Assembly: GCF_000368785.1 (NCBI RefSeq)
Contig: NZ_KB849688.1
Span: 442,849 to 506,848 of the forward strand
Source: Acinetobacter towneri DSM 14962 = CIP 107472
GTDB taxonomy: Bacteria; Pseudomonadota; Gammaproteobacteria; Pseudomonadales; Moraxellaceae
Direction: 5' to 3'
DNA length: 64,000 nucleotides
The notes beneath the pieces were generated by a model. The model was not told the DNA's origin. It did not search any database and worked only from the letters and a program-made list of their open reading frames with translations. Made by a program: the position numbers and the translations under genes. Positions 1-64,000 of the stretch are shown here, piece after piece (the stretch's first letter is position 1; each line of letters begins with the position of its first letter).

Positions 1-1
1 T

Positions 2-76
2 AGGGGTATCGCCAAGTGGTAAGGCACCGGTTTTTGATATCGGCATCCGTTGGTTCGAATCCAGCTACCCCTGCCA
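2..76 (+). tRNA. glnQ: tRNA-Gln (TTG anticodon)
   Basis: A 75-nt cloverleaf can be folded. The acceptor stem AGGGGTA pairs with TACCCCT, followed by discriminator G and an encoded CCA. The anticodon stem CCGGT/ATCGG (27-31 and 39-43) closes the loop TTTTGAT, which carries the TTG anticodon at 34-36. The T-loop GTTCGAATC is present. TTG reads CAA glutamine codons. It lies 36 bp before prs, so tRNA and prs may share a transcript that starts outside the window. The gene symbol is only a conventional guess. Confidence 0.96.
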
Positions 77-112
77 TCTATTCTTACATACACCAACCGC
101 CAAGGGTGCTTC

Positions 113-1066
113 ATGCCCAATCTTGTCGTTTTTAGTGGAACCGCGCATCCACAATTCGCTCAAAAAGTCGTAAGCCACTTGCACATTCCTTTAGGTGCTG
201 CATCAGTTTCTACCTTCTCTGATGGTGAGATTGCTGTAGAGATTACCGAGAATGTCCGTGGTAAAGACGTATTTATCGTACAACCTACTTGTGCGCCAAC
301 CAATGACAACCTCATGGAAATCTTGGTGATGGCTGACGCGTTGCGTCGTGCAAGTGCAGGTCGTATTACTGCCGTTATTCCTTACTTCGGTTATGCCCGC
401 CAAGACCGTCGTCCTCGTTCTACACGTGTTCCAATTACCGCTAAAGTGGTTGCAGATATGCTCACCACTGTAGGGATTGACCGTGTAGTGATGATTGACT
501 TGCACGCAGACCAAATTCAAGGTTTCTTCGACATCCCTGTAGACAACATTTATGGTACGCCTGCGCTATTGGCTGACCTGCGTCAACAGTCACACGACAA
601 TCTCATGGTAGTTTCACCAGACGTTGGTGGTGTGGTTCGTGCGCGCGCTGTTGCAAAACAAATGGGTGATATCGATCTTGCAATTATCGATAAACGTCGT
701 CAAAAAGCGAATGAATCACAAGTGATGCATTTGATTGGTGATGTAAAAGATCGTGACTGTGTCATTGTAGATGACATGGTGGATACTGCAGGTACATTAT
801 GCAAAGCTGCCGATGCACTTAAAACTTTTGGTGCTCGCCGCGTTGTTGCTTATGCTACCCACCCTGTACTTTCAGGCAAAGCGATTGAAAACCTGAAAAA
901 TTCTGTGATTGATGAACTGGTTGTTACAGATACCATTCCTCTTTCAGAAGAAGCTCAAGCACTTGGTAAAATTCGCCAAGTATCTGTAGCAAGTATGGTT
1001 GCAGAAACAATTCGCCGTATTAACAACGAAGAATCTATTAGCGCAATGTTCGATTCTTATCTATAA
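113..1066 (+). CDS. prs: Ribose-phosphate pyrophosphokinase (PRPP synthetase)
   Basis: This cytosolic enzyme makes PRPP from ribose 5-phosphate and ATP, feeding purine, pyrimidine, histidine, tryptophan and NAD synthesis. The 317-aa product has the usual class I length. Visible motifs are the metal/ribose-5-P region with [11 protein letters not shown] and the PRPP-binding loop [13 protein letters not shown] chose ATG 113 ([11 protein letters not shown]), preceded by an AAGGGTG-like ribosome site. An in-frame ATG at 50 lies inside the tRNA-Gln gene and cannot be the normal start. It is followed by a clear terminator. The position directly behind a tRNA-Gln is usual for gamma-proteobacteria of this group. 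Confidence 0.97.
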
Positions 1067-1087
1067 TAGAGCGCTAAATTTTCAAAG

Positions 1088-1109
1088 CCCTGCCACTTGG
1101 CAGGGTTTT
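1088..1109 (+). terminator. Rho-independent terminator after prs
   Basis: The stem CCCTGCC/GGCAGGG has loop ACTT (1088-1105) and is followed by TTTTC. It sits 22 bp after the prs stop and separates prs from rplY. Confidence 0.85.
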
Positions 1110-1114
1110 CTATC

Positions 1115-1144
1115 ACTAGATTGGTCGCAGATCTAGTTTATTTA
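1115..1144 (+). other. Second hairpin in the rplY leader
   Basis: The arms ACTAGAT (1115-1121) and ATCTAGT (1131-1137) pair with a 9-nt loop and are followed by TTATTT. It could be a back-up terminator for prs or a leader structure of rplY. The sequence alone does not decide. Confidence 0.4.
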
Positions 1145-1167
1145 AACTCAAAATAAGGATGTCTATC

Positions 1168-1464
1168 ATGGCAAACTTCGTATTAAACGCTCAAGCGCGT
1201 GAAGCAGCTAACCAAGGGAAAGGTGCGAGCCGCCGCCTTCGTCACGCTGCATTAGTTCCAGCTATCATTTATGGTGGCGACGCTGAGCCTGTAACAATCA
1301 CTTTAGAACTTCGTGAGCTTGTAAAAGCTTTAGAAAGCAATGCTTTCTTTGAAGAAGTTGTAGAAATCAAAGTAGGCGACAAAGTTGAAAACGTGAAAAT
1401 CCAAGCGTTACAACGTCACCCTGCTAAAAACACACCTATGCACGCTGACTTCAAACGCGCATAA
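1168..1464 (+). CDS. rplY: 50S ribosomal protein L25 (short form)
   Basis: L25 binds 5S rRNA in the large subunit. The 98-aa product matches the short, single-domain E. coli-type L25 rather than the longer Ctc/TL5 form. It begins [19 protein letters not shown] and contains [16 protein letters not shown], typical of the family. I chose ATG 1168 because AAGGA at 1155-1159 is correctly spaced from it; the upstream in-frame ATG at 1159 overlaps that ribosome site. pth follows after 18 bp, so the two are probably co-transcribed. Confidence 0.95.
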
Positions 1465-1482
1465 GTGTTCATGGTATAATTA

Positions 1483-2064
1483 GTGGCTAATATTTCACTG
1501 ATTGTTGGTTTGGGCAACCCTGGTAAAGAGTATGCCCAAACCCGCCATAATGCAGGCTTCTGGTTTGTAGAACGCCTTGCAGATCAATATGGCATTACAT
1601 TAAAAGCCGATCCTAAATTTCACGGGATCAGCGGACGTGGTAATATCGAAGGTCAAGACGTTCGTCTGTTATTACCCACAACCTTTATGAATCGTTCTGG
1701 TCAAAGTGTTGTTCCCTTCGCCAAATTCTATCAAATTGCACCTGAAGCAATGCTGATTGCTCATGATGAACTGGATATGAACCCAGGGATCATTCGCCTA
1801 AAAACGGGTGGTGGTCATGGTGGACATAATGGTTTACGTGACATCGTGCCGCACACAGGTCCAAACTTCCATCGTTTACGCATTGGTATTGGGCATCCGG
1901 GTTCAAAAGAACGCGTGTCTGGTCATGTACTGAGCAAAGCACCAAGTAGCGAGCAAACTTTAATGGATGATGCACTTGCACATGCATTAGGTCGTATCAA
2001 GTTACTGGTCAATGGCGAAGTACAACAAGCCATGAATCAAATCAATGCCTATAAACCGAACTGA
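1483..2064 (+). CDS. pth: Peptidyl-tRNA hydrolase
   Basis: Releases peptides from peptidyl-tRNAs that fall off the ribosome. The 193-aa length is normal for bacterial Pth. The N-terminus carries GLGNPG (Asn12) and RHNAG (catalytic His22), followed by FMNRSGQSV and the HDELD segment of the active site. The start is GTG at 1483; the preceding ATG at 1471 runs straight into a stop. No good ribosome-binding site precedes the GTG, so translation may depend on coupling to rplY 18 bp upstream. The rplY-pth pairing is common in proteobacteria. Confidence 0.96.
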   Translation: MANISLIVGLGNPGKEYAQTRHNAGFWFVERLADQYGITLKADPKFHGISGRGNIEGQDVRLLLPTTFMNRSGQSVVPFAKFYQIAPEAMLIAHDELDMNPGIIRLKTGGGHGGHNGLRDIVPHTGPNFHRLRIGIGHPGSKERVSGHVLSKAPSSEQTLMDDALAHALGRIKLLVNGEVQQAMNQINAYKPN

Positions 2065-2210
2065 TGAATCCACAATTGTTGAACAATCACACTTGCCATG
2101 TCGCAATTTTCAGAGCAAAATGCGCTTTCTGCTCGGAACTGACATCCAGCAAGCAGTGTTTGAATTCAACCATAAGATAAAATCTTAGGTCCACTAAGGA
2201 GACGCTCACC

Positions 2211-2591
2211 ATGCTATCTCGTTTATTAAAATGCAAAATCCACCGTGCTTTTGTAACTCATGCAGAACTTCACTACGAAGGTTCATGTGCAATTGACGGA
2301 ACACTCATGGATTTGGCTGGCATTCGTGAATATGAAGAAATCCACGTATGGAACGTGACCAATGGTAAGCGCTTCACAACTTATGCAATTCGTGGTGAAG
2401 ACAACTCAGGCATCATTTCAGTCAATGGTGGTGCTGCACACCAAGCCGATGTAGGCGATATTATTATTATTGCAACCTTTGGTGACTTCACTGAAGCAGA
2501 AGCCAATGCGCACGAACCACGTTTGGTCTATGCAAACCCAGACAATACCGTGAGCCACACTGCAAACTGTATTCCTGTACAAGTGGCTTAA
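2211..2591 (+). CDS. panD: Aspartate 1-decarboxylase (pyruvoyl enzyme)
   Basis: Converts L-aspartate to beta-alanine for pantothenate and coenzyme A synthesis. The 126-aa proenzyme cleaves itself at Gly24-Ser25, visible here in [10 protein letters not shown]; Ser25 becomes the pyruvoyl cofactor. The start [13 protein letters not shown] is typical and AAGGAG at 2196-2201 precedes the ATG. No panB or panC lies nearby, so the gene appears to be monocistronic, ending at a strong symmetrical terminator. Confidence 0.97.
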
Positions 2592-2608
2592 GCCATTCCT
2601 GTATAAAA

Positions 2609-2639
2609 TAAAAAACTCGCAAATTTTGCGAGTTTTTTT
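2609..2639. terminator. Bidirectional terminator between panD and the DUF1289 gene
   Basis: AACTCGC and GCGAGTT pair around an AT-rich centre, with an A-run before and a T-run after. The hairpin can therefore stop the convergent transcripts from panD (+) and the minus-strand gene at 2687-3175. Confidence 0.85.
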
Positions 2640-2686
2640 ATGGCTCAATAAAAGTCTTTCTAGTCTTTAATCGCAAGAATTACAAA

Positions 2687-3175
2687 TTAGTCATCGTGCA
2701 AGCTATGCAATAAGCTATGGCTAATACCATCAGCCCTTAAAAATGCAAAATCATAACTTGCGGTTGCAAGCGCCAACACGCGACGCTCAAATTCCTGCCA
2801 CAAAGGTCGCACTTCTTTGTAGTGAATGCCCAAGCCGCTTTCATCGGTAAAATGTCGATTTTTTTCACAAATTTTCAGTGCATGATACAACTTACGCCCT
2901 TTTGAAGCATCATCACGTAAACGCACCCGCTTAGAGCGGATAAACCCTTCGACATGACGCAGGTCAGCAAAAGGCAACATAGGCACTAAAATCTGATCGA
3001 GCTGTGCATCTAAACGACGCCAAACGGCAGTGTGTTGTTCAGACGTATAACTGTTCCATTGAATCACTTCATGGTTAAAGCGACGGCAACCTCGACAGAC
3101 AGCATCACCAAACACCGTAGAACAACGACCTGCACACGGGGTTAAAGTGGCAATTTGACGATCCTTACTCAACAC
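2687..3175 (-). CDS. DUF1289 family protein
   Basis: The N-terminus has the four-cysteine DUF1289 signature, TPCAGRC followed by CRGCRR and a W a little further on, which suggests a small metal-binding module. The remaining ~115 residues (162 aa in all) are not assigned to a family by me; they are rich in charged residues and may be a C-terminal extension. Function unknown. The frame opens with GTG at 3175 and TTG at 3172. The ribosome site TTGGAG (about 3182-3187) fits the TTG slightly better in spacing, so the exact start is open by one codon. Single gene, divergent from trhO. Confidence 0.8.
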   Translation of the reverse strand: MLSKDRQIATLTPCAGRCSTVFGDAVCRGCRRFNHEVIQWNSYTSEQHTAVWRRLDAQLDQILVPMLPFADLRHVEGFIRSKRVRLRDDASKGRKLYHALKICEKNRHFTDESGLGIHYKEVRPLWQEFERRVLALATASYDFAFLRADGISHSLLHSLHDD

Positions 3176-3389
3176 AACACTCCAATATTTAACAACACCT
3201 GTTGGCGCATCAACATGAACACAACATTCTTCTTTGAAACGAGTGGCATCATACCCCGTTCTGCTACATTTTTAAAATGTTGTGTCGTGCTTTAAAACCA
3301 TGTACCGCACTCGGTTTTCTCGCATATTCACACAAAGCAGGTTAGAATATGCGCCTTAAATTTTTGTCTTTCATCTATTGGAGTACTCC

Positions 3390-4322
3390 ATGAACGCTAC
3401 TGTAGAACAGCTTGCACCTGTAGAACAGCCAGCGACCACGACTTGGGTTGTTGCCGCACTTTATCAATTCAAAGAAGTTGCAGATCCTGCCGATCTTCAA
3501 CAACGCTTATTAGATTTGGTAAATTCAATCAACCTTTGCGGTACTCTCATTGTGGCAGGTGAAGGCATTAATGGAACTGTAGCGGGTGATCGTGCCGCGA
3601 TTGATCAAGTTCACCAATTTCTGTTGGATGAAGGCTTTACCGCAATGGAATACAAAGAGTCACATAGCTCTGAAAAGCCATTCCGTAAAATGAAAATCAA
3701 GCTGAAAAAAGAAATTGTGACTTTGGGTGTAGAAGTAAAACCACGTGATTTAGTCGGTCACTACCTAGACCCGAAAGAATGGAATGAACTGATTGCTCGT
3801 GACGATGTCATTCTGATTGATACCCGTAATGACTATGAATACAAAGCAGGAACGTTTAAGGGCGCAATTGACCCGAAAACCGAAACTTTCCGTGAATTTC
3901 CAGAATATGTGAAACAAAACCTAGAACAGCATAAAGATAAAAAAATTGCGATGTTCTGCACAGGCGGGATTCGTTGTGAGAAATCGACCTCTTTATTGTT
4001 GCAAGAAGGTTTTACCGAGGTTTATCACTTAAAAGGTGGCGTACTTAAATACTTAGAAGAAACACCAGCAGATGAAAGCTTATGGGAAGGTGAATGTTTC
4101 GTATTTGATGGCCGTACTGCGGTGACACATGGTATGCAAGAAGGTCAAAACACCAAATGTCATGCTTGCGGTTGGCCATTACTGCCTGAAGAAGTTGAAT
4201 TACCAAGCTATGAACACGGTGTATCTTGTGTGTACTGTATTGATAAGACCAGTGAGAAACAAAAAGAAGGTTTCCGTATGCGCCAATCACAAATTGCCGC
4301 AGCTAAACGTAAACGTCTGTAA
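3390..4322 (+). CDS. trhO: tRNA uridine(34) hydroxylase, rhodanese-type
   Basis: TrhO (YceA) uses oxygen to hydroxylate uridine 34 of some tRNAs, the first step to 5-methoxyuridine/cmo5U-type wobble bases. The 310-aa protein has an N-terminal acylphosphatase-like domain, a central rhodanese domain with the active-site loop CTGGIR (Cys190), and a C-terminal segment with cysteine pairs CHACG and CVYC that could bind metal. ATG 3390 follows TTGGAG at 3378-3383; the earlier TTG in frame is part of that ribosome site. Single-gene transcript with its own terminator. Confidence 0.92.
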   Translation: MNATVEQLAPVEQPATTTWVVAALYQFKEVADPADLQQRLLDLVNSINLCGTLIVAGEGINGTVAGDRAAIDQVHQFLLDEGFTAMEYKESHSSEKPFRKMKIKLKKEIVTLGVEVKPRDLVGHYLDPKEWNELIARDDVILIDTRNDYEYKAGTFKGAIDPKTETFREFPEYVKQNLEQHKDKKIAMFCTGGIRCEKSTSLLLQEGFTEVYHLKGGVLKYLEETPADESLWEGECFVFDGRTAVTHGMQEGQNTKCHACGWPLLPEEVELPSYEHGVSCVYCIDKTSEKQKEGFRMRQSQIAAAKRKRL

Positions 4323-4664
4323 TCCGTACAGGCTCATACACATCAACAAGGTCTAACAAAAGCCATGTTGATGTTGTATCGACCACTCTAATCATATTGA
4401 AAAAGTCCTCATCCAGTATGGGGATTTTTTATGTCTACATATATGCTTCACGCAAGATTACATAGAACATAAAAATACAACGCTTGTTTACCAAGCATTG
4501 CGCAATATCCCCAGATTGGGTGATAGCATTCAATCAAAATAAGCCACAAAATCTGTGGCTATATTGGTGCAGATGTTTAGCACAAACTCAACATCTCCCA
4601 TAACCCAAAATTCAAGGATCGTTATGTATTCCTAAATTTATATGCCGCAATCAGGAGTGACGCT
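4323..4664. other. Intergenic region with several hairpins
   Basis: Between trhO and a small membrane protein. It holds an inverted repeat CATCAACA/TGTTGATG (4341-4348, 4366-4373), the trhO terminator (4406-4430), and a hairpin AGCCACA/TGTGGCT (4542-4560) without a T-run on the plus strand. I see no ORF, tRNA or recognisable ncRNA. Confidence 0.5.
4406..4430 (+). terminator. Terminator after trhO
   Basis: Stem TCCTCAT/ATGGGGA with one G-T pair, loop CCAGT, followed by TTTTTT. Confidence 0.8.
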
Positions 4665-4952
4665 ATGCCTAAAACAACAATTTCAAATTCAATGCACACA
4701 CTACGTTTTACGCCTGTAAAATCTGTGACTGCTGCGCATAGCACAACAATGCAAGATTGTTTGGAACATGAGTCACATACTTTTATTGTGGCTTTAGGTG
4801 CAATTTTAGGCGGTATTATTGCAGCATTTGTGGGCTACCATCTGCAAGCGCATTTCTTGAATTACGCCCTGCTCTGTGCCATTCCTATACTTGTGGCATA
4901 TAGCTTAAGACGTGTATATATCTATACCCTGACCCATGCAGAGCTTGATTAA
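4665..4952 (+). CDS. Small membrane protein, two predicted TM helices
   Basis: A 95-aa protein I do not recognise. The first ~40 residues are polar. Two hydrophobic segments follow, roughly 42-58 (FIVALGAILGGIIAAFVG) and 66-80 (NYALLCAIPILVAYSL), then a short basic/polar tail. The start is supported by AGGAG at 4653-4657, 7 nt before ATG. It opens a series of three membrane-protein genes (with 5028 and 5691) in the same direction, though spacing does not prove an operon. Confidence 0.7.
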   Translation: MPKTTISNSMHTLRFTPVKSVTAAHSTTMQDCLEHESHTFIVALGAILGGIIAAFVGYHLQAHFLNYALLCAIPILVAYSLRRVYIYTLTHAELD

Positions 4953-5027
4953 GTCTAGATTGCGCAAGACTTTACTGTTCGTCCAGTACTGCTTAGGATA
5001 GAAGCACTTTTCTAAAGCACAACTGGC

Positions 5028-5642
5028 ATGAACTTAACTGAATGGATTATTTCCATTATGGAACAACTGGGCTACCTTGGTATTGCCCTGTTAATGTTTC
5101 TGGATAATGTTTTTCCACCCGTTCCTTCTGAAATTATTATGCCCTCTGCAGGCTATTCTGCATCGCAAGGGCAATTACTGCTATTGGGTGTCATCATTGC
5201 AGGCTGTATCGGCTCGTTGTTCGCAGCGGCAGTGTTATATTGGGTAGGTTATCGCTGCAAACATGAAAGTATTTACCACTGGGTCAATCGCTACGGTAAA
5301 TATCTATGGATTAAAGAACAAGACGTCCGAAACTCCCTGCATTGGTTTGAACAATATGGACATCGGATTGTATTTTTTGGGCGCATGATTCCCGCTATTC
5401 GTTCTCTCATCAGTATTCCTGCAGGCATGAGCCACATGCCATTTTGGAAATTTATGTTTTATAGTGGTTTAGGCACAATTATTTGGACCACTTTTTTAGC
5501 TTGCGTGGGTTATTATTTTGGTGAAAACCAACAATTGATGCAGCAAATTTTCAGTCAGGTCAGCCATGTCATTATAGGCTTGGTGCTCTTAGTCATCGCA
5601 ATTATTTTATACCGTAGGCATCGCCGTAAAATGCGTGACTAA
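5028..5642 (+). CDS. DedA family membrane protein
   Basis: DedA-family proteins are inner-membrane proteins of the VTT superfamily, now linked to scrambling of lipids such as undecaprenyl phosphate and phosphatidylethanolamine. This 204-aa member shows the family hallmarks: FLDNVFPPVPSEII near the N-terminus (acidic D and E in the re-entrant region) and FGRMIPAIRSLISIPAG in the middle with conserved arginines. The C-terminus ends in a TM helix and a basic tail. Which DedA paralogue it is cannot be told from this sequence. The ribosome site is weak. The next gene follows closely. Confidence 0.9.
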   Translation: MNLTEWIISIMEQLGYLGIALLMFLDNVFPPVPSEIIMPSAGYSASQGQLLLLGVIIAGCIGSLFAAAVLYWVGYRCKHESIYHWVNRYGKYLWIKEQDVRNSLHWFEQYGHRIVFFGRMIPAIRSLISIPAGMSHMPFWKFMFYSGLGTIIWTTFLACVGYYFGENQQLMQQIFSQVSHVIIGLVLLVIAIILYRRHRRKMRD

Positions 5643-5690
5643 TGCTTGTGTTGCTGCGCAATTGAATCAATTTTTTGGGGAAAATCAGAC

Positions 5691-6107
5691 ATGAAACCAT
5701 ATTTATTATTTTTTGCTGCGGTTTACAGTATTACGCTGGTCTTACTCATTACCGTATTGATTTTTGGTCTGAACTTAGGTGGCTTGACCTTGCTCCCTGC
5801 ATTAATTGCCGCAGCATTCATTAGTGCAGGACATTTTGTCAAAAAAGAACAACGCTTACCGAGCAGTGATGAAAAAATTCAACTGGTTTGGGGCTCAAGT
5901 GCGGTGGCAATTATTATTGGTAGCTTCTTTGTGTTTTTCTTGGTGCTGATGAATCCGAATGCAGAAGCCATTTTAAAAGCTGCAGATAAAGCAGGACTAG
6001 CACTGGCTGCGGTGGTGATGCTGTGTTTGATTGCGATTCATGGTGCAGTTTTTCATGTTGCCTATGGTTGGTATGCGAACCGTTATTATCAAAAAAAGTA
6101 CTTATAA
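5691..6107 (+). CDS. ABZJ_00895-like membrane protein
   Basis: A 138-aa protein with four hydrophobic segments: near 4-22, 26-46, 67-87 and 102-126. It resembles the Acinetobacter-specific family called ABZJ_00895, whose function is unknown; this assignment is from memory and moderate. I chose ATG 5691 (MKPYLLFFAAV) with GGGGA upstream rather than the longer frame opening just after the dedA stop, whose first 15 residues look non-conserved. It lies 48 bp after dedA, so it is likely co-transcribed. Confidence 0.72.
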   Translation: MKPYLLFFAAVYSITLVLLITVLIFGLNLGGLTLLPALIAAAFISAGHFVKKEQRLPSSDEKIQLVWGSSAVAIIIGSFFVFFLVLMNPNAEAILKAADKAGLALAAVVMLCLIAIHGAVFHVAYGWYANRYYQKKYL

Positions 6108-6226
6108 GCTTACCTAAAGTACGTATTTCACACTGAACCGCAACATCAAACACTTAAAATCAACATCAGGCTGATATATCACACATAAATTTACGTCTGA
6201 CATGCGCTGTAACTGAAATGCATTCT

Positions 6227-6273
6227 GAATAGGCTATAAGCCTACATTGTAGCAGCGTAGATTAAGCCTATTC
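6227..6273. repeat. Inverted repeat upstream of the glycine-zipper gene
   Basis: GAATAGGCT at 6227-6235 is the exact inverse of AGCCTATTC at 6265-6273. A smaller CTACATTGTAG palindrome lies between them (6242-6252). It may be an operator or a structured leader ~60 bp before the start codon at 6333. Confidence 0.45.
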
Positions 6274-6332
6274 ATAGCGATTTATGAATATAGGAACGCT
6301 ATAACGCATACAAAGATAAAAAGGTGATTCGA

Positions 6333-6875
6333 ATGTCAGATTTTGAACGCAATGAAAAAATTGACCGTGATGTGGTTAAGAACTTACCAAAAGAAGAACG
6401 TGATCGCTTAAATGCCGATCCAATTACAGGAGAACCTGGTGCACACCCTGTCGGTACTGGTTTAGGTGCTGTTGGCGGTGCGGCTACTGGTGCAACAGTA
6501 GGTGCGCTGGGTGGTCCAGTAGGTGCTGTGGTCGGTGGTGCTGTAGGCGCTGTAGTGGGTGGTTTGGCAGGTAAAGGTGCAGCAGAAGTTGTAAACCCTA
6601 CCGAAGAAGAAGCTTACTGGCGTACCAATAGCTTAAATACAACCTACTTTACAGAAACACGCAACCATTATCATGATTTAGATTATGATCGTGACTATCA
6701 AAATGCCTATCGCATTGGTTATGAAAACCGCCCACATTATGATACGCACACACGTTTCGAAGATGTTGAGCCCGATCTAAGAAGCAAATGGGGGCAAATT
6801 AAAGGCAGTTCACGCTTAACGTGGGAACAAGCTAAATTGGCTGTCAAAGATGCTTGGGATCGTGCGACACGCTAA
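6333..6875 (+). CDS. Glycine-zipper domain protein
   Basis: A 180-aa protein of unknown function. Residues ~40-90 form a long glycine/alanine/valine repeat of the GxxxG type (AVGGAATGATVGALGG and similar), expected to insert in or associate with a membrane. It has no signal peptide. The second half is polar with many Tyr, Asp and Arg (LDYDRDYQNAYRIGYE), then a Trp-containing helical end (WGQIKGSSRLTWEQAK) that recalls stress proteins of the CsbD kind, a weak resemblance only. ATG 6333 is preceded by AAAAAGGTG. Monocistronic, with a strong terminator. Confidence 0.75.
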   Translation: MSDFERNEKIDRDVVKNLPKEERDRLNADPITGEPGAHPVGTGLGAVGGAATGATVGALGGPVGAVVGGAVGAVVGGLAGKGAAEVVNPTEEEAYWRTNSLNTTYFTETRNHYHDLDYDRDYQNAYRIGYENRPHYDTHTRFEDVEPDLRSKWGQIKGSSRLTWEQAKLAVKDAWDRATR

Positions 6876-6910
6876 TTGGTAACATGATCATTGAAGCGCC
6901 ATAATAAAAA

Positions 6911-6942
6911 ACGCACTGCGATTTGCGCAGTGCGTTTTTTTT
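6911..6942. terminator. Bidirectional terminator
   Basis: The 10-bp stem ACGCACTGCG/CGCAGTGCGT has loop ATTTG, with an A-run before and T-run after. It separates the converging genes at 6333 (+) and 6981 (-). Confidence 0.9.
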
Positions 6943-6980
6943 ATGAGGATTACATATTACACAATATGTAAACCAAGCCA

Positions 6981-7505
6981 TTAATCAGGCGTGTGGTACA
7001 TCAAATATAATTCATTCAGGTTTTCAGGAATTTCTTCTGCAATTTCGTCCATTAACTGACCATTGCGACGGAAAGATTCCATTTGTGGATCTTCTTCATC
7101 AATGCCGCTAAACACCATCATTGGCAAAGTTAAATCAACCAATTGCTCTTCAAATTCAGGCGTAAACCATGCTTCTTCGTTTAAGAACATCGCATCGACA
7201 AAGCCAACGCTCCAATCACCCAAACTTGAATCAACTTCTGCTTCTTCAATTTCAAATGGAAACTCAATGCCTTCTTCATTGGCTAAACTTTGGCGAATGC
7301 TTTCTAACCAAGCCTGAATTTGCGCAATAATTTCAGCAGGCACTTTCTTTTGGTTGCCTTCAAACAATTCATTTAACCATGGGTCAAATTGAGGTCCAAC
7401 TGCAATGGCACACAAGAAACCATGCGTTGCAGCGAAGTCTAGACCATACTCGTTTTGGTCACCATCTAGATATTCACTTAACAGGTCTAAATCTAAAGCA
7501 GTCAT
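6981..7505 (-). CDS. UPF0149 (YgfB/YecA) family protein
   Basis: A 174-aa acidic, all-helical protein of the UPF0149 family. Recognisable pieces are the N-terminal LLSEYLDG...ATHGFLCAIAVGP segment and a later GWSVGF-like DWSVGFVDAM. Family members include YgfB, a regulator known in Pseudomonas; the specific role in Acinetobacter is not given by the sequence. The ATG start at 7505 has GGA 7 nt upstream. It lies 68 bp downstream of the small acidic gene at 7574-7783, in the same direction. Confidence 0.85.
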   Translation of the reverse strand: MTALDLDLLSEYLDGDQNEYGLDFAATHGFLCAIAVGPQFDPWLNELFEGNQKKVPAEIIAQIQAWLESIRQSLANEEGIEFPFEIEEAEVDSSLGDWSVGFVDAMFLNEEAWFTPEFEEQLVDLTLPMMVFSGIDEEDPQMESFRRNGQLMDEIAEEIPENLNELYLMYHTPD

Positions 7506-7573
7506 TTCAAATCCATCGGTGTCAATTTAGGGGTGTAGCATAGCATTTTCAATGCCAGATACAGTACCTGATT

Positions 7574-7783
7574 TTAGTCATCTTCATCGTCAAAATCGTC
7601 GTCATCGTCAAAATCATAATCAAAATCTTTGAGCTCACGTTCCAAACGACGTTGTGCGAGTAAATCATCAATCAAACGGCGCTTTTCTAAAGATTCTTTC
7701 GCGCTTATTTTGTTTGATGCCTCATCGAAATTAACATCATCATCACCGTAGTTATCATCTAGTTCAAAATCTGTAGAAGACAC
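7574..7783 (-). CDS. Short acidic protein (PA3496-like)
   Basis: A 69-aa protein with an acidic N-terminus, a short basic helix (SLEKRRLIDDLLAQRRLERELKDF) and a poly-Asp tail. This layout resembles the PA3496 family of small acidic proteins that databases call putative envelope-integrity proteins. The assignment is by pattern and the function is unknown. GAGGTAG precedes the ATG. The tail includes a run of five Asp codons, so similarity searches may be dominated by low complexity. Confidence 0.65.
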   Translation of the reverse strand: MSSTDFELDDNYGDDDVNFDEASNKISAKESLEKRRLIDDLLAQRRLERELKDFDYDFDDDDDFDDEDD

Positions 7784-8156
7784 TAAAACTACCTCAGAAT
7801 GAAAAAATGTGAAGGGTCTAGCCGCTATTTATCTGCCTTTATAAATATTGTCAAGTTTTATTTATTTTTTTCAAAAAACTGCAACATAGACAGCTTGCAA
7901 CATTGCGGCAAATTTGTGTATTTATGAACAAGTTAGTATCATTATTTGAGATTCGCCCCAATCATAAAAATATTTTGCGGGCAAAAAGGAAATTGACTTG
8001 AAAAACAGTAATGAAGCCCCATATTCCTATCACATTCTTCATTCAAACATCATTTTAAAATCATGCTTGATTGATCAATTCACCCCCTATTTAAAGCGAA
8101 TTGTGCTATCATGCACGGTTTTTCACTGCCACAGATTCAACGAAGAGTAAGCAAAG
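7784..8156. other. AT-rich intergenic region holding the rpoD and 7574 gene promoters
   Basis: Divergent region between the acidic-protein gene (-) and rpoD (+). It is strongly AT-rich around 7840-7880. A TATCAT hexamer at 8107-8112 could be an rpoD -10, but I see no good -35 at the right distance. I found no ORF or RNA gene. Confidence 0.45.
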
Positions 8157-10043
8157 ATGAGCGATATGAATTCCCCTACTTCGCAAGTAGCGGCTCTGAT
8201 TAGCCGAGGCAAAGAGCAAGGTTACCTAACTTACGCTGAGGTTAACGATCATCTCCCGGACTCAATCACAGAAAGCGAGCAGATTGAAGACATTATTCAA
8301 ATGCTTCAAGACGTCGGTATTCCTGTGCATGAACGTGCGCCTGAATCTGATGATGCAATGTTCGAGGATAATGCGGAAGCTGCCGACGAAGTTGCTGAAG
8401 AAGAAGCTGCAGCGGTACTTGCCTCTGTAGAAAATGAGCCTGGTCGCACCACAGACCCTGTGCGTATGTATATGCGTGAAATGGGTACGGTTGAGCTGTT
8501 AACGCGTGAAGGTGAAATTAGCATTGCGAAACGTATTGAAGAAGGGATTCGCGATGTACTTCACTCGATTGCCTACTGGCCAAACGCAGTGCAAGTGGTA
8601 CTGCAAGAATATAAAGATTATGAAGCAGGCGAACGTCGCCTTGCCGATATTTTATCAGGTTATTTAGACCCTGAAACCGATGAAGAAATTCCAGAAGTTT
8701 TAGAAGACGAAGCCGATTTAGACAAAGAAGAAGACACCAGCAACAAACCAACCAAAGACGTCAAACTTGATGATGACGATGAGGAAGAAGAAGCTGAAGC
8801 CGAAGAAGAATCTGAAGCAGATTCAGGTCCAGACCCAGAAATTGCAAGAATGCGTTTTGGTGAATTGGAACAGGCTTATCTTGCAAAAATTGCTGCCATT
8901 GAAAAACATGGTCGTGAAAGTGCCGAAGCTCAAGAGGCTTTAGAAGCTTTAGCGACTGTATTCATGATGTTTAAATTTACGCCACGTTTATTCGATATTA
9001 TTTCGGAAATGATTCGTGGTACACATGAACAAATTCGTACTGCTGAACGTGAAGTGATGCGTTATGCGGTGCGTCGTGGTCGTATGGATCGTACTCAATT
9101 CCGTACCTCATTCCCAGGTCAGGAATCTAACTTTGCTTGGTTAGACGAGCACATTGCCAAAGCACCTGCCGACCAAAAAGGCTATTTGGAAAAAGTACGT
9201 CCAGATATTTTGGCGTTCCAACAAAAAATTGCCGACATTGAAAAAGAGTTAGGCTTAGATGTTAAAGGCATCAAAGAAATTTCTAAGCGTATGGCAGTAG
9301 GCGAAGCCAAAGCCCGTCGTGCGAAGAAAGAAATGGTTGAAGCCAACTTGCGTCTGGTTATTTCGATTGCAAAAAAATACACCAACCGTGGTTTACAATT
9401 CCTAGACTTGATTCAGGAAGGTAACATCGGCTTGATGAAAGCGGTAGACAAGTTCGAATACCGTCGTGGTTATAAGTTCTCGACTTATGCAACATGGTGG
9501 ATTCGTCAGGCGATTACCCGTTCTATTGCCGACCAAGCGCGTACCATTCGTATTCCAGTACACATGATCGAAACCATTAACAAGATCAACCGTGTATCGC
9601 GTCAATTGCTTCAGGAAATGGGTCGTGAACCGACTCCAGAAGAATTAGGCGAACGCTTGGAAATGGATGAAGTTAAAGTTCGTAAAGTTCTGAAAATTGC
9701 CAAAGAGCCGATTTCTATGGAAACGCCAATTGGTGATGATGAAGATTCACATTTGGGTGACTTCATTGAGGACAGCAACATCACCTCACCTGTTGATGCG
9801 GCAACCTCTGAAGGCTTAAAAGAAGCGACCCGTGAAGTGCTTGAAAACTTGACTGAACGTGAAGCCAAAGTTCTGAAAATGCGTTTTGGTATTGATATGC
9901 CAACCGATCATACTTTGGAAGAAGTTGGGAAGCAGTTTGATGTGACCCGTGAACGTATCCGTCAGATTGAAGCCAAAGCCTTACGTAAACTTCGTCACCC
10001 TTCTCGTTCTGAACACTTACGCTCGTTCTTGGAAAATGACTAA
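8157..10043 (+). CDS. rpoD: RNA polymerase primary sigma factor sigma-70
   Basis: The housekeeping sigma factor that directs RNA polymerase to -35/-10 promoters. The 628-aa protein has region 1.1 at the N-terminus, region 1.2 ([11 protein letters not shown]), a long non-conserved region with an acidic tract near residues 185-225, and region 2 with [12 protein letters not shown] and [10 protein letters not shown] (~residue 445, -10 recognition and melting). Regions 3 and 4 end with [17 protein letters not shown] (-35 recognition helix). Start ATG 8157 follows GAAGAG. rpsU and dnaG, neighbours in E. coli, are not here. Confidence 0.98.
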
Positions 10044-10108
10044 GATTGCTGCATAAATGAGCTATTGAAATTTTTAAATTCAGCCTCATTTATTCAACAA
10101 GACAAAAA

Positions 10109-10131
10109 ACGCCTGCCCTATGCAGGCGTTT
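10109..10131 (+). terminator. Terminator after rpoD
   Basis: The 8-bp stem ACGCCTGC/GCAGGCGT (10109-10116, 10122-10129) follows an A-run; the T-run is short (TTT then GATAT). Confidence 0.65.
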
Positions 10132-10156
10132 GATATAGAGATAGAGACACACGCTT

Positions 10157-10450
10157 ATGACGTTATTCAACCGTACCCCATCTCGTGAACTACAAGAGCA
10201 TCTTTGGGTGTTTCCAATGGATTACCCAATTAAACTCATTGGTGACGCGGGTGATGAACTGCGTATTGCTGTGCTTGAAATTTTAGTGAAGCACTTCCCT
10301 GAGTTTGATGCACAAAGCATCAGCATTACCCCATCACGCACAGGCAAGTATCATTCAATTACAGCACAATTGCGTTTTGAAGAATTGGAACAAGTGCATG
10401 CCATTTATGCAGATTTGGCAGCTTGCCCACTGATTAAAACTGCATTGTAA
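10157..10450 (+). CDS. ybeD: YbeD/DUF493 family protein
   Basis: A 97-aa protein of the DUF493 (YbeD) family with an ACT-like fold. The segment FPMDYPIKLIGDAGDELR is characteristic. In many proteobacteria ybeD sits beside lipB, as here (152 bp upstream of lipB), and a link to lipoate metabolism or its regulation has been suggested from that context only. A terminator between ybeD and lipB argues against full co-transcription in this strain. Confidence 0.9.
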   Translation: MTLFNRTPSRELQEHLWVFPMDYPIKLIGDAGDELRIAVLEILVKHFPEFDAQSISITPSRTGKYHSITAQLRFEELEQVHAIYADLAACPLIKTAL

Positions 10451-10473
10451 TTTTGTAGATTGATTTTCAAATA

Positions 10474-10496
10474 ACACGCTTTCGGGCGTGTTTTTT
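10474..10496 (+). terminator. Terminator between ybeD and lipB
   Basis: Stem ACACGC/GCGTGT with loop TTTCGG, followed by six T residues. Confidence 0.85.
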
Positions 10497-10602
10497 GTTT
10501 CTGCGCTGCCAAAATCTTATTCAATCCACAAATCCCCTACAGCCGCCACATTTTCGTATAATAAAATCAATTTCTTGCTTTTATGGATAGGACTGCATCA
10601 CT

Positions 10603-11259
10603 GTGGATACTGCACAACGGCCAAACCTGATTATTCGTCAATATCATGACCTGACTGACTATCAAGCTCGCTTTCAGGAAATGAAAGACTGGACTGAACA
10701 ACGTGATGCAGACAGCCCTGACCAACTCTGGATTTTACAACATCCGAATGTACTGACCCAAGGGCAAGCAGGCAAAGCCGAACATATTTTAATGGCGACA
10801 GATATTCCTGTGGTACAGACTGATCGTGGTGGTCAAGTCACATGGCATGGCCCAGGCCAATTGGTCGCCTACTTCATGTTTGACCTGAACCGTTTAGGCT
10901 GGAATGTCCGTACTTTGGTATCTTATGCTGAAAACTTGATGATTGAGCTGCTTAAAAAATACGGCATTGAAGCCTATGCCAAAGCCGATGCACCGGGGGT
11001 ATATGTCAATGAACGGAAAATTGGCTCACTTGGTTTTAAAATTCGTAAAGGCCGTAGTTATCATGGTTTAGCCCTTAATATTGATTGTGACTTGACTGGT
11101 TTTCAAAGTATCAACCCTTGCGGCTATGCAGGTTTGGAAATGGTACGTGTGATGGATTTAGTCAATGACTATCCACATTTTGAAAACTTCTGCGCAGATA
11201 TCATTGAAACTTTACAAAACAGCGGTTACTTTAATGACGTTCAAGTCATTCACGTATAA
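10603..11259 (+). CDS. lipB: Octanoyl-[ACP]:protein N-octanoyltransferase
   Basis: Transfers octanoate from octanoyl-ACP to lipoyl domains of 2-oxoacid dehydrogenases and GcvH, the first step of endogenous lipoate synthesis. The 218-aa protein has [18 protein letters not shown], the [12 protein letters not shown] stretch with the conserved lysine, and Cys173 in INPCGYAG, the catalytic thioester cysteine. The start is GTG 10603, with AGGA about 10 nt upstream; no in-frame ATG precedes it. The partner lipA is not adjacent in this window. Confidence 0.96.
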
Positions 11260-11287
11260 ATGGCTTTCTTTTCAATAAGAAATAAAA

Positions 11288-11303
11288 TAGAGTATTTACT
11301 CTA
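11288..11303. promoter_or_regulatory. 16-bp palindrome just before the SCP2-like gene
   Basis: TAGAGTA-TT-TACTCTA is a perfect inverted repeat with a 2-nt centre, ending 5 nt before the ATG at 11308. As DNA it could be a repressor site. If transcribed it would lie where a ribosome site should be, and none is visible there. Confidence 0.45.
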
Positions 11304-11307
11304 AATA

Positions 11308-11868
11308 ATGATTTATAACACAGGGATTCAGCGCGTGATTTCAACTAAATCTGTGAAACCCGCTTTGCAACTGGCCTATGTCAAACTCATGATGGATGTG
11401 ATTGGCAGAGGTTTAGTCATGGCAAGTCAGGTCGATGAAGAAATTAAACAGGAAGTTGCAAAATTCCCCAGCAACTTTGTGTTGTCTATGAAAGTTTTTC
11501 CGAATGGTCCAGCCTTTGTTGCCAAAGTCACTGCAGATCATCAATTAGAACTGTTACAGAATACGGCACAAAAACCCGATTTAACCATTACCTTCAAACA
11601 CTTAAATCATGCATTTTTAGTGTTTTCATTTCAGGAAAGTACCGCACAGGCCTTTGCGCATGACCGCATGATTGCTGATGGTGATGTGTCTTATGCAATT
11701 CGCTTGGTACGTTGCCTGAATAAAATGGAAGCACTGATCTTGCCTAAATTACTGGCAGAACTGGCGGTAAAACAATATCCGACTGAACTCAGCTTAAAAG
11801 AAAAACTATCAGGTGCAGCCAATATCTATCTAAAAGTTGCCCAATCTTATTTCAAACGGAGTGCATAA
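11308..11868 (+). CDS. SCP2 sterol-binding-like domain protein
   Basis: A 186-aa cytosolic protein. The central part (PDLTITFKHLNHAFLVF and the following DRMIADGDVSYAIRL) fits the SCP2/sterol-transfer fold, which binds hydrophobic ligands such as lipids or acyl groups. Its stop lies 1 nt before the Fe-alcohol dehydrogenase start, so the pair is certainly one operon and a role in handling a lipid alcohol or aldehyde is a reasonable inference. The start is uncertain: ATG 11308 has no ribosome site, while GTG 11335 has an AGGGAT-like sequence upstream. I kept the longer form. Confidence 0.75.
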   Translation: MIYNTGIQRVISTKSVKPALQLAYVKLMMDVIGRGLVMASQVDEEIKQEVAKFPSNFVLSMKVFPNGPAFVAKVTADHQLELLQNTAQKPDLTITFKHLNHAFLVFSFQESTAQAFAHDRMIADGDVSYAIRLVRCLNKMEALILPKLLAELAVKQYPTELSLKEKLSGAANIYLKVAQSYFKRSA

Positions 11869-11869
11869 C

Positions 11870-13054
11870 ATGGCGAAGCCTTATTACGAATTTTTTTGCC
11901 CAGTCAAAGTCATTGCAGGTCATGCCGCGCTTGAACATATTCCGTTTGAATTGGCGACACTCGGTTCGCAGCGTCCAATGATCATTACCGACAAAGGTGT
12001 GCGTTCCAACAATTTGCTTGCACCGATTGAAGCGGCTTTTGAATCTACCGATGCCGTGATTGGCTATGTTTTTGATGATGTCCCGCAAGATTCAAGTGTG
12101 GCAACAGTGCGTCGTGCGGCACAGTTGTACCGTGAAAATAACTGTGATGCCATTATCGCGGTGGGTGGCGGTTCAGTCATTGACACCTCTAAAGCCACCA
12201 ATATTTTAGTCAGCGAGGGCGGTGATGACTTATTGCAATATTCAGGTGCGCATAACTTACCACGCCCACTGAAACCTTTTTTTGTGATTCCAACCACATC
12301 TGGAACAGGTTCAGAAGTGACTATGGTTGCGGTGGTATCCGACACAGAAAAGAACGTCAAAATGCCATTTGCATCGTATTACTTAATGCCACATGCAGCC
12401 ATTTTAGACCCGCGTATGACGCAAACTTTGCCACCACATTTAACAGCAATGACGGCTATGGATGCCATGACGCACGCCATTGAGGCTTATAGTTGCATGG
12501 CAGCCAACCCAATTTCTGATACTTATGCCACTGCAGCAATTAAAAAAATCAGCAATAACCTGTTCAATGTATTAGACAACCCAAGCGATGAACAAGGCCG
12601 TTTGGAACTGGCACAAGCATCGACTATGGCGGGGATTGCGTTTTCAAACTCTATGGTCGGGTTGGTGCATTCCTTAGGTCATGCCTTGGGTGCTGTGGCA
12701 CATTTGCCACATGGACTGTGCATGAATTTATTCTTGCCATACGTGTTGGAATACAACAAAGACGTCAATGCCGATAAAATTGCCGAGCTACTATTACCTT
12801 TGGCTGGCGCAGACGTCTATGCACAAACCCCTGCACATTTACGTGCCAATAAAACCATTGCGACACTCTTAGCTATTCGTGACCGCTTATATGCACTGAC
12901 TAAATTGCCACGCACTTTACAAGAAACTGGTAAAGTCAGCGAAGCACAATTAGATGAAGTCGCTGAAAAAGCCCTGAACGATGGTTCGATTATTTACAAC
13001 CCGAAAGAAGCCAATTTAGAAGAACTCAAAGCCATCTTAAAAAAGGCTTGGTAA
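11870..13054 (+). CDS. Iron-containing alcohol dehydrogenase
   Basis: Group III NAD(P)-dependent alcohol dehydrogenase, 394 aa. The N-terminal nucleotide-binding domain has AVGGGSVIDTSKA. The C-terminal helical domain carries the metal ligands Asp198, His202, His267 and His281 (MDAMTHAIEAY and LVHSLGHALGAVAHLPHG), all present, so it should be active. Substrate is not evident from the sequence. I chose ATG 11870 with ACGGAGTG upstream; the longer frame overlaps the SCP2-like gene. A terminator follows. Confidence 0.93.
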   Translation: MAKPYYEFFCPVKVIAGHAALEHIPFELATLGSQRPMIITDKGVRSNNLLAPIEAAFESTDAVIGYVFDDVPQDSSVATVRRAAQLYRENNCDAIIAVGGGSVIDTSKATNILVSEGGDDLLQYSGAHNLPRPLKPFFVIPTTSGTGSEVTMVAVVSDTEKNVKMPFASYYLMPHAAILDPRMTQTLPPHLTAMTAMDAMTHAIEAYSCMAANPISDTYATAAIKKISNNLFNVLDNPSDEQGRLELAQASTMAGIAFSNSMVGLVHSLGHALGAVAHLPHGLCMNLFLPYVLEYNKDVNADKIAELLLPLAGADVYAQTPAHLRANKTIATLLAIRDRLYALTKLPRTLQETGKVSEAQLDEVAEKALNDGSIIYNPKEANLEELKAILKKAW

Positions 13055-13088
13055 TTCCTACAAAATAGGCGAACATAGCCGAAAATCT

Positions 13089-13119
13089 AGCCTGATGTTT
13101 TTCTAAACATCGGGCTTTT
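13089..13119 (+). terminator. Terminator after the alcohol dehydrogenase
   Basis: The 12-bp stem (13089-13100 with 13105-13116, one G-T pair) has loop TTCT, followed by TTTT. Confidence 0.85.
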
Positions 13120-13321
13120 CATTGGTAGACTGCTGCGTCTGATGTTTTTTCATCAATATGGCGTTTTTTCTGCTAAAAAAGAAAGCAAAGATACTGACAA
13201 AGCGCGTCATTATGGAGTAGATTGGCGCGTTTTTACTTTTTATGTAGGGGGGATTGTTCGTCTCAAACAATCCTGAACAAACATGACTGATCCTTGATCA
13301 ACGATTAAGAGGATAACGCCG

Positions 13322-14716
13322 TTGACAAATATCTCTGGGACTCAATCGGCAGCTAAACTGCAAAAAACGCTAGGACTCTGGCACATTATTATTATTGGTT
13401 TAGCCTACATTCAACCGATGACGTTATTCGACACTTTCGGCTTAGTATCGGAAGAAAGTCATTTTCACGTACCCACATCTTATATTTTTGCACTGGTTGC
13501 CATTCTTTTAACTTCTTTAAGTTATGGTCACATGATTCGTCGTTATCCTTCTTCTGGGTCGGCGTATACCTATGCACAAAAATCGATTCATCCCAACGTT
13601 GGTTTTATGGTGGGTTGGTCATCTTGGCTAGATTATTTACTCTCACCAATGGTCAACATCATCTTGGCGGTGATTTATCTGGAAGCCTTATTCCCTGATG
13701 TGAATCACTGGATTTGGGTGGTGGTACTCACGGCATTTATGACGGGTGTCAACTTGCGTGGCGCGCGTTTTGTCGCCAACTTTAACAGTATGATCGTTTT
13801 GGTACAGTTGGTGGTCATTGGCGTATTTACATGGATGATGTACACCAAACTTCAGGCAGGCTTCAATGCCGATGGTCCAATTACTGCCGAGCAACGTTAT
13901 CAGTTATGGAGCTTAGAACCTTTCTGGAATGAACTTACTTCGGTAGGCGCATTGATTACAGGTGCAACCCTACTCTGCTTCTCATTTACAGGTTTTGACT
14001 CACTCAGCTCACTTGCAGAAGAAACCAAAGACACTGAAAAAACCTTACCGAAGGCAATGTTCTTAACTGCGCTAATTGCGGGTGTAATTTTTATTGTCAG
14101 CACCTATTTCATGCAGATTTTCTTCCCAAATGAACCGGGCAGCTACTTTAAAAATATTGCAGAAACGCAGCCAGAAATTCTGCTCTTGGTAGGCGGCTCG
14201 CTGTTCCAGTCTTATGTGCTTGCCTTTGCTATTGTAACGGTAATGGCATCTGGTATTTCGGCTCATGCAGGCGTTTCGCGTTTAATGTACGTGATGGGTC
14301 GTGATGGCGTGATTAACAAAAAAATCTTTGGTCATATCAGCCCACGTAGCTATACACCTTCATACAATATTTTAATTGTAGGTGCTGTGGCGTTAACTGC
14401 TGGTTTTATGAACTTGGATTTTGTCATTTCATTAATCAGTTTTGGTGCCCTCACCGCATTTAGCTTTGTGAATTTATCGGTGATTTCACGTTATGCGCTA
14501 CGTGATGGTCGCACCAAAGGCTTTAAAGACCTTCTCAATTTTGTGATCGTACCGTTGTGCGGCTTTATTGCAGTCTTTGCTTTATGGCTCGAAGTCGATG
14601 AAACTTCATTGAAGTATGGCTTATGGTGGGCGATGTTTGGGGTTTTATACCTCGGTTATAAAACCAAAGGCTTTAAACACCCTGCTCCGCAGCACAATGA
14701 GTTTGATGATCGCTAA
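13322..14716 (+). CDS. APC-family amino acid/polyamine permease, PuuP-like
   Basis: A 464-aa inner-membrane transporter with about 12 hydrophobic segments. The N-terminus (LGLWHIIIIGLAYIQPMTLFD, shown in the protein from ~19) and the SGSAYTYAQKSIHPNVGFMVGW-type segment match the putrescine importer PuuP branch of the APC superfamily. Putrescine or a related amine is therefore the likely substrate, by family only. The start is TTG 13322; AGAGGA at 13308-13313 is well placed and no ATG is available. Its position behind the dehydrogenase may be coincidental because a terminator lies between them. Confidence 0.85.
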   Translation: MTNISGTQSAAKLQKTLGLWHIIIIGLAYIQPMTLFDTFGLVSEESHFHVPTSYIFALVAILLTSLSYGHMIRRYPSSGSAYTYAQKSIHPNVGFMVGWSSWLDYLLSPMVNIILAVIYLEALFPDVNHWIWVVVLTAFMTGVNLRGARFVANFNSMIVLVQLVVIGVFTWMMYTKLQAGFNADGPITAEQRYQLWSLEPFWNELTSVGALITGATLLCFSFTGFDSLSSLAEETKDTEKTLPKAMFLTALIAGVIFIVSTYFMQIFFPNEPGSYFKNIAETQPEILLLVGGSLFQSYVLAFAIVTVMASGISAHAGVSRLMYVMGRDGVINKKIFGHISPRSYTPSYNILIVGAVALTAGFMNLDFVISLISFGALTAFSFVNLSVISRYALRDGRTKGFKDLLNFVIVPLCGFIAVFALWLEVDETSLKYGLWWAMFGVLYLGYKTKGFKHPAPQHNEFDDR

Positions 14717-14745
14717 GACAAATAGCATCTCAACCTCTTAAGATC

Positions 14746-14767
14746 AGGCGCTTTATGCGCCTTTTCT
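14746..14767 (+). terminator. Terminator after the permease
   Basis: Stem AGGCGC/GCGCCT with loop TTTAT, followed by TTTTCTT. Confidence 0.75.
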
Positions 14768-14814
14768 TATGCCTCAAATGGGTTTCAGCTTTAAAGCAGC
14801 AAAATAGCGAAAAT

Positions 14815-14848
14815 AAAAAAGCTAAGTACAATTTTGTCTCAGCTTTTT
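14815..14848 (-). terminator. Terminator for trmL
   Basis: AAAAAGCT and AGCTTTTT pair around an inner stem ACAA/TTGT. On the minus strand the hairpin ends in a T-run, 60 bp after the trmL stop. Confidence 0.6.
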
Positions 14849-14911
14849 ATCTATCAATGCATACAATTACGATGAAGATCGCATCAAATTTGAAATGAAT
14901 TGATGCTCAAA

Positions 14912-15391
14912 TTAGAGCAATGCTTTAAAACCTTGCTGACGCCATGCCTCATACACAATCACAGCCGTTGCATTGGACAAGTTTAAACTACGTGAGTTTT
15001 CTGCCATGGGTAAACGAATCCAGTGCTGCTGCGGAAACAACATGCGTACGGCTTCTGGCAAACCGCGTGTTTCAGGCCCCATCAACAAGGCAACAGGTCG
15101 GTTTAAATCCGAAGTATGTGGTGTTTCTGTGCCTTTGGTGGTTAATGGATAAATCGCATCTAAACCCACGCCTTTGCTGTCTAAATCAGCCAAGCATTGC
15201 TCAAGATTGTCCCAAATCTGCATACGTGCCCATTCGTGATAATCCAAACCTGCACGTTTCAGCTTTTTATCATCCAACTCAAAACCTAATGGCTTAATCA
15301 AATGTAATTGCGCACCTGTATTGGCACACAAACGAATGATATTTCCTGTATTGGCTGGAATTTCAGGCTCATATAAAACAACGTGGATCAC
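14912..15391 (-). CDS. trmL: tRNA (cytidine/uridine-2'-O-)-methyltransferase TrmL
   Basis: SPOUT-class methyltransferase that methylates the wobble ribose (position 34) of leucine tRNAs using S-adenosylmethionine. The 159-aa length is normal. Motifs are the N-terminal [22 protein letters not shown], the central [11 protein letters not shown] and the C-terminal [19 protein letters not shown] that forms the trefoil knot. The gene stands between its own terminator and a repeat element that separates it from cysG. Confidence 0.95.
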
Positions 15392-15411
15392 AAATTTTCT
15401 CTACTTTTCAC

Positions 15412-15481
15412 AATCCCTCCCCAGCTCCCTTTAGAAAATGTAGGAACTCCCCTCTTTTTAAAAGAGGGGTTGGGGGAGATT
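15412..15481. repeat. Intergenic repeat element with perfect inner hairpin
   Basis: The element contains a perfect hairpin CCCCTCTTTT-T-AAAAGAGGGG (15449-15469). Its ends are imperfect inverses: AATCCCTCCCCAGCTCCC at 15412-15429 and GGGGTTGGGGGAGATT at 15466-15481. This C/G-rich form recurs between genes in Acinetobacter genomes as I recall them. Here it lies between trmL and cysG and may act as a transcription stop or a REP-like site. Confidence 0.7.
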
Positions 15482-15483
15482 CA

Positions 15484-16854
15484 TTACCATTTCAACTGTT
15501 CACGTAAATTGACCACTTCACCAATAATGGTCAAGGTAGGCGCCTGAATGTGGTGCTGTGCGACTTTACTGGCAATATCCGCCAACGTCCCCACCACCAC
15601 TTTTTGTTCAGGGGTCGTGCCTTTAGAAATTAAGGCGACAGGCATATCCGCCCGTTGTCCATGTGCAATCAGTTTTTCACAAATGCTTTCTAAGCCAACC
15701 AAGCCCATATACAGCACCAAAGTTTGCTGTTCATACACCAATTCTGACCACGGCAATTCAGGCGAACCTTCTTTTAAATGTCCAGTAAGAAAACGCACAC
15801 TTTGCGCATAATCTCGATGAGTCAGTGGAATACCTGCATAAGCCGAACAGCCCGAGGCTGCGGTGATGCCCGGTACGACCTGAAATGACACACCTGCTTC
15901 ATACAATTCTTGAATTTCTTCACCGCCACGCCCAAAAATAAACGGATCGCCACCTTTTAAACGGCAAACTCGCTTACCTGCTTGTGCATATTTCACCAAT
16001 AATGCATTGATGCCTTCTTGCGGTACAGCATGGTTAGAACGTGCTTTTCCGACATAGACTTTTTCGGCATCACGGCGACACAATTCTAAAATAGGTGCAG
16101 ACACCAAACGATCATAAATCACCACATCGGCTTGCTGCATTAAACGCAAGGCTTTTAAGGTCAGTAACTCAGGATCACCTGGCCCTGCACCAACCAAATA
16201 CACCTCGCCTTTCGGTGTTTGCCATTCCGCTAAAGCCTGTTGGATACTTTGGTTTGCAGCGTCAAGATTGTCGTTGAACACCTGTTCTTTAAGAGGACTG
16301 GCATATAGCTCCTCCCAAAAAATACGGCGCTCATCTGGATTTACAATTTTCTGTTTTACTGCGGCACGCCACTGACCTGAAAACTCTGCCAGTTTGCCCA
16401 TACCATGCGGAATGGTACTTTCCAGTTGTGTACGAATTTGACGTGACAATACAGGCGATGTGCCATTACTCGCGACTGAAATCACCAAAGGCGAACGGTC
16501 AATGATGGCAGGCACCATAAAACGGCAATGTGGTGGATCATCAACACTATTGACCAGCACATTTTCGGCTTCGCAAGCTGCAAAAACTTGCTGATTGACC
16601 AAATTGTTATCCGTTGCAGCAATCACCAAACGATAGTGACGTAACGCAGTAGATGGACTAAAAACATCCTGTACATACTGCCCCTGACTTTGTTGCACCA
16701 GTTGCAATAAATTGACATCAATTTCAGGGGCAAGCACATCAACTTTTGCGCCCGCTTTAGCCAGTAACACCGCTTTGCGATAAGCAATATGCCCACCGCC
16801 CACAATCAGACAAGGTTGCTGCTGCAACTTTAACGAGATTGGAAAAATATCCAC
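15484..16854 (-). CDS. cysG: Siroheme synthase, trifunctional CysG
   Basis: Makes siroheme for sulfite and nitrite reductases. The 456-aa protein combines the N-terminal precorrin-2 dehydrogenase/ferrochelatase module (Rossmann motif LIVGGGHIAYRKA near residue 16) with a C-terminal uroporphyrinogen-III methyltransferase beginning near residue 217 (GEVYLVGAGPGDPELLTLKA), including LKGGDPFIFGRGGEE and VPGITAASG. I chose GTG 16854 (M-DIFPISLK), just after TTGAGG. The frame also opens with TTG at 16866, which is part of that ribosome site. All three functions look intact. Confidence 0.95.
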   Translation of the reverse strand: MDIFPISLKLQQQPCLIVGGGHIAYRKAVLLAKAGAKVDVLAPEIDVNLLQLVQQSQGQYVQDVFSPSTALRHYRLVIAATDNNLVNQQVFAACEAENVLVNSVDDPPHCRFMVPAIIDRSPLVISVASNGTSPVLSRQIRTQLESTIPHGMGKLAEFSGQWRAAVKQKIVNPDERRIFWEELYASPLKEQVFNDNLDAANQSIQQALAEWQTPKGEVYLVGAGPGDPELLTLKALRLMQQADVVIYDRLVSAPILELCRRDAEKVYVGKARSNHAVPQEGINALLVKYAQAGKRVCRLKGGDPFIFGRGGEEIQELYEAGVSFQVVPGITAASGCSAYAGIPLTHRDYAQSVRFLTGHLKEGSPELPWSELVYEQQTLVLYMGLVGLESICEKLIAHGQRADMPVALISKGTTPEQKVVVGTLADIASKVAQHHIQAPTLTIIGEVVNLREQLKW

Positions 16855-16917
16855 ACTAAACCTCAATATTTAAATCTGATTGTAAGCAATTTCATCCTAA
16901 GTCGACCTGCACTCAAC

Positions 16918-18261
<1,344 letters not shown>

Positions 18262-18312
18262 TCACGGCTGCACCTTATTACAGCAATCTCTGGGTATTTT
18301 TGTGCAATTTTA

Positions 18313-19107
18313 TTAGCGAGGATACTGCGGCAAACTTGGCAAATATTCAGGCTTAATTAATTTTTCCGTCGCATAGTAAGGCAGAATCAACTCAGGCATA
18401 CCTTCTGCATAAGATGCTAATTCATACAACGGATAGACAAAGACCAAACCATTAGCGCCATAATAAAAATTATCGCTCAATTTAAACTTTTCACGGGAAA
18501 TATCATGTTCATTTAACCAATTATAATTATGGTTAAACAATTCTTCGGTCATTTTGGCTTCCGTATTGGGCAGCATAATATCTTGCAACGCCAAACGCTT
18601 TTTCTGTTTTAAATCAAAAGTCACAAATTCTTGGTGATGGATACCATGCGCCGCACCCGCAGGGTAACTGTAGCTTTGCAAACTAAACGTCGCTAAATTG
18701 GCATGTTGCCCGATATAACGCACATAGCTCGAACTCTGACTCAGTCGCATAGGATCGGTTTCTTCTACCTTTGGCGTTGCAGTTGATGCCGCAGCTTCAG
18801 AAAATGCAATTGGGTCTGCCTTTTGCAAACGCTGCATAAAATATTCATCAATCCACGCCACATTGGTTTTTACTGTCTGAATATCGTAAGCAGTACAGCC
18901 TTCTTCATCACAAATTTGCTGTTGTGGCAATTTAAGCGCCACCACTTTAGCTTGAATCACAGGAATCTCGGCTGTGACAGATGCAGGCGCAGCTTGCTCA
19001 GTTTCGGTTTTAGAAGTTGCCTCACTCTTTGGCTGACATGCAGTCAACAACAGAACCGAACTTAAAGCGACAGCACCCAAAAACACCTGTGATTTTAAAT
19101 ATTGCAT
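18313..19107 (-). CDS. RsiV/DUF3298-like lipoprotein
   Basis: A 264-aa predicted lipoprotein: hydrophobic signal followed by the lipobox LTAC with Cys24. After a Ser/Thr/Ala-rich linker (25-50) comes a domain whose C-terminal half has SYPAGAAHGIHHQEFVTFDL and LALQDIML, the pattern of DUF3298 (with a preceding DUF4163-like part), as found in RsiV, where the fold binds lysozyme. Binding to a peptidoglycan-related ligand is inferred only. The residue after Cys24 is Gln, so outer-membrane sorting is expected by the usual +2 rule. Confidence 0.8.
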   Translation of the reverse strand: MQYLKSQVFLGAVALSSVLLLTACQPKSEATSKTETEQAAPASVTAEIPVIQAKVVALKLPQQQICDEEGCTAYDIQTVKTNVAWIDEYFMQRLQKADPIAFSEAAASTATPKVEETDPMRLSQSSSYVRYIGQHANLATFSLQSYSYPAGAAHGIHHQEFVTFDLKQKKRLALQDIMLPNTEAKMTEELFNHNYNWLNEHDISREKFKLSDNFYYGANGLVFVYPLYELASYAEGMPELILPYYATEKLIKPEYLPSLPQYPR

Positions 19108-19527
19108 TAAATTCCCCTTCTACCACGATTCATAAAGTCCAATGATTAGAAATGCAAACCTGCACAAATCTTGCGATAAAATTGCTTCAATTGAATTAGT
19201 CAAGACTATAGATAACTCTCGCCGTTCAATCCTAGAGCAGTTGTGTAACGGAATAATCGGGGGATAAAGTTGCTTAAAATTAATGCTCATATTTTTGTAT
19301 GATTATTTTTATTTTTTCATTATAAATCAAAATATTGATAACACATCATTAGTGCAAAATGATGATCTGTGATGACTCAATCTATATCCCGCATACTGCA
19401 AAATATGAATTATCCCGAGATTTATCCACAGAAATTGTGGATTTCTCAGGAAGAATATTCAAATAAATTTCCGCTGTATTGAAAATGCTTCAACTAAAAA
19501 TCTATGATTAAAACCTAAATAATCGGA
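19108..19527. other. AT-rich gap containing an inverted pair of DnaA-like boxes
   Basis: 420 bp between the lipoprotein gene and the NAGS-like gene, both on the minus strand. Apart from the DnaA-like sites at 19422-19444 I see no ORF, tRNA or strong terminator. The section 19290-19345 is nearly all A/T. Confidence 0.45.
19422..19444. promoter_or_regulatory. Inverted pair of DnaA boxes
   Basis: TTATCCACA (19422-19430) equals the classical DnaA box. TGTGGATTT (19436-19444) is the inverse of AAATCCACA, one mismatch from it. They are 5 nt apart. The same bases can form a hairpin extended by GAGA/TCTC outside. Confidence 0.5.
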
Positions 19528-19866
19528 TTAAATTTCTACAAGTACAGACTCACCTGTTGAACAATCACCATTTAACCATTGCCAACGTTCAAGCAATTTG
19601 ATTTTTCCGTTTTCATCCAAAATGATAGTTGAGTTGCATTGACCAATACGTAGTTCATCTAACTGATTGACATGATGATAAACCATACTAAATGTATCTA
19701 CTGAAGTCATGACTCCCAACAGATGCCCTTGCCTAATACTTCCGCCAGAATAAGTAGCTTCAATTGTTTCCCCTACTTGTTTATAGTAAAAAACTGTTGA
19801 GCCAGATACCTCACCATTCGCGGTGTTTTGCTGATTTACAAACTTTTTATTATGTAAAATTGACAT
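19528..19866 (-). CDS. Small protein of the so-called N-acetylglutamate synthase-like family
   Basis: A 112-aa soluble protein. It closely follows the pattern of a ~107-aa Bacillus family that databases often label N-acetylglutamate synthase: YNGRKF-like start (here NKKFVNQQNTANGEVSG), YSGGSIRQGHLLG, MVYHHVN and KIKLLERWQW near the end. It has no acetyltransferase motif, so that name is probably a historical error; the repeats look like a small beta-barrel. Function unknown. It stands alone, 130 bp downstream of lolA and separated from it by a terminator. Confidence 0.75.
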   Translation of the reverse strand: MSILHNKKFVNQQNTANGEVSGSTVFYYKQVGETIEATYSGGSIRQGHLLGVMTSVDTFSMVYHHVNQLDELRIGQCNSTIILDENGKIKLLERWQWLNGDCSTGESVLVEI

Positions 19867-19915
19867 CAGAGTCCTTTCATAAGCTAAAAATTATGAGCGA
19901 TAAACCAAATTGGGA

Positions 19916-19947
19916 TTAAAAGAGCCTTCTCCCTGTGGGAGAAGGCT
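19916..19947 (-). terminator. Terminator after lolA
   Basis: Perfect 11-bp stem AGCCTTCTCCC/GGGAGAAGGCT with loop TGT. On the minus strand it is followed by CTTTTAAT. The same stem type recurs in Acinetobacter intergenic DNA. Confidence 0.75.
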
Positions 19948-19996
19948 AGAAAGGGATAGCAAATTATGCTTTTAAAAGAACGTATAAAACATTCAA

Positions 19997-20695
19997 TTAT
20001 TGATCAATAATGTCCGTGCCTTTTGGCGGTGTGAAGTTAAAGGTCGATGCAGGAATTTGGGCATTGACTTTCACATTGTTAAAACGCACATGCGTGGTTT
20101 GTCCCAATGAATCCTGCAAAATCATTAAGGTTGGCGCGTTACGCGCACCAAAACTAATGGTTAAACTCTGAAATACGCCATCATCACTTTTTGGGTATAA
20201 GGTGTAATAAGTCTTTGACTTATTCGGCTGGGTCACACGATACGACTGCATGATTTGATTGGTATTGCCCGAAAGCAACAACGCAGGCGTATTTGCCACT
20301 TGATCATCTAGGCTTTGGCGTACCGCTTGTTGTAAGTCTGGGTCATAAATCCATACGGTTTTACCCGTAGTCACAATTGTTTGTTTGGCTGGACTGGTGG
20401 TTTCCCAAAAGAATTTACCCGGACGCTCAACTTTCATAACCCCTTTAAAATTCTGGTTCATGTGCTGTGCCGATAAACCACGGTTTGGCAAAGCCTTGCC
20501 ATTGTTGCTAACTTTTGTGGTTTGCTCAAAATTGGCAGTAAAACTTTTAATGCCATTTAATTGTTTAACAAGGTTTGCTGTCGCTTGCTGCTCCGATGCT
20601 GCCACTGGCGCAGCGAACACTGTAGTACTCATGATTGGCGCTAAAGTGGTTGCACCCAATGCCACAGCACACATCGTTTTACGAAGCATATTCAT
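19997..20695 (-). CDS. lolA: Outer-membrane lipoprotein carrier protein LolA
   Basis: Periplasmic chaperone that takes lipoproteins from LolCDE to LolB. The 232-aa precursor has a Sec signal peptide (residues ~1-28, ending TVFA-AP). The mature part has SFTANFEQTT, the KVERPGKFFWETTSP strand typical of LolA and a C-terminal NFTPPKGTDIID. An extra insertion of about 10 residues around NRGLSAQHMNQN is usual in Acinetobacter relatives as far as I recall. The ribosome site AAAAAGGTG precedes the ATG. Confidence 0.93.
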   Translation of the reverse strand: MNMLRKTMCAVALGATTLAPIMSTTVFAAPVAASEQQATANLVKQLNGIKSFTANFEQTTKVSNNGKALPNRGLSAQHMNQNFKGVMKVERPGKFFWETTSPAKQTIVTTGKTVWIYDPDLQQAVRQSLDDQVANTPALLLSGNTNQIMQSYRVTQPNKSKTYYTLYPKSDDGVFQSLTISFGARNAPTLMILQDSLGQTTHVRFNNVKVNAQIPASTFNFTPPKGTDIIDQ

Positions 20696-20882
20696 AGATT
20701 CACCTTTTTATATTTGCTCAATCGCAATGTTTTGGATGTCCCATCTTAAACCAATTTCTGGCGCTAATATGATAGAAAATAAGAAGTTTTGTATGCTTAT
20801 TAATATAAAATGTAGAAATTTATCCATCATGATGAAGAACTAAAAGTTATCCTTTGACCCTAATTTTCCATCATACAAGCAT

Positions 20883-20913
20883 AAAAAAACCCACAATCAC
20901 TTGTGGGTTTTTT
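20883..20913 (-). terminator. Terminator after rpmA
   Basis: Stem AAAAAACCCACAA/TTGTGGGTTTTTT with loop TCAC, 13 bp after the rpmA stop, able to work on either strand. Confidence 0.9.
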
Positions 20914-20925
20914 CACTATTTCAGC

Positions 20926-21180
20926 TTACGCTTCAACAGATACGTAGCGACGGCCAAATTGACCTTTCACTTCGAATTTTACTACGCCGTCAGCAGTAGC
21001 AAATAAAGTATGGTCACGGCCCATACCTACGTTTGCACCAGCGTGGAATTCTGTACCACGTTGACGAACGATGATGTTACCAGCAGCTACAGTTTGACCA
21101 CCGTAAACTTTAACACCTAACATCTTAGGATTCGAATCACGACCGTTCTTAGTCGATCCACCGGCTTTTTTAGTTGCCAT
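20926..21180 (-). CDS. rpmA: 50S ribosomal protein L27
   Basis: The N-terminal tail of L27 reaches the peptidyl-transferase centre. The 84-aa protein starts [19 protein letters not shown], the classic L27 sequence without a cleavable N-terminal extension, and includes [10 protein letters not shown] and [11 protein letters not shown]. It follows rplU by 19 bp with a good ribosome site (TAGGAGTAAAT). The rplU-rpmA pair is nearly universal. Confidence 0.98.
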
Positions 21181-21199
21181 GTCTATTTACTCCTAGTGA

Positions 21200-21511
21200 T
21201 TAGCCTGCAATACCAGTAATTTTCAACTCGGTAAACCATTGACGGTGACCTTGTTGCTTACGGTAGTGTTTACGACGACGCATTTTAACAATACGGATTT
21301 TGTCGTGACGACCATGACCAACCACTTCTGCAGTTACTTTAGCGCCAGCAACAACTGGAGCACCGATTTGAACGTTGTCACCGTTTACAACCATTAATAC
21401 GTCATCAAACGTAATAGTTGCGCCAGTTTCAGCTTTCAATAATTCAACTTTAAGGGTTTCACCCTCAACAACACGGTGCTGTTTACCACCGCTTTGGATT
21501 ACTGCGTACAT
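21200..21511 (-). CDS. rplU: 50S ribosomal protein L21
   Basis: Large-subunit protein that binds 23S rRNA. The 103-aa product begins [14 protein letters not shown] and has the basic [16 protein letters not shown] tail region, both family hallmarks. I chose ATG 21511, preceded by GGAGTACATT; an in-frame longer form would add 23 residues from the leader and is not conserved. It is the first gene of the rplU-rpmA operon, driven by the promoter at 21603-21631. Confidence 0.97.
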
Positions 21512-21983
21512 AATGTACTCCAAACATGCCCGTGTCGTCGTGCCGATAAAGGGATATATCGATCTTAAAACGAACGCCACTGGGGGTTATTCAAGGGCAA
21601 GGATTTTAAGCGATATTCGCACAAACAACAAGCCATTTACGGCAATTATTGCACAACAAGGTTGATTATTTAATACTCAGCCGCGTAAATGACTTTCTGC
21701 AGCCTCATCCATATTCAATGGATCAATCAATACAGACAGATTGTGTTGGCGTAAACTGCTGTGCTTGTTAAAATCATGCCCAACTTGAGCAAATAACTGA
21801 ATTTACCCACAAAGTTATTGACTTCGTTTTCTAGTAGAATTAACAATTACAGCATTTGGCAGGTGCCTAACTATTGCATTCATTGCGTTATTTTCGCAGA
21901 CTTAAGCAGTTTTCTTGGCTGTAACATAAGTTACAACTGATTCAACTAAGTTGTCATTCAATATTATTGAGGTTTCTCTTCAC
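21512..21983. other. Divergent promoter region between rplU and ispB
   Basis: 472 bp. The rplU promoter is clear (21603-21631). For ispB, TTGACT at 21818-21823 with TAACAA 17 bp later (21841-21846) is only a weak candidate. The leader of rplU is ~85 nt. I see no ORF or RNA gene here. Confidence 0.45.
21603..21631 (-). promoter_or_regulatory. Sigma-70 promoter of rplU-rpmA
   Basis: On the minus strand, TTGTTG (-35) is followed after exactly 17 bp by TAAAAT (-10), giving a start of transcription roughly 85 nt before the rplU ATG. Confidence 0.65.
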
Positions 21984-22961
21984 ATGACCATCGACTTTAA
22001 GCAAGACATTCTCGCCCCTGTTGCTTCTGATTTTGCCGCGATGGATATATTTATTAATGAAGGGATTACCTCTAAAGTCGCGTTAGTGATGGCGGTTAGC
22101 AAGCATGTGGTCGAAGCTGGTGGTAAGCGCATGCGTCCAATTATGTGCCTACTTGCTGCCAAAGCTTGTGGTGCAGAAGATTTAGAGCGTCAACGTAAAC
22201 TGGCTGCAATTATTGAAATGCTGCATACCGCAACTTTGGTGCATGATGATGTGGTGGATGAGTCTGGTTTACGTCGTGGTCGACCTACTGCTAACGCCAC
22301 TTGGAATAACCAAACAGCGGTTTTAGTCGGTGACTTTTTAATTTCACGCGCCTTTGACTTATTGGTCGATTTAAACGATTTGGTATTGCTAAAAGACTTT
22401 TCTACAGGGACTTGTGAAATTGCCGAAGGTGAAGTTTTACAATTACAGGCACAGCATCAACCTGACACTACAGAACAAATTTATTTAGACATTATTCACG
22501 GCAAAACTTCACGTTTATTTGAACTTGCCACTGAAGGTGCAGCAATTTTAACAGGCACGCCACAGTACCGTGAGCCGTTGCGTTTATTTGCAGGACACTT
22601 TGGCAATGCCTTCCAAATTATTGATGATATTTTAGATTACACATCAGACGCTGAAACATTAGGTAAAAATATTGGCGATGATTTAATGGAAGGCAAACCA
22701 ACTTTGCCTTTAATCTCTGCATTAAGAAATACCACTGGCGAACAACATCAAATTATTCGTCGCAGTATTGCGACAGGTGGTACTTCTGACCTCGATCAGG
22801 TTATTGCCATTGTGCAGTCCTCTGGCGCTCTCGATTATTGCCGCCAACGTGCCACAGAAGAAACAGAAGCCGCTATTGCCGCTTTAGAAGCACTGCCAGA
22901 CTCGGAGTATCGTCAGGCCTTAAAGAATTTAGCCTTATTGGCTTTACATCGCATTCAATAA
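21984..22961 (+). CDS. ispB: Polyprenyl (octaprenyl-type) diphosphate synthase
   Basis: Extends farnesyl diphosphate with isopentenyl units to make the side chain of ubiquinone. The 325-aa protein has the first Asp-rich motif DDVVDES (Asp88, Asp89, Asp92) and the second, IIDDILDYTSD (Asp214, Asp215, Asp218), plus GGKRMRP for diphosphate binding. The chain length cannot be fixed from the sequence. I chose ATG 21984 with GAGG upstream. Location divergent from rplU-rpmA is conserved in many gamma-proteobacteria. Confidence 0.94.
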   Translation: MTIDFKQDILAPVASDFAAMDIFINEGITSKVALVMAVSKHVVEAGGKRMRPIMCLLAAKACGAEDLERQRKLAAIIEMLHTATLVHDDVVDESGLRRGRPTANATWNNQTAVLVGDFLISRAFDLLVDLNDLVLLKDFSTGTCEIAEGEVLQLQAQHQPDTTEQIYLDIIHGKTSRLFELATEGAAILTGTPQYREPLRLFAGHFGNAFQIIDDILDYTSDAETLGKNIGDDLMEGKPTLPLISALRNTTGEQHQIIRRSIATGGTSDLDQVIAIVQSSGALDYCRQRATEETEAAIAALEALPDSEYRQALKNLALLALHRIQ

Positions 22962-22973
22962 TTTAAGCAGCTT

Positions 22974-25034
22974 ATGCATATAAAACTCAACGATTTATTT
23001 AGAAAAATGCAAGAACAGCTGGATACACCAAAAGCTGTTCTGGATGAAAATCTGCTGATTGAACTGGTCAATCGTATCCGTCCAAGTGACACTCAAGATT
23101 TAGAAGAAACTCATCAAAAGTTTCAAGCTTTCTTACAAGCCTTGCTGCTGACACCCGATGCCAGCTCAACCTTGCAACATTTTGTTTTACGTCTAATCAA
23201 TCAATACAAACAAACCAGTTTATATGCCGACACGGGAATTTTATCGCTCGATGGTTTTTGGAATCAGTTGTTTCAGCGTTTGGGCGCGCACTTTTTACCG
23301 CTGATTAATGATGAAAGCCAACTGCAAGATTTAGTCCGTCGAGTTTTTCCACTACGTAGTGATAAATACTGGCTCGACAATATTGAAGATACCGAATGGC
23401 AGCAATTATTTACTTTACTGAATCGCGGACATGGCGGACAAACACAAAAACGCCTGATTCGCAGTGAAATTATTAAAGCTCTAACAGTGCTGTCATATCG
23501 GGTCAGCGGCATTGGTTTATATCCTGAATTTATTAGTGCCTATCCTGAACTAAGTGAATATGATTCACCTTTTTTGGCACAAAACCGCGAAATCAACGAG
23601 TTTATTCAGCTTTATAAAGTTGCCGATCAACAACACGATCAAATCAGTGCCATTCAACCACCCGATGCCTCTCAAGCTTTGGTGATGATTGACCAATGTC
23701 ATGATGTCAGCAGTAAAATTCGTCGTGCCACCAAACGAACTGGCGTCAGCATCAGTCTGACCTACTTATTGTCTTTACTTGAACAATGTTTAGAGCGGAT
23801 TGAACTGTTGCTGAATTTAATCGTGGCGCAAGACAAAGTCCGTTATGTTTCGGCAGGACAATTACTGGTAGATGTAACTGCGGCATTGTATAGCGAACGC
23901 AGTGTACGCTCCTTGCTTGCAGAAAACAGTGAGTTAATTGCCTTACAAGTCACTGAAAATGCCAGTAAAACGGGTGAGCATTATGTAAGTACCGACAAAG
24001 ACGGCTTTTGGGGCATGTATAAAGCTGCGGCAGGTGCAGGTGTTTTAATTGCCACGATGGCGACTTTAAAAACCCTCGCCTCGCGTTTAGTGCTCGCTCC
24101 GATGATGCAGGCCATCATCAACAGTATGATTTATTCATTTGGTTTTATGCTGATTCATGTCTTGCACTTTACTGTTGCCACCAAACAACCCGCAATGACT
24201 GCTGCAGCATTGGCTTCTACGGTACAGCATCGTAAAGGCTCTAAAATGGCACAAATTGCCGAACTTGCTGCCTTAATTATTAATATTATCCGCACGCAGT
24301 TCGTCGCCATTTTGGGCAATATCTCGATTGCCATTCCAGTCGCAGCCTTAATTGCTTTTAGTTGGGATGCCATGTTGCATGAACCGTTGATGTCACATGC
24401 CAAAGCATCCAATATGCTGCACGACTTGAATCCGTTTACTTCACTTGCCATTCCACATGCCGCCATTGCAGGGGTATTTTTATTTCTGTCTGGTTTGATT
24501 GCAGGTTATTTCGATAACATGGCCGTGTATCGTAAAGTCGGGCCACGCCTAAAAGCCCATCTGCATTTAAAAAAGCTACTCGGGCAAGAACGTCTCAATA
24601 TATTTGCCAATTATATAGAACGAAACTTAGGGGCTTTGGCAGGTAATTTCCTGTTCGGGATTATGCTCGGCAGTACCGCCACACTGGGTTATATTTTGGG
24701 TTTACCGATTGATATTCGCCACATTGCCTTCGCTTCTGCCAACTTTATTCAGGGTTTAATGAATATTAATGGCTCACCTGAAATTGGCCTGATTATTGTG
24801 TCCTTTTTAGGCGTACTGCTAATTGGTTTAACCAACTTATTTGTCAGCTTTACTTTAACCATTATTGTGGCATTGCGTGCGCGTCGGGTACGTTTTGAAC
24901 AGTGGAAACCTTTGGCAAAATTGGTGCTGACTCACTTCTTAACCCGTCCAAGTGATTTCTTTTGGCCACCGAAACAACCAATTACAGTGGATGACGATTC
25001 ATCCTCAAATACTGAACGAAATGCTAAAATTTAG
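22974..25034 (+). CDS. Gcr-family membrane protein (annotated elsewhere as site-specific recombinase)
   Basis: A 686-aa protein of the PF10136-type family, whose gonococcal member gave it the name site-specific recombinase. The sequence has no tyrosine- or serine-recombinase catalytic motif. Instead there is a ~330-residue soluble N-terminal part, a block RATKRTGVSISLTYLL near residue 245, and at least five hydrophobic helices from ~345 to 640. It therefore looks like an inner-membrane protein of unknown role. It starts 12 bp after ispB, implying co-transcription. Confidence 0.8.
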   Translation: MHIKLNDLFRKMQEQLDTPKAVLDENLLIELVNRIRPSDTQDLEETHQKFQAFLQALLLTPDASSTLQHFVLRLINQYKQTSLYADTGILSLDGFWNQLFQRLGAHFLPLINDESQLQDLVRRVFPLRSDKYWLDNIEDTEWQQLFTLLNRGHGGQTQKRLIRSEIIKALTVLSYRVSGIGLYPEFISAYPELSEYDSPFLAQNREINEFIQLYKVADQQHDQISAIQPPDASQALVMIDQCHDVSSKIRRATKRTGVSISLTYLLSLLEQCLERIELLLNLIVAQDKVRYVSAGQLLVDVTAALYSERSVRSLLAENSELIALQVTENASKTGEHYVSTDKDGFWGMYKAAAGAGVLIATMATLKTLASRLVLAPMMQAIINSMIYSFGFMLIHVLHFTVATKQPAMTAAALASTVQHRKGSKMAQIAELAALIINIIRTQFVAILGNISIAIPVAALIAFSWDAMLHEPLMSHAKASNMLHDLNPFTSLAIPHAAIAGVFLFLSGLIAGYFDNMAVYRKVGPRLKAHLHLKKLLGQERLNIFANYIERNLGALAGNFLFGIMLGSTATLGYILGLPIDIRHIAFASANFIQGLMNINGSPEIGLIIVSFLGVLLIGLTNLFVSFTLTIIVALRARRVRFEQWKPLAKLVLTHFLTRPSDFFWPPKQPITVDDDSSSNTERNAKI

Positions 25035-25097
25035 TGCACATTTACATTGCGCACAAAGTAACAAAAAAAGAAATTCTTCTCATTTACATTGGCTTGA

Positions 25098-25127
25098 AAT
25101 AAAGTGTACTGACTAGTACACTTTATT
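25098..25127. terminator. Hairpin after the Gcr-family gene, probable terminator
   Basis: 13-bp perfect arms AATAAAGTGTACT (25098-25110) and AGTACACTTTATT (25115-25127) with loop GACT. The T-rich end of the stem can serve as the release tract in either direction. Confidence 0.7.
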
Positions 25128-25176
25128 CCATTCATCAACCGTGCTCAAATCGGTTAAACTTACAGGGATTTTTAGC

Positions 25177-25794
25177 ATGCCTAAAATACTGCTTTATCTC
25201 GGTAGTTTACTATTTATAATCAGTGTGTTAGTGCTAAACATTCCAAGTTGGCAACAATTTGATGTTGCCAGTGTGGAGTTTTTAAGTACCCAGCGCACCG
25301 CACATTTGAATCAATTGGCAATCACACTTTCTGTATTAGGTGGCATGCCATTTGTATTATTTTTAACCTGCCTATGGTGTTTCTATTTGGCATGGTATAA
25401 AAAATACACAAAAATTGTTTTTATCAGTGTAGGACTGGTCGTAAGTATTGCGCTTTCATGGCTGCTCAAATACCTATTCGCGCGACCTCGCCCGCCTGAA
25501 GCATTGCATTTGGTGGAAACTTTTGGCGCATCATTTCCAAGCGCTCATAGTTTTTATGCTGCAACTTTAGGTTGTTTGGTGATTTACCTGAGTTTGCAAC
25601 ATCCAGCGCATAAAATTTTGTCTGTGTGCGCGTGGTTATGGATGTTGCTGATGGGCATTTCCCGTGTGTATCTGGGAGTGCACTATCCTTCAGATGTCCT
25701 CTCTGGTTGGAGCATAAGTTTTATTTGGATCACATTGTGGTATCTGTTTTGCGCTCAATATCTGCAAGACAAACCAATACATAAGTTTAGATAA
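25177..25794 (+). CDS. PAP2-family membrane phosphatase
   Basis: A 205-aa integral membrane protein with the three PAP2 signature motifs: KYLFARPRPPE (K-x6-RP type), PSAHSF, and SRVYLGVHYPSDVLSG, with the two catalytic histidines. Such enzymes hydrolyse lipid phosphates such as undecaprenyl pyrophosphate, phosphatidic acid or PGP; substrate is not decided here. About six TM helices. I chose ATG 25177 with AGGGA upstream; a GTG-initiated frame adds 12 residues. It lies 21 bp before adeI, but a functional link is not implied. Confidence 0.88.
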   Translation: MPKILLYLGSLLFIISVLVLNIPSWQQFDVASVEFLSTQRTAHLNQLAITLSVLGGMPFVLFLTCLWCFYLAWYKKYTKIVFISVGLVVSIALSWLLKYLFARPRPPEALHLVETFGASFPSAHSFYAATLGCLVIYLSLQHPAHKILSVCAWLWMLLMGISRVYLGVHYPSDVLSGWSISFIWITLWYLFCAQYLQDKPIHKFR

Positions 25795-25815
25795 AAATCT
25801 AATAGAGGTGAAAGA

Positions 25816-27078
25816 ATGATGTCTGCAAAGCTTTGGGCTCCTGCCCTGACTGCTTGCGCATTAGCCACAAGTTTAGCACTTGTGGGTTGTAGCAAAGATC
25901 CAAAAGATGCACAGCAAGCAGGTGCAGCTCAGCAAATGCCACCGACTGAGGTTGGCGTACTGGTGGCACAGCCACAAAGCGTGGAACAGTCTGTAGAACT
26001 GTCTGGACGTACCACAGCCTTTGAAATTTCAGAAGTTCGCCCACAAACCAGTGGTGTGGTTCTGAAACGTTTATTTACCGAAGGCAGCTACGTGCGTGAG
26101 GGTCAGGCGCTTTATGAAATTGACTCACGTACCAACCGTGCCAGTCTAGACAGTAGCCGTGCAGCACTCACCCGCCAGCAAGCGCAATTGAATGTGTTAC
26201 GCATTAAAGAAGGTCGTTACCGTCAGTTGGTAGGCAGCAATGCAATCTCTAAACAAGAATATGATGACATTGTGGCACAGGTAAAACTTGCCGAAGCCGA
26301 TGTTGCTGCGACTCAAGCAGAAGTACGCAATGCCGAAATTAACCTAGGCTATTCGACTGTACGTGCCCCAATTTCAGGGCAAACTAACCGCTCTACTGTG
26401 ACTGCAGGTGCATTGGTTACTGCGAGTCAGGCGGAACCGTTGGTGACGATTCAACGCTTAGACCCAATTTATGTAGACATCAATCAGTCCAGCGCAGAGT
26501 TACTACGTTTACGTCAGCAATTGAGTCAAGGTAGTTTAAATAGCAGCAACAACACCAAAGTAAAATTAAAACTTGAAGATGGCAGCTACTACCCTGTTGA
26601 AGGTCGTTTGGCTTTTTCTGATGCCAGCGTGAACCCAGAAACAGGCACCGTGACTTTACGCGCCGTGTTCCCAAATTCAAATCATTTATTATTGCCGGGT
26701 ATGTTTGCCACTGCGCAAATTGTGCAAGGTGTGATTCCTAACGCAATCTTAATTCCACAAGCTGCGATTAGCCGTACCCCAACAGGTCAGGCAATGGCAA
26801 TGATTGTGAATGCCAAAGGTATTGTTGAACCGCGTCCTGTGACCACAGTTGGTACGCAAGGCAGCAACTGGATTGTGACTGAAGGTTTGCAAACTGGCGA
26901 TAAAGTGATTGTCGAAGGTATTGCCAAAGTAAAACCTGAACAGCAAGTGGTCGCTAAGCCGTATCAACCGCAAGGCGCTGCTCCTCAAGCTGCACCTGCT
27001 GCACCAGCAAAATCGGGGGATGCCAAACCAGCCTCAGAAGCCCAAGCAACTGAATCAAAAGCTACTTCAAATACATAA
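25816..27078 (+). CDS. adeI: RND efflux membrane-fusion protein, AdeI-like
   Basis: Periplasmic adaptor of a tripartite multidrug efflux pump. The 420-aa precursor is a lipoprotein (LVGC, Cys25). Domain order is lipoyl/barrel-sandwich halves with a coiled-coil hairpin between (ALTRQQAQLNVLRIKEGRY near 115-135), then beta-barrel and membrane-proximal domains. A Pro/Ala-rich tail of ~45 residues ends the chain. The strong resemblance of all three genes and their order to adeIJK supports the name. Start ATG 25816 follows GAGGTGA; the second Met codon is equally possible. Confidence 0.93.
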   Translation: MMSAKLWAPALTACALATSLALVGCSKDPKDAQQAGAAQQMPPTEVGVLVAQPQSVEQSVELSGRTTAFEISEVRPQTSGVVLKRLFTEGSYVREGQALYEIDSRTNRASLDSSRAALTRQQAQLNVLRIKEGRYRQLVGSNAISKQEYDDIVAQVKLAEADVAATQAEVRNAEINLGYSTVRAPISGQTNRSTVTAGALVTASQAEPLVTIQRLDPIYVDINQSSAELLRLRQQLSQGSLNSSNNTKVKLKLEDGSYYPVEGRLAFSDASVNPETGTVTLRAVFPNSNHLLLPGMFATAQIVQGVIPNAILIPQAAISRTPTGQAMAMIVNAKGIVEPRPVTTVGTQGSNWIVTEGLQTGDKVIVEGIAKVKPEQQVVAKPYQPQGAAPQAAPAAPAKSGDAKPASEAQATESKATSNT

Positions 27079-27091
27079 GGAGTAGACGTTA

Positions 27092-30000
27092 ATGGCTCAC
27101 TTTTTTATTCATCGCCCCATTTTTGCATGGGTGATTTCATTGGTAATCATGTTGGCGGGGATTATTACCCTCACCAATATGCCAATTGCCCAATATCCGA
27201 CCATTGCACCGCCAACGGTCACCATTGCTGCAACCTATCCGGGTGCATCTGCTGAAACTGTGGAAAACACAGTAACGCAAATTATTGAACAACAAATGAA
27301 CGGCTTGGATGGTCTGCGCTATATTTCATCCAACAGTGCGGGGAACGGTTCTGCATCCATTACGTTAAACTTTGAACAAGGTATCGACCCAGATATTGCA
27401 CAGGTTCAAGTACAGAACAAATTGCAATCTGCTACGGCGCTCTTGCCTGATGATGTGCAACGTCAAGGCGTGAAAGTGACCAAATCAGGAGCGAGCTTCT
27501 TACAGGTTCTCGCTTTTTATTCACCTGATGAAAGCCTGTCTGCCGATGATATTAAAGACTATGTTAACTCTAACATTTCTGAACCGCTGAGCCGTGTTGC
27601 AGGTGTGGGTGAAGTACAAGTCTTTGGTGGCTCATACGCAATGCGTATTTGGATGGATCCTGCCAAAATGGCAAGCTTGCAAGTCACACCAAGTGATATT
27701 GCTCAAGCGATTCGTACCCAAAACGCACAGGTTGCGGTAGGTCAATTGGGCGGCGCACCTGCAATTCAAGGTCAGGCTTTGAATGCTACAGTAACTGCGC
27801 AAAGCTTGCTGCAAACACCTGAACAATTCAGCAATATTTTTCTAAAAAATACCGCTTCAGGCGCTCAAGTGCGCTTGGGTGATGTCGCACGAATTGAACT
27901 TGGTGCAGACAACTATCAGTTTATTTCTAAATACAACGGCAAGCCTGCGGGCGGTGTCGCAATTAAATTATCTACAGGTGCTAACGCCCTAGATACTGCT
28001 GCTGCTGTGGAAGAACGCCTCAAGCAATTACGTCCTAACTACCCTGCGGGTTTAAAGGATGAGTTGGCTTTTGATACCACGCCATTTATTGAACTTTCGA
28101 TTAAGAGTGTTGTTAAAACCTTAATTGAAGCGATCATTTTGGTCTTTATTGTGATGTTCCTGTTCTTGCAGAACTGGCGCGCCACAATTATTCCAACTAT
28201 GGCCGTACCTGTGGTGGTACTGGGTACCTTTGCCGTGATCAACATGTTTGGCTTCTCGATTAACACCCTGACCATGTTTGCCATGGTACTGGCGATTGGT
28301 CTATTGGTCGATGACGCAATTGTCGTGGTGGAAAACGTAGAACGTGTCATGGTCGAAGAACATCTTGACCCTGTGGCGGCGACTGAAAAGTCGATGAAAC
28401 AGATTTCAGGCGCACTGATCGGGATTACCTCGGTATTGTCTGCGGTATTCGTACCTATGGCATTCTTTGGTGGGACTACAGGCGTTATTTATCGTCAATT
28501 CTCAATTACGCTTGTGACTGCAATGGTGTTGTCACTGGTCGTAGCGTTGACCTTTACCCCTGCCCTATGTGCCACGATTCTTAAACAACACGATCCAAAC
28601 AAGCCTGAAAGCAACGGTATTTTTGCGCGTTTCTTCCGCTGGTTTAACCGCAGTTTCGATAAGCTCTCGGTTAAATATCAAGGTGGTGTTAACCGCATGA
28701 CGCATCATAAAATCTTCTCGGGGGTTTTATATGCAGTGGTACTGGGCATTATTGTGTTAGTGTTCCAAAAACTACCATCATCATTCTTGCCTGATGAAGA
28801 TCAGGGCGTGGTGATGACATTGGTACAACTCCCACCAAATGCAACTTTGGAACGTACTGACGCCACCATGACCAGCATGACCAACTTTTTCAGAGAAAAT
28901 GAAAAAGAGCATGTGCAGTCGGTATTTAGTGTTTCAGGCTTCTCTTTCTCAGGCGTTGGTCAAAACGCAGGTATGGCGTTCATTAAGTTAAAAGACTGGA
29001 GTGAGCGTACAAGCCCTGAATCTCAAGTTGGTGCAATTATCCAGCGTGGTATGGCACTGAACATGATTGTGAAAGATGCCACTTACATCATGCCATTACA
29101 GCTTCCTGCGATGCCAGAATTAGGTGTCAGCTCAGGCTTTAACTTGCAACTGAAAGATGCTGCGGGCAATGGTCATGAAAAACTCACCATGGCACGTAAT
29201 ATTGTGTTGGGTGAAGCATCTAAAGACCCTCGCTTAATGGGCGTACGTCCAAATGGTCAAGAAGATACACCACAGTACCGTATTATTATTGACCAAGCGC
29301 AAGCAGGTGCGGCAGGTGTCAGCATTGCTGAAATCAACAGCACCATGGGCATGGCTTGGGGTGGTTCGTACATCAATGACTTTATTGACCGTGGTCGTGT
29401 GAAAAAAGTTTATGTTCAAGCTGAATCAGACTCACGCATGATGCCTGAAGACCTGAACAAGTGGTATGTCCGCAACAACCGTGGTGAAATGGTGCCATTC
29501 TCTGCCTTTGCAACAGGTGAATGGACTTATGGTTCACCTCGTTTGGAACGCTATAACGGCGTATCTGCCAAGAACATTCAGGGTGCACCTGCGCCAGGTG
29601 TCAGCTCTGGTGAAGCCATGCAAGCGATGGAAGAAATTGTCGCAAAACTTCCATCTATGGGCTTAAACGGCTTTGACTATGAATGGACAGGTTTATCACT
29701 TGAAGAACGTGAATCGGGCGATCAGGCACCATTCCTCTATGCACTGTCATTACTGATTGTATTCTTGTGTTTGGCAGCCTTGTATGAAAGCTGGTCTATT
29801 CCATTCTCGGTGCTGTTGGTGGTACCGTTGGGTATTGTCGGAGCATTATTGCTCACCTTCGGGGGCATGATCTTGTTCAAAAACCCGAACCTATCCAACA
29901 ACATTTACTTCCAAGTGGCAATTATTGCCGTGATTGGTTTATCAGCCAAAAACGCGATTTTGATTGTGGAATTTGCCAAAGAGCTACAAGAAAAAGGTGA

Positions 30001-30271
30001 AGACCTGTTTGAAGCGACCTTGCATGCTGCAAAAATGCGTTTACGCCCAATCATTATGACCACTTTGGCCTTTGGTTTTGGTGTATTGCCGCTTGCACTT
30101 TCATCAGGTGCGGGTGCAGGTAGCCAACACTCGGTCGGTTATGGTGTGTTAGGTGGTGTGATTAGCTCAACCTTGTTAGGGATCTTCTTTATTCCTGTAT
30201 TCTATGTCTGGATTAGAAGTATCTTTAAATACAAACCAAAACAACAAAATAATCAGGAGCATGTATCGTGA
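27092..30271 (+). CDS. adeJ: RND efflux transporter, AdeJ-like
   Basis: Inner-membrane proton/drug antiporter of the HAE-1 family, 1059 aa, the pump of the AdeIJK system that exports many antibiotic classes in Acinetobacter. It shows 12-TM architecture with two large periplasmic loops, the N-terminal [20 protein letters not shown] signature and the proton-relay Asp407-Asp408 in [16 protein letters not shown]. The partner lysine is in [14 protein letters not shown]. Separated from adeI by 13 bp with AAGGAG upstream. No frameshift or internal stop is visible. Confidence 0.95.
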
Positions 30272-31716
30272 TGCAAAACTTATGGTCGCATACAGGCCGT
30301 GGTATTGCGGTTTCTGCCCTCGCGCTTGCTTTGACAGCCTGTCAAAGTATGCGTGGGCTAGAGCCCGTCGCTCAGACAAGTATTCCAAGCAGCTATACTG
30401 CTGCTGCATCGGGTACTTCAGTGGCTGAACAAGGTTATAAAGATTTCTTTGCCGATCAACGCTTATTACAAGTCTTGGATATGGCATTGAACAATAACCG
30501 TGATTTACGCACAGCGACGCTGAATATCCAACGTGCCCAACAAGCCTATCAAATTACCGAAAACAACCAGTTACCTACCATTGGTGCTAGCGGTGGCGTA
30601 CTGCGTCAAGATCAAGGTACTGCTTTAGGCACACACACACGCTATAACGTTGGTTTAGGTGTAACTGCCTACGAACTAGATTTTTGGGGTCGTGTACGCA
30701 GCTTAAAAGACAATGCATTAGATAACTTCTTGGCAACTCAAAGCTCGCGTGATGCCACACAAATTGCCTTGATTGGTCAGGTGGCGCAAGCATGGCTCAA
30801 CTATTCTTTTGCCAATGCCAATTTAAAACTGGCAGACCAAACCTTAAAAACACAGCTTGAGTCTTATAACCTCAACAAAAAGCGTTTTGATGTCGGCATT
30901 GATAGTGAATTACCTGTCCGTCAGGCACAAATTTCAGTTGAAACTGCACGTAATGATGTCGCCAACTACAAAACCCAAGTCGCGCAAGCACAAAACTTGC
31001 TGAACTTGTTGGTGGGCGAACAAGTTCCAAGTGCGTTATTGCCAACGCAGCGTGTGACGCACATTACCAAAACTACCGCAATTGGCGCTGGCTTACCAAG
31101 TGACTTGCTGAATAACCGTCCTGATATTCGTACTGCAGAGTATCGACTATCGGCTGCGGGTGCCAATATTGGTGCAGCAAAAGCACGTTTATTCCCAAGC
31201 ATTAGCCTCACGGGCAATGCAGGCTATGCATCAACTGACTTGAGTGATTTGTTTAAATCAGGCAGTTTTGTTTGGGCAGTGGGCCCGAGCATCGACTTGC
31301 CAATTTTTGATTGGGGCACACGCCAAGCCAACATCAAAATTTCAGAAACGGATCAACAAATTGCTTTGGCTGACTATGAAAAATCAATTCAGTCTGCATT
31401 CCGTGAAGTGAATGATGCTTTGGCAGTTCGTCAAAATATTGGTGATCGTTTAGCGGCACAAAAACGCTTGGTTGATGCGACCAATACCACTTATAAATTA
31501 TCTAATGCACGCTTCCGCGCAGGCATTGACAACTATTTAACCGTGTTGGATGCACAGCGTACGTCTTATGCAGCAGAACAAGGTTTATTGTTGTTGGAAC
31601 AAGCCAATTTGAACAATCAGGTGGAGTTGTATAAATCTTTGGGTGGCGGTGTGAAAGCCAATACTTCAGATGCCACATCACAACCTGCATCATCGGCAGA
31701 ACGTAAAGCGCAATAA
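30271..31716 (+). CDS. adeK: Outer-membrane efflux channel lipoprotein, AdeK-like
   Basis: TolC-like outer-membrane factor of the pump, 481 aa, with lipobox LTAC (Cys24) after a signal peptide, the two OEP repeats (RTATLNIQRAQQAYQ first; RTAEYRLSAAGANIGAAKA second) and the LYKSLGGG end. The ATG shares one base with the adeJ stop (TGATG at 30269-30273), so translation is likely coupled; a GTG directly before it is also in frame. AGGAG lies at 30255-30259. A terminator follows, closing the operon. Confidence 0.94.
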   Translation: MQNLWSHTGRGIAVSALALALTACQSMRGLEPVAQTSIPSSYTAAASGTSVAEQGYKDFFADQRLLQVLDMALNNNRDLRTATLNIQRAQQAYQITENNQLPTIGASGGVLRQDQGTALGTHTRYNVGLGVTAYELDFWGRVRSLKDNALDNFLATQSSRDATQIALIGQVAQAWLNYSFANANLKLADQTLKTQLESYNLNKKRFDVGIDSELPVRQAQISVETARNDVANYKTQVAQAQNLLNLLVGEQVPSALLPTQRVTHITKTTAIGAGLPSDLLNNRPDIRTAEYRLSAAGANIGAAKARLFPSISLTGNAGYASTDLSDLFKSGSFVWAVGPSIDLPIFDWGTRQANIKISETDQQIALADYEKSIQSAFREVNDALAVRQNIGDRLAAQKRLVDATNTTYKLSNARFRAGIDNYLTVLDAQRTSYAAEQGLLLLEQANLNNQVELYKSLGGGVKANTSDATSQPASSAERKAQ

Positions 31717-31772
31717 GTCTTTGCGTCTACCTTAAATTTGCTGCTTAACAGCTCAGATATAAAGACTAAATC

Positions 31773-31795
31773 AGCTCACTTCGGTGGGCTTTTTT
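31773..31795 (+). terminator. Terminator after the adeIJK-type operon
   Basis: Stem AGCTCAC/GTGGGCT with a TTCG tetraloop and six T residues. Confidence 0.88.
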
Positions 31796-31857
31796 ATTGC
31801 TTTTTGCAAGCACATTTCATATCTTCAATACGTCTTGTTTTTAAATATTAGAATCTT

Positions 31858-32214
31858 ATGTTGCTTAGTAATCTTGAATCTGTACCAGGTCATCGTATTT
31901 CACGGCAAATTGATGTGGTCTATGGCAGCACCGTACGCAGTAAGCATGTGGGGCGTGACTTCTTGGCAGGACTCAAAAATATTGTCGGTGGTGAATTAAC
32001 GGCTTATACCGAATTACTAGAAGAATCACGCCAAGAAGCGATGGATCGTATGATTGCTAAAGCACGTGGTTTAGGTGCCAATGCTATTGTTGGGATTCGC
32101 TTTTCTACTTCAAATATCGCTCAAGGTGCTTCGGAATTGTTTGTTTATGGTACAGCAGTGGTGGTCGAGGCAGATATTCCTAAACTTCCAGACCCATTTC
32201 CAGCATCACACTAA
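31858..32214 (+). CDS. YbjQ/UPF0145 family protein
   Basis: A 118-aa soluble protein of the UPF0145 (YbjQ) family, small domains that form pentamers and are often annotated as heavy-metal-binding. Signature elements are VYGSTVRSKHVGRDFLAGLK, GGELTAYTELLEESR and ARGLGANAIVGIRF. The role is unknown in Acinetobacter. The neighbouring gene 31 bp downstream encodes a second YbjQ domain with a membrane anchor, so the two products may assemble together. Confidence 0.85.
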   Translation: MLLSNLESVPGHRISRQIDVVYGSTVRSKHVGRDFLAGLKNIVGGELTAYTELLEESRQEAMDRMIAKARGLGANAIVGIRFSTSNIAQGASELFVYGTAVVVEADIPKLPDPFPASH

Positions 32215-32245
32215 AGCAAAGATTATTGAACAGGAATAACATCAC

Positions 32246-32707
32246 ATGGATAATTTAATTCTGCAAATTGTTGTCTTTGCGATTTTATTTGCCGTAGGCT
32301 TTGGTTTTGGGCGACACAACGAACGCAAACATTTCAAATATTTAGCCGAGCAAGAACTGCGTTTAAGTTATATTCAGATTGATAATAACCGCTTCCAGAC
32401 CAGTCCCAATTTTGGGCAATTGATACACAGCAATGTGGTCATTTCTCATGATTATTTTAAGTTTGTGATTGCCAATATTCAGAACTTCTTTGGCGGGCGC
32501 TTGACCAGTTATGAAAGTATTGTCGAGCGGGCGCGTCGTGAAGCCATCGTCCGTTTAAAATTAGAAGCTGAAAAAATGGGCGCAAATCATATTATGGGGC
32601 TGCGTTTAAGCACCACAGAATTGGGGATGCAAGGCGGCATGGTCGAAGTCTTTGCTTATGGAACGGCGGTTCAAAATAGCGTTAGTCAATTCTCTGCAAA
32701 ACGCTGA
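32246..32707 (+). CDS. Membrane-anchored YbjQ-like protein
   Basis: A 153-aa protein with one N-terminal TM helix (residues ~4-22, LILQIVVFAILFAVGFGFG) followed by a linker and a UPF0145-like domain: FFGGRLTSYESIVERARREA, GANHIMGLRLSTTELG and VFAYGTAV. It is a paralogue of the gene just upstream (same motifs in the same order), so a tandem duplication with gain of an anchor, or the reverse, is likely. AGGAATAA lies before ATG. Confidence 0.8.
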   Translation: MDNLILQIVVFAILFAVGFGFGRHNERKHFKYLAEQELRLSYIQIDNNRFQTSPNFGQLIHSNVVISHDYFKFVIANIQNFFGGRLTSYESIVERARREAIVRLKLEAEKMGANHIMGLRLSTTELGMQGGMVEVFAYGTAVQNSVSQFSAKR

Positions 32708-32734
32708 GTACATCTTTCAGCGTTTGTAAAGAAT

Positions 32735-33532
32735 TTAGTATAAATACTGATCTCGATAAGGCTGAGGAATTTGATATTGCCGACCATCAAATTTTAAAGT
32801 GAAACGCTGTTGAGTAGACACTCGTTTAGTTTCTTTGCAATTTTCTAAATCGCCCGACATTTCATAATGTTGAATACGATCACGTAATTGCATATCAAAA
32901 TATTGTCGAGTTGTATTTCGCAAGATCATTAAAATAGCTTTGCTTTCTATTACTTTGGCATTACAACGTGTATCGGTTTCTGCCTGATAGCGCGCTACGA
33001 TTAAGCCGTTTAAAATTTTCTTGTTATGTTGTAAATCATATAAATCGAGTACTTGCGCCGAAAATGGATTAGCACTTGAACGTCCTGCATAATTCCTTCT
33101 TAAACCAATTGCCCTTAAGCTTTCAGAAACTTGATACGGCGCCAAATCTAATTGGATAGAACGCAGTTCAATTGCATCTGAAGGCAAAAGCTCTTTCACG
33201 TGATAGATTGAATGAAACTTTTGCGTTTTACTATTTACGGTTAAAAAAGTCAGCTGATAATCATCTACAGGTTGATCATCTTTTGTCTGAGTTTCAGCAT
33301 AAGCAATTAAAGTTTGTTCAGGAACATTGGGGAAATCCGCACAAGCCAAAAAGTCCTCATTCACTGTGGTTGTATTTGTGTGCTGTCGTAAAATCTTTTC
33401 AATATATTCAGGTTGTTTACACAACGAATCATCGTTTGTTTGTAATTTGGCAAATGTCGTTTGAGTCATCCCTAAGAAAGCGAAAAGCCACGCGCTGATA
33501 AATAAAAAAATACCTTTCATCATTGAACGCAT
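32735..33532 (-). CDS. Secreted protein of unknown function
   Basis: A 265-aa protein I do not recognise. It has a signal peptide (residues ~1-28, GIFLFISAWLFAFLGMTQTTFA) and so should be periplasmic or exported. The mature part has four or five cysteines (SLCKQ, LACADF, TRCNAK, LENCKE), suggesting disulphides, and no lipobox. It stands alone between the YbjQ pair (convergent) and the SDR gene, 56 bp away. Confidence 0.65.
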   Translation of the reverse strand: MRSMMKGIFLFISAWLFAFLGMTQTTFAKLQTNDDSLCKQPEYIEKILRQHTNTTTVNEDFLACADFPNVPEQTLIAYAETQTKDDQPVDDYQLTFLTVNSKTQKFHSIYHVKELLPSDAIELRSIQLDLAPYQVSESLRAIGLRRNYAGRSSANPFSAQVLDLYDLQHNKKILNGLIVARYQAETDTRCNAKVIESKAILMILRNTTRQYFDMQLRDRIQHYEMSGDLENCKETKRVSTQQRFTLKFDGRQYQIPQPYRDQYLY

Positions 33533-33588
33533 GGCTCATCCTTCTTTTTGTTTTTATTATTTTATTTTGAAGTCACTTTGATTAAAAA

Positions 33589-34395
33589 TTACTTCACTTT
33601 GGTTTTACGAATCATTTTATATAAAGTACTTGGCGATAAACGCGACACCAACACGCCCAGTTTTTCTTTAGCGCCCCCGACCACGATATATTCATCGCCT
33701 GCCATGAGTGCTTTAACTGTATTTTTAGCAAAAACATCGGCATCTAAACCATTTTCAATGGCTTCATCTTGATGTCCTTGTGGTTTGCCTTCACCATTCA
33801 ACGCATTAAAAGACACATTGGTATTCACAAATCCTGGGAAAACAACTGAAACCTGTACGCCCTGCTCCGCTACTTCGGCACGCAAACTATTCGCCCACAT
33901 GTGAATGGCACTTTTCGCTGCAGAATATGACGCGCGATATTGCGTACCCAATAATGCTGCAACACTAGATACAAAAATAATGCGACCATGTTTTTGCTGT
34001 AAAAAGGTCGGCAAGACAGTTTTGGTCAGAAAGACCTGAGAAAAATAATCCACTTCCATAATGGTGCGTTCAGTCTGCATAGTGGTATCGGCAATTAAAG
34101 CGCGCTGACTTAAACCTGCATTATTAATTAGCCAGTCAATGCGTCCTTTACGTGCCAAAACTTGTTCATACGCATGTAACACCTGACTTTCATTGGTAAT
34201 ATCTGCACATACAGAAAGATGACGTTCAGGATTCAGCAAACTCACGCGTACTTTTTCAAGTTCTTCATAACGACGTGCGGTTAAAATCACTTGTGCACCT
34301 TGTAAAGCACACTCTTTTGCCAATGCCTTACCAATGCCAGAAGATGCACCTGTAATCCACACCACTTTATGTTCCAAGTTTTCCCGTTTTGCCAT
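33589..34395 (-). CDS. Short-chain dehydrogenase/reductase
   Basis: A 268-aa classical SDR. The cofactor motif TGASSGIG is at residues 15-22, NNAG and the catalytic YSAAK follow, with the Ser in FVSSVA. The ARR after the second beta-strand (LTARRYEEL) favours NADP(H). The C-terminal ~50 residues (VGGAKEKLGVLVSRLSPSTLYKMIRK) form a basic extension seen in DHRS7-like members, which may bind membranes. It is 42 bp downstream of the gene at 34438-35106 and probably co-transcribed with it. Substrate unknown. Confidence 0.87.
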   Translation of the reverse strand: MAKRENLEHKVVWITGASSGIGKALAKECALQGAQVILTARRYEELEKVRVSLLNPERHLSVCADITNESQVLHAYEQVLARKGRIDWLINNAGLSQRALIADTTMQTERTIMEVDYFSQVFLTKTVLPTFLQQKHGRIIFVSSVAALLGTQYRASYSAAKSAIHMWANSLRAEVAEQGVQVSVVFPGFVNTNVSFNALNGEGKPQGHQDEAIENGLDADVFAKNTVKALMAGDEYIVVGGAKEKLGVLVSRLSPSTLYKMIRKTKVK

Positions 34396-34437
34396 AACCG
34401 TTTGTCCGCGTTATTTAAAAATTTAAGTCATCAAAAT

Positions 34438-35106
34438 TTAAGTCTTAGGTTTTGCAGGATGCTGCAAAAACCCAAGAAAATGGTTTAAATATATCTCTGC
34501 ACTTTCCAAATCGAATTGCGCACCCATTTTTTCTAGGCGTTTATACCCCAGTTGCGTAGTCAAATGAATCACGCCGTTTAAAGTTTTATCGACCACCAAA
34601 TTAAATTTCAGCATTTTTTTCGGATCACGAATTAAATAACCCACGCCCTGATCAATAATTTGAGTAAACCCTTTAAATGCAGGCGCAATACATGCACTGT
34701 TGCCCTGCCGAATTTGCTCAATACAACCCAACGTTTCTTTCATAACAATACTATCGACAGGATAAGTCACAAAACCTTGCCCTTCCTGCTGATACATCAT
34801 GCTTGCCAGATAATTCACCATAGGCGTTAAGCGTTCATTGCCAAAAAACGACACCGACCATGGCATATATTTTTGCATGGTTTGTATGACTTGCTGAATA
34901 ATTTTTTCAGATTCACCATCCAGTGAATGACTAGAACGTGACAATTCACCAAAAAGTTGCTCAATAATTTCACAAGAAATATCGGTCAGTACCGCCCCCA
35001 AAGCTTTAGATAAACTTTCCGATTCACCTGCATTGAGTTGTTGATGAATGTGTTGAAATCTTTGATATGTTTCTGGTTTTAATTTTAAAGATACAGCATA
35101 AGTCAT
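34438..35106 (-). CDS. Protein of unknown function, probably in operon with the SDR
   Basis: A 222-aa soluble, mostly helical protein that I cannot place in a family. It has no signal peptide and no clear motif. The N-terminal MTYAVSLKLKPETYQRFQHIHQQL could be taken for a ribbon-helix-helix strand-helix, but the rest is much longer than such regulators. Conserved-looking blocks are MPWSVSFFGNERLTPMVNYLASMMY and FKGFTQIIDQGVGYLIRDPKKMLKF, shown here in part. Function may concern lipid metabolism if the SDR neighbour is a guide; that is speculative. Confidence 0.6.
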   Translation of the reverse strand: MTYAVSLKLKPETYQRFQHIHQQLNAGESESLSKALGAVLTDISCEIIEQLFGELSRSSHSLDGESEKIIQQVIQTMQKYMPWSVSFFGNERLTPMVNYLASMMYQQEGQGFVTYPVDSIVMKETLGCIEQIRQGNSACIAPAFKGFTQIIDQGVGYLIRDPKKMLKFNLVVDKTLNGVIHLTTQLGYKRLEKMGAQFDLESAEIYLNHFLGFLQHPAKPKT

Positions 35107-35310
35107 AACTGAACTTGCCTATTTTGACCGTATTGATGTGTTTTCATCTATTTTAAAATCCATTGCTTAAACCCAGTTTAAAACAGTGTTACAGGCAACG
35201 GAGAACTTGAGGTTTTTATCATACTTGTCGCCCATCATACGATGAGTTTGCCCAACTGCCAATTGCGATAAGTTTGGCTGAGTTGAATCTCGCTTAGCGG
35301 GCAATTTTTT

Positions 35311-35319
35311 TGCTACAAT
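35311..35319 (+). promoter_or_regulatory. Extended -10 promoter of valS
   Basis: TGCTACAAT combines the TGn extension with the -10 TACAAT, 38 bp before the valS ATG. No matching -35 is evident, as is usual for extended -10 promoters. I see no T-box-like leader. Confidence 0.5.
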
Positions 35320-35357
35320 AGTTGCAATTTTTTATTCACTTTTAACCTGTTCTTACT

Positions 35358-38252
35358 ATGACTGATTCAGCGCAAAATATTGCTACAACCTACGATCCTA
35401 CCGAGATCGAGAAAAAATGGTACAAGACTTGGGAAGAAAACGGCTACTTTAAGCCGTCTGAAAAAGGCGAATCATTCTGTATCATGATTCCGCCGCCAAA
35501 CGTCACAGGTAGCTTGCACATGGGTCATGGTTTTAACAACGCCATTATGGATGCCCTCACGCGCTTTAACCGTATGTCGGGTAAAAATACCTTATGGCAA
35601 CCGGGTACAGACCACGCGGGTATTGCCACACAAATGGTAGTAGAGCGTCAATTGGGCGCGCAAAATATCAGCCGCCATGACTTAGGTCGTGAAAAATTCA
35701 TCGAAAAAGTCTGGGAATGGAAAGAACAATCTGGCGGTAACATTACCCGTCAAATCCGCCGTTTAGGTTCTTCGGTAGATTGGTCACGTGAACGCTTCAC
35801 TATGGACGAAGGCTTATCGAATGCGGTGAAAGAAGTTTTCGTGAAATTACACGAAGAAGGTTTAATTTACCGCGGCAAACGCCTTGTAAACTGGGATCCA
35901 AAATTACAAACTGCCCTTTCTGACTTAGAAGTTGAGTCGGATAAAGAAGAACAAGGTTCATTGTGGCACTTCAAATATTTCTTTGAAGATAAATCACTAC
36001 GCACTCACGATGGTAAAGATCACATTGTAGTAGCAACCACTCGTCCTGAAACATTGCTGGGTGATACTGCGGTTGCGGTTGCCCTTGATGATGAGCGTTA
36101 CTCGCACCTTGTTGGTCAAAACATCATCCTCCCAATTACAGGTCGTGCCGTTCCAATCGTAAAAGATGAGTATGTCGATAAAGAATTCGGTACAGGTTGT
36201 GTAAAAATTACCCCTGCACACGACTTCAATGACTATGAAGTGGGTAAACGCTGCGAATTGCCAATCATCAATATCTTCAACAAAAATGCTGAAGTATTGG
36301 CTGAGTTTGAATATATTGCGAAAGCAGGCGAACAAATTTCTAAAACCATTCCTGCACCTGCAGACTACATTGGTTTAGAGCGTTTTGAAGCACGTAAAAA
36401 ATTAGTTGAACAAGCGGAAAGCGAAGGTTGGTTAGATCAAATCCAACCGTACACCTTGAAACCACCTCGCGGTGACCGTTCGGGCGTAATTGTTGAGCCA
36501 TTATTGACAGATCAATGGTATGTCAAAATTGCACCGTTGGCGCAGCCTGCAATTGAAGCAGTGAAAGATGGTCGCATCAAGTTCGTGCCTGAACAATACA
36601 GCAATATGTATATGGCGTGGATGAACAACATTCAGGACTGGTGTATCTCGCGTCAATTATGGTGGGGGCATCGTATTCCCGCTTGGTACGATGCTGAAGG
36701 TAATGTATTCGTTGGTCGTGACGAAGCAGAAGTTCGTGCGAAAAACAACATCCCCGCTGACGTTGAATTAAACCAAGACGAAGACGTACTCGATACATGG
36801 TTCTCATCAGGTCTGTGGACATTCTCAACTTTAGGCTGGACAGGCGATGCTGAAAAAGACAAAGCCAACTACTTCTTAAACACCTTCCATCCAACAGATG
36901 TATTGGTCACTGGCTTTGACATCATCTTTTTCTGGGTTGCCCGCATGATCATGCTGACCATGCACTTCATGAAAAATGAAGATGGTACGCCACAAGTTCC
37001 GTTCAAAACTGTGTATGTACATGGTTTAGTTCGTGACAGCGAAGGTCAAAAAATGTCGAAGTCTAAGGGCAACGTACTTGACCCATTAGACTTGATTGAT
37101 GGTGTTGATCTTGAAACTTTAGTGCAAAAACGTACGACAGGTTTGATGAACCCGAAACAAGCAGCGAAAATTGAAAAATCGACCCGCAAAGAATTCCCAG
37201 AAGGGATTCAGGCTTATGGTACAGATGCAGTTCGTTTTACCTTCTGTGCATTGGCAAACACAGGTCGTGACATCAAGTTTGATATGAAACGTGTGGAAGG
37301 TTATCGTAACTTTGCCAACAAAATTTGGAATGCTACCCGTTTTGTATTGATGAATGTTGAAGGTCAAACGGTTGGTCAAGAAGCACGTCAAGACCTTTGG
37401 GAATTGCCTGAACAGTGGATTGTGAGCCGTTTACAAAAGGCAGAGCAAGCTGTTCATCAAGCGTTTGCAACGTATCGTTTAGACTTGGCTGCGCAAGCGA
37501 TTTATGACTTTATTTGGAATGAATACTGCGACTGGTATGTAGAGCTGACCAAACCAGTTCTGAATGATGAGTCTGTTTCTGAAGAACGTAAAGCTGAAGT
37601 TCGTCGTGTATTGCTTGCGGTGATGGAAGCTTCTTTACGTCTTGCGCACCCAATCATGCCGTACTTGACGGAAGAAATTTGGCAAACCCTTGCGCCAATG
37701 ATTGGCTTGGGTGGCGAAACCATTATGTTGGCAAACTACCCTGTTGCAGATGAAGCCAAAATCAACGAACAAGCCGAAGCAGATATGCAATGGCTACAAG
37801 GTTTGATTGGTGCAGTGCGTAACATTCGTGGTGAAATGGGTCTAGGTAATGCACGTTTATTACCTGTACTTTTACAGAACACGACTGAAGCAGAAAAAGC
37901 ACAGATTTCTCGTATTGAGCCGTTGTTTAAAGCATTGGCGAAAGTTGAGAGCATTACCTTCTTGACGGATGGCGAACAACCACCATTGTCTTCTTCTTCT
38001 GTAGTTGGTCATGTGTCTGTGTTCGTTCCAATGAAGGGCTTAATTGACCCGAAAGCGGAATTGGGTCGTTTGCAAAAAGACTTAGACAAGGTTCAAAAGC
38101 AGCACGATCAAATTGCAACTAAACTTGCGAACGAAGGTTTTGTCAGCAAGGCACCTGCAGCGGTTGTTGAAGGTGAACGTGCGAAATTAGCTGAGTTTGC
38201 TGATCAGTTAGCGAAGATTAAAGCGAATATGGAGCAAATTGCAGCGCTTTAA
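35358..38252 (+). CDS. valS: Valine-tRNA ligase
   Basis: Class I aminoacyl-tRNA synthetase, 964 aa. The HIGH-type motif is HMGH at residues 54-57 (GSLHMGHG) and KMSKS is at 565-569. Between them lies the editing domain (CP1; [15 protein letters not shown]). The C-terminus ends in a coiled coil ([18 protein letters not shown]) that contacts the tRNA corner. Full length with no gap. Its downstream side borders the only accessory island of the window, so the gene's 3' flank may be an integration hotspot. Confidence 0.98.
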
Positions 38253-38275
38253 TTACATAAAACATCTAGTCTATG

Positions 38276-38320
38276 GACTATAACGTCATTTCAGTTTAGA
38301 TTGACGTTATAGTCTTCTTA
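38276..38320 (+). terminator. Long hairpin between valS and the ATPase gene
   Basis: Perfect 13-bp arms GACTATAACGTCA (38276-38288) and TGACGTTATAGTC (38302-38314) with a 13-nt loop, followed by TTCTTAC. It is probably the valS terminator. Confidence 0.6.
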
Positions 38321-38334
38321 CATATAAAGGTTAT

Positions 38335-39573
38335 ATGGAAACTTTAGTTGTAAAAAACTTCTTAGTTATTAAAGAAGCATTTTTAGATATTAAAAAAATT
38401 AATGTTATTATCGGTTCACAAGGAACTGGTAAGAGTGTACTTGCAAAAACAGTGTATTTCTTTAAAAGTTGTGAGTCATCACTAAGAAAAAATATTTCAA
38501 AAATTGAAACTTTTGAGCAATTTAGTGAATCCTTCATAGAGCGTTTTACTTCTCTTTTTCCTAGTTATGCATGGGAACATCAAGATTTCTCTATTACCTA
38601 TCACAGTGATAATTTATTGATAAGAATAAGTAATGATGCAGGGAAATTACTCGTAAGCTTTGACCCGAAAATCGTTACCGCATATAAAAAATGCTTAGAC
38701 AAAATGAGTATTTTATTAGAAGAAATGGATGAAAATAAATCTTCTAAAGAAATGAAATATTCATTACCTGTTGAATTCTTATATAAAGAACAGATACGTA
38801 ATTGGTTAAAAAATTCAGACCTAAAAATTTTCATTGAAGATGCAAATTTTATTCCTGCATCTAGATCTTTCTTTTCCCAATTTCAAGAAAACTTATTTAC
38901 TATCTTAAGTAGTAGAAATAATTTAGACCCCTTATTAGTTGACTTCGGAAGATTATATGAAGTTTATCTTTCATTCTTCCTAAGAAATAAAAATGATCTT
39001 GCAGAAATCTTACCTACTCAATTTATTAAAGATATTTTAGGTGGTGAAATCTCAAAAATAGATGATAAAATTTTTTTAGTTAAGAATAACAGTAAAACAG
39101 AAGTTATTCATACTTCTTCAGGGCAACAAGAAGCTCTACCGATGTTAATAACTCTTGCTGTACTTTCTTACATCCAAGATGAAAGCTATATTTTTATAGA
39201 AGAGCCAGAGGCACATCTTTTTCCTATTTCACAAGCAAAAATTATTAAACTTTTAACGAATATGTATAGTAATAGTTTTAACTTCTTTATTACTACCCAT
39301 AGTCCATACATTTTAAGTGAGCTTAATAACTACTTATATGCAAAAGACTTAATGAAGAGAGGATTACTTTCTCAAGAAGAATACGATCATATTCTTCCTT
39401 CTACGTCAGCAATTGATATAAATGATATATGTGCTTATAAAATAGAGGATGGTTTTTTATATTCAATAATCAATGAAGAATATTCAATGATCGATTCAGA
39501 GGAATTAGATAAAGCATCTAGCCATGCTTCTGATATTTATAATCAATTATTAGAATTTGAGCCTCAAGATTAA
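38335..39573 (+). CDS. OLD/AAA_15-like ATPase of a putative two-gene defence module
   Basis: A 412-aa ABC-type ATPase related to the OLD/RecF-like AAA_15/AAA_21 group. Walker A is G27-S34 (GSQGTGKS), the signature-like SSGQQE is at 261-266, Walker B is YIFIEEPEAH with Glu289-Glu290, and the switch TTHSPYI contains His322. Unlike OLD nucleases it lacks a C-terminal TOPRIM domain; only ~85 residues follow the switch. Base composition is strikingly AT-rich (sampled lines 20-33% GC), unlike valS, indicating horizontal transfer. AAAGG precedes ATG. The next gene starts 4 nt after its stop, so the two act together in all likelihood. Confidence 0.85.
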   Translation: METLVVKNFLVIKEAFLDIKKINVIIGSQGTGKSVLAKTVYFFKSCESSLRKNISKIETFEQFSESFIERFTSLFPSYAWEHQDFSITYHSDNLLIRISNDAGKLLVSFDPKIVTAYKKCLDKMSILLEEMDENKSSKEMKYSLPVEFLYKEQIRNWLKNSDLKIFIEDANFIPASRSFFSQFQENLFTILSSRNNLDPLLVDFGRLYEVYLSFFLRNKNDLAEILPTQFIKDILGGEISKIDDKIFLVKNNSKTEVIHTSSGQQEALPMLITLAVLSYIQDESYIFIEEPEAHLFPISQAKIIKLLTNMYSNSFNFFITTHSPYILSELNNYLYAKDLMKRGLLSQEEYDHILPSTSAIDINDICAYKIEDGFLYSIINEEYSMIDSEELDKASSHASDIYNQLLEFEPQD

Positions 39574-39577
39574 TTTT

Positions 39578-40069
39578 ATGACTAATTACGAATCTTGTTC
39601 ATGTAAAAAGATTTTTTCTCAGAAAGAGAATAAGTCTTCATTTTCTTTACATAATAAAAATTTTTACGTTTGTGAAGTAAAAATTGATGGTGGTTTAATT
39701 ACTGCGGGTAATAAATGTGATTGGCTTTATAAAGTCTACGAACATAAATGCAAAAGTCGAGAAAATAATCCCTTGACACATTGCCCAACCAATATTAGCT
39801 GTAGTACTCAAAGTCTTAATTTAAAAGAAACTATCTTTATTGAGTTAAAAGGTGAAGATTTAGATAAAGCTGTTCTTCAAATTGAAGAAACTCATAATTA
39901 TCTAAAGAAAAACCATCCTGATTATTTGTGTAACAATAAAAGAGCATATGCTGTAACAACTCGTTGCCCTAGCAAAACTTCTGAACTTGATAAGATCAAA
40001 CGAAATCTTAAAAAAAATACAGGGATAACCCTCGATAGAGTAAAACCTACTTCTAGTATAAATCTCTAA
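39578..40069 (+). CDS. Small PD-(D/E)xK-like nuclease candidate, partner of the ATPase
   Basis: A 163-aa protein I cannot assign to a named family. The order Glu33 (FYVCEVKID), Asp48 (NKCDWLYK), Glu89-Leu-Lys91 (TIFIELKGED) and a following helix with Gln101 fits the PD-(D/E)xK nuclease core: acidic residue at a strand end, then E-x-K on the next strand preceded by hydrophobic residues. Eight or more cysteines, including CSCKK near the N-terminus, could bind metal. The start ATG 39578 is 4 nt after the ATPase stop. A strong terminator closes the operon. A nuclease effector gated by the ATPase is the inference. Confidence 0.72.
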   Translation: MTNYESCSCKKIFSQKENKSSFSLHNKNFYVCEVKIDGGLITAGNKCDWLYKVYEHKCKSRENNPLTHCPTNISCSTQSLNLKETIFIELKGEDLDKAVLQIEETHNYLKKNHPDYLCNNKRAYAVTTRCPSKTSELDKIKRNLKKNTGITLDRVKPTSSINL

Positions 40070-40077
40070 TTTCATGA

Positions 40078-40124
40078 AATGTTTCTTTCATTTTAATTGA
40101 AATGAAAGAAACATTAGCTTTTTA
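40078..40124 (+). terminator. Strong terminator of the ATPase/nuclease operon
   Basis: 16-bp perfect arms, AATGTTTCTTTCATTT (40078-40093) and its inverse (40100-40115), with loop TAATTG, then AGCTTTTT. Confidence 0.85.
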
Positions 40125-40150
40125 CACAAAACTAAATTGAATAAAAGTCA

Positions 40151-40435
40151 CTAATTATAAAAACACTTAGGAACTTTTACTTCAATCTCTAAAACTTCGT
40201 CCGTTCTGCATCATATTCGACAGCATCATCTGTTCCATGCTGACCACCATCCAACTCAATCACCAAACCAATTTCATGACAGAAAAAAATCCACAATATA
40301 AGGTTGAATTACATACTGACGACGAAATTTCAGATTCATAAAACGCTTGGCACGAAGTCACTGCCACAGCAAATTTTCAGCATCCATAGCAACATGACGC
40401 ATAGATTTGGCAAATTGTAATAGTTGTGAATTCAT
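40151..40435 (-). pseudogene. DUF559 (Vsr-like) endonuclease remnant
   Basis: Reading the minus strand from ATG 40435 gives MNSQLLQFAKSMRHVAMDA then ENLLWQ, an in-frame TGA, LRAKRFMNLKFRRQ, and PYIVDF. A seven-T run (about 40280-40290) then shifts the frame. In the next frame come CHEIGLVIELDGGQHG and EYDAERTKF before a further stop or shift near 40189. The order matches DUF559 proteins (LLW..LR, kFRRQ, IVDF, lVIELDGGQH, D..RT). The usual C-terminal VLRFWNNEV part is missing. The gene is therefore dead: one nonsense codon, at least one frameshift and a lost end. Confidence 0.85.
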
Positions 40436-40598
40436 CTTCTGATTCATTATTTTTTGTATTTATAGTTTTTAGACAATATAACAGTTTTTTTGTTTTCCTA
40501 AACCACTCAAGTAATTGCAGTTATTTACTCAAAACCACTATTTTACCCACTCAATTTAACCATAGTATCAAGCATCAAAATAACAAAATAGACAATCT

Positions 40599-41276
40599 AT
40601 GGATTGGTTTACCATCTTTATTCACGACACCACATGGACATTTGTTGCCGAATTAATGATTCGGGCAGCACTCATGTTTAGCATGATTATTATATTTTTG
40701 CGCCTTACAGGGAAACGCGGAGTACGCCAGCTTTCTATTTTTGAATTGGCCATTATTTTATCGCTCGGTTCTATTGCGGGCGACCCCATGTTCACTGAGG
40801 ATTTACCTTTGGTACACGCCTTGGTGGTGATGACAGTAGTGATTGCAATGTATCGCCTGACCACATGGCTCATGATGAAATACCAACCCTTTGAAGATTT
40901 GATTGAAGGTAAATCACTGTATATTGTAGAAAATGGCGAACTTGTCTTAGAAAAAATTAAGTACGGTAAAATGTCGCATGATGAATTCTTTGCCGAAATG
41001 CGCCAACAAGGCGTGGAGCATTTAGGGCAAGTACGTGTTGGCTTACTAGAAAGTGATGGAAAATTCAGCATGTTGTTTTTTCATGGCGATGCCACACGCT
41101 ATGGTTTACCCTTATTTCCTAAAGCTTGCCAACTCGCGTACCGCATAGTTCCACACACTTATTATGCCTGCATGTATTGCGGGCATGTCCGTTTACTTAA
41201 ACATGCCAATGAAGTCTGCCCGCGTTGTAATCACCAACAATGGACACAGGCAATCAATACCCCATACCGCAGCTAG
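40599..41276 (+). CDS. DUF421 (YetF/YcaP) membrane protein with C-terminal zinc ribbon
   Basis: A 225-aa inner-membrane protein. Three N-terminal TM helices (residues ~12-95) contain RLTGKRGVRQLSIFELAIILSLGS, the DUF421 hallmark. A cytosolic domain follows (VENGELVLEKIKYGKMSHDEFFAEMR and GVEHLGQVRVGLLESDG). The last 40 residues add two CxxC pairs (CMYCGH, CPRCNH), a likely zinc ribbon that is not in the standard short YetF. Function unknown. Codon usage is again like the core genome, marking the island's right edge. Confidence 0.87.
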   Translation: MDWFTIFIHDTTWTFVAELMIRAALMFSMIIIFLRLTGKRGVRQLSIFELAIILSLGSIAGDPMFTEDLPLVHALVVMTVVIAMYRLTTWLMMKYQPFEDLIEGKSLYIVENGELVLEKIKYGKMSHDEFFAEMRQQGVEHLGQVRVGLLESDGKFSMLFFHGDATRYGLPLFPKACQLAYRIVPHTYYACMYCGHVRLLKHANEVCPRCNHQQWTQAINTPYRS

Positions 41277-41421
41277 AATATGCTGATTTTACCTGCAACA
41301 CATCTCTATGCGACTTAAACTGTCGCAGGATTGTCATAATTTAAAGTTATACTGCCTGCGCTGCCGAAGTGAAGCACTGAAAGCGCAAATAATAATTTTT
41401 GAAAATCACAAAAACGAGATC

Positions 41422-41449
41422 GGTATCTACTTCAATGTGGATACCTTTT
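41422..41449 (+). other. Hairpin before the MFS terminator region
   Basis: GGTATCTAC and GTGGATACC pair (one G-T) around TTCAAT and are followed by TTTTA. It may be the terminator of the DUF421 transcript. Confidence 0.5.
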
Positions 41450-41456
41450 ATACTCC

Positions 41457-41487
41457 AGCGACTCTTTAAGGGTCGCTTTTATTTTTT
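41457..41487 (+). terminator. Terminator downstream of the DUF421 gene
   Basis: Stem AGCGACTC/GGGTCGCT with loop TTTAA and a long T-rich tail. Lies between converging genes. Confidence 0.78.
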
Positions 41488-41547
41488 CACTCAATGTATT
41501 TTTTAAAGTGGTTTAAGTCTGTCATCCTGTCTTGATGATCTATATTC

Positions 41548-42831
41548 TTATTCAAGTGCTGATAAATGAGTGCTTTTCGCAAGCTTTGCCCATTTCCAGA
41601 TCGGTACAAGGCAAAAAATCGCAACAATACAAATCAACAATAAGTAATTCGCGTAGCCTAAAGCATCGCCTAAGATTCCACTCAGGGTATAAAGTACCCC
41701 GCTCACAGTCGCCATAATCGCAACCTGAAATGTAAAATCAGTCCCTGCATATTGTTTACGACTGTACTGCATAATCAAGGTTAGCATCACTACAAGTAAC
41801 ATGGCAGAGCAAAAATCTTCCGCAGCATTAATGCTATAAATCAGCCAGTGTGCCACATCAACTTGCTGTTCATACAATTCAGCCAAATAAGCATAGGCCA
41901 CTAAACTCAAAATTTTAAGCACAGAAAAAATGATGAGGGCATGCGCTCTAGACCACCATTTCAGCATCAACCCTGCGATGCCTGCACCCAACAAAGCGGC
42001 CATTGCTCCCAACATGGTCACATAAATGCCAATTTGAGAAAAGCTTAAGCCTAAATCTACCATTAAAGGTTTTAATAAAGGGCCAGCCAAACCATCGGCA
42101 ATTTTAAAGCTGAGTAACACCCATAGCCATGCGTACAGTACAGGCGTTTCCACAAAATAGCGCAGATATTCACGAATCGCAGCAAGACGTGCGTGAAATG
42201 ACATTTTACTTTGAGCTTGAACAAGCACTTGTTTAGCAGCATGTTGTGGCTCTTTAAACATTAAAATTGGCAAGGTATTTAAAAACACCAATCCCGCTAA
42301 AATTAAGAAAGTTTTTTGCCAATCTAGCCAATCCAATGCCCACAGAATTGCACCACCACCCACAATAAAGCCCAGTCGTGAACCAACCACCTGAAAGGTA
42401 TTACCCCAATGTTGCTGTTTGGCTTGTAAAATATTGACCGCCAAACCATCGGTGGCAATATCTTGGGTTGCACCGACCAAGTTCATACCGAGCAAAGCCA
42501 CAAAAAACACCCACAAATATATAGGATGATTTAAGGACTCAATCGGTAAAAAGGACAGCCCAATCAGCACCAAAACACTCAGCCACTGGCACGGCAAAAT
42601 CCAGCTACGATAATGCCCAAAATATGAATGTCCAAAGCGATCCACCAAAGGTGCCCAAAACACTTTGATTGACCATGGCAGCATTAACAAACCGAAACCG
42701 CCAATATGTGCCAAAGACACACCTTGCGCACGTAAAATCACAGGCAAGGCATGGGTCATAAAACCAACAGGCAAGCCCTGCGCCCAATACAGAGAAAATA
42801 ACAACAAATAAGTTTGGCGCAAATTGGGCAT
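41548..42831 (-). CDS. MFS transporter, AmpG/RhtX-like
   Basis: A 427-aa inner-membrane protein with ~12 hydrophobic helices. The N-terminal WAQGLPVGFMTHALPVILR followed by LPWSIKVFWAPLVDRFG is the pattern of the AmpG/FptX/RhtX branch of the major facilitator superfamily, which imports muropeptides or ferric siderophores. Which of these is carried cannot be decided; no siderophore or peptidoglycan-recycling genes adjoin it. It is divergent from the acyltransferase gene at 43059. Confidence 0.8.
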   Translation of the reverse strand: MPNLRQTYLLLFSLYWAQGLPVGFMTHALPVILRAQGVSLAHIGGFGLLMLPWSIKVFWAPLVDRFGHSYFGHYRSWILPCQWLSVLVLIGLSFLPIESLNHPIYLWVFFVALLGMNLVGATQDIATDGLAVNILQAKQQHWGNTFQVVGSRLGFIVGGGAILWALDWLDWQKTFLILAGLVFLNTLPILMFKEPQHAAKQVLVQAQSKMSFHARLAAIREYLRYFVETPVLYAWLWVLLSFKIADGLAGPLLKPLMVDLGLSFSQIGIYVTMLGAMAALLGAGIAGLMLKWWSRAHALIIFSVLKILSLVAYAYLAELYEQQVDVAHWLIYSINAAEDFCSAMLLVVMLTLIMQYSRKQYAGTDFTFQVAIMATVSGVLYTLSGILGDALGYANYLLLICIVAIFCLVPIWKWAKLAKSTHLSALE

Positions 42832-43058
42832 AGCATCTCAATTTAGATATGGGCAAAAGATCAAAAAAACGCAGTACTACACTAAAATTTTGAATAATGG
42901 ATTGTTATTTTTCATCACTTTCACATTCAGATTTCGACTATTTTGCCAATGAATCAGACAAAGCGAAAGTCTAATATCTTGAATAGATTTAGATTCATGC
43001 GTCATGATATTGGGTATTTATTGTTGTTAATCACGCACGTCAGGATGACATCGCATTC

Positions 43059-43712
43059 ATGAAAATCACCAATCCTTTTGCACGCAGTGCACGGCAATTT
43101 CCACAGTTACCCGACCAAGTTCCACAACGTGGAACAGCCAGCAGTCGTGCTTTATTTAAAAATATTTTTTTGGCGCAAGGCTGGCAAATGGTGGGCGAAT
43201 TTCCCAACTTGCCCAAAGCAGTTGCTATTATCTCACCGCATACGTCAAATATTGATGCGTGGCATGGTTTTACCGCCCTACTCGGTTTAGGTATTCAAAT
43301 TACTATTTTTGGTAAGCACACTTTATTTGAAACCCCACTCAAGCCACTTTTAAACTGGATTGGGGTAATTCCTGTGGTGCGCCATTCTCCTCAAGGACAT
43401 ACCCAAGATATTATTGAGATTGTACGAAAAAAAGAAAAAATCTGGATTGGTATGGCGCCCGAAGGCACACGTAAACAAGCCGAAAATATCCGCAGTGGCT
43501 TTTACCATATTGCCTACGGCGCCAATATCCCAATTGTGATGTTCTCTTTTGATTATGCACACAAAACCATTCATATTTTGGGCGTGTTTCATCCTACGGG
43601 CGATTATGCTCAAGATTTAGATGCAATTTATACGCAATATCACGGCAAGTTTTCGGCTAAAAATCCACATTGGTTGGCAAAACCGTTACAAAAGCTTTTG
43701 AAAAAGGGCTAG
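43059..43712 (+). CDS. 1-acylglycerol-3-phosphate acyltransferase-like protein (PlsC family)
   Basis: A 217-aa acyltransferase with the family's HxxxxD box at His61-Asp66 (SPHTSNIDAW) and the later APEGTRK motif, corresponding to the EGTR phosphate-binding site. It is shorter and lacks an N-terminal TM helix seen in PlsC itself, so it may be a YihG- or olsA-like relative with a different acceptor. It is 62 bp before the patatin-like lipoprotein gene; both act on lipids and may be co-expressed. An AGGATGA-like ribosome site precedes ATG. Confidence 0.85.
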   Translation: MKITNPFARSARQFPQLPDQVPQRGTASSRALFKNIFLAQGWQMVGEFPNLPKAVAIISPHTSNIDAWHGFTALLGLGIQITIFGKHTLFETPLKPLLNWIGVIPVVRHSPQGHTQDIIEIVRKKEKIWIGMAPEGTRKQAENIRSGFYHIAYGANIPIVMFSFDYAHKTIHILGVFHPTGDYAQDLDAIYTQYHGKFSAKNPHWLAKPLQKLLKKG

Positions 43713-43774
43713 TCAAAGTTTCTATTTTTTGTTCAGATGGGCGCAATATTCTTTGATCTAAATTTAGATTTGAT

Positions 43775-44692
43775 ATGCAACTGATTCGTTATTCTTTAGT
43801 GGGCGTACTAGCTCTAACTTTGGCTAGCTGCGACAAAACAACAAAAACACCGCCAAGCACCACACCTATCCAAGCACGTGAACCTGTAATTGCACTGGCG
43901 CTGGGTGGCGGTGGTGCTAAAGGTTTTGCACATATTGGCGTCATTAAAGTTTTAGAGTCTCACGGGATTAAACCAAAAATTGTCACAGGCACCAGTGCAG
44001 GCAGCTTTGTCGGCAGTTTATACGCCAGTGGCAAAAGTCCTTACCAACTCCAACACATTGCCCTGACCTTTAAAGAATCCGACATCCGTGATTTAACCTT
44101 AAACCGTCAGGGTTTTATTGCAGGTCAAAAGTTACAAGACTTTGTCAATCAACACGTGGCAAATAAACCGATTGAGAAATTTCCAATTCGTTTTGCTGCC
44201 GTTGCCACACGTTTAGATAATGGACGTAAAGCCGACTTTATTAAAGGCAATGCTGGTCAAGCCGTACGTGCCTCTTGCAGTATTCCGAATGTTTTTGTAC
44301 CTGCCACCATTGGCGGAACACAATATGTGGATGGCGGCTTGGTTAGCCCGATTCCCGTACAAACAGCTAAAGCCATGGGTGCCGACTTAGTCATTGCGGT
44401 AGATATTTCTGCACGTCCGACTGGCAATCAACCTGTCAGCATGTGGGGCTTACTCGATCAAACCCTCAATATTATGGGGCAGCAAAGTATCAATCAGGAA
44501 TTGGCGCAGGCCAATATTGTGATTCAACCTAAAGTTGGACATATTGGTACTCTAGATTTAAAAGCCAGTAACCAAACCATTTTGGAAGGTGAGAAAGCCG
44601 CACAACTACAGGTCAAAGCAATTCTGCAAGCCATCAGTAACTTTAAAAAATCCCCTGCTGCGCTGAAGCCTGCACCGCGTCCGAAATTTTAA
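43775..44692 (+). CDS. Patatin-like phospholipase lipoprotein
   Basis: A 305-aa predicted lipoprotein (lipobox LASC, Cys19, followed by Asp) with a complete patatin domain: oxyanion loop GGGGAKG at 44-50, nucleophile Ser74 in GTSAGS, and the catalytic DGG in QYVDGGLVSPIPV. This resembles RssA/NTE-type phospholipases. The Asp at position +2 after the lipidated Cys would, in E. coli, retain it in the inner membrane; the rule may not hold in Acinetobacter. Possible lipid remodelling role with the acyltransferase upstream. Confidence 0.88.
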   Translation: MQLIRYSLVGVLALTLASCDKTTKTPPSTTPIQAREPVIALALGGGGAKGFAHIGVIKVLESHGIKPKIVTGTSAGSFVGSLYASGKSPYQLQHIALTFKESDIRDLTLNRQGFIAGQKLQDFVNQHVANKPIEKFPIRFAAVATRLDNGRKADFIKGNAGQAVRASCSIPNVFVPATIGGTQYVDGGLVSPIPVQTAKAMGADLVIAVDISARPTGNQPVSMWGLLDQTLNIMGQQSINQELAQANIVIQPKVGHIGTLDLKASNQTILEGEKAAQLQVKAILQAISNFKKSPAALKPAPRPKF

Positions 44693-44743
44693 GATTCAGT
44701 GATTTTTTTAATATTCATAAACTTATTGATCTGTTAAAGTGAT

Positions 44744-44776
44744 GAGAACGCATCTTTTTAAGTCGATGCGTTTCTC
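44744..44776. other. Hairpin between the patatin and nfeD genes
   Basis: GAGAACGCATC (44744-44754) pairs with GATGCGTTTCTC (44765-44776) with one bulged T. No T-run follows on the plus strand. It may be a terminator for the patatin gene or an mRNA element before nfeD. Confidence 0.4.
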
Positions 44777-44823
44777 TAAGCAATTAGAATTAACCAATCG
44801 TAAAAAAATACGCGAGTAGATGT

Positions 44824-45309
44824 ATGGAATTCGTTCTTGAACCTTGGCACTGGTTTGTACTAGGCGTTCTGTTAATGCTTTCAGAACTGGTCTTGCCTGC
44901 ATTTGCCGCTTTATGGTTTGGCGTTGGGGCAGTCATGGTCGGTATTTTATACTTGATGTTCCCCATGATGGGCACCACCACCCAATTGGTGATGTGGATT
45001 ATCTTGTCGGTACTATGTACCTTGGCGTGGTTTAAATTTATCAAACCCTTATCTACCGATAAAACCAAAGCAGGCTTGTCACGCGAAGCCACTATTGGAC
45101 AAATTGGCATGGTTATTCAAACCAACTTGGAACACGATCAAATTAAAGTCCGTTTCCCGATGCCCGTACTTGGTTCAGACGAATGGAACTGCCGCACCAC
45201 GAGTCCTGTGCAAGTGGGAGATCGTATTCGCGTGATTGATATTTTGGGTAATGATTTGGTGGTGCAGCCGCATCACAGCGCACATGACAACGAAAAAGTG
45301 AGAAATTAA
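44824..45309 (+). CDS. NfeD-like membrane protein
   Basis: A 161-aa protein of the NfeD1b type: two or three TM helices (residues ~8-90), with ALWFGVGAVMVG in the centre, and a C-terminal OB-fold domain (GQIGMVIQTNLEHDQIKVRFPMP and WNCRTTSPVQVGDRIRV). Such proteins partner with SPFH proteins in membrane microdomains, and its neighbour is a paraslipin one base downstream. The pair corresponds to ybbK/ybbL-like (qmcA) modules in E. coli. Confidence 0.9.
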   Translation: MEFVLEPWHWFVLGVLLMLSELVLPAFAALWFGVGAVMVGILYLMFPMMGTTTQLVMWIILSVLCTLAWFKFIKPLSTDKTKAGLSREATIGQIGMVIQTNLEHDQIKVRFPMPVLGSDEWNCRTTSPVQVGDRIRVIDILGNDLVVQPHHSAHDNEKVRN

Positions 45310-45310
45310 A

Positions 45311-46168
45311 ATGTCTGGTGGATCTATTATTGTTTTAGCGATTTTAGCCTTTGTTGGAATTACCATTTTTAAAGGCGTGCGAATTGTTCCGCAAGGTTAT
45401 AAGTGGATTGTGCAACGTCTGGGTAAATACCACACTACACTTGCACCGGGACTTAACTTCGTCATTCCTTATGTCGATGAAGTGGCCTATAAAGTCACCA
45501 CCAAAGATATTGTATTAGATATCCCATCTCAGGAAGTTATTACCCGTGACAATGCAGTTCTACTCATGAATGCGGTTGCGTACATAAACCTCACGACTCC
45601 TGAAAAAGCAGTGTATGGCATTGAAAACTATACTTGGGCGATTCAAAACCTTGTTCAAACCTCATTGCGTTCTATTGTGGGTGAAATGGATTTGGATGAT
45701 GCCTTGTCTTCACGTGATCACATCAAAGCCAAACTCAAAGCAGCCATTTCTGATGATATTTCAGACTGGGGAATTACCCTTAAAACTGTAGAAATTCAGG
45801 ATATTAAACCATCGCATACCATGCAGGCAGCTATGGAAGAACAAGCTGCAGCAGAACGTCAGCGTCGTGCTACCGTAACCAAAGCCGATGGTGAAAAACA
45901 AGCGGCTATTTTAGAAGCCGATGGTCGTTTGGAAGCTTCACGTCGTGATGCAGAAGCGCAAGTTGTATTGGCAGAATCTTCTCAACGTGCCATTGAAATG
46001 GTCAGCTCTGCGGTAGGTGATAAAGAAATTCCTGTGGCATACTTATTGGGTGAGCAATATGTAAAAGCCATGCAAGATATGGCGAAATCCAACAATGCCA
46101 AAACTGTGGTCTTACCTGCAGATGTCCTGAATACCATTCGTGGTGTTATGGGTCGCAATAATCCATAA
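45311..46168 (+). CDS. SPFH/Band 7 family protein (paraslipin, QmcA-like)
   Basis: A 285-aa protein with one N-terminal membrane helix (residues ~3-20), the SPFH domain beginning RIVPQGYKWIVQRLGKYH and containing PFSTTVT-like DIPSQEVITRDNAV, then a long charged coiled coil (QAAAERQRRATVTKADGEKQ, ~170-215) that drives oligomer formation, and a short hydrophobic end (NTIRGVMG). It is a scaffold of lipid microdomains and often linked to membrane protease control. The start is one base after the nfeD stop, hence translational coupling. Confidence 0.92.
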   Translation: MSGGSIIVLAILAFVGITIFKGVRIVPQGYKWIVQRLGKYHTTLAPGLNFVIPYVDEVAYKVTTKDIVLDIPSQEVITRDNAVLLMNAVAYINLTTPEKAVYGIENYTWAIQNLVQTSLRSIVGEMDLDDALSSRDHIKAKLKAAISDDISDWGITLKTVEIQDIKPSHTMQAAMEEQAAAERQRRATVTKADGEKQAAILEADGRLEASRRDAEAQVVLAESSQRAIEMVSSAVGDKEIPVAYLLGEQYVKAMQDMAKSNNAKTVVLPADVLNTIRGVMGRNNP

Positions 46169-46192
46169 GCAAATCAGATAAACATCAAGATG

Positions 46193-46219
46193 ATAGGCAG
46201 CTTTCAAGCTGCCTATTTT
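46193..46219 (+). terminator. Terminator after the nfeD-paraslipin operon
   Basis: Stem ATAGGCAGC/GCTGCCTAT with loop TTTCAA, then TTTA. Confidence 0.75.
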
Positions 46220-46389
46220 ATGCCCATTCAGAAAAAAATCTGAAATATTTTTTAATGTATGGTTAAATTTCGCGTTTCTTGATGAAATCAGCACCGCAGA
46301 TGAGATGTCTGCACTCACAAAATTGAGTGACTCACGTCTAGCAGCAGTCTGTATTTTCATCGACTGTCCAAAACCCAAATGGATACTGT

Positions 46390-47880
46390 ATGAGCGCACT
46401 CAACCCCACCATTATTACTTTCCTGTTTTATATTGTCGCCATGATTGTCATTGGTTTATTGGCTTATCGCGCGACTCGAAATTTCTCGGACTACATTTTA
46501 GGTGGTCGTCGTCTTGGCAGTTTTGTCACCGCACTTTCTGCAGGCGCATCCGATATGAGTGGTTGGTTGCTGATGGGCTTGCCCGGTGCCATTTATCTTT
46601 CAGGTTTGTCTGAAATGTGGATTGCCGTTGGTCTGATTATTGGCGCATGGCTAAACTGGCTTTTGGTGGCAGGTCGTTTACGAGTACACACCGAAGTACA
46701 GCACAATGCACTGACTTTGCCTGATTATTTTTCTAACCGTTTTAATGATCAAAGAAAAATTTTAAGGATTGTATCTGCCTGCGTAATTCTAATTTTCTTT
46801 GCGATTTATTGTGCTTCGGGCATGGTTGCAGGTGCGCGCTTATTTGAAAGTATGTTTGATCTGCCTTATAGCACTGCATTGTGGATTAGTGCTATTGCCA
46901 CCATCAGCTATGTGTTTATTGGTGGTTTCTTGGCAGTCAGCTGGACGGACACCATTCAGGCTGGCTTGATGATTTTTGCGCTCTTGCTGACCCCTATCAT
47001 TACCCTACTCAGCTTTTCTGACCTAAGCCAAGTCACACTTGCTTTAGAAGCGGCTCGTCCGCAGGCGCTGAATTTAGTCAGTGATTTAAGCTGGGTCGCG
47101 ATCATTTCCCTCATGGCATGGGGCTTAGGCTATTTTGGACAGCCGCATATTTTAGTGCGTTTTATGGCGGTTGATTCAGTCAAGTCTATTCCGAATGCAC
47201 GTCGTATTGGCATGACATGGATGACACTATGTTTAGGCGGTGCGGTGGCTGCGGGCTTTTTTGGTATCGCCTACTTCCAGCAACATCCTGAACTGGCAGG
47301 TGTGGTCAATGCCAACCCTGAAACAGTATTTATGGAACTGACCAAAATCCTGTTTAATCCGTGGGTGGCAGGTGTGGTACTGGCTGCAATTTTAGCTGCT
47401 GTGATGAGTACCCTAAGCTGTCAACTTTTGGTCTGTTCAAGTACTTTAACCGAAGATTTTTACAAATCGTTCCTGCGTAAAAATGCCTCACAAAATGAAT
47501 TGGTGTGGGTCGGACGCGGCATGGTACTCATGATTGCGCTGCTTGCTATTTGGATGGCGGGTAATCCTGAATCAAAAGTCTTGGGATTGGTTTCTTATGC
47601 TTGGGCAGGCTTCGGTGCAGCATTTGGTCCACTAATCATTTTGTCTTTGTTCTGGAAACGCATGACTTTAAATGGTGCATTGGCGGGGATGGTTGTCGGC
47701 GCACTTATGGTCATTCTTTGGAAAAACCTTTGGGCAGATACAGGTATTTATGAAATTATTCCGGGCTTTGTCTGTTCTTGGATTGCGATTGTCGTAGTGA
47801 GTTTATTGGGCAAAGCGCCAAGTCATGAAGTGACAGACCGTTTTGAACAGGCCGATCAGCTATATAAAGAATCGCACTAA
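46390..47880 (+). CDS. putP: Sodium/proline symporter PutP
   Basis: Sodium:solute symporter (SSS family), 496 aa, ~13 TM helices. RNFSDYILGGRRLGSFVTALSAGASDMSGWL near residues 30-60 carries the sodium- and proline-binding residues of PutP, and GYFGQPHILVRFMA and the long VLAAILAAVMSTLSCQLLV helix are also characteristic. It imports proline, for nutrition or osmoprotection. putA is not adjacent here. A bidirectional terminator separates it from the convergent bfmS-like gene. Confidence 0.93.
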   Translation: MSALNPTIITFLFYIVAMIVIGLLAYRATRNFSDYILGGRRLGSFVTALSAGASDMSGWLLMGLPGAIYLSGLSEMWIAVGLIIGAWLNWLLVAGRLRVHTEVQHNALTLPDYFSNRFNDQRKILRIVSACVILIFFAIYCASGMVAGARLFESMFDLPYSTALWISAIATISYVFIGGFLAVSWTDTIQAGLMIFALLLTPIITLLSFSDLSQVTLALEAARPQALNLVSDLSWVAIISLMAWGLGYFGQPHILVRFMAVDSVKSIPNARRIGMTWMTLCLGGAVAAGFFGIAYFQQHPELAGVVNANPETVFMELTKILFNPWVAGVVLAAILAAVMSTLSCQLLVCSSTLTEDFYKSFLRKNASQNELVWVGRGMVLMIALLAIWMAGNPESKVLGLVSYAWAGFGAAFGPLIILSLFWKRMTLNGALAGMVVGALMVILWKNLWADTGIYEIIPGFVCSWIAIVVVSLLGKAPSHEVTDRFEQADQLYKESH

Positions 47881-47916
47881 GTTATAGATTGATCTGCATA
47901 GAGATAAAAAAGCGAT

Positions 47917-47950
47917 AAAAAACCAGTGCCTTGAACTGCACTGGTTTTTA
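47917..47950. terminator. Bidirectional terminator between putP and bfmS
   Basis: 12-bp stem AAAAACCAGTGC/GCACTGGTTTTT with an 8-nt loop, symmetric A- and T-runs. Confidence 0.9.
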
Positions 47951-47979
47951 TGTCTGAGAAAAGTTTTAGTACACTCAAA

Positions 47980-49647
47980 TCAAGTCAATGAATCTGTAGT
48001 TTTCTCTTTCTCTGCTGCGACTTTTTTTCTTGCCTTACTAAACCGTTTGGCAGGCCAAACCATCATAAAACGTGCACCACCCAAGTTTGGACTCTGATCG
48101 ACTTCAATTTTCCCACCAAACCAATAAGCAATACGGCTCACAATAGATAAACCTAAACCATAACCACCTGAAGCACGGGTGCGGCTGTCATCTAAACGAG
48201 CAAAGGCTTCAAATACACGTTCTCGGTCTTGTTCGGGAATCCCCGGCCCATCATCTTCCACACAAACATAGGCCATGCCTTGTTCGTTAATACCGCCACT
48301 GATCAAGACTTTATGGTCACAGTAACGGACTGCATTGCCCACCAAGTTCTGTACCACACGGTGCAAGTAACGGCGTTCAGCTTCCACTTCCAAAGTCACA
48401 GGTGGTGCAAGCAACTGAATATCTTTTTGGGTTTTCAATGCTTCTGTTTCCGTAGCCACCTGCTCTAGCACTTCAACCAAAACGATCTTTTCAATTTCTA
48501 AAGATGGCATGCCCTGTTCAAGTTTGGCATAGGTCATGATCTCATCAATCAAGGTGTTTAAAGCCTCAATATCTTTATCAATCATTTCGACTTGCTGTAA
48601 GCGATATTCGTAATCATCTTCTTCTGCCAGCATTTCCATACCAAAACGAATACGTGCCACAGGCGTGCGCAGCTCATGCGATACAGCGCGCATCAGTTCA
48701 CGCTGCGCCTCAATCAAACGCTGAATATGGTCGGACATGCTGTTATAACTAGATGCCAAACTTGCCATTTCATCTGTGCCATCTACAGGCAAACGCATGT
48801 TTAAATCACCCGATTTGGTGCGGTTTAAGGCATAGTTCACTTGGCGGATCTTACGTTGCATAGGCAAGATCAAACCATAAACCCCCAAGCTCAACATAAA
48901 CATACTGAGCAAGGTAATGCCTGCTGCCAACTGGAATGGCATCCAGTTAAATAACGGCACAGGCCCTAAAACCAAGACTTCTGAGGGTGAATTTGGCATC
49001 GGTGACACAATCGAGATGGTTGTACCACGCACGGTGGCATTGTCACGATATAAAATAATGCTGTGATCGAGTCTTAAACGCCCAATCTGTTCAGAATCGA
49101 GTGGCAGTTCCTGAATATTTTTAATATTGACCGGATAAGAAAAGTGCTGCTGAATTTTGGCTAGATATTCTTTTTCCTGACCCGGGTAATACACCAAATA
49201 ATCTAAAACAAAAATCGGCAAAGCTTTCATTTGCCGTTCTGTAATTTTATCTGCCTTGATATATAAATAATGAGTTGGATCATCTTTCATGCCCAAAATA
49301 ATATAGGCAATCATATTTTCGGCATCATAGCGCACAGCGGCTTTACGTTCGTTAATCCGTCGAAGCTCTGTGCGCGACAAATCTACTTTGTCTGCCTGCA
49401 CATAATAGATGGGCAATTCTAGCAAATCGGATGCATCAGAAATCCAGTCTTTCTTTTGCTGTTCGTTTTGTTGTCGTGCAATCCCTTCACTAATAATATA
49501 AGCCATACCATCAGTTAAAGACTCACGATATTCTTGCGCACGCTGATAGTTGATGATTTGCACCAATAAGTAAGCCAAAATGGCAACTACTGCAACTAAG
49601 ATCACCAATCCTGCATAGATGCGCAAGAATATACTGTGTTTAAGCAC
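47980..49647 (-). CDS. bfmS: Sensor histidine kinase, BfmS-like
   Basis: Inner-membrane sensor of the BfmRS system, which in Acinetobacter controls biofilm formation, capsule, envelope stress and virulence. The 555-aa protein has an N-terminal TM helix (~9-27), a periplasmic sensor region (~30-235), a second TM helix (~236-258), HAMP, the HisKA box AVSHELRTPVARI with phospho-acceptor His324, and a HATPase domain (NLVGNAVRYC, DDGPGIP, GGYGLGLSI). It lies 63 bp downstream of bfmR in the same operon. No disruption is visible. Confidence 0.92.
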   Translation of the reverse strand: MLKHSIFLRIYAGLVILVAVVAILAYLLVQIINYQRAQEYRESLTDGMAYIISEGIARQQNEQQKKDWISDASDLLELPIYYVQADKVDLSRTELRRINERKAAVRYDAENMIAYIILGMKDDPTHYLYIKADKITERQMKALPIFVLDYLVYYPGQEKEYLAKIQQHFSYPVNIKNIQELPLDSEQIGRLRLDHSIILYRDNATVRGTTISIVSPMPNSPSEVLVLGPVPLFNWMPFQLAAGITLLSMFMLSLGVYGLILPMQRKIRQVNYALNRTKSGDLNMRLPVDGTDEMASLASSYNSMSDHIQRLIEAQRELMRAVSHELRTPVARIRFGMEMLAEEDDYEYRLQQVEMIDKDIEALNTLIDEIMTYAKLEQGMPSLEIEKIVLVEVLEQVATETEALKTQKDIQLLAPPVTLEVEAERRYLHRVVQNLVGNAVRYCDHKVLISGGINEQGMAYVCVEDDGPGIPEQDRERVFEAFARLDDSRTRASGGYGLGLSIVSRIAYWFGGKIEVDQSPNLGGARFMMVWPAKRFSKARKKVAAEKEKTTDSLT

Positions 49648-49710
49648 AAAACCCGTCCTATGTGACTTATTTTATATTTGAGTCGGTATTTAACTCAGAA
49701 AAAAAGCGTA

Positions 49711-50427
49711 TTACATGCCGTTGGTTTCTTTAACGAATAAATAACCTTTACTGCGCACAGTTTTAATACGTTTTGGATTTTCAGGATCATCGCCAATTTT
49801 TGGACGAATACGTGAAATACGCACGTCAATTGAACGGTCTTGACCATCATATTCAATGCCGCGCAGACGCTCAAAAATATCTTCTCGAGATAAAATACGC
49901 CCCGCATTCGAAGCCAATAACCATAGCAAGTCATATTCTGCGCTAGTGAAATCAACCAACTCACCATTTAAAGTCACAGCACGGCCGCCGTTATCAATCA
50001 CTAAATCATCAAATTCAATACGCTGTGCGACTTCATCTTCAGTCACTTTGTCGGTACGGCGTAATAAAGCACGAATACGCGCCAATAACACACGTGGTTG
50101 AACAGGTTTTGCGACATAGTCATCTGCACCCATTTCCAGACCTAGCACCTGATCCATATCTTCGGTACGAGCCGTAAGCATTAAAATTGGTTGATGATAA
50201 TGTGGACGAACTTCACGACAAATGGTTAAACCATCTGCGCCTGGTAACATCACATCTAGCACCACAAGGTCGGGTTGCTCTGCAATAATACGGCGAATGG
50301 CACGGTTGCCATCCGGCTCTACCCCAACTTCCAAACCATTGCGAATTAAGTATTCCTGCGTAAGACGTGCAAGGCGTTCATCATCTTCAACAATTAAAAT
50401 TTTTGGTAACTTTTCTTCTTGACTCAT
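49711..50427 (-). CDS. bfmR: OmpR-family response regulator, BfmR-like
   Basis: Partner of the kinase. The 238-aa protein has a receiver domain (VEDDERLARL, phospho-acceptor Asp58 in VLDVMLPG, conserved Lys in DDYVAKPV) and a winged-helix DNA-binding domain (TSAEYDLLWLLASNAGRILSR). Sequence and gene order match BfmR of Acinetobacter. The start MSQEEKLPKIL has AGGGACAGG upstream. Its leader carries two inverted repeats that could serve for autoregulation. Confidence 0.94.
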   Translation of the reverse strand: MSQEEKLPKILIVEDDERLARLTQEYLIRNGLEVGVEPDGNRAIRRIIAEQPDLVVLDVMLPGADGLTICREVRPHYHQPILMLTARTEDMDQVLGLEMGADDYVAKPVQPRVLLARIRALLRRTDKVTEDEVAQRIEFDDLVIDNGGRAVTLNGELVDFTSAEYDLLWLLASNAGRILSREDIFERLRGIEYDGQDRSIDVRISRIRPKIGDDPENPKRIKTVRSKGYLFVKETNGM

Positions 50428-50449
50428 AACCTGTCCCTTTATTGGATTC

Positions 50450-50481
50450 GACCTATCCTTTTAAAATCTGAGAGATAGGTC
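50450..50481. promoter_or_regulatory. Inverted repeat in the bfmR leader
   Basis: GACCTATC (50450-50457) and GATAGGTC (50474-50481) are exact inverses 16 nt apart, 22 bp before the bfmR start. It may form an mRNA hairpin just ahead of the ribosome site or be an operator. Confidence 0.45.
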
Positions 50482-50506
50482 TTGATATAATTTGCAATAT
50501 ACACAC

Positions 50507-50521
50507 GTTTACATTGTAAAC
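50507..50521. promoter_or_regulatory. 15-bp palindrome upstream of bfmR
   Basis: GTTTACA-T-TGTAAAC is a perfect palindrome 80 bp before the bfmR start. On the minus strand it overlaps a possible -35 (TTGTTT), with TATATT 16 bp later. A site for autoregulation is plausible. Confidence 0.5.
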
Positions 50522-50715
50522 AAGATACTGTTCACCAAACTGATACATCTGCGTATTATTTTGTTATATTTTTATTAAGCATTGAATTTATAGCACTTTT
50601 CTAGTTTTGGTGATTTTTAAACAGATTTAAGAAATATAAAGTTACAAAATGGGTATTTTTTGCACTAGATCAAGCCTTTGCCGCCTTTGGAAAAATTATC
50701 TCACAACTTTTAAAG

Positions 50716-50736
50716 TTATCCACAAGGTTATCTATA
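50716..50736 (+). promoter_or_regulatory. DnaA box pair upstream of nrdA
   Basis: TTATCCACA (50716-50724) is a perfect DnaA box. TTATCTATA (50728-50736) follows 3 nt later in the same orientation with two mismatches. DnaA regulates nrdAB in E. coli through such boxes; here they lie ~150 bp upstream of the predicted promoter. Confidence 0.55.
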
Positions 50737-50866
50737 AGCAGTTTTTCCGAGCTTTGCTATGCTATGCCCTTGTCTGATAAGGCTTATAGCCCAAAGGACA
50801 AAATTCGGTATTTTTGAGATAAATTTGAATCCTAAAATAGTCAAAATTTAAAAGAAAAAGTCAATA

Positions 50867-50931
50867 TTGATCTACCCTCAATTTTCCCGTATCTTGTGTT
50901 CAATTCAATTTTAAACCACTAAGTCTTGTGT
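50867..50931 (+). promoter_or_regulatory. nrdA promoter overlapped by two NrdR-like boxes
   Basis: TTGATC (50867-50872), a 17-bp spacer, and TATCTT (50890-50895) form a sigma-70 promoter. Two 16-bp sites resembling the NrdR box (ACACWATATATWGTGT) lie at 50884-50899 (TTCCCGTATCTTGTGT, about 10 of 16 positions) and 50916-50931 (CCACTAAGTCTTGTGT, about 12 of 16). They are exactly 32 bp apart, three helical turns. The first covers the -10. NrdR normally uses such a tandem pair to repress nrd genes when dATP is high. Confidence 0.62.
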
Positions 50932-51016
50932 TTATCCCTCAATCACTGCGGCCTAAATTTTGCCCAGTTTAATGGTCCATAAACATAACAATAGATGACA
51001 ATGGAGCTATGCTGAC

Positions 51017-53848
51017 ATGAGCGTAATCACCTCACCCCCTGGTCAATTACAAGTGATTAAACGCACTGGTGATGTTGCCGCTTTTGATGCTGAAAAAATT
51101 GCAGTTGCAATTGGCAAAGCGTTTTTGGCTGTAGAAGGTCAACAAAGCGCCGATTCAAGCCGCATTCATGATCGGATCGAACAACTGACTGAAATGGTGT
51201 TGAACACATTCAACCGCCGTTTACCGTCTGGCGGAACCATTCACATTGAAGAAATTCAAGACCAAGTTGAACTTGCGCTCATGCGTACAGGCGAGCAAAA
51301 AGTTGCTCGTGCTTATGTCATCTACCGTGAACAACGCTCAGAAGCACGTAAGCAAGCAGGTGAAAACCATCACCCAACTTTACAAGTCACTGATGCAAAC
51401 GGTCAGCTTAAACCACTAGATTTAGGTGCTTTAAAAGCAACCGTGAATAAAGCGGCAGAAGGTTTAGAAGGCATTGATGTAGATGCCATCATTGATGAAA
51501 CCGTGAAAAACCTCTACAACGGTGTAAAAGAGTCTGACATCTCAACCACCATGATGATGGCGACCCGTACCCGTATTGAGCAAGAGCCGAACTATACTTA
51601 TGTGACTGCGCGTTTATTGCGTAATGACTTGGTGGCAACAGGTTTAGAGTTTTTAGGTTTAGCAACAGATACACCTGAAGGCGAAGCATTAGAAACTTTC
51701 CTGAAAAAAGGTGTTGAGCTTGATTTGCTTTCTGCAGACTTACTTGAGTTTGACCTTGCCAAACTTGCTGCAGCGATTCAACCTGAGCGCTCAAACCAGT
51801 TTACCTATTTAGGTCTGCAAACCTTATTTGACCGTTATTTCATTCACTCAAATGGCGTACGCTTTGAACTTCCACAATTGTTCTTTATGCGTGTATCAAT
51901 GGGTCTGGCGCTCAATGAAGATGACCGTGAAGCACGTGCAATCGAGTTCTATAACTTATTGTCTAGCTTCGACTACATGGCATCTACGCCTACCCTGTTT
52001 AACTCAGGTACGCTACGCCCACAGTTATCAAGCTGTTACTTAACTACAATTTCCGATGACCTTTACAACATTTATGGCGCAATGCGTGACAACGCAATGC
52101 TGTCTAAATGGGCAGGTGGTTTAGGTAATGACTGGACGCCAGTACGTGCCTTGAACTCCTATATCAAAGGAACTAACGGTAAATCTCAAGGTGTTGTTCC
52201 GTTCCTTAAAGTGGCGAACGATACTGCTGTTGCGGTCAATCAAGGTGGTAAGCGTAAAGGTGCGGTATGTGCGTACTTAGAAACCTGGCACTTAGACATC
52301 GAAGAATTCCTAGAGCTGCGTAAAAACACAGGGGATGACCGTCGTCGTACCCATGATATGAACACAGCCAACTGGGTACCTGACTTGTTCATGCAACGTG
52401 TCTTTGAAGATGCAGAATGGACATTGTTTACGCCATCTGAAACACCAGACCTACACGACTTGACGGGCGAAGCTTTTGCTGAGCGTTATGCGTACTACGA
52501 AAGCATTGCTAAAGAAACTAACATGCTGCATAAAAAACTTCGTGCGAAGGACTTATGGCGCAAAATGTTGTCAATGTTGTTTGAAACAGGTCACCCGTGG
52601 ATCACATTCAAAGACGTATGTAACTTACGTTCACCGCAACAACACGTTGGTGTAGTGCACTCATCTAACTTGTGTACTGAAATTACCCTCAATACTAACC
52701 AAGATGAAATCGCGGTATGTAACTTGGGTTCTATCAACCTTGTACAACACGTTCAAGGTGGTGTGTTAGACCGTGAAAAATTAGCACGTACTATTAAAAC
52801 TGCAGTGCGTATGCTCGACAACGTCATCGACATTAACTACTACGCTGTACCACAAGCACGTAATTCAAACTTGAAACATCGTCCTGTAGGTATGGGAATC
52901 ATGGGCTTCCAAGATGCGCTTTATGAGATGAACTTGGCTTATGGTTCAGATGCTGCAGTTGAATTTGCCGATGAATCTATGGAAGTAATCAGCTACTACG
53001 CGATTCAAACGTCTAGCGACTTGGCGGTTGAGCGTGGTACTTACGAAACATTTAAAGGTTCATTGTGGGATCAAGGTATCTTACCAATTGACTCTTTAGA
53101 CATTGTGGCGAAATCACGTCCAGAACGTATGTTTGAAGTAGATCGTACACAGCGTTTAGATTGGGACAGCTTACGTGCCAAAGTTCAAAAAGACGGTATG
53201 CGTAACTCAAATGTGATGGCGATTGCACCGACTGCAACCATTTCAAATATTTGTGGCGTTTCTCAGTCTATTGAGCCGACATTCCAGAACTTATATGTGA
53301 AGTCGAACTTGTCTGGTGAATTTACAGTAATCAATCCTTACCTTGTTCGTGCATTGAAAGCGCGTGATTTGTGGGATTCTGTAATGGTGAATGACCTGAA
53401 ACACTTTGAAGGTTCAGTACAAAAAATTTCACGTATTCCTGAAGAATTGAAAGCAATTTTCGCGACTGCGTTTGAAGTTGAGCCACGCTGGATTGTAGAT
53501 GCAGCATCACGTCGTCAAAAATGGATTGATCAAGCGCAATCGTTGAACTTGTACATTGCAGGTGCAAACGGTAAGAAACTTGACCTGACTTACAAAATGG
53601 CATGGTTACGTGGTCTGAAAACCACCTACTACCTACGTGCATTAGGTGCGACTTCTGCAGAGAAATCGACTATTAACACGGGCGCATTGAACGCAGTAAA
53701 ACCTGCAACTGTTACGGCAGCACCTGTTGCAGCGGTAGCGCAGGAAATTAAACCTGAAGTTCCTGCAGAGGAAGACGGCTTTGCAAATGCAGCGCCAGTG
53801 CCACAAGCATGCAGCATTGACAACCCTGATTGTGAGGCTTGTCAATAA
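51017..53848 (+). CDS. nrdA: Ribonucleoside-diphosphate reductase class Ia, alpha subunit
   Basis: Reduces ribonucleotides to deoxyribonucleotides with NrdB. The 943-aa protein is longer than E. coli NrdA (761 aa) because two ATP-cone domains precede the barrel: one at ~10-105 (VIKRTGDVAAFDAEKIAVAI) and a second at ~130-205 (LKPLDLGALKATVNKAAEGL, NYTYVTARLL). Such double cones are known in Pseudomonas NrdA, where the first binds dATP/ATP. Active-site parts include SSCYLTT, SNLCTEITLN and AVCNLGSINL, and the C-terminus DCEACQ has the redox-transfer cysteines. GGAG lies 10 nt before ATG. Confidence 0.96.
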   Translation: MSVITSPPGQLQVIKRTGDVAAFDAEKIAVAIGKAFLAVEGQQSADSSRIHDRIEQLTEMVLNTFNRRLPSGGTIHIEEIQDQVELALMRTGEQKVARAYVIYREQRSEARKQAGENHHPTLQVTDANGQLKPLDLGALKATVNKAAEGLEGIDVDAIIDETVKNLYNGVKESDISTTMMMATRTRIEQEPNYTYVTARLLRNDLVATGLEFLGLATDTPEGEALETFLKKGVELDLLSADLLEFDLAKLAAAIQPERSNQFTYLGLQTLFDRYFIHSNGVRFELPQLFFMRVSMGLALNEDDREARAIEFYNLLSSFDYMASTPTLFNSGTLRPQLSSCYLTTISDDLYNIYGAMRDNAMLSKWAGGLGNDWTPVRALNSYIKGTNGKSQGVVPFLKVANDTAVAVNQGGKRKGAVCAYLETWHLDIEEFLELRKNTGDDRRRTHDMNTANWVPDLFMQRVFEDAEWTLFTPSETPDLHDLTGEAFAERYAYYESIAKETNMLHKKLRAKDLWRKMLSMLFETGHPWITFKDVCNLRSPQQHVGVVHSSNLCTEITLNTNQDEIAVCNLGSINLVQHVQGGVLDREKLARTIKTAVRMLDNVIDINYYAVPQARNSNLKHRPVGMGIMGFQDALYEMNLAYGSDAAVEFADESMEVISYYAIQTSSDLAVERGTYETFKGSLWDQGILPIDSLDIVAKSRPERMFEVDRTQRLDWDSLRAKVQKDGMRNSNVMAIAPTATISNICGVSQSIEPTFQNLYVKSNLSGEFTVINPYLVRALKARDLWDSVMVNDLKHFEGSVQKISRIPEELKAIFATAFEVEPRWIVDAASRRQKWIDQAQSLNLYIAGANGKKLDLTYKMAWLRGLKTTYYLRALGATSAEKSTINTGALNAVKPATVTAAPVAAVAQEIKPEVPAEEDGFANAAPVPQACSIDNPDCEACQ

Positions 53849-53959
53849 ATGACTATTCCATATTTTCTTGTACTACTTATTGTAATTTTATTATTGATAG
53901 TATTATTCATGGCAGTATTTACCGCCTTAATAGTTGCTATCAAAGGCGATGAGAAATAG
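53849..53959 (+). CDS. Candidate 36-aa membrane microprotein between nrdA and nrdB
   Basis: The ATG begins on the base after the nrdA stop (TAAATG). The 36-aa product starts MTIPYFLVLLIVILLL, is almost wholly hydrophobic up to residue 31 and ends IKGDEK, i.e. a single TM helix with a polar tail. Translation could be coupled to nrdA; a GAGG lies 12 nt upstream. Its role is unknown and expression is not proven. It may simply be a chance ORF, but its position and composition argue otherwise. Confidence 0.5.
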   Translation: MTIPYFLVLLIVILLLIVLFMAVFTALIVAIKGDEK

Positions 53960-53971
53960 TAAACATATTTT

Positions 53972-53999
53972 ATCCATGCATGATTAATCATGCATGGAT
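53972..53999. promoter_or_regulatory. 28-bp perfect palindrome between nrdA and nrdB
   Basis: ATCCATGCATGATT (53972-53985) is followed directly by its exact inverse (53986-53999), with TTTT upstream and TTAG downstream. As RNA it forms a long hairpin that may partly terminate or stabilise the nrdA transcript; as DNA it could be an operator. Confidence 0.6.
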
Positions 54000-54044
54000 T
54001 TAGTACAAGAAAATGGATTGTTAAATTAATAAGGAAACCACTAC

Positions 54045-54179
54045 ATGCCACACATGACCCACAACTATATGTTAGGACTCGCGGTCTTGCTGGTTTCCTT
54101 TGTAGTGTTGTTTTACGCACCAATTGCTTACTTTTGGGTACAAGCGGCAAAACAACAGCGAAAGCAAAATAAGTCGTGA
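54045..54179 (+). CDS. Candidate 44-aa single-TM microprotein before nrdB
   Basis: ATG 54045 has a good ribosome site (AAGGA at 54031-54035, 9 nt away). The product starts MPHMTHNYMLGLAVLLV, has one TM helix (residues ~8-32, ending YAPIAYFW) and a basic tail rich in Gln and Lys (AAKQQRKQNKS). It fits the pattern of bitopic small membrane proteins. It lies 139 bp before nrdB in the same direction. An internal ATG at 54054 could be the start instead. Function unknown. Confidence 0.6.
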   Translation: MPHMTHNYMLGLAVLLVSFVVLFYAPIAYFWVQAAKQQRKQNKS

Positions 54180-54318
54180 GCACATTGGTCGGAATGTACA
54201 TTTTTCAGACCAAGATGAGCAAAACTTAATTTTGCTTTCACAAATTAAGCGTATATTAAGACATCTCAGCGTAGCTGGATGTCCATAAAAGATATAAAGC
54301 AACGAAGAGAGAATTGAT

Positions 54319-55602
54319 ATGTCTATCCTAAGTTGGGACGATTTCGAAGATGATTCGCAAAAACCGGCTGCTCCTGAACACAAGTCTGCGCCCGTCGAGC
54401 CGCAAAAAGCGCATGATACGCAGATGGTATCTCATGCAGAGCAACCACAGACGCCTGTGGCAGCTGCACAACCCGCTGCAGCCCCTAGAAGTAGAGCAAC
54501 AGATTCAACCGATCCGTTGGCAAGAGCATCTAACGCTCTAGATCAATTGGACGTTGCACCTGGTCTTGAAGAACTAGAAATGGGTGCATCTCGCGTACAG
54601 GTTGATGATAAAGCCATGATCAACTGTCGTGCAGACTTAAACCAGCTTGTACCGTTCAAATACGAATGGGCATGGCAAAAATATCTAGATGGTTGTGCAA
54701 ACCACTGGATGCCGCAAGAAGTGAACATGAACCACGACATCGCGTTGTGGAAGTCTGAAAATGGTTTAACTGAAGATGAGCGCACCATTGTTATGCGTTC
54801 ACTTGGTTTCTTCTCTACTGCAGACTCATTGGTTGCTAATAACTTGGTATTGGCTATTTATCGCCACATTACCAACCCAGAATGCCGCCAGTACATTTTG
54901 CGTCAAGCCTTTGAAGAAGCGATTCACACTCACGCTTACCAGTACTGTATTGAATCGTTAGGTATGGATGAAGGCGAAGTCTTCAATATGTACCGCGAAG
55001 TACCATCGGTTGCGCGTAAAGCAGCATGGGGCTTGAAGTATACGCAATCTTTAAGTGATCCTACTTTCAAAACAGGTACACCAGAAAACGACCAAATTTT
55101 GCTACGCAACTTAATCGCATTCTATTGTGTACTTGAAGGTATTTTCTTCTACTGCGGTTTCAGCCAAATCTTGTCGATGGGTCGTCGTAACAAAATGAAC
55201 GGTGTTGCAGAGCAATTCCAGTACATTTTACGTGATGAATCTATGCACTTGAACTTTGGTATCGACATGATTAACCAAATCAAGATTGAGAACCCGCACT
55301 TGTGGACTTCAGAATTCCAGCAAGAAGTGATTCAAATGATTCTTGAAGGCACGATGCTTGAAATTGAATATGCGCGTGACACTATGCCACGTGGTGTGTT
55401 GGGCATGAATGCAGGTATGATGGAAGAATATTTGAAATTCATCTGTAACCGTCGTTTAAGTCAGCTCGGTTTACCTGAACAGTTTGTTGGCGTAAACAAC
55501 CCGTTCCAATGGATGTCTGAAATGATGGACTTGCGTAAAGAGAAGAACTTCTTTGAAACGCGTGTGACCGATTACCAGACTGGCGGTGCATTGAGCTGGT
55601 AA
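54319..55602 (+). CDS. nrdB: Ribonucleoside-diphosphate reductase class Ia, beta subunit
   Basis: Carries the di-iron/tyrosyl radical cofactor that starts the radical chain in NrdA. The 427-aa protein has the ferritin-like core from ~95 onward, with metal ligands in STADSLV (Asp), EEAIHTHAY (Glu-x-x-His) and [11 protein letters not shown] (Glu-x-x-His), and the C-terminal peptide that docks on NrdA. About 80 N-terminal residues are Pro/Ala/Gln-rich and probably disordered, an extension absent from E. coli NrdB. AAGAGAG precedes ATG 54319. The 470-bp distance to nrdA is unusually large. Confidence 0.95.
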
Positions 55603-55651
55603 TATCGCGACACATAAAATATCGTTGTGAGACACATGAGTTGTCATTGAG

Positions 55652-55678
55652 AAAACCGCCATTCATGGCGGTTTTTTT
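55652..55678 (+). terminator. Terminator after nrdB
   Basis: Stem ACCGCCAT/ATGGCGGT with TC loop, preceded by AAAA and followed by TTTTTTT. Confidence 0.88.
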
Positions 55679-55887
55679 AAAGATACGATCGAGTATTTAA
55701 TGGCTAGGTTGTGCAAATACCTAACAATTTGATTTTTTTAATTTATTTATTTTTAAAATTTCCATAAACCTTTAAAAATCGTTATCTTACAAAATATTTA
55801 TACAACAATGCCGTTTTTTTACTTCTTTTGTTCATTATGAGAATAGGACAATAATCCAACAGCCCAAAAACGACAAAAAACAAAATA

Positions 55888-55914
55888 AATAAAGGCGCAT
55901 CACGCGCCTTTATT
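55888..55914 (-). terminator. Terminator after the LysM/BON gene
   Basis: Stem AATAAAGGCGC/GCGCCTTTATT with 5-nt loop ATCAC, 15 bp after the stop codon. Confidence 0.8.
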
Positions 55915-55928
55915 CAGGCTGCTCACAT

Positions 55929-56402
55929 TTATGCAGGAATACGCAACACCTGTCCTGGGAAAATGTCATCGGCATTTTTTAGTAATGGACGGTTAGCTTC
56001 AAAGATTTTGTTGTATTGGTTGGCATCCCCATAAAATTCTTTAGAAATTTTAGATAAGGTATCGCCTGATTTTACTGTATAGAACTTGCTTTCTGGTTCT
56101 GGGGTTGCAACTGTGAGTTGATCATCTACTTGTGCAACATGGTCAATATTACCCACTGCAAGAATAATTTTTTCACGGTCTGCCTGACTGTTGACCTGTC
56201 CACGCACTGTCGCTAAGTCAGTAGTTGCGTTATAACTCACCGATAAACCTGTCACAGGTAAGCCTAAACTTTTCACATGCCCCAAAAGTTTATTGGCAAT
56301 TTCTTGTGCTGATGGTTCTGCAGGTGTGCTTGGTGCAGCTTGTGGCTCTGCAGGTGCTGTATTTTTCTTACCAATCCCTTTTACAAAATCAAAAAGACCC
56401 AT
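55929..56402 (-). CDS. BON-LysM domain protein (Kbp/YgaU-like)
   Basis: A 157-aa protein. After a Pro/Ala-rich linker (16-32) comes a BON domain (~35-95, VTGLSVSYNATTDLATVRG) and a C-terminal LysM domain (~105-156, YTVKSGDTLSKISKEFYGDA). The same layout is found in E. coli Kbp (YgaU), a cytosolic potassium-binding protein; there is no signal peptide here either, so a peptidoglycan role is unlikely. AGGAG lies 7 nt before ATG. Single-gene transcript. Confidence 0.9.
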   Translation of the reverse strand: MGLFDFVKGIGKKNTAPAEPQAAPSTPAEPSAQEIANKLLGHVKSLGLPVTGLSVSYNATTDLATVRGQVNSQADREKIILAVGNIDHVAQVDDQLTVATPEPESKFYTVKSGDTLSKISKEFYGDANQYNKIFEANRPLLKNADDIFPGQVLRIPA

Positions 56403-56603
56403 GAGGTACTCCTATTTTTTTCTGCTGTTTATAAAGCGTCGCTCACTTACATAAGCACGTTTCTGTTCTCATTCATTTATAACTAAAAAAATAAGCGACT
56501 TCGGTTGTGATTAGACACTAGCCTGGTAACAAAATGTAAGCTACATCACACATTTAACAAAATGCGCCTTTTTCATATTCGATTGTAAAAACGACAGCGC
56601 ATA

Positions 56604-56647
56604 AAAAAGCCACCTTGCGGTGGCTTTCATTTCAGCAGAGCTGAAAT
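56604..56647 (-). terminator. Tandem hairpins after acpP
   Basis: AAAGCCACC/GGTGGCTTT with loop TTGC ends in a T-run on the minus strand. A second stem ATTTCAGC/GCTGAAAT (56629-56647) lies between it and the acpP stop. Confidence 0.8.
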
Positions 56648-56653
56648 CAACAA

Positions 56654-56890
56654 TTAACCAAGTTTTTTAGTTACGTAGTCGATTGCTGATTGAACTGTTG
56701 TGATTTCGTTAGAATCTTCGTCTGGGATTGTGATGTCAAAATCGTTTTCGAAAGACATTACAAGCTCTACTAAGTCTAAAGAGTCAGCACCTAAGTCATC
56801 CATAAAAGATGCTTCGTTTTTGATTTCTTCAGCTTTAAGACCAAGTTGTTCTGCAACCGCTTGTTTAACGCGTTGTTCGATATCGCTCAC
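56654..56890 (-). CDS. acpP: Acyl carrier protein
   Basis: Carries growing acyl chains in fatty acid synthesis on a 4'-phosphopantetheine attached to Ser37 in [12 protein letters not shown]. The 78-aa length and sequence ([17 protein letters not shown]) are typical. The start is GTG 56890: AGGAG sits 7 nt before it. The ATG 15 bases upstream in frame lies at the edge of that ribosome site and would add MRRIP, which is not part of known ACPs. It follows fabG, 83 bp away. Confidence 0.96.
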
Positions 56891-56973
56891 AGGAATTCTC
56901 CTCATTGCTTGTGGCGTTTTTAATGCCGTTAGTTTAATTGAATCTATAAAATTTTGAAAGTTTATACTTGAGC

Positions 56974-57708
56974 TTAGCTCATGTATAAACCACCATTTAC
57001 GTGTAACACTGTACCAGTGATGTAACCAGCTTTGTCAGAAGCCAAGAAACTCACTGCATTTGCGATATCTTGTGGATCACCTAAACGGTTTAATGCCACT
57101 TGCTCACTCATTTTTTTGCGAATTTCTTCACTTAGCTGATCTGTCATTTCAGTTGCAATAAAGCCCGGAGCAACCGAGTTTACTGTAATTTGACGACTGC
57201 CCATTTCTTTGGCAAGGCTACGGCTGAATGCTTCAATACCGGCTTTTGCCGCAGAATAGTTCGCTTGTCCTGGGTTCGCAAAATGTGCTACCACAGAACT
57301 AATATTAATAATGCGTCCAAAACGTGCTTTGGTCATGCCCTTCAAGACACGTTTAGATAAACGGTAAACTGCCTTTAAGTGAATGTTGAGAATGTCATCC
57401 CAATCATCTTCTGACATACGCAGTAACAAATTATCTTTGGTAATGCCCGCATTGTTAACTAAAACCAAAACTGAACCATAGCTTTGTTCAATTTCAGAAA
57501 CCAATGCATCAATGGCTGCACCATCACGGACATCCAATACTTTACCTGCACCGTTTTCTGCAAAACTTGCCGATAATTTTTCTGCGCCCGCTTCAGAAGT
57601 GGCAGTACCTACCACAAAAAAACCGTCTTGAATGAGTTGCTGAGCGATGGCTGCACCAATCCCTCGGCTTGCACCTGTGACTAATGCAACTTTACGTTCT
57701 TGTGTCAT
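56974..57708 (-). CDS. fabG: 3-oxoacyl-[ACP] reductase
   Basis: NADPH-dependent reduction step of fatty acid elongation. The 244-aa SDR has TGASRGIG at residues 12-19, NNAG, the catalytic Ser (ISSVVAHF) and YSAAKAG, and ends [12 protein letters not shown] chose ATG 57708 ([12 protein letters not shown]). It overlaps the fabD stop by 4 nt (ATGA), so translation is coupled. The frame is open much further upstream but those 44 residues are the fabD C-terminus in another frame. Confidence 0.96.
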
Positions 57709-58691
57709 GCAATTTTCCCTTCTGCCACTAAAATGGCATTTAGTGCATCTTCCATACGACTTTGTGTGTCGAGTGGGAATGCTTTTTCGATATTCGGTAA
57801 ACGCTTCGCAAGATTCGCCAATACGTTGCCTGGGCCACATTCCACGATATATTCAATACCCTGATCTTGTAGGTATTGCATGGTTTGTGTCCACTGCACC
57901 GATTGGTACAATTGCGCAGTGAGTGCCTGACCTAATTGCGCAACATCTGCCGCGATTCCAGCGTTGACATTTTGTATTACAGGAATACGCGGTAGCTCAA
58001 TGGCAGTTTGTTCCAAAGCTTGTGCAAACTGTTCGGCAGCAGGTTTCATCAATGAACAGTGTGAAGGTACAGATACAGGCAGGGCAATGGCTTTACCGCC
58101 ATTTTCTTTGGCCAATGCCATTACTGCTTCGACTAAAGTTTTATCGCCTGCAATAACCACTTGCCCTTGTGCATTGTAGTTGGCTGCTTCTACCGAGCCA
58201 CGACCTTGCACATTCACTTGTTCACATAGCTCAAGCACTTTGGCATCTTCAAGGCCTAAAATGGCAGCCATTGCGCCCTGACCTTGTGGCACAGCGTTTT
58301 GCATTAATTTGCCGCGCAAGTTTACCAGTTTAACGGCATCGCCCAAGCTCAAGCTTCCTGCAGCTACTAATGCGCTGTATTCGCCCAATGAGTGTCCTGC
58401 CAAATATTTTGGTGCAACACCACCCAACTCTAACCACACATGCCATAAAGCGATACTTGCAGTGAGTAATACAGGCTGAGTAAATTCTGTTTGGTCTAAA
58501 CCTTCACCACTTTGTGCAATGTGCCATAAGTCAAAGCCAATCGCTTCAGAGGCTTCTGCAAATGTTTCGCGCACACCGCTAAACTGTTTTGCAAGCTCAG
58601 CCAACATACCGGCTTTTTGTGAGCCTTGACCAGGAAAGACAAATGCAGTTTTAGTGGCTTGAGCTACTTGCTCGAGTCGTTTAGCAGACAT
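57705..58691 (-). CDS. fabD: Malonyl-CoA:ACP transacylase
   Basis: Loads malonate on ACP. The 328-aa protein (slightly longer than the 309 aa of E. coli) has FVFPGQGSQKAGM near the N-terminus, the nucleophile Ser in GHSLGEYSAL and the catalytic His in VPSHCSLM. I chose ATG 58691 (MSAKRLEQVAQ), 6 nt after AAAGGA; a longer frame adds 19 non-conserved residues. It is the first gene of a fabD-fabG-acpP unit. Confidence 0.95.
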   Translation of the reverse strand: MSAKRLEQVAQATKTAFVFPGQGSQKAGMLAELAKQFSGVRETFAEASEAIGFDLWHIAQSGEGLDQTEFTQPVLLTASIALWHVWLELGGVAPKYLAGHSLGEYSALVAAGSLSLGDAVKLVNLRGKLMQNAVPQGQGAMAAILGLEDAKVLELCEQVNVQGRGSVEAANYNAQGQVVIAGDKTLVEAVMALAKENGGKAIALPVSVPSHCSLMKPAAEQFAQALEQTAIELPRIPVIQNVNAGIAADVAQLGQALTAQLYQSVQWTQTMQYLQDQGIEYIVECGPGNVLANLAKRLPNIEKAFPLDTQSRMEDALNAILVAEGKIA

Positions 58692-58834
58692 AAAAAATCC
58701 TTTAATTAAGATGCGCAAATTGTAGTTTTTTGCAGCTACAACCCACACCTTCTCATGTAAGCTCAGTTATGGAGCGGAAATTTAACACTTAATTTTGTTT
58801 TTAGTAATTGCCAAATACAACAAAAATCGGGCAC

Positions 58835-58866
58835 AAAAAAAGGGAGCTTACGCTCCCATTTTTTCT
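58835..58866 (-). terminator. Terminator between rpmF and fabD
   Basis: Stem GGGAGC/GCTCCC with loop TTAC and A- and T-runs on both sides. It should end the yceD-rpmF transcript. Confidence 0.88.
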
Positions 58867-58895
58867 ACTAAGCTTGACGCTTAATACATCACCAA

Positions 58896-59078
58896 TTATT
58901 CAGCATCTGCTTTAGCGAATAATTGACGACCACGGTAGAAACCATCTTTAGTTACGTGGTGACGACGATGAGTTTCACCAGTAGCTTGGTCTACAGTTAA
59001 TGCATTCTCGGTTAAAGCGTCATGTGAACGGCGCATGTCACGGCGAGAGCGACTTTTACGGTTTTGCTGAACGGCCAT
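58896..59078 (-). CDS. rpmF: 50S ribosomal protein L32
   Basis: A 60-aa basic protein starting [20 protein letters not shown], typical of L32. This form has no CxxC zinc-binding cysteines ([19 protein letters not shown]), i.e. the C-minus type. AAGGAG lies upstream of ATG. It is 76 bp downstream of yceD, the usual order. Confidence 0.97.
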
Positions 59079-59154
59079 GATGGCTCCTTACAAAGATCGA
59101 AAAAATGGATCAGAACAAATTGAGTTGTCTTAACTAAAAATTATAACATAATTT

Positions 59155-59712
59155 TCAGTTAAGTTTACCTTTCAAACTTGCCAAAACATCAAACGGATTA
59201 TCACGTTTTTCTTCGGCAATGTTCTGAATGGCAGGTTGATGCTTATGCTCGCAAGCGTCATGCTTAGGAGATAAAGGCAACAACAATAACAATTCATCTT
59301 CTATAAGTGACAGTAAATTAGCCGTCGCAGGCGAATCATAATCGCCTTTGGTGGTGGCTTCACTTTCACCTAATACAATGAAATCAGCATCCTCATCCAA
59401 GCGCTCTATCAGTGACTCATCATCCACAAGAGCTAGATGAAAATCTGAAACGAGGTCTATTTCTACAGAACCCAAGCAGCGCTGGCATTCCATTGGAACT
59501 TTCGTTTCAATATGACCATCTAGCCATACAATGCGATGATACGCATCCATTGATAGCTTACAGTCTATGTTAACCAATTGATCATCAATTGATCCAACAG
59601 CTTCACGGGCGATACGAGCAAAGCGAGACAATGGCAGGTTACCTGACCATGTAAAGCCCTGTTCAGCCCATTTAAACGGCTCAATCTGTGCCGGAAAGGT
59701 ATTTGCTGACAT
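59155..59712 (-). CDS. yceD: YceD/DUF177 family protein
   Basis: A 185-aa protein of the DUF177 (YceD) family, linked to 23S rRNA processing or ribosome biogenesis by its constant pairing with rpmF. Signature parts are VPMECQRCLGSVEI (with Cys-x-x-Cys) and the C-terminal NPFDVLASLKGKLN. The promoter lies only ~14 bp before ATG 59712 and I see no ribosome site, so the mRNA may be close to leaderless. Confidence 0.93.
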   Translation of the reverse strand: MSANTFPAQIEPFKWAEQGFTWSGNLPLSRFARIAREAVGSIDDQLVNIDCKLSMDAYHRIVWLDGHIETKVPMECQRCLGSVEIDLVSDFHLALVDDESLIERLDEDADFIVLGESEATTKGDYDSPATANLLSLIEDELLLLLPLSPKHDACEHKHQPAIQNIAEEKRDNPFDVLASLKGKLN

Positions 59713-59725
59713 AATTAAGGCGGCA

Positions 59726-59754
59726 ATTCTACAAATTCATCAGTACTCTGTCAA
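59726..59754 (-). promoter_or_regulatory. Near-consensus sigma-70 promoter of yceD-rpmF
   Basis: On the minus strand, TTGACA (perfect -35), 17 bp, then TAGAAT (-10, 5 of 6). The expected transcription start is near 59719, about 7 nt before the yceD ATG. Confidence 0.8.
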
Positions 59755-59810
59755 AGATTAAGATACAATTTTGTACTTATTTAGACAGACCAATTTTGGG
59801 TAACACAGTC

Positions 59811-60473
59811 ATGCATCTGTTGCAGCCGCAAACAGAAGTGAATTTTTCATCACTTGTGAGCACACTTCCAACCACCAATTCTGACACTTCGCACCCCCAA
59901 GTGCAACTCTCGGACTGGGCAAAACTCAATACAGAAACGGAACAGGTGGACTGGCTCATCTTACACTTTAATCACTGGTTTTCCCACCTAAATGTGAACT
60001 TGGTCAAAGGTGATTTTGAACCTGAGTACTTTCCTGCCACGGTAACACAGCCTGCACGAATTCAATTTGCACATGGTTTCTTTAATAGTGCCTTGCATGA
60101 AATTAGCCATTGGTGCATTGCAGGCGAACAACGACGTTTATTGCCAGACTTAGGCTATTGGTATGCTCCCGATGGTCGCACTCAGGAACAACAAGCCTTA
60201 TTTGAACAGGTTGAAATTAAGCCTCAAGCCATTGAATGGCTATTTGCTCAAGCGTTTGGACGTAAATTCCGTGTATCTTTAGATAACCTGACCGGTGAAG
60301 GTGGAGATGGCCGCACATTTAAAGACAATGTCTTTGCCCAAGTACAGCGTTATTTTAACGGAGAAGCCAAATTACCACGCGATGCAAAACGCTTTATTGA
60401 ATGTATTTGTTACTGCACCCGAGGTGGCAAAACATTACAAATTGCAGAGTTTGAACGAAAAAATTTGGATTAA
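59811..60473 (+). CDS. epmC: Elongation factor P hydroxylase-like protein (EpmC)
   Basis: EpmC hydroxylates the beta-lysyl-lysine of EF-P in E. coli. This 220-aa protein has the metal motif HEISHWC, followed by GYWYAPDGRTQEQQ and EIKPQAIEWLFAQAFG, which track EpmC closely. The N-terminal ~45 residues are extra. Start ATG 59811 (MHLLQPQTE) is used; an in-frame TTG lies 15 bases upstream. efp, epmA and epmB are not in the window. Confidence 0.85.
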   Translation: MHLLQPQTEVNFSSLVSTLPTTNSDTSHPQVQLSDWAKLNTETEQVDWLILHFNHWFSHLNVNLVKGDFEPEYFPATVTQPARIQFAHGFFNSALHEISHWCIAGEQRRLLPDLGYWYAPDGRTQEQQALFEQVEIKPQAIEWLFAQAFGRKFRVSLDNLTGEGGDGRTFKDNVFAQVQRYFNGEAKLPRDAKRFIECICYCTRGGKTLQIAEFERKNLD

Positions 60474-60564
60474 ATGCAATAAAGCACAAGGCAATGATTG
60501 CAACTGACATCAATCCCCTTTCATAATGAGCCTAACGTCACATTTACGCTACTGAGGAATTCGC

Positions 60565-61182
60565 ATGTTGCATTTAAGAGTACATCCTGAAAATCCACAG
60601 CCGCGTCTAATCAGCCAAGCGGTTGAACGCATACGTGCAGGCGATGTGGTGGTCTATCCAACCGATGCTGCTTATGCGATTGGTTGCCAAATTGGTAACA
60701 AAAACGCGATGGAACGCATTTCACAAATTCGTGGTTTAGGCGCAAAACACCAATACGCCATTATTTGTGCCGATTTATCGGATATTGCCACCTACGCCAA
60801 AGTGGACAATGCCATGTATCGTCTGCTGAAAAACAATACGCCTGCGGTCACCACATTTATTTTACCTGCGACCAGTGAAGTTCCACGTCGCTTGATGCAT
60901 CCCAATAAAAAAACCATTGGTTTGCGTATTCCAAGCAACCCTATTTGTCGCATGCTGCTTAAAGAATTAGGCGAACCTTTACTGACCAGCACCCTGATTT
61001 TACCGGGGCAAGAAGACCCTTTAGATGATCCATACGAGATTGATCTACAACTCAACAAACGTATTGATGTACTGATTGATGGTGGCTTAGGCACACTTAG
61101 CACCACCAGTATTATTGATTTATCGGGCGACAACCCGCAAATTGTGCGTCGCGGTGTGGGAGATGTGAGTGCTTTTGAATAA
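60565..61182 (+). CDS. yciO: YciO-type Sua5/YrdC family protein
   Basis: A 205-aa member of the YrdC/Sua5 family, which makes threonylcarbamoyl-AMP for the t6A tRNA modification. N-terminal VVVYPTDAAYAIGC and the later KTIGLRIPSNPICRMLL fit the YciO branch rather than TsaC itself, so the cellular role is less certain. Databases usually call it L-threonylcarbamoyladenylate synthase. A ribosome site GAGGAA precedes ATG. Confidence 0.88.
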   Translation: MLHLRVHPENPQPRLISQAVERIRAGDVVVYPTDAAYAIGCQIGNKNAMERISQIRGLGAKHQYAIICADLSDIATYAKVDNAMYRLLKNNTPAVTTFILPATSEVPRRLMHPNKKTIGLRIPSNPICRMLLKELGEPLLTSTLILPGQEDPLDDPYEIDLQLNKRIDVLIDGGLGTLSTTSIIDLSGDNPQIVRRGVGDVSAFE

Positions 61183-61250
61183 GCATTCACCACCTGCAAA
61201 GCGATTGACAGCACTACGGTTTAAAAGCCTTGCTTGCACGAATTAAACCC

Positions 61251-61532
61251 ATGACTTTATTTCAGGTATTGTTAAATTTGCAGCAGTTTTCGGATGAGAT
61301 GCACATTTATGTGCAACATCCGTGGACGCTAGAGTCCGATGCAATCGTGTGCTCCCAAACTGCATTCACAGCAACAATACCTGAACCTCCCGATTCTTAT
61401 ACTTACTTTTTAGATGCAGCACTATGTAAAGCACTTTTAGCGCAATCGCAAACTCGTAATCTGTGTTTACAAGACAGCTGCATGGCAATGATTGAATACG
61501 CATTACAGAATAAAACAGAAATAAATACTTAA
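61251..61532 (+). CDS. Small protein of unknown function
   Basis: A 93-aa polar protein between yciO and scpA that I cannot place. No signal peptide, TM segment or motif. Composition: many Gln, Thr and Ala, and four cysteines (IVCSQ, ALCKAL, NLCLQDSCMA). I chose ATG 61251 because it gives a plausible start MTLFQVLLNLQQF, although no ribosome site is visible; TTG 61230 is the longer alternative. A terminator follows. Confidence 0.6.
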   Translation: MTLFQVLLNLQQFSDEMHIYVQHPWTLESDAIVCSQTAFTATIPEPPDSYTYFLDAALCKALLAQSQTRNLCLQDSCMAMIEYALQNKTEINT

Positions 61533-61560
61533 AGATTGAATGAGTTAATTTTTACAACTT

Positions 61561-61603
61561 GCCTTAAATCTCCCTCAATCCCGATTTATTTTAGGCTTTT
61601 TTT
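61561..61603 (+). terminator. Probable terminator before scpA
   Basis: GCCTTAAAT pairs with ATTTATTTTAGGC (with a bulge) around a C-rich loop, then TTTTTTT. The loop CTCCCTCAATCCC resembles part of the repeat element at 15412. Confidence 0.55.
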
Positions 61604-61751
61604 GATATTTGGTCGTAGAACAGATTTATTTCAATCACGATATCCTTTAGACTAGTCGCTATTAATTCTGAGCTATTTCTCCATCTCCTTCTTATCTGAA
61701 GCGGAAATAGCATTTGCATGCTTTTGAAAATTCGCGTGGCCCAACACTGTA

Positions 61752-62546
61752 ATGAATCAATCCCTCCACAATGCGATGGAACCTGCCCAACACATTCGTG
61801 TGTTAGATGAGTGGCAAGAGTCGATTCCTGAGGATTTGTATATTCCTCCTGCAGCATTTGAAATTCTGTTAGAGCATTTCGAAGGACCACTCGACTTTTT
61901 AATTTACCTGATTCAAAAAAATGGCTTCGATTTACTTCAGTTAGATATTGCCCCGATTGCATCGCAATATTTGTCGTATATGGATGCCATGAAATCGCTA
62001 AATATTGAACTGACTGCCGATTATATGGTGATGGCGGCATTACTGGCCGATTTAAAATCCCGCCTATTGTTGCCTAAACCTGCAAGTATCAGCAGCATTG
62101 AAAAAGACCCAAAACAAGAGCTGATTGACCGTTTAGAAACCTATTTAAGAGTCAAGCAAGCAGCTGAACGCTTGGGGCAAATGTCTGTTTTGGAACGCGA
62201 TACCTTTGCTACCAATCTTAGCTTAGGGCATACCGCAGTCAATAATGTTGGCTATGCAGCCGATCAATTACGTGATGCCTTGTTCTGTATTTTTAATCGT
62301 CCTGAACCTGTCACCCATCAAGTTTTGCAAGAACCTGTTTTACTTGAAGAACGGATTGCATTTATTGAAGCCAAACTCGCATCGGGTGAAGTACTGAGTT
62401 TTGATGCGTTGCTAAAACCAAGTCAGGGACGCATGGGCATGGTTGTGACCTTTATGGCGATTTTAGAACTGACTCGCCAGCAAAAAGTGTGCATTATCAG
62501 CAGTGGGATTGAAGCACCATTGAGCATTCAAGGGGCGCAGGCATGA
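61752..62546 (+). CDS. scpA: Segregation and condensation protein A
   Basis: Kleisin-type subunit that bridges SMC heads in chromosome condensation. The 264-aa protein has the N-terminal FEGPLDFLIYLIQKNGFDLLQLDIAPIA region that binds the SMC neck, the MVMAALLADLKSRLLLP helix and a C-terminal winged helix (FMAILELTRQQKVCI). Start is ATG 61752 or ATG 61776 (MEPAQHI); neither has a good ribosome site. Overlaps scpB by 4 nt. Confidence 0.93.
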   Translation: MNQSLHNAMEPAQHIRVLDEWQESIPEDLYIPPAAFEILLEHFEGPLDFLIYLIQKNGFDLLQLDIAPIASQYLSYMDAMKSLNIELTADYMVMAALLADLKSRLLLPKPASISSIEKDPKQELIDRLETYLRVKQAAERLGQMSVLERDTFATNLSLGHTAVNNVGYAADQLRDALFCIFNRPEPVTHQVLQEPVLLEERIAFIEAKLASGEVLSFDALLKPSQGRMGMVVTFMAILELTRQQKVCIISSGIEAPLSIQGAQA

Positions 62547-63136
62547 ATCCAGAACCCATAATTTCGAGCTTGTCTGAAGGCGAACAACAGCATGAAGTGC
62601 TGATGCAACTCGAAGCAATTATTTTTGCCAGTGACAGTGCTGTGTCTTTAGCGCGTCTGAAAGAAGCTTTTCAAGATAAATATAGCAAAGCGCAATTACG
62701 CCAGTTTTTACAACAATTGGCCATGTTACAACATGGTCGCTCGATTGAACTGATCGAAACCGCACAAGGTTTCCGTTTTCAGGTGCGGGCAAAGTATCGT
62801 ACAATTATTACACAGGTGTGGCCTGAACGTCCGACCCGACTTTCGCCCTCACTGCTAGAAATACTGGCGGTGATTGCCTACCACCAACCTGTGACCCGAG
62901 CAGATATTGAACAAATTCGCGGAGTATCAAACAATAGTCAAATTTTACGCACATTGTTTGATTGGAACTGGATTAAAGAATCAGGTTTCCGAGAACTCCC
63001 AGGAAGACCTGCGTTGTTGGTTACAACGCCTCAATTTTTAAATGCGTTTGGCTTGAATTCCTTAAGTCAATTGCCTCCCCTACAGGATGCCAAGGAAGCT
63101 TTCATGGCACTCGATGCATCTGCGTCTGTGTCTTGA
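62543..63136 (+). CDS. scpB: Segregation and condensation protein B
   Basis: ScpB forms dimers that bind ScpA in the SMC-ScpAB complex. The 197-aa protein consists of two winged-helix domains; LSPSLLEILAVIAYHQPVTRADIEQIRGV and LPGRPALLVTTPQFLNAFGL are the hallmark stretches. Its ATG overlaps the scpA stop (ATGA). rluB follows 41 bp later, a common arrangement in gamma-proteobacteria. Confidence 0.94.
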   Translation: MNPEPIISSLSEGEQQHEVLMQLEAIIFASDSAVSLARLKEAFQDKYSKAQLRQFLQQLAMLQHGRSIELIETAQGFRFQVRAKYRTIITQVWPERPTRLSPSLLEILAVIAYHQPVTRADIEQIRGVSNNSQILRTLFDWNWIKESGFRELPGRPALLVTTPQFLNAFGLNSLSQLPPLQDAKEAFMALDASASVS

Positions 63137-63177
63137 ATAGGTAAACTGTTGATGATCATTTCTAAGGTTATGCTGTC

Positions 63178-64000
63178 ATGAGTGAAAAGTTGCAAAAGGT
63201 ACTCGCACGAGTAGGCTTGGGTTCTCGCCGTTATATGGAAGAAGTCATTGCCGCTGGTCGTGTGAGTGTCAACGGCCAAGTTGCCCAAGTGGGTGAACGT
63301 ATCGAACCAGGTGATGAGCTTCGCATCGATGGTCGTAAAGTTCAGTTCCAAATTGAAGATGAAATTCGTCGTCGCGTTCTGATTTACTACAAACCAGAAG
63401 GCGAAATTTGCTCACGCAACGACCCAGAACAGCGCCCAACTGTATTTGATAACCTGCCTGCAATTGCCAATGATCGTTGGGTAATGGTTGGTCGTCTGGA
63501 CATTAACTCGACAGGTTTATTGCTATTCACCAACGATGGTGAATTAGCCAACCGTTTAATGCACCCATCGAACGAAATTGAACGTGAATATGCCGTTCGT
63601 GTGATGGGTGAAGTGACACCACAACTAAAAAACAACATGCTGCGTGGTGTGGTGCTAGATGATGGCCCTGCTAAATTTGAATCTTTCTCTGAAATTGGTG
63701 GTGATGGTATTAACCGCTGGTATCAAGTGGTGGTAAAAGAAGGTCGTAACCGCGAAGTTCGTCGTATTTTTGAATCACAAGGTCTGAAAGTCAGCCGTCT
63801 ATTGCGTACCCGTTACGGCACGGTAATTTTACCGCGTGAATTACGTACAGGTCGCTGGATGGAATTGGATAAAAATGACATCGATAACCTTGCCAAAGCG
63901 GTTGAGTTAAAACCACGTCAAGGCACAGGTTTGTACGGCATGGCAAAACGTCGCAATGAGCGTATGCAGGAAAAACCGTTGGCAGCACGTCGTGGTGGTT
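63178..64000 (+). CDS. rluB: 23S rRNA pseudouridine(2605) synthase RluB, cut by the window end
   Basis: The first 274 codons are present and the gene runs off the window. An S4 RNA-binding domain (residues 1-60, MSEKLQKVLARVGLGSRR, VSVNGQVAQVGERI) is followed by the RsuA-type catalytic domain with Asp108 in VGRLDINSTGLLLFTNDGE and EGRNREVRRIFES. It makes pseudouridine at position 2605 of 23S rRNA (E. coli numbering). From ~265 on, a basic tail begins (RRNERMQEKPLAARRGG). Confidence 0.93.
   Translation, partial: MSEKLQKVLARVGLGSRRYMEEVIAAGRVSVNGQVAQVGERIEPGDELRIDGRKVQFQIEDEIRRRVLIYYKPEGEICSRNDPEQRPTVFDNLPAIANDRWVMVGRLDINSTGLLLFTNDGELANRLMHPSNEIEREYAVRVMGEVTPQLKNNMLRGVVLDDGPAKFESFSEIGGDGINRWYQVVVKEGRNREVRRIFESQGLKVSRLLRTRYGTVILPRELRTGRWMELDKNDIDNLAKAVELKPRQGTGLYGMAKRRNERMQEKPLAARRGG

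Follow-up and report, generated by a model that had tools for sequence, protein, structure and literature searches.

A conserved gene for a small, predicted single-span membrane protein between nrdA and nrdB of Acinetobacter

In a 64,000-nucleotide stretch of the genome of Acinetobacter towneri DSM 14962 = CIP 107472 (contig NZ_KB849688.1), termed here the window, the ribonucleotide reductase genes nrdA and nrdB are separated by an intergenic gap of 470 bp, which raises the question of what this gap encodes and what its product might do. The initial annotation, made from the sequence alone, placed two microproteins of 36 and 44 residues in the gap, assigned a single transmembrane helix to the latter, and regarded the gap as otherwise unexplained. 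The features recognized are collected in Table 1. Among the named loci compared, the nearest NrdA and NrdB to those of the window belong to Acinetobacter sp. A2, and across the loci L001-L047 the NrdA proteins share 82-98% identity with the window NrdA in 46 of 47, the only locus without a NrdA match being L017. The 44-aa gene has been annotated in at least one strain, yet it has neither a family (Pfam, NCBIfam, PHROGs, PDB) nor a published function in the parts of the literature covered.

Table 1. Features of the nrdA-nrdB region, in window coordinates
Feature	Position	Strand	Basis
nrdA, large subunit of class I ribonucleotide reductase	51017..53848	+	ORF list
36-aa hydrophobic ORF, lineage-specific, directly after the nrdA stop (TAAATG)	53849..53959	+	ORF list
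12-bp stem-loop between nrdA and the 44-aa ORF, no T-run after it	53972..53999	+	folding
AAGGA, ribosome-binding-site-like stretch	54031..54035	+	read from sequence; similar stretches before relatives
Gene for the 44-aa single-span membrane protein (ATG at 54045; last base of the stop at 54179)	54045..54179	+	ORF, homology, selection, structure prediction
Conserved promoter-like block TTAATTTTGCTT...GCGTATATT before nrdB	54226..54257	+	alignments; promoter role inferred
Hairpin GACATCT/GGATGTC, presumed nrdB leader	54260..54283	+	alignment pairing
nrdB, small subunit	54319..55602	+	ORF list, relatives found

The 44-aa ORF is a real protein-coding gene. The search of the genus that the initial annotation had suggested found it ahead of nrdB in 41 of the 47 named loci (39 of 45 from Acinetobacter, together with L046 and L047), and nrdA was found before it in 40 of these 41, the exception being L017. 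A profile, termed A1, was prepared from an alignment of 42 relatives (42 rows), which were picked with a motif pattern that favors conserved members; the genus search with A1 is hence not independent of this choice, and it matched 161 of 175 Acinetobacter genomes at E<=4.5e-16. Seven further genomes (G005, G009, G071, G077, G085, G147, and G148) were matched only weakly, with E values of 2e-5 to 0.081, and the last seven (G003, G078, G080, G101, G130, G149, and G154) gave no match at E<=0.1. An independent single-sequence search reached 168 of the 175 genomes at E<=1, several of them weakly.

The median dN/dS was 0.217 in frame, and all 556 pairs kept were below 1, the set being limited to pairs with dS of 0.2-2 and pairs outside this range being dropped. 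In a frame-shift control with 12 codons per ORF, dN/dS amounted to 0.23 in frame versus 0.65 and 1.83 in the shifted frames, which demonstrates that selection operates on the amino acids; the mean entropies at codon positions 1, 2, and 3 were 0.80, 0.46, and 1.20, respectively. Such frame-specific purifying selection across species is the mark of a conserved protein-coding gene. The AAGGA stretch, previously described as well placed, precedes the ATG by 9 nt, and an AGG occurs within 22 nt upstream of each of the 39 Acinetobacter ORFs listed, lying very close to the start codon chosen in L004. Many mechanical ORFs of similar size are present in the region, which might suggest a chance ORF, but genus-wide conservation, frame-specific constraint, and the conserved start and ribosome site rule out this explanation, whose probability is practically negligible.

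Beyond the genus, all four genomes of a sister genus matched A1 (E 2.7e-18 to 6.6e-16), and this genus is taken to be Alkanindiges because the gene is present at L046, a named Alkanindiges locus. Another 169 genomes of the family yielded 24 matches, only at E 0.0039 to 0.1, so that strong matches are confined to Acinetobacter and one sister genus among the 16 family genera searched. At the order level, 8 of 293 genomes were matched at E<=0.01, and only the window genome and a decayed copy in G147 scored better than E 0.003. A phage or plasmid origin was also considered and rejected, since none of 81 viral stretches that fit a pattern was confirmed as a relative and no match at E<=0.01 was obtained on 72,556 plasmid records.

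The position relative to nrdA varies. In L046 and L047, the nrdA stop and the start codon of the ORF share bases (TAATG); the distance from nrdA to the ORF start is 53-74 nt in 15 of the 40 loci measured and larger elsewhere, up to 655 nt, with seven of the 40 at 344-655 nt, mostly with inserted ORFs between. In a tree of NrdA fragments, which left out L017 (nrdA was not found there) and in which several rows are identical pairs, Alkanindiges stands outside Acinetobacter and possesses the ORF. The ORF is thus an old, vertically kept gene that was tied to nrdA before the split of Acinetobacter and Alkanindiges. It is absent from an early clade whose 12 rows include several identical pairs (support 93/78), from the A. 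boissieri clade of five rows including G003 (support 100/97), and from the pair G148-G149 (support 100/99), and G147 constitutes a further lineage without an intact ORF, in which the copy is decayed and contains a stop (E 2e-5). By reading of the tree rather than by a computed count, at least three losses occurred and four are likelier, the minimum being three because the fork that holds the A. boissieri clade and G148-G149 is open. The gene is therefore dispensable, and all 14 of the 175 genus genomes without an intact ORF keep nrdA with nrdB behind it, nrdB being detected by a pattern search.

The presence of the ORF had also been linked to gap length. Near relatives of the window do carry it, although two ORF-less loci, L038 and L039, have gaps (332 and 322 bp) that equal in length those of some ORF-bearing species such as L006 (324 bp) and L033 (330 bp). 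In L038 and L039, an apparent remnant of the 3' end of the ORF is discernible by eye. The ORF-less genomes, all of which belong to other lineages than the near relatives of the window, are read as probable losses.

The predicted product contains one hydrophobic span followed by a tail in which four residues are basic (K36, R39, K40, and K43), and AlphaFold2 returned a single helix covering residues 2-43 (mean pLDDT 87, pTM 0.48), so the description as one transmembrane helix with a basic tail has been borne out. With 44 residues and one predicted helix, it qualifies as a small single-span membrane protein, the membrane placement being deduced from hydrophobicity. Across the 42 sequences, Y8, G11, P26, and Y29 are invariant and N7, L15, F19, F23, and Y24 nearly so. 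Under the positive-inside rule, the basic flank of a span resides on the cytoplasmic side; as the window protein has no lysine or arginine before the span and four behind it, an N-out, C-in topology is suggested. The Acinetobacter members shown have the basic tail, but in L046 and L047 it is not basic overall, which indicates that conservation resides in the helix. The conservation signal is strongest at a periodicity of 100 degrees, as for one face, but this pattern did not exceed chance (permutation p = 0.12) and was discarded.

No known family in the libraries searched accounts for the protein. The window protein stayed below the Pfam and NCBIfam cut-offs (best 13.2 bits against 29.4 and 15.8 bits against 200, respectively), the other 41 members reached E 0.0055 and 0.0017 at best, and no match was found in the PDB. 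Six of the 42 members touch phrog_17522, the function of which is not known (best E 1.6e-4), and no PHROG match was convincing. The CoxB and YajC models are touched by ten (best E 0.0076) and five (best E 0.029) of the 42 members, respectively. These contacts could be consistent with a passenger, namely a small subunit or stabilizer of a membrane complex such as an oxidase, transporter, or translocase that merely shares the nrdA transcript, and small single-span subunits of membrane complexes are indeed common. Nevertheless, matches this weak are typical of hydrophobic helices and no gene for a membrane partner adjoins the ORF; oxidase small subunits of the CydX or CcoQ kind are encoded together with oxidase genes, whereas the neighbors here are nrdA and nrdB. 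A passenger is accordingly regarded as unlikely, albeit credible. The small size and hydrophobicity would also suit a type I toxin or a pore-forming peptide of such a toxin-antitoxin system. Toxins of this type are paired with an antisense RNA and are often mobile or repeated. This reading is very unlikely in view of the vertical, genus-wide inheritance at a fixed place between nrdA and nrdB, the strong purifying selection, the detection of only a tRNA among Rfam families in the window, and the negative search of plasmid records, although an antisense RNA of an undescribed type may be present.

The constant location invites a direct action on ribonucleotide reductase, in which the protein would tether NrdA or NrdB to the membrane or tune the enzyme activity through the basic tail. 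The ORF has been kept between the two genes throughout the genus and in Alkanindiges despite inserted ORFs on either side, and the Acinetobacter members shown retain the tail. On the other hand, reductase subunits are soluble, the conserved core is the helix rather than the tail, which is not kept in L046 and L047, and the 14 genomes mentioned above maintain both reductase genes without an intact ORF. Such a direct action therefore seems rather unlikely.

The view that the gap is otherwise unexplained is not supported, because it also holds a stem-loop ahead of the ORF and a promoter-like block with a hairpin behind it. In the window, the segment 53960-54044, which holds the 12-bp stem, folds with a z of -4.56. 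In 27 of 32 gaps, the interval from nrdA to the ORF is more stably folded than its shuffles (z<-2), compared with 5 of 32 for a control composed of equal lengths of the 3' end of nrdA itself; this test covered 32 of the 40 ORF-bearing Acinetobacter sequences (39 named loci and the window), with seven gaps longer than 200 nt and L017 excluded. The recurrent stem-loop differs in sequence among the loci. A classic terminator after nrdA was sought and dismissed for the window, where the scan listed none and no T-run follows the stem; inspection by eye shows a stem with TTTTG behind it after nrdA in L020.

On the other side, a promoter-like block, TTAATTTTGCTTACACA...GCGTATAGT, together with a hairpin, GACATCT/AGATGTC, lies ahead of nrdB in 27 aligned sequences drawn from loci without an insert behind the ORF. 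In the wider set, the block was not seen right before nrdB in the insert-bearing L002, L009, L010, L020, L021, and L027, nor in L044, L046, L047, and the ORF-less L037, L041, and L042. The 7-bp hairpin is paired in 98.4% of 182 cells over 26 distinct sequences, with one pair changed on both sides, and its score was reached by 24 of 500 shuffles, which renders its support modest. We take the block to be the probable promoter of nrdB itself; a promoter consensus scan of the window did not list the block (54226-54257) but returned a weak site at the end of nrdA (53839-53866), its hits being no more numerous than in shuffles (5 against 8.6 expected). In the segment 54260-54323, the 5' arm GACAT of the hairpin could also pair with AUGUC at the nrdB start codon, and the nrdB leader might switch structures, as judged from the own fold of the window. 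Since the ORF is set among RNA structures, it could be a cis-acting leader whose translation tunes the nrdA or nrdB mRNA while the peptide itself is irrelevant. Selection on the amino acids and the promoter-like block standing between the ORF and nrdB both argue against such a leader, which is considered very unlikely.

The gene has been annotated and its RNA measured before, and in the sources available in part it is uncharacterized in function. The literature searched names it only via its place, as a table line without a function: A1S_3563 of A. baumannii ATCC 17978, tabulated as "hypothetical; between nrdA and nrdB", was induced by mitomycin in a ddrR mutant and not in the wild type (PMC7273328). 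In A. baylyi, mitomycin raised nrdA 7.0-fold and nrdB 5.4-fold, for which neither recA nor umuDAb was needed, and the ADP1 numbering assigns ACIAD0722 to nrdB and ACIAD0724 to nrdA (PMC3978071). One number is left between the two, so ACIAD0723 is the apparent counterpart, although this string was not found in the literature searched. A1S_3563, whose stated place is that of the 44-aa ORF, and ACIAD0723 are very probably orthologues of the ORF, as judged from gene place and numbering. The accessible portions of PMC5094136 and PMC4201530 offered no useful passage on nrd terms.

Taken together, the role that we tentatively propose, with somewhat less than even confidence, is that of a single-span regulator that is produced from the nrdA transcript and targets a membrane partner when replication is stressed or DNA is damaged. 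The ORF would be translated from the nrdA transcript beyond the stem-loop, as is suggested by the start overlap in Alkanindiges, the spacing of 53-74 nt in 15 of 40 loci, and the position upstream of the promoter-like block of nrdB. If so, its production would follow that of nrdA and thus occur when dNTP demand is high and when DNA has been damaged. The protein would sit N-out and C-in with the basic tail in the cytoplasm, the conserved helix (Y8, G11, F19, F23-Y24, P26, and Y29) would contact an integral membrane partner or itself, and the protein would regulate a membrane process under stress without being essential; for this process cell division or envelope control is a first guess.

This proposal is further favored by pairs of T[CA]TTGTG boxes before nrdA, which resemble NrdR boxes, as well as by the mitomycin induction of nrdA and nrdB and the induction of A1S_3563 in the ddrR mutant. 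In the window, two TCTTGTG boxes stand 32 bp apart (50892 and 50924; region 50890-50932), and such pairs occur in 19 of 23 readable loci, the other four, all ORF-less, showing one box. Against it, the weak site at the end of nrdA could serve the gap by itself, and co-transcription is less sure where the ORF is 344-655 nt behind nrdA. Moreover, the regulation of A1S_3563 may differ from that of nrdA, because the gene was not induced in wild-type 17978 and the ddrR table names nrdA and nrdB only to place it (PMC7273328).

A more specific version of the proposed regulator would be a membrane checkpoint. SidA of Caulobacter is a small single-span division inhibitor made upon DNA damage, and DidA (Caulobacter), YneA (Bacillus), and SosA (Staphylococcus) are likewise described as small damage-made membrane proteins that block division. 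Inhibitors like SidA, DidA, and YneA act through a divisome protein such as FtsW; the genes occupy other genomic places than the 44-aa ORF, and the likeness noted is one of description. By analogy with SidA and DidA, the protein might be produced with the reductase at DNA damage or dNTP shortage and restrain division or envelope growth, which we consider doubtful. The proposed regulatory role is opposed by the loss of the ORF in at least three lineages and by AciT, which already holds the proposed role of SulA in Acinetobacter. AciT (ABUW_0098, A1S_3385) is a membrane protein that the genus conserves well and that responds to a DNA-damaging drug by induction; it is required for filamentation under ciprofloxacin and has been proposed as the SulA equivalent (PMC8316044); A1S_3385 is listed in the same ddrR table as A1S_3563 (PMC7273328). 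In contrast with the 44-aa protein, which has one helix and strong matches only in Acinetobacter and the sister genus, AciT has three predicted transmembrane helices, another locus, and a wide distribution in Moraxellaceae (PMC8316044). The A. baylyi genome is reported to have no sulA (PMC3978071). A checkpoint, if true, would act in bacteria that lack LexA and SulA. In any case, a tiny gene that most of a genus retains next to the gene of a central enzyme of DNA synthesis, where LexA and SulA are reported absent, is a concrete candidate link of dNTP supply, DNA damage, and the membrane, and one that can readily be deleted.

Of the two microproteins annotated, both ORFs exist and the 44-aa one is genuine, but they do not form a conserved pair. 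The 36-aa ORF had no relative in 98 other genus genomes (1 of 99, the window's own), and L001 and L082-L084 carry something else at its place. Transmembrane peptides of 25-37 aa whose start codons lie no more than 13 nt from the nrdA stop were noticed in 5 of 80 other Acinetobacter gaps (L020, L030, L082, L108, and L111; the L082 peptide barely passes the hydropathy cut), that is, in 6 of 81 with the window included, where some loci, such as L001 and L083 with their similar-looking gaps, may be one genome twice. The L020 and L111 peptides are alike and the others mostly unlike in sequence, and these peptides may be a fast-changing class or chance. The pair was rejected as a sequence family for lack of relatives, and only a loose grouping by position was retained.

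With small cargo genes present before or after the 44-aa ORF, the gap between nrdA and nrdB resembles a hotspot for insertions. The grouping of this cargo beyond one scanned protein per kind was performed by eye. ORFs of 150-159 aa are found in L009, L021, and L027, and MS[KN]KLKxF proteins in L008, L087, L109, and L118, the one protein scanned of each kind having no Pfam match. Cas2-like cargo is seen in L002, L091, L094, and L010 (the L002 protein matched PF09827 at 3.5e-6), and DUF2188 cargo in L093, L095, L102, and L103 (one scanned, 4.2e-16). In L144 (G149), which is devoid of the 44-aa ORF, an Abi_2 abortive-infection-like gene (PF07751, E 1.6e-50) begins 4 nt behind nrdA.
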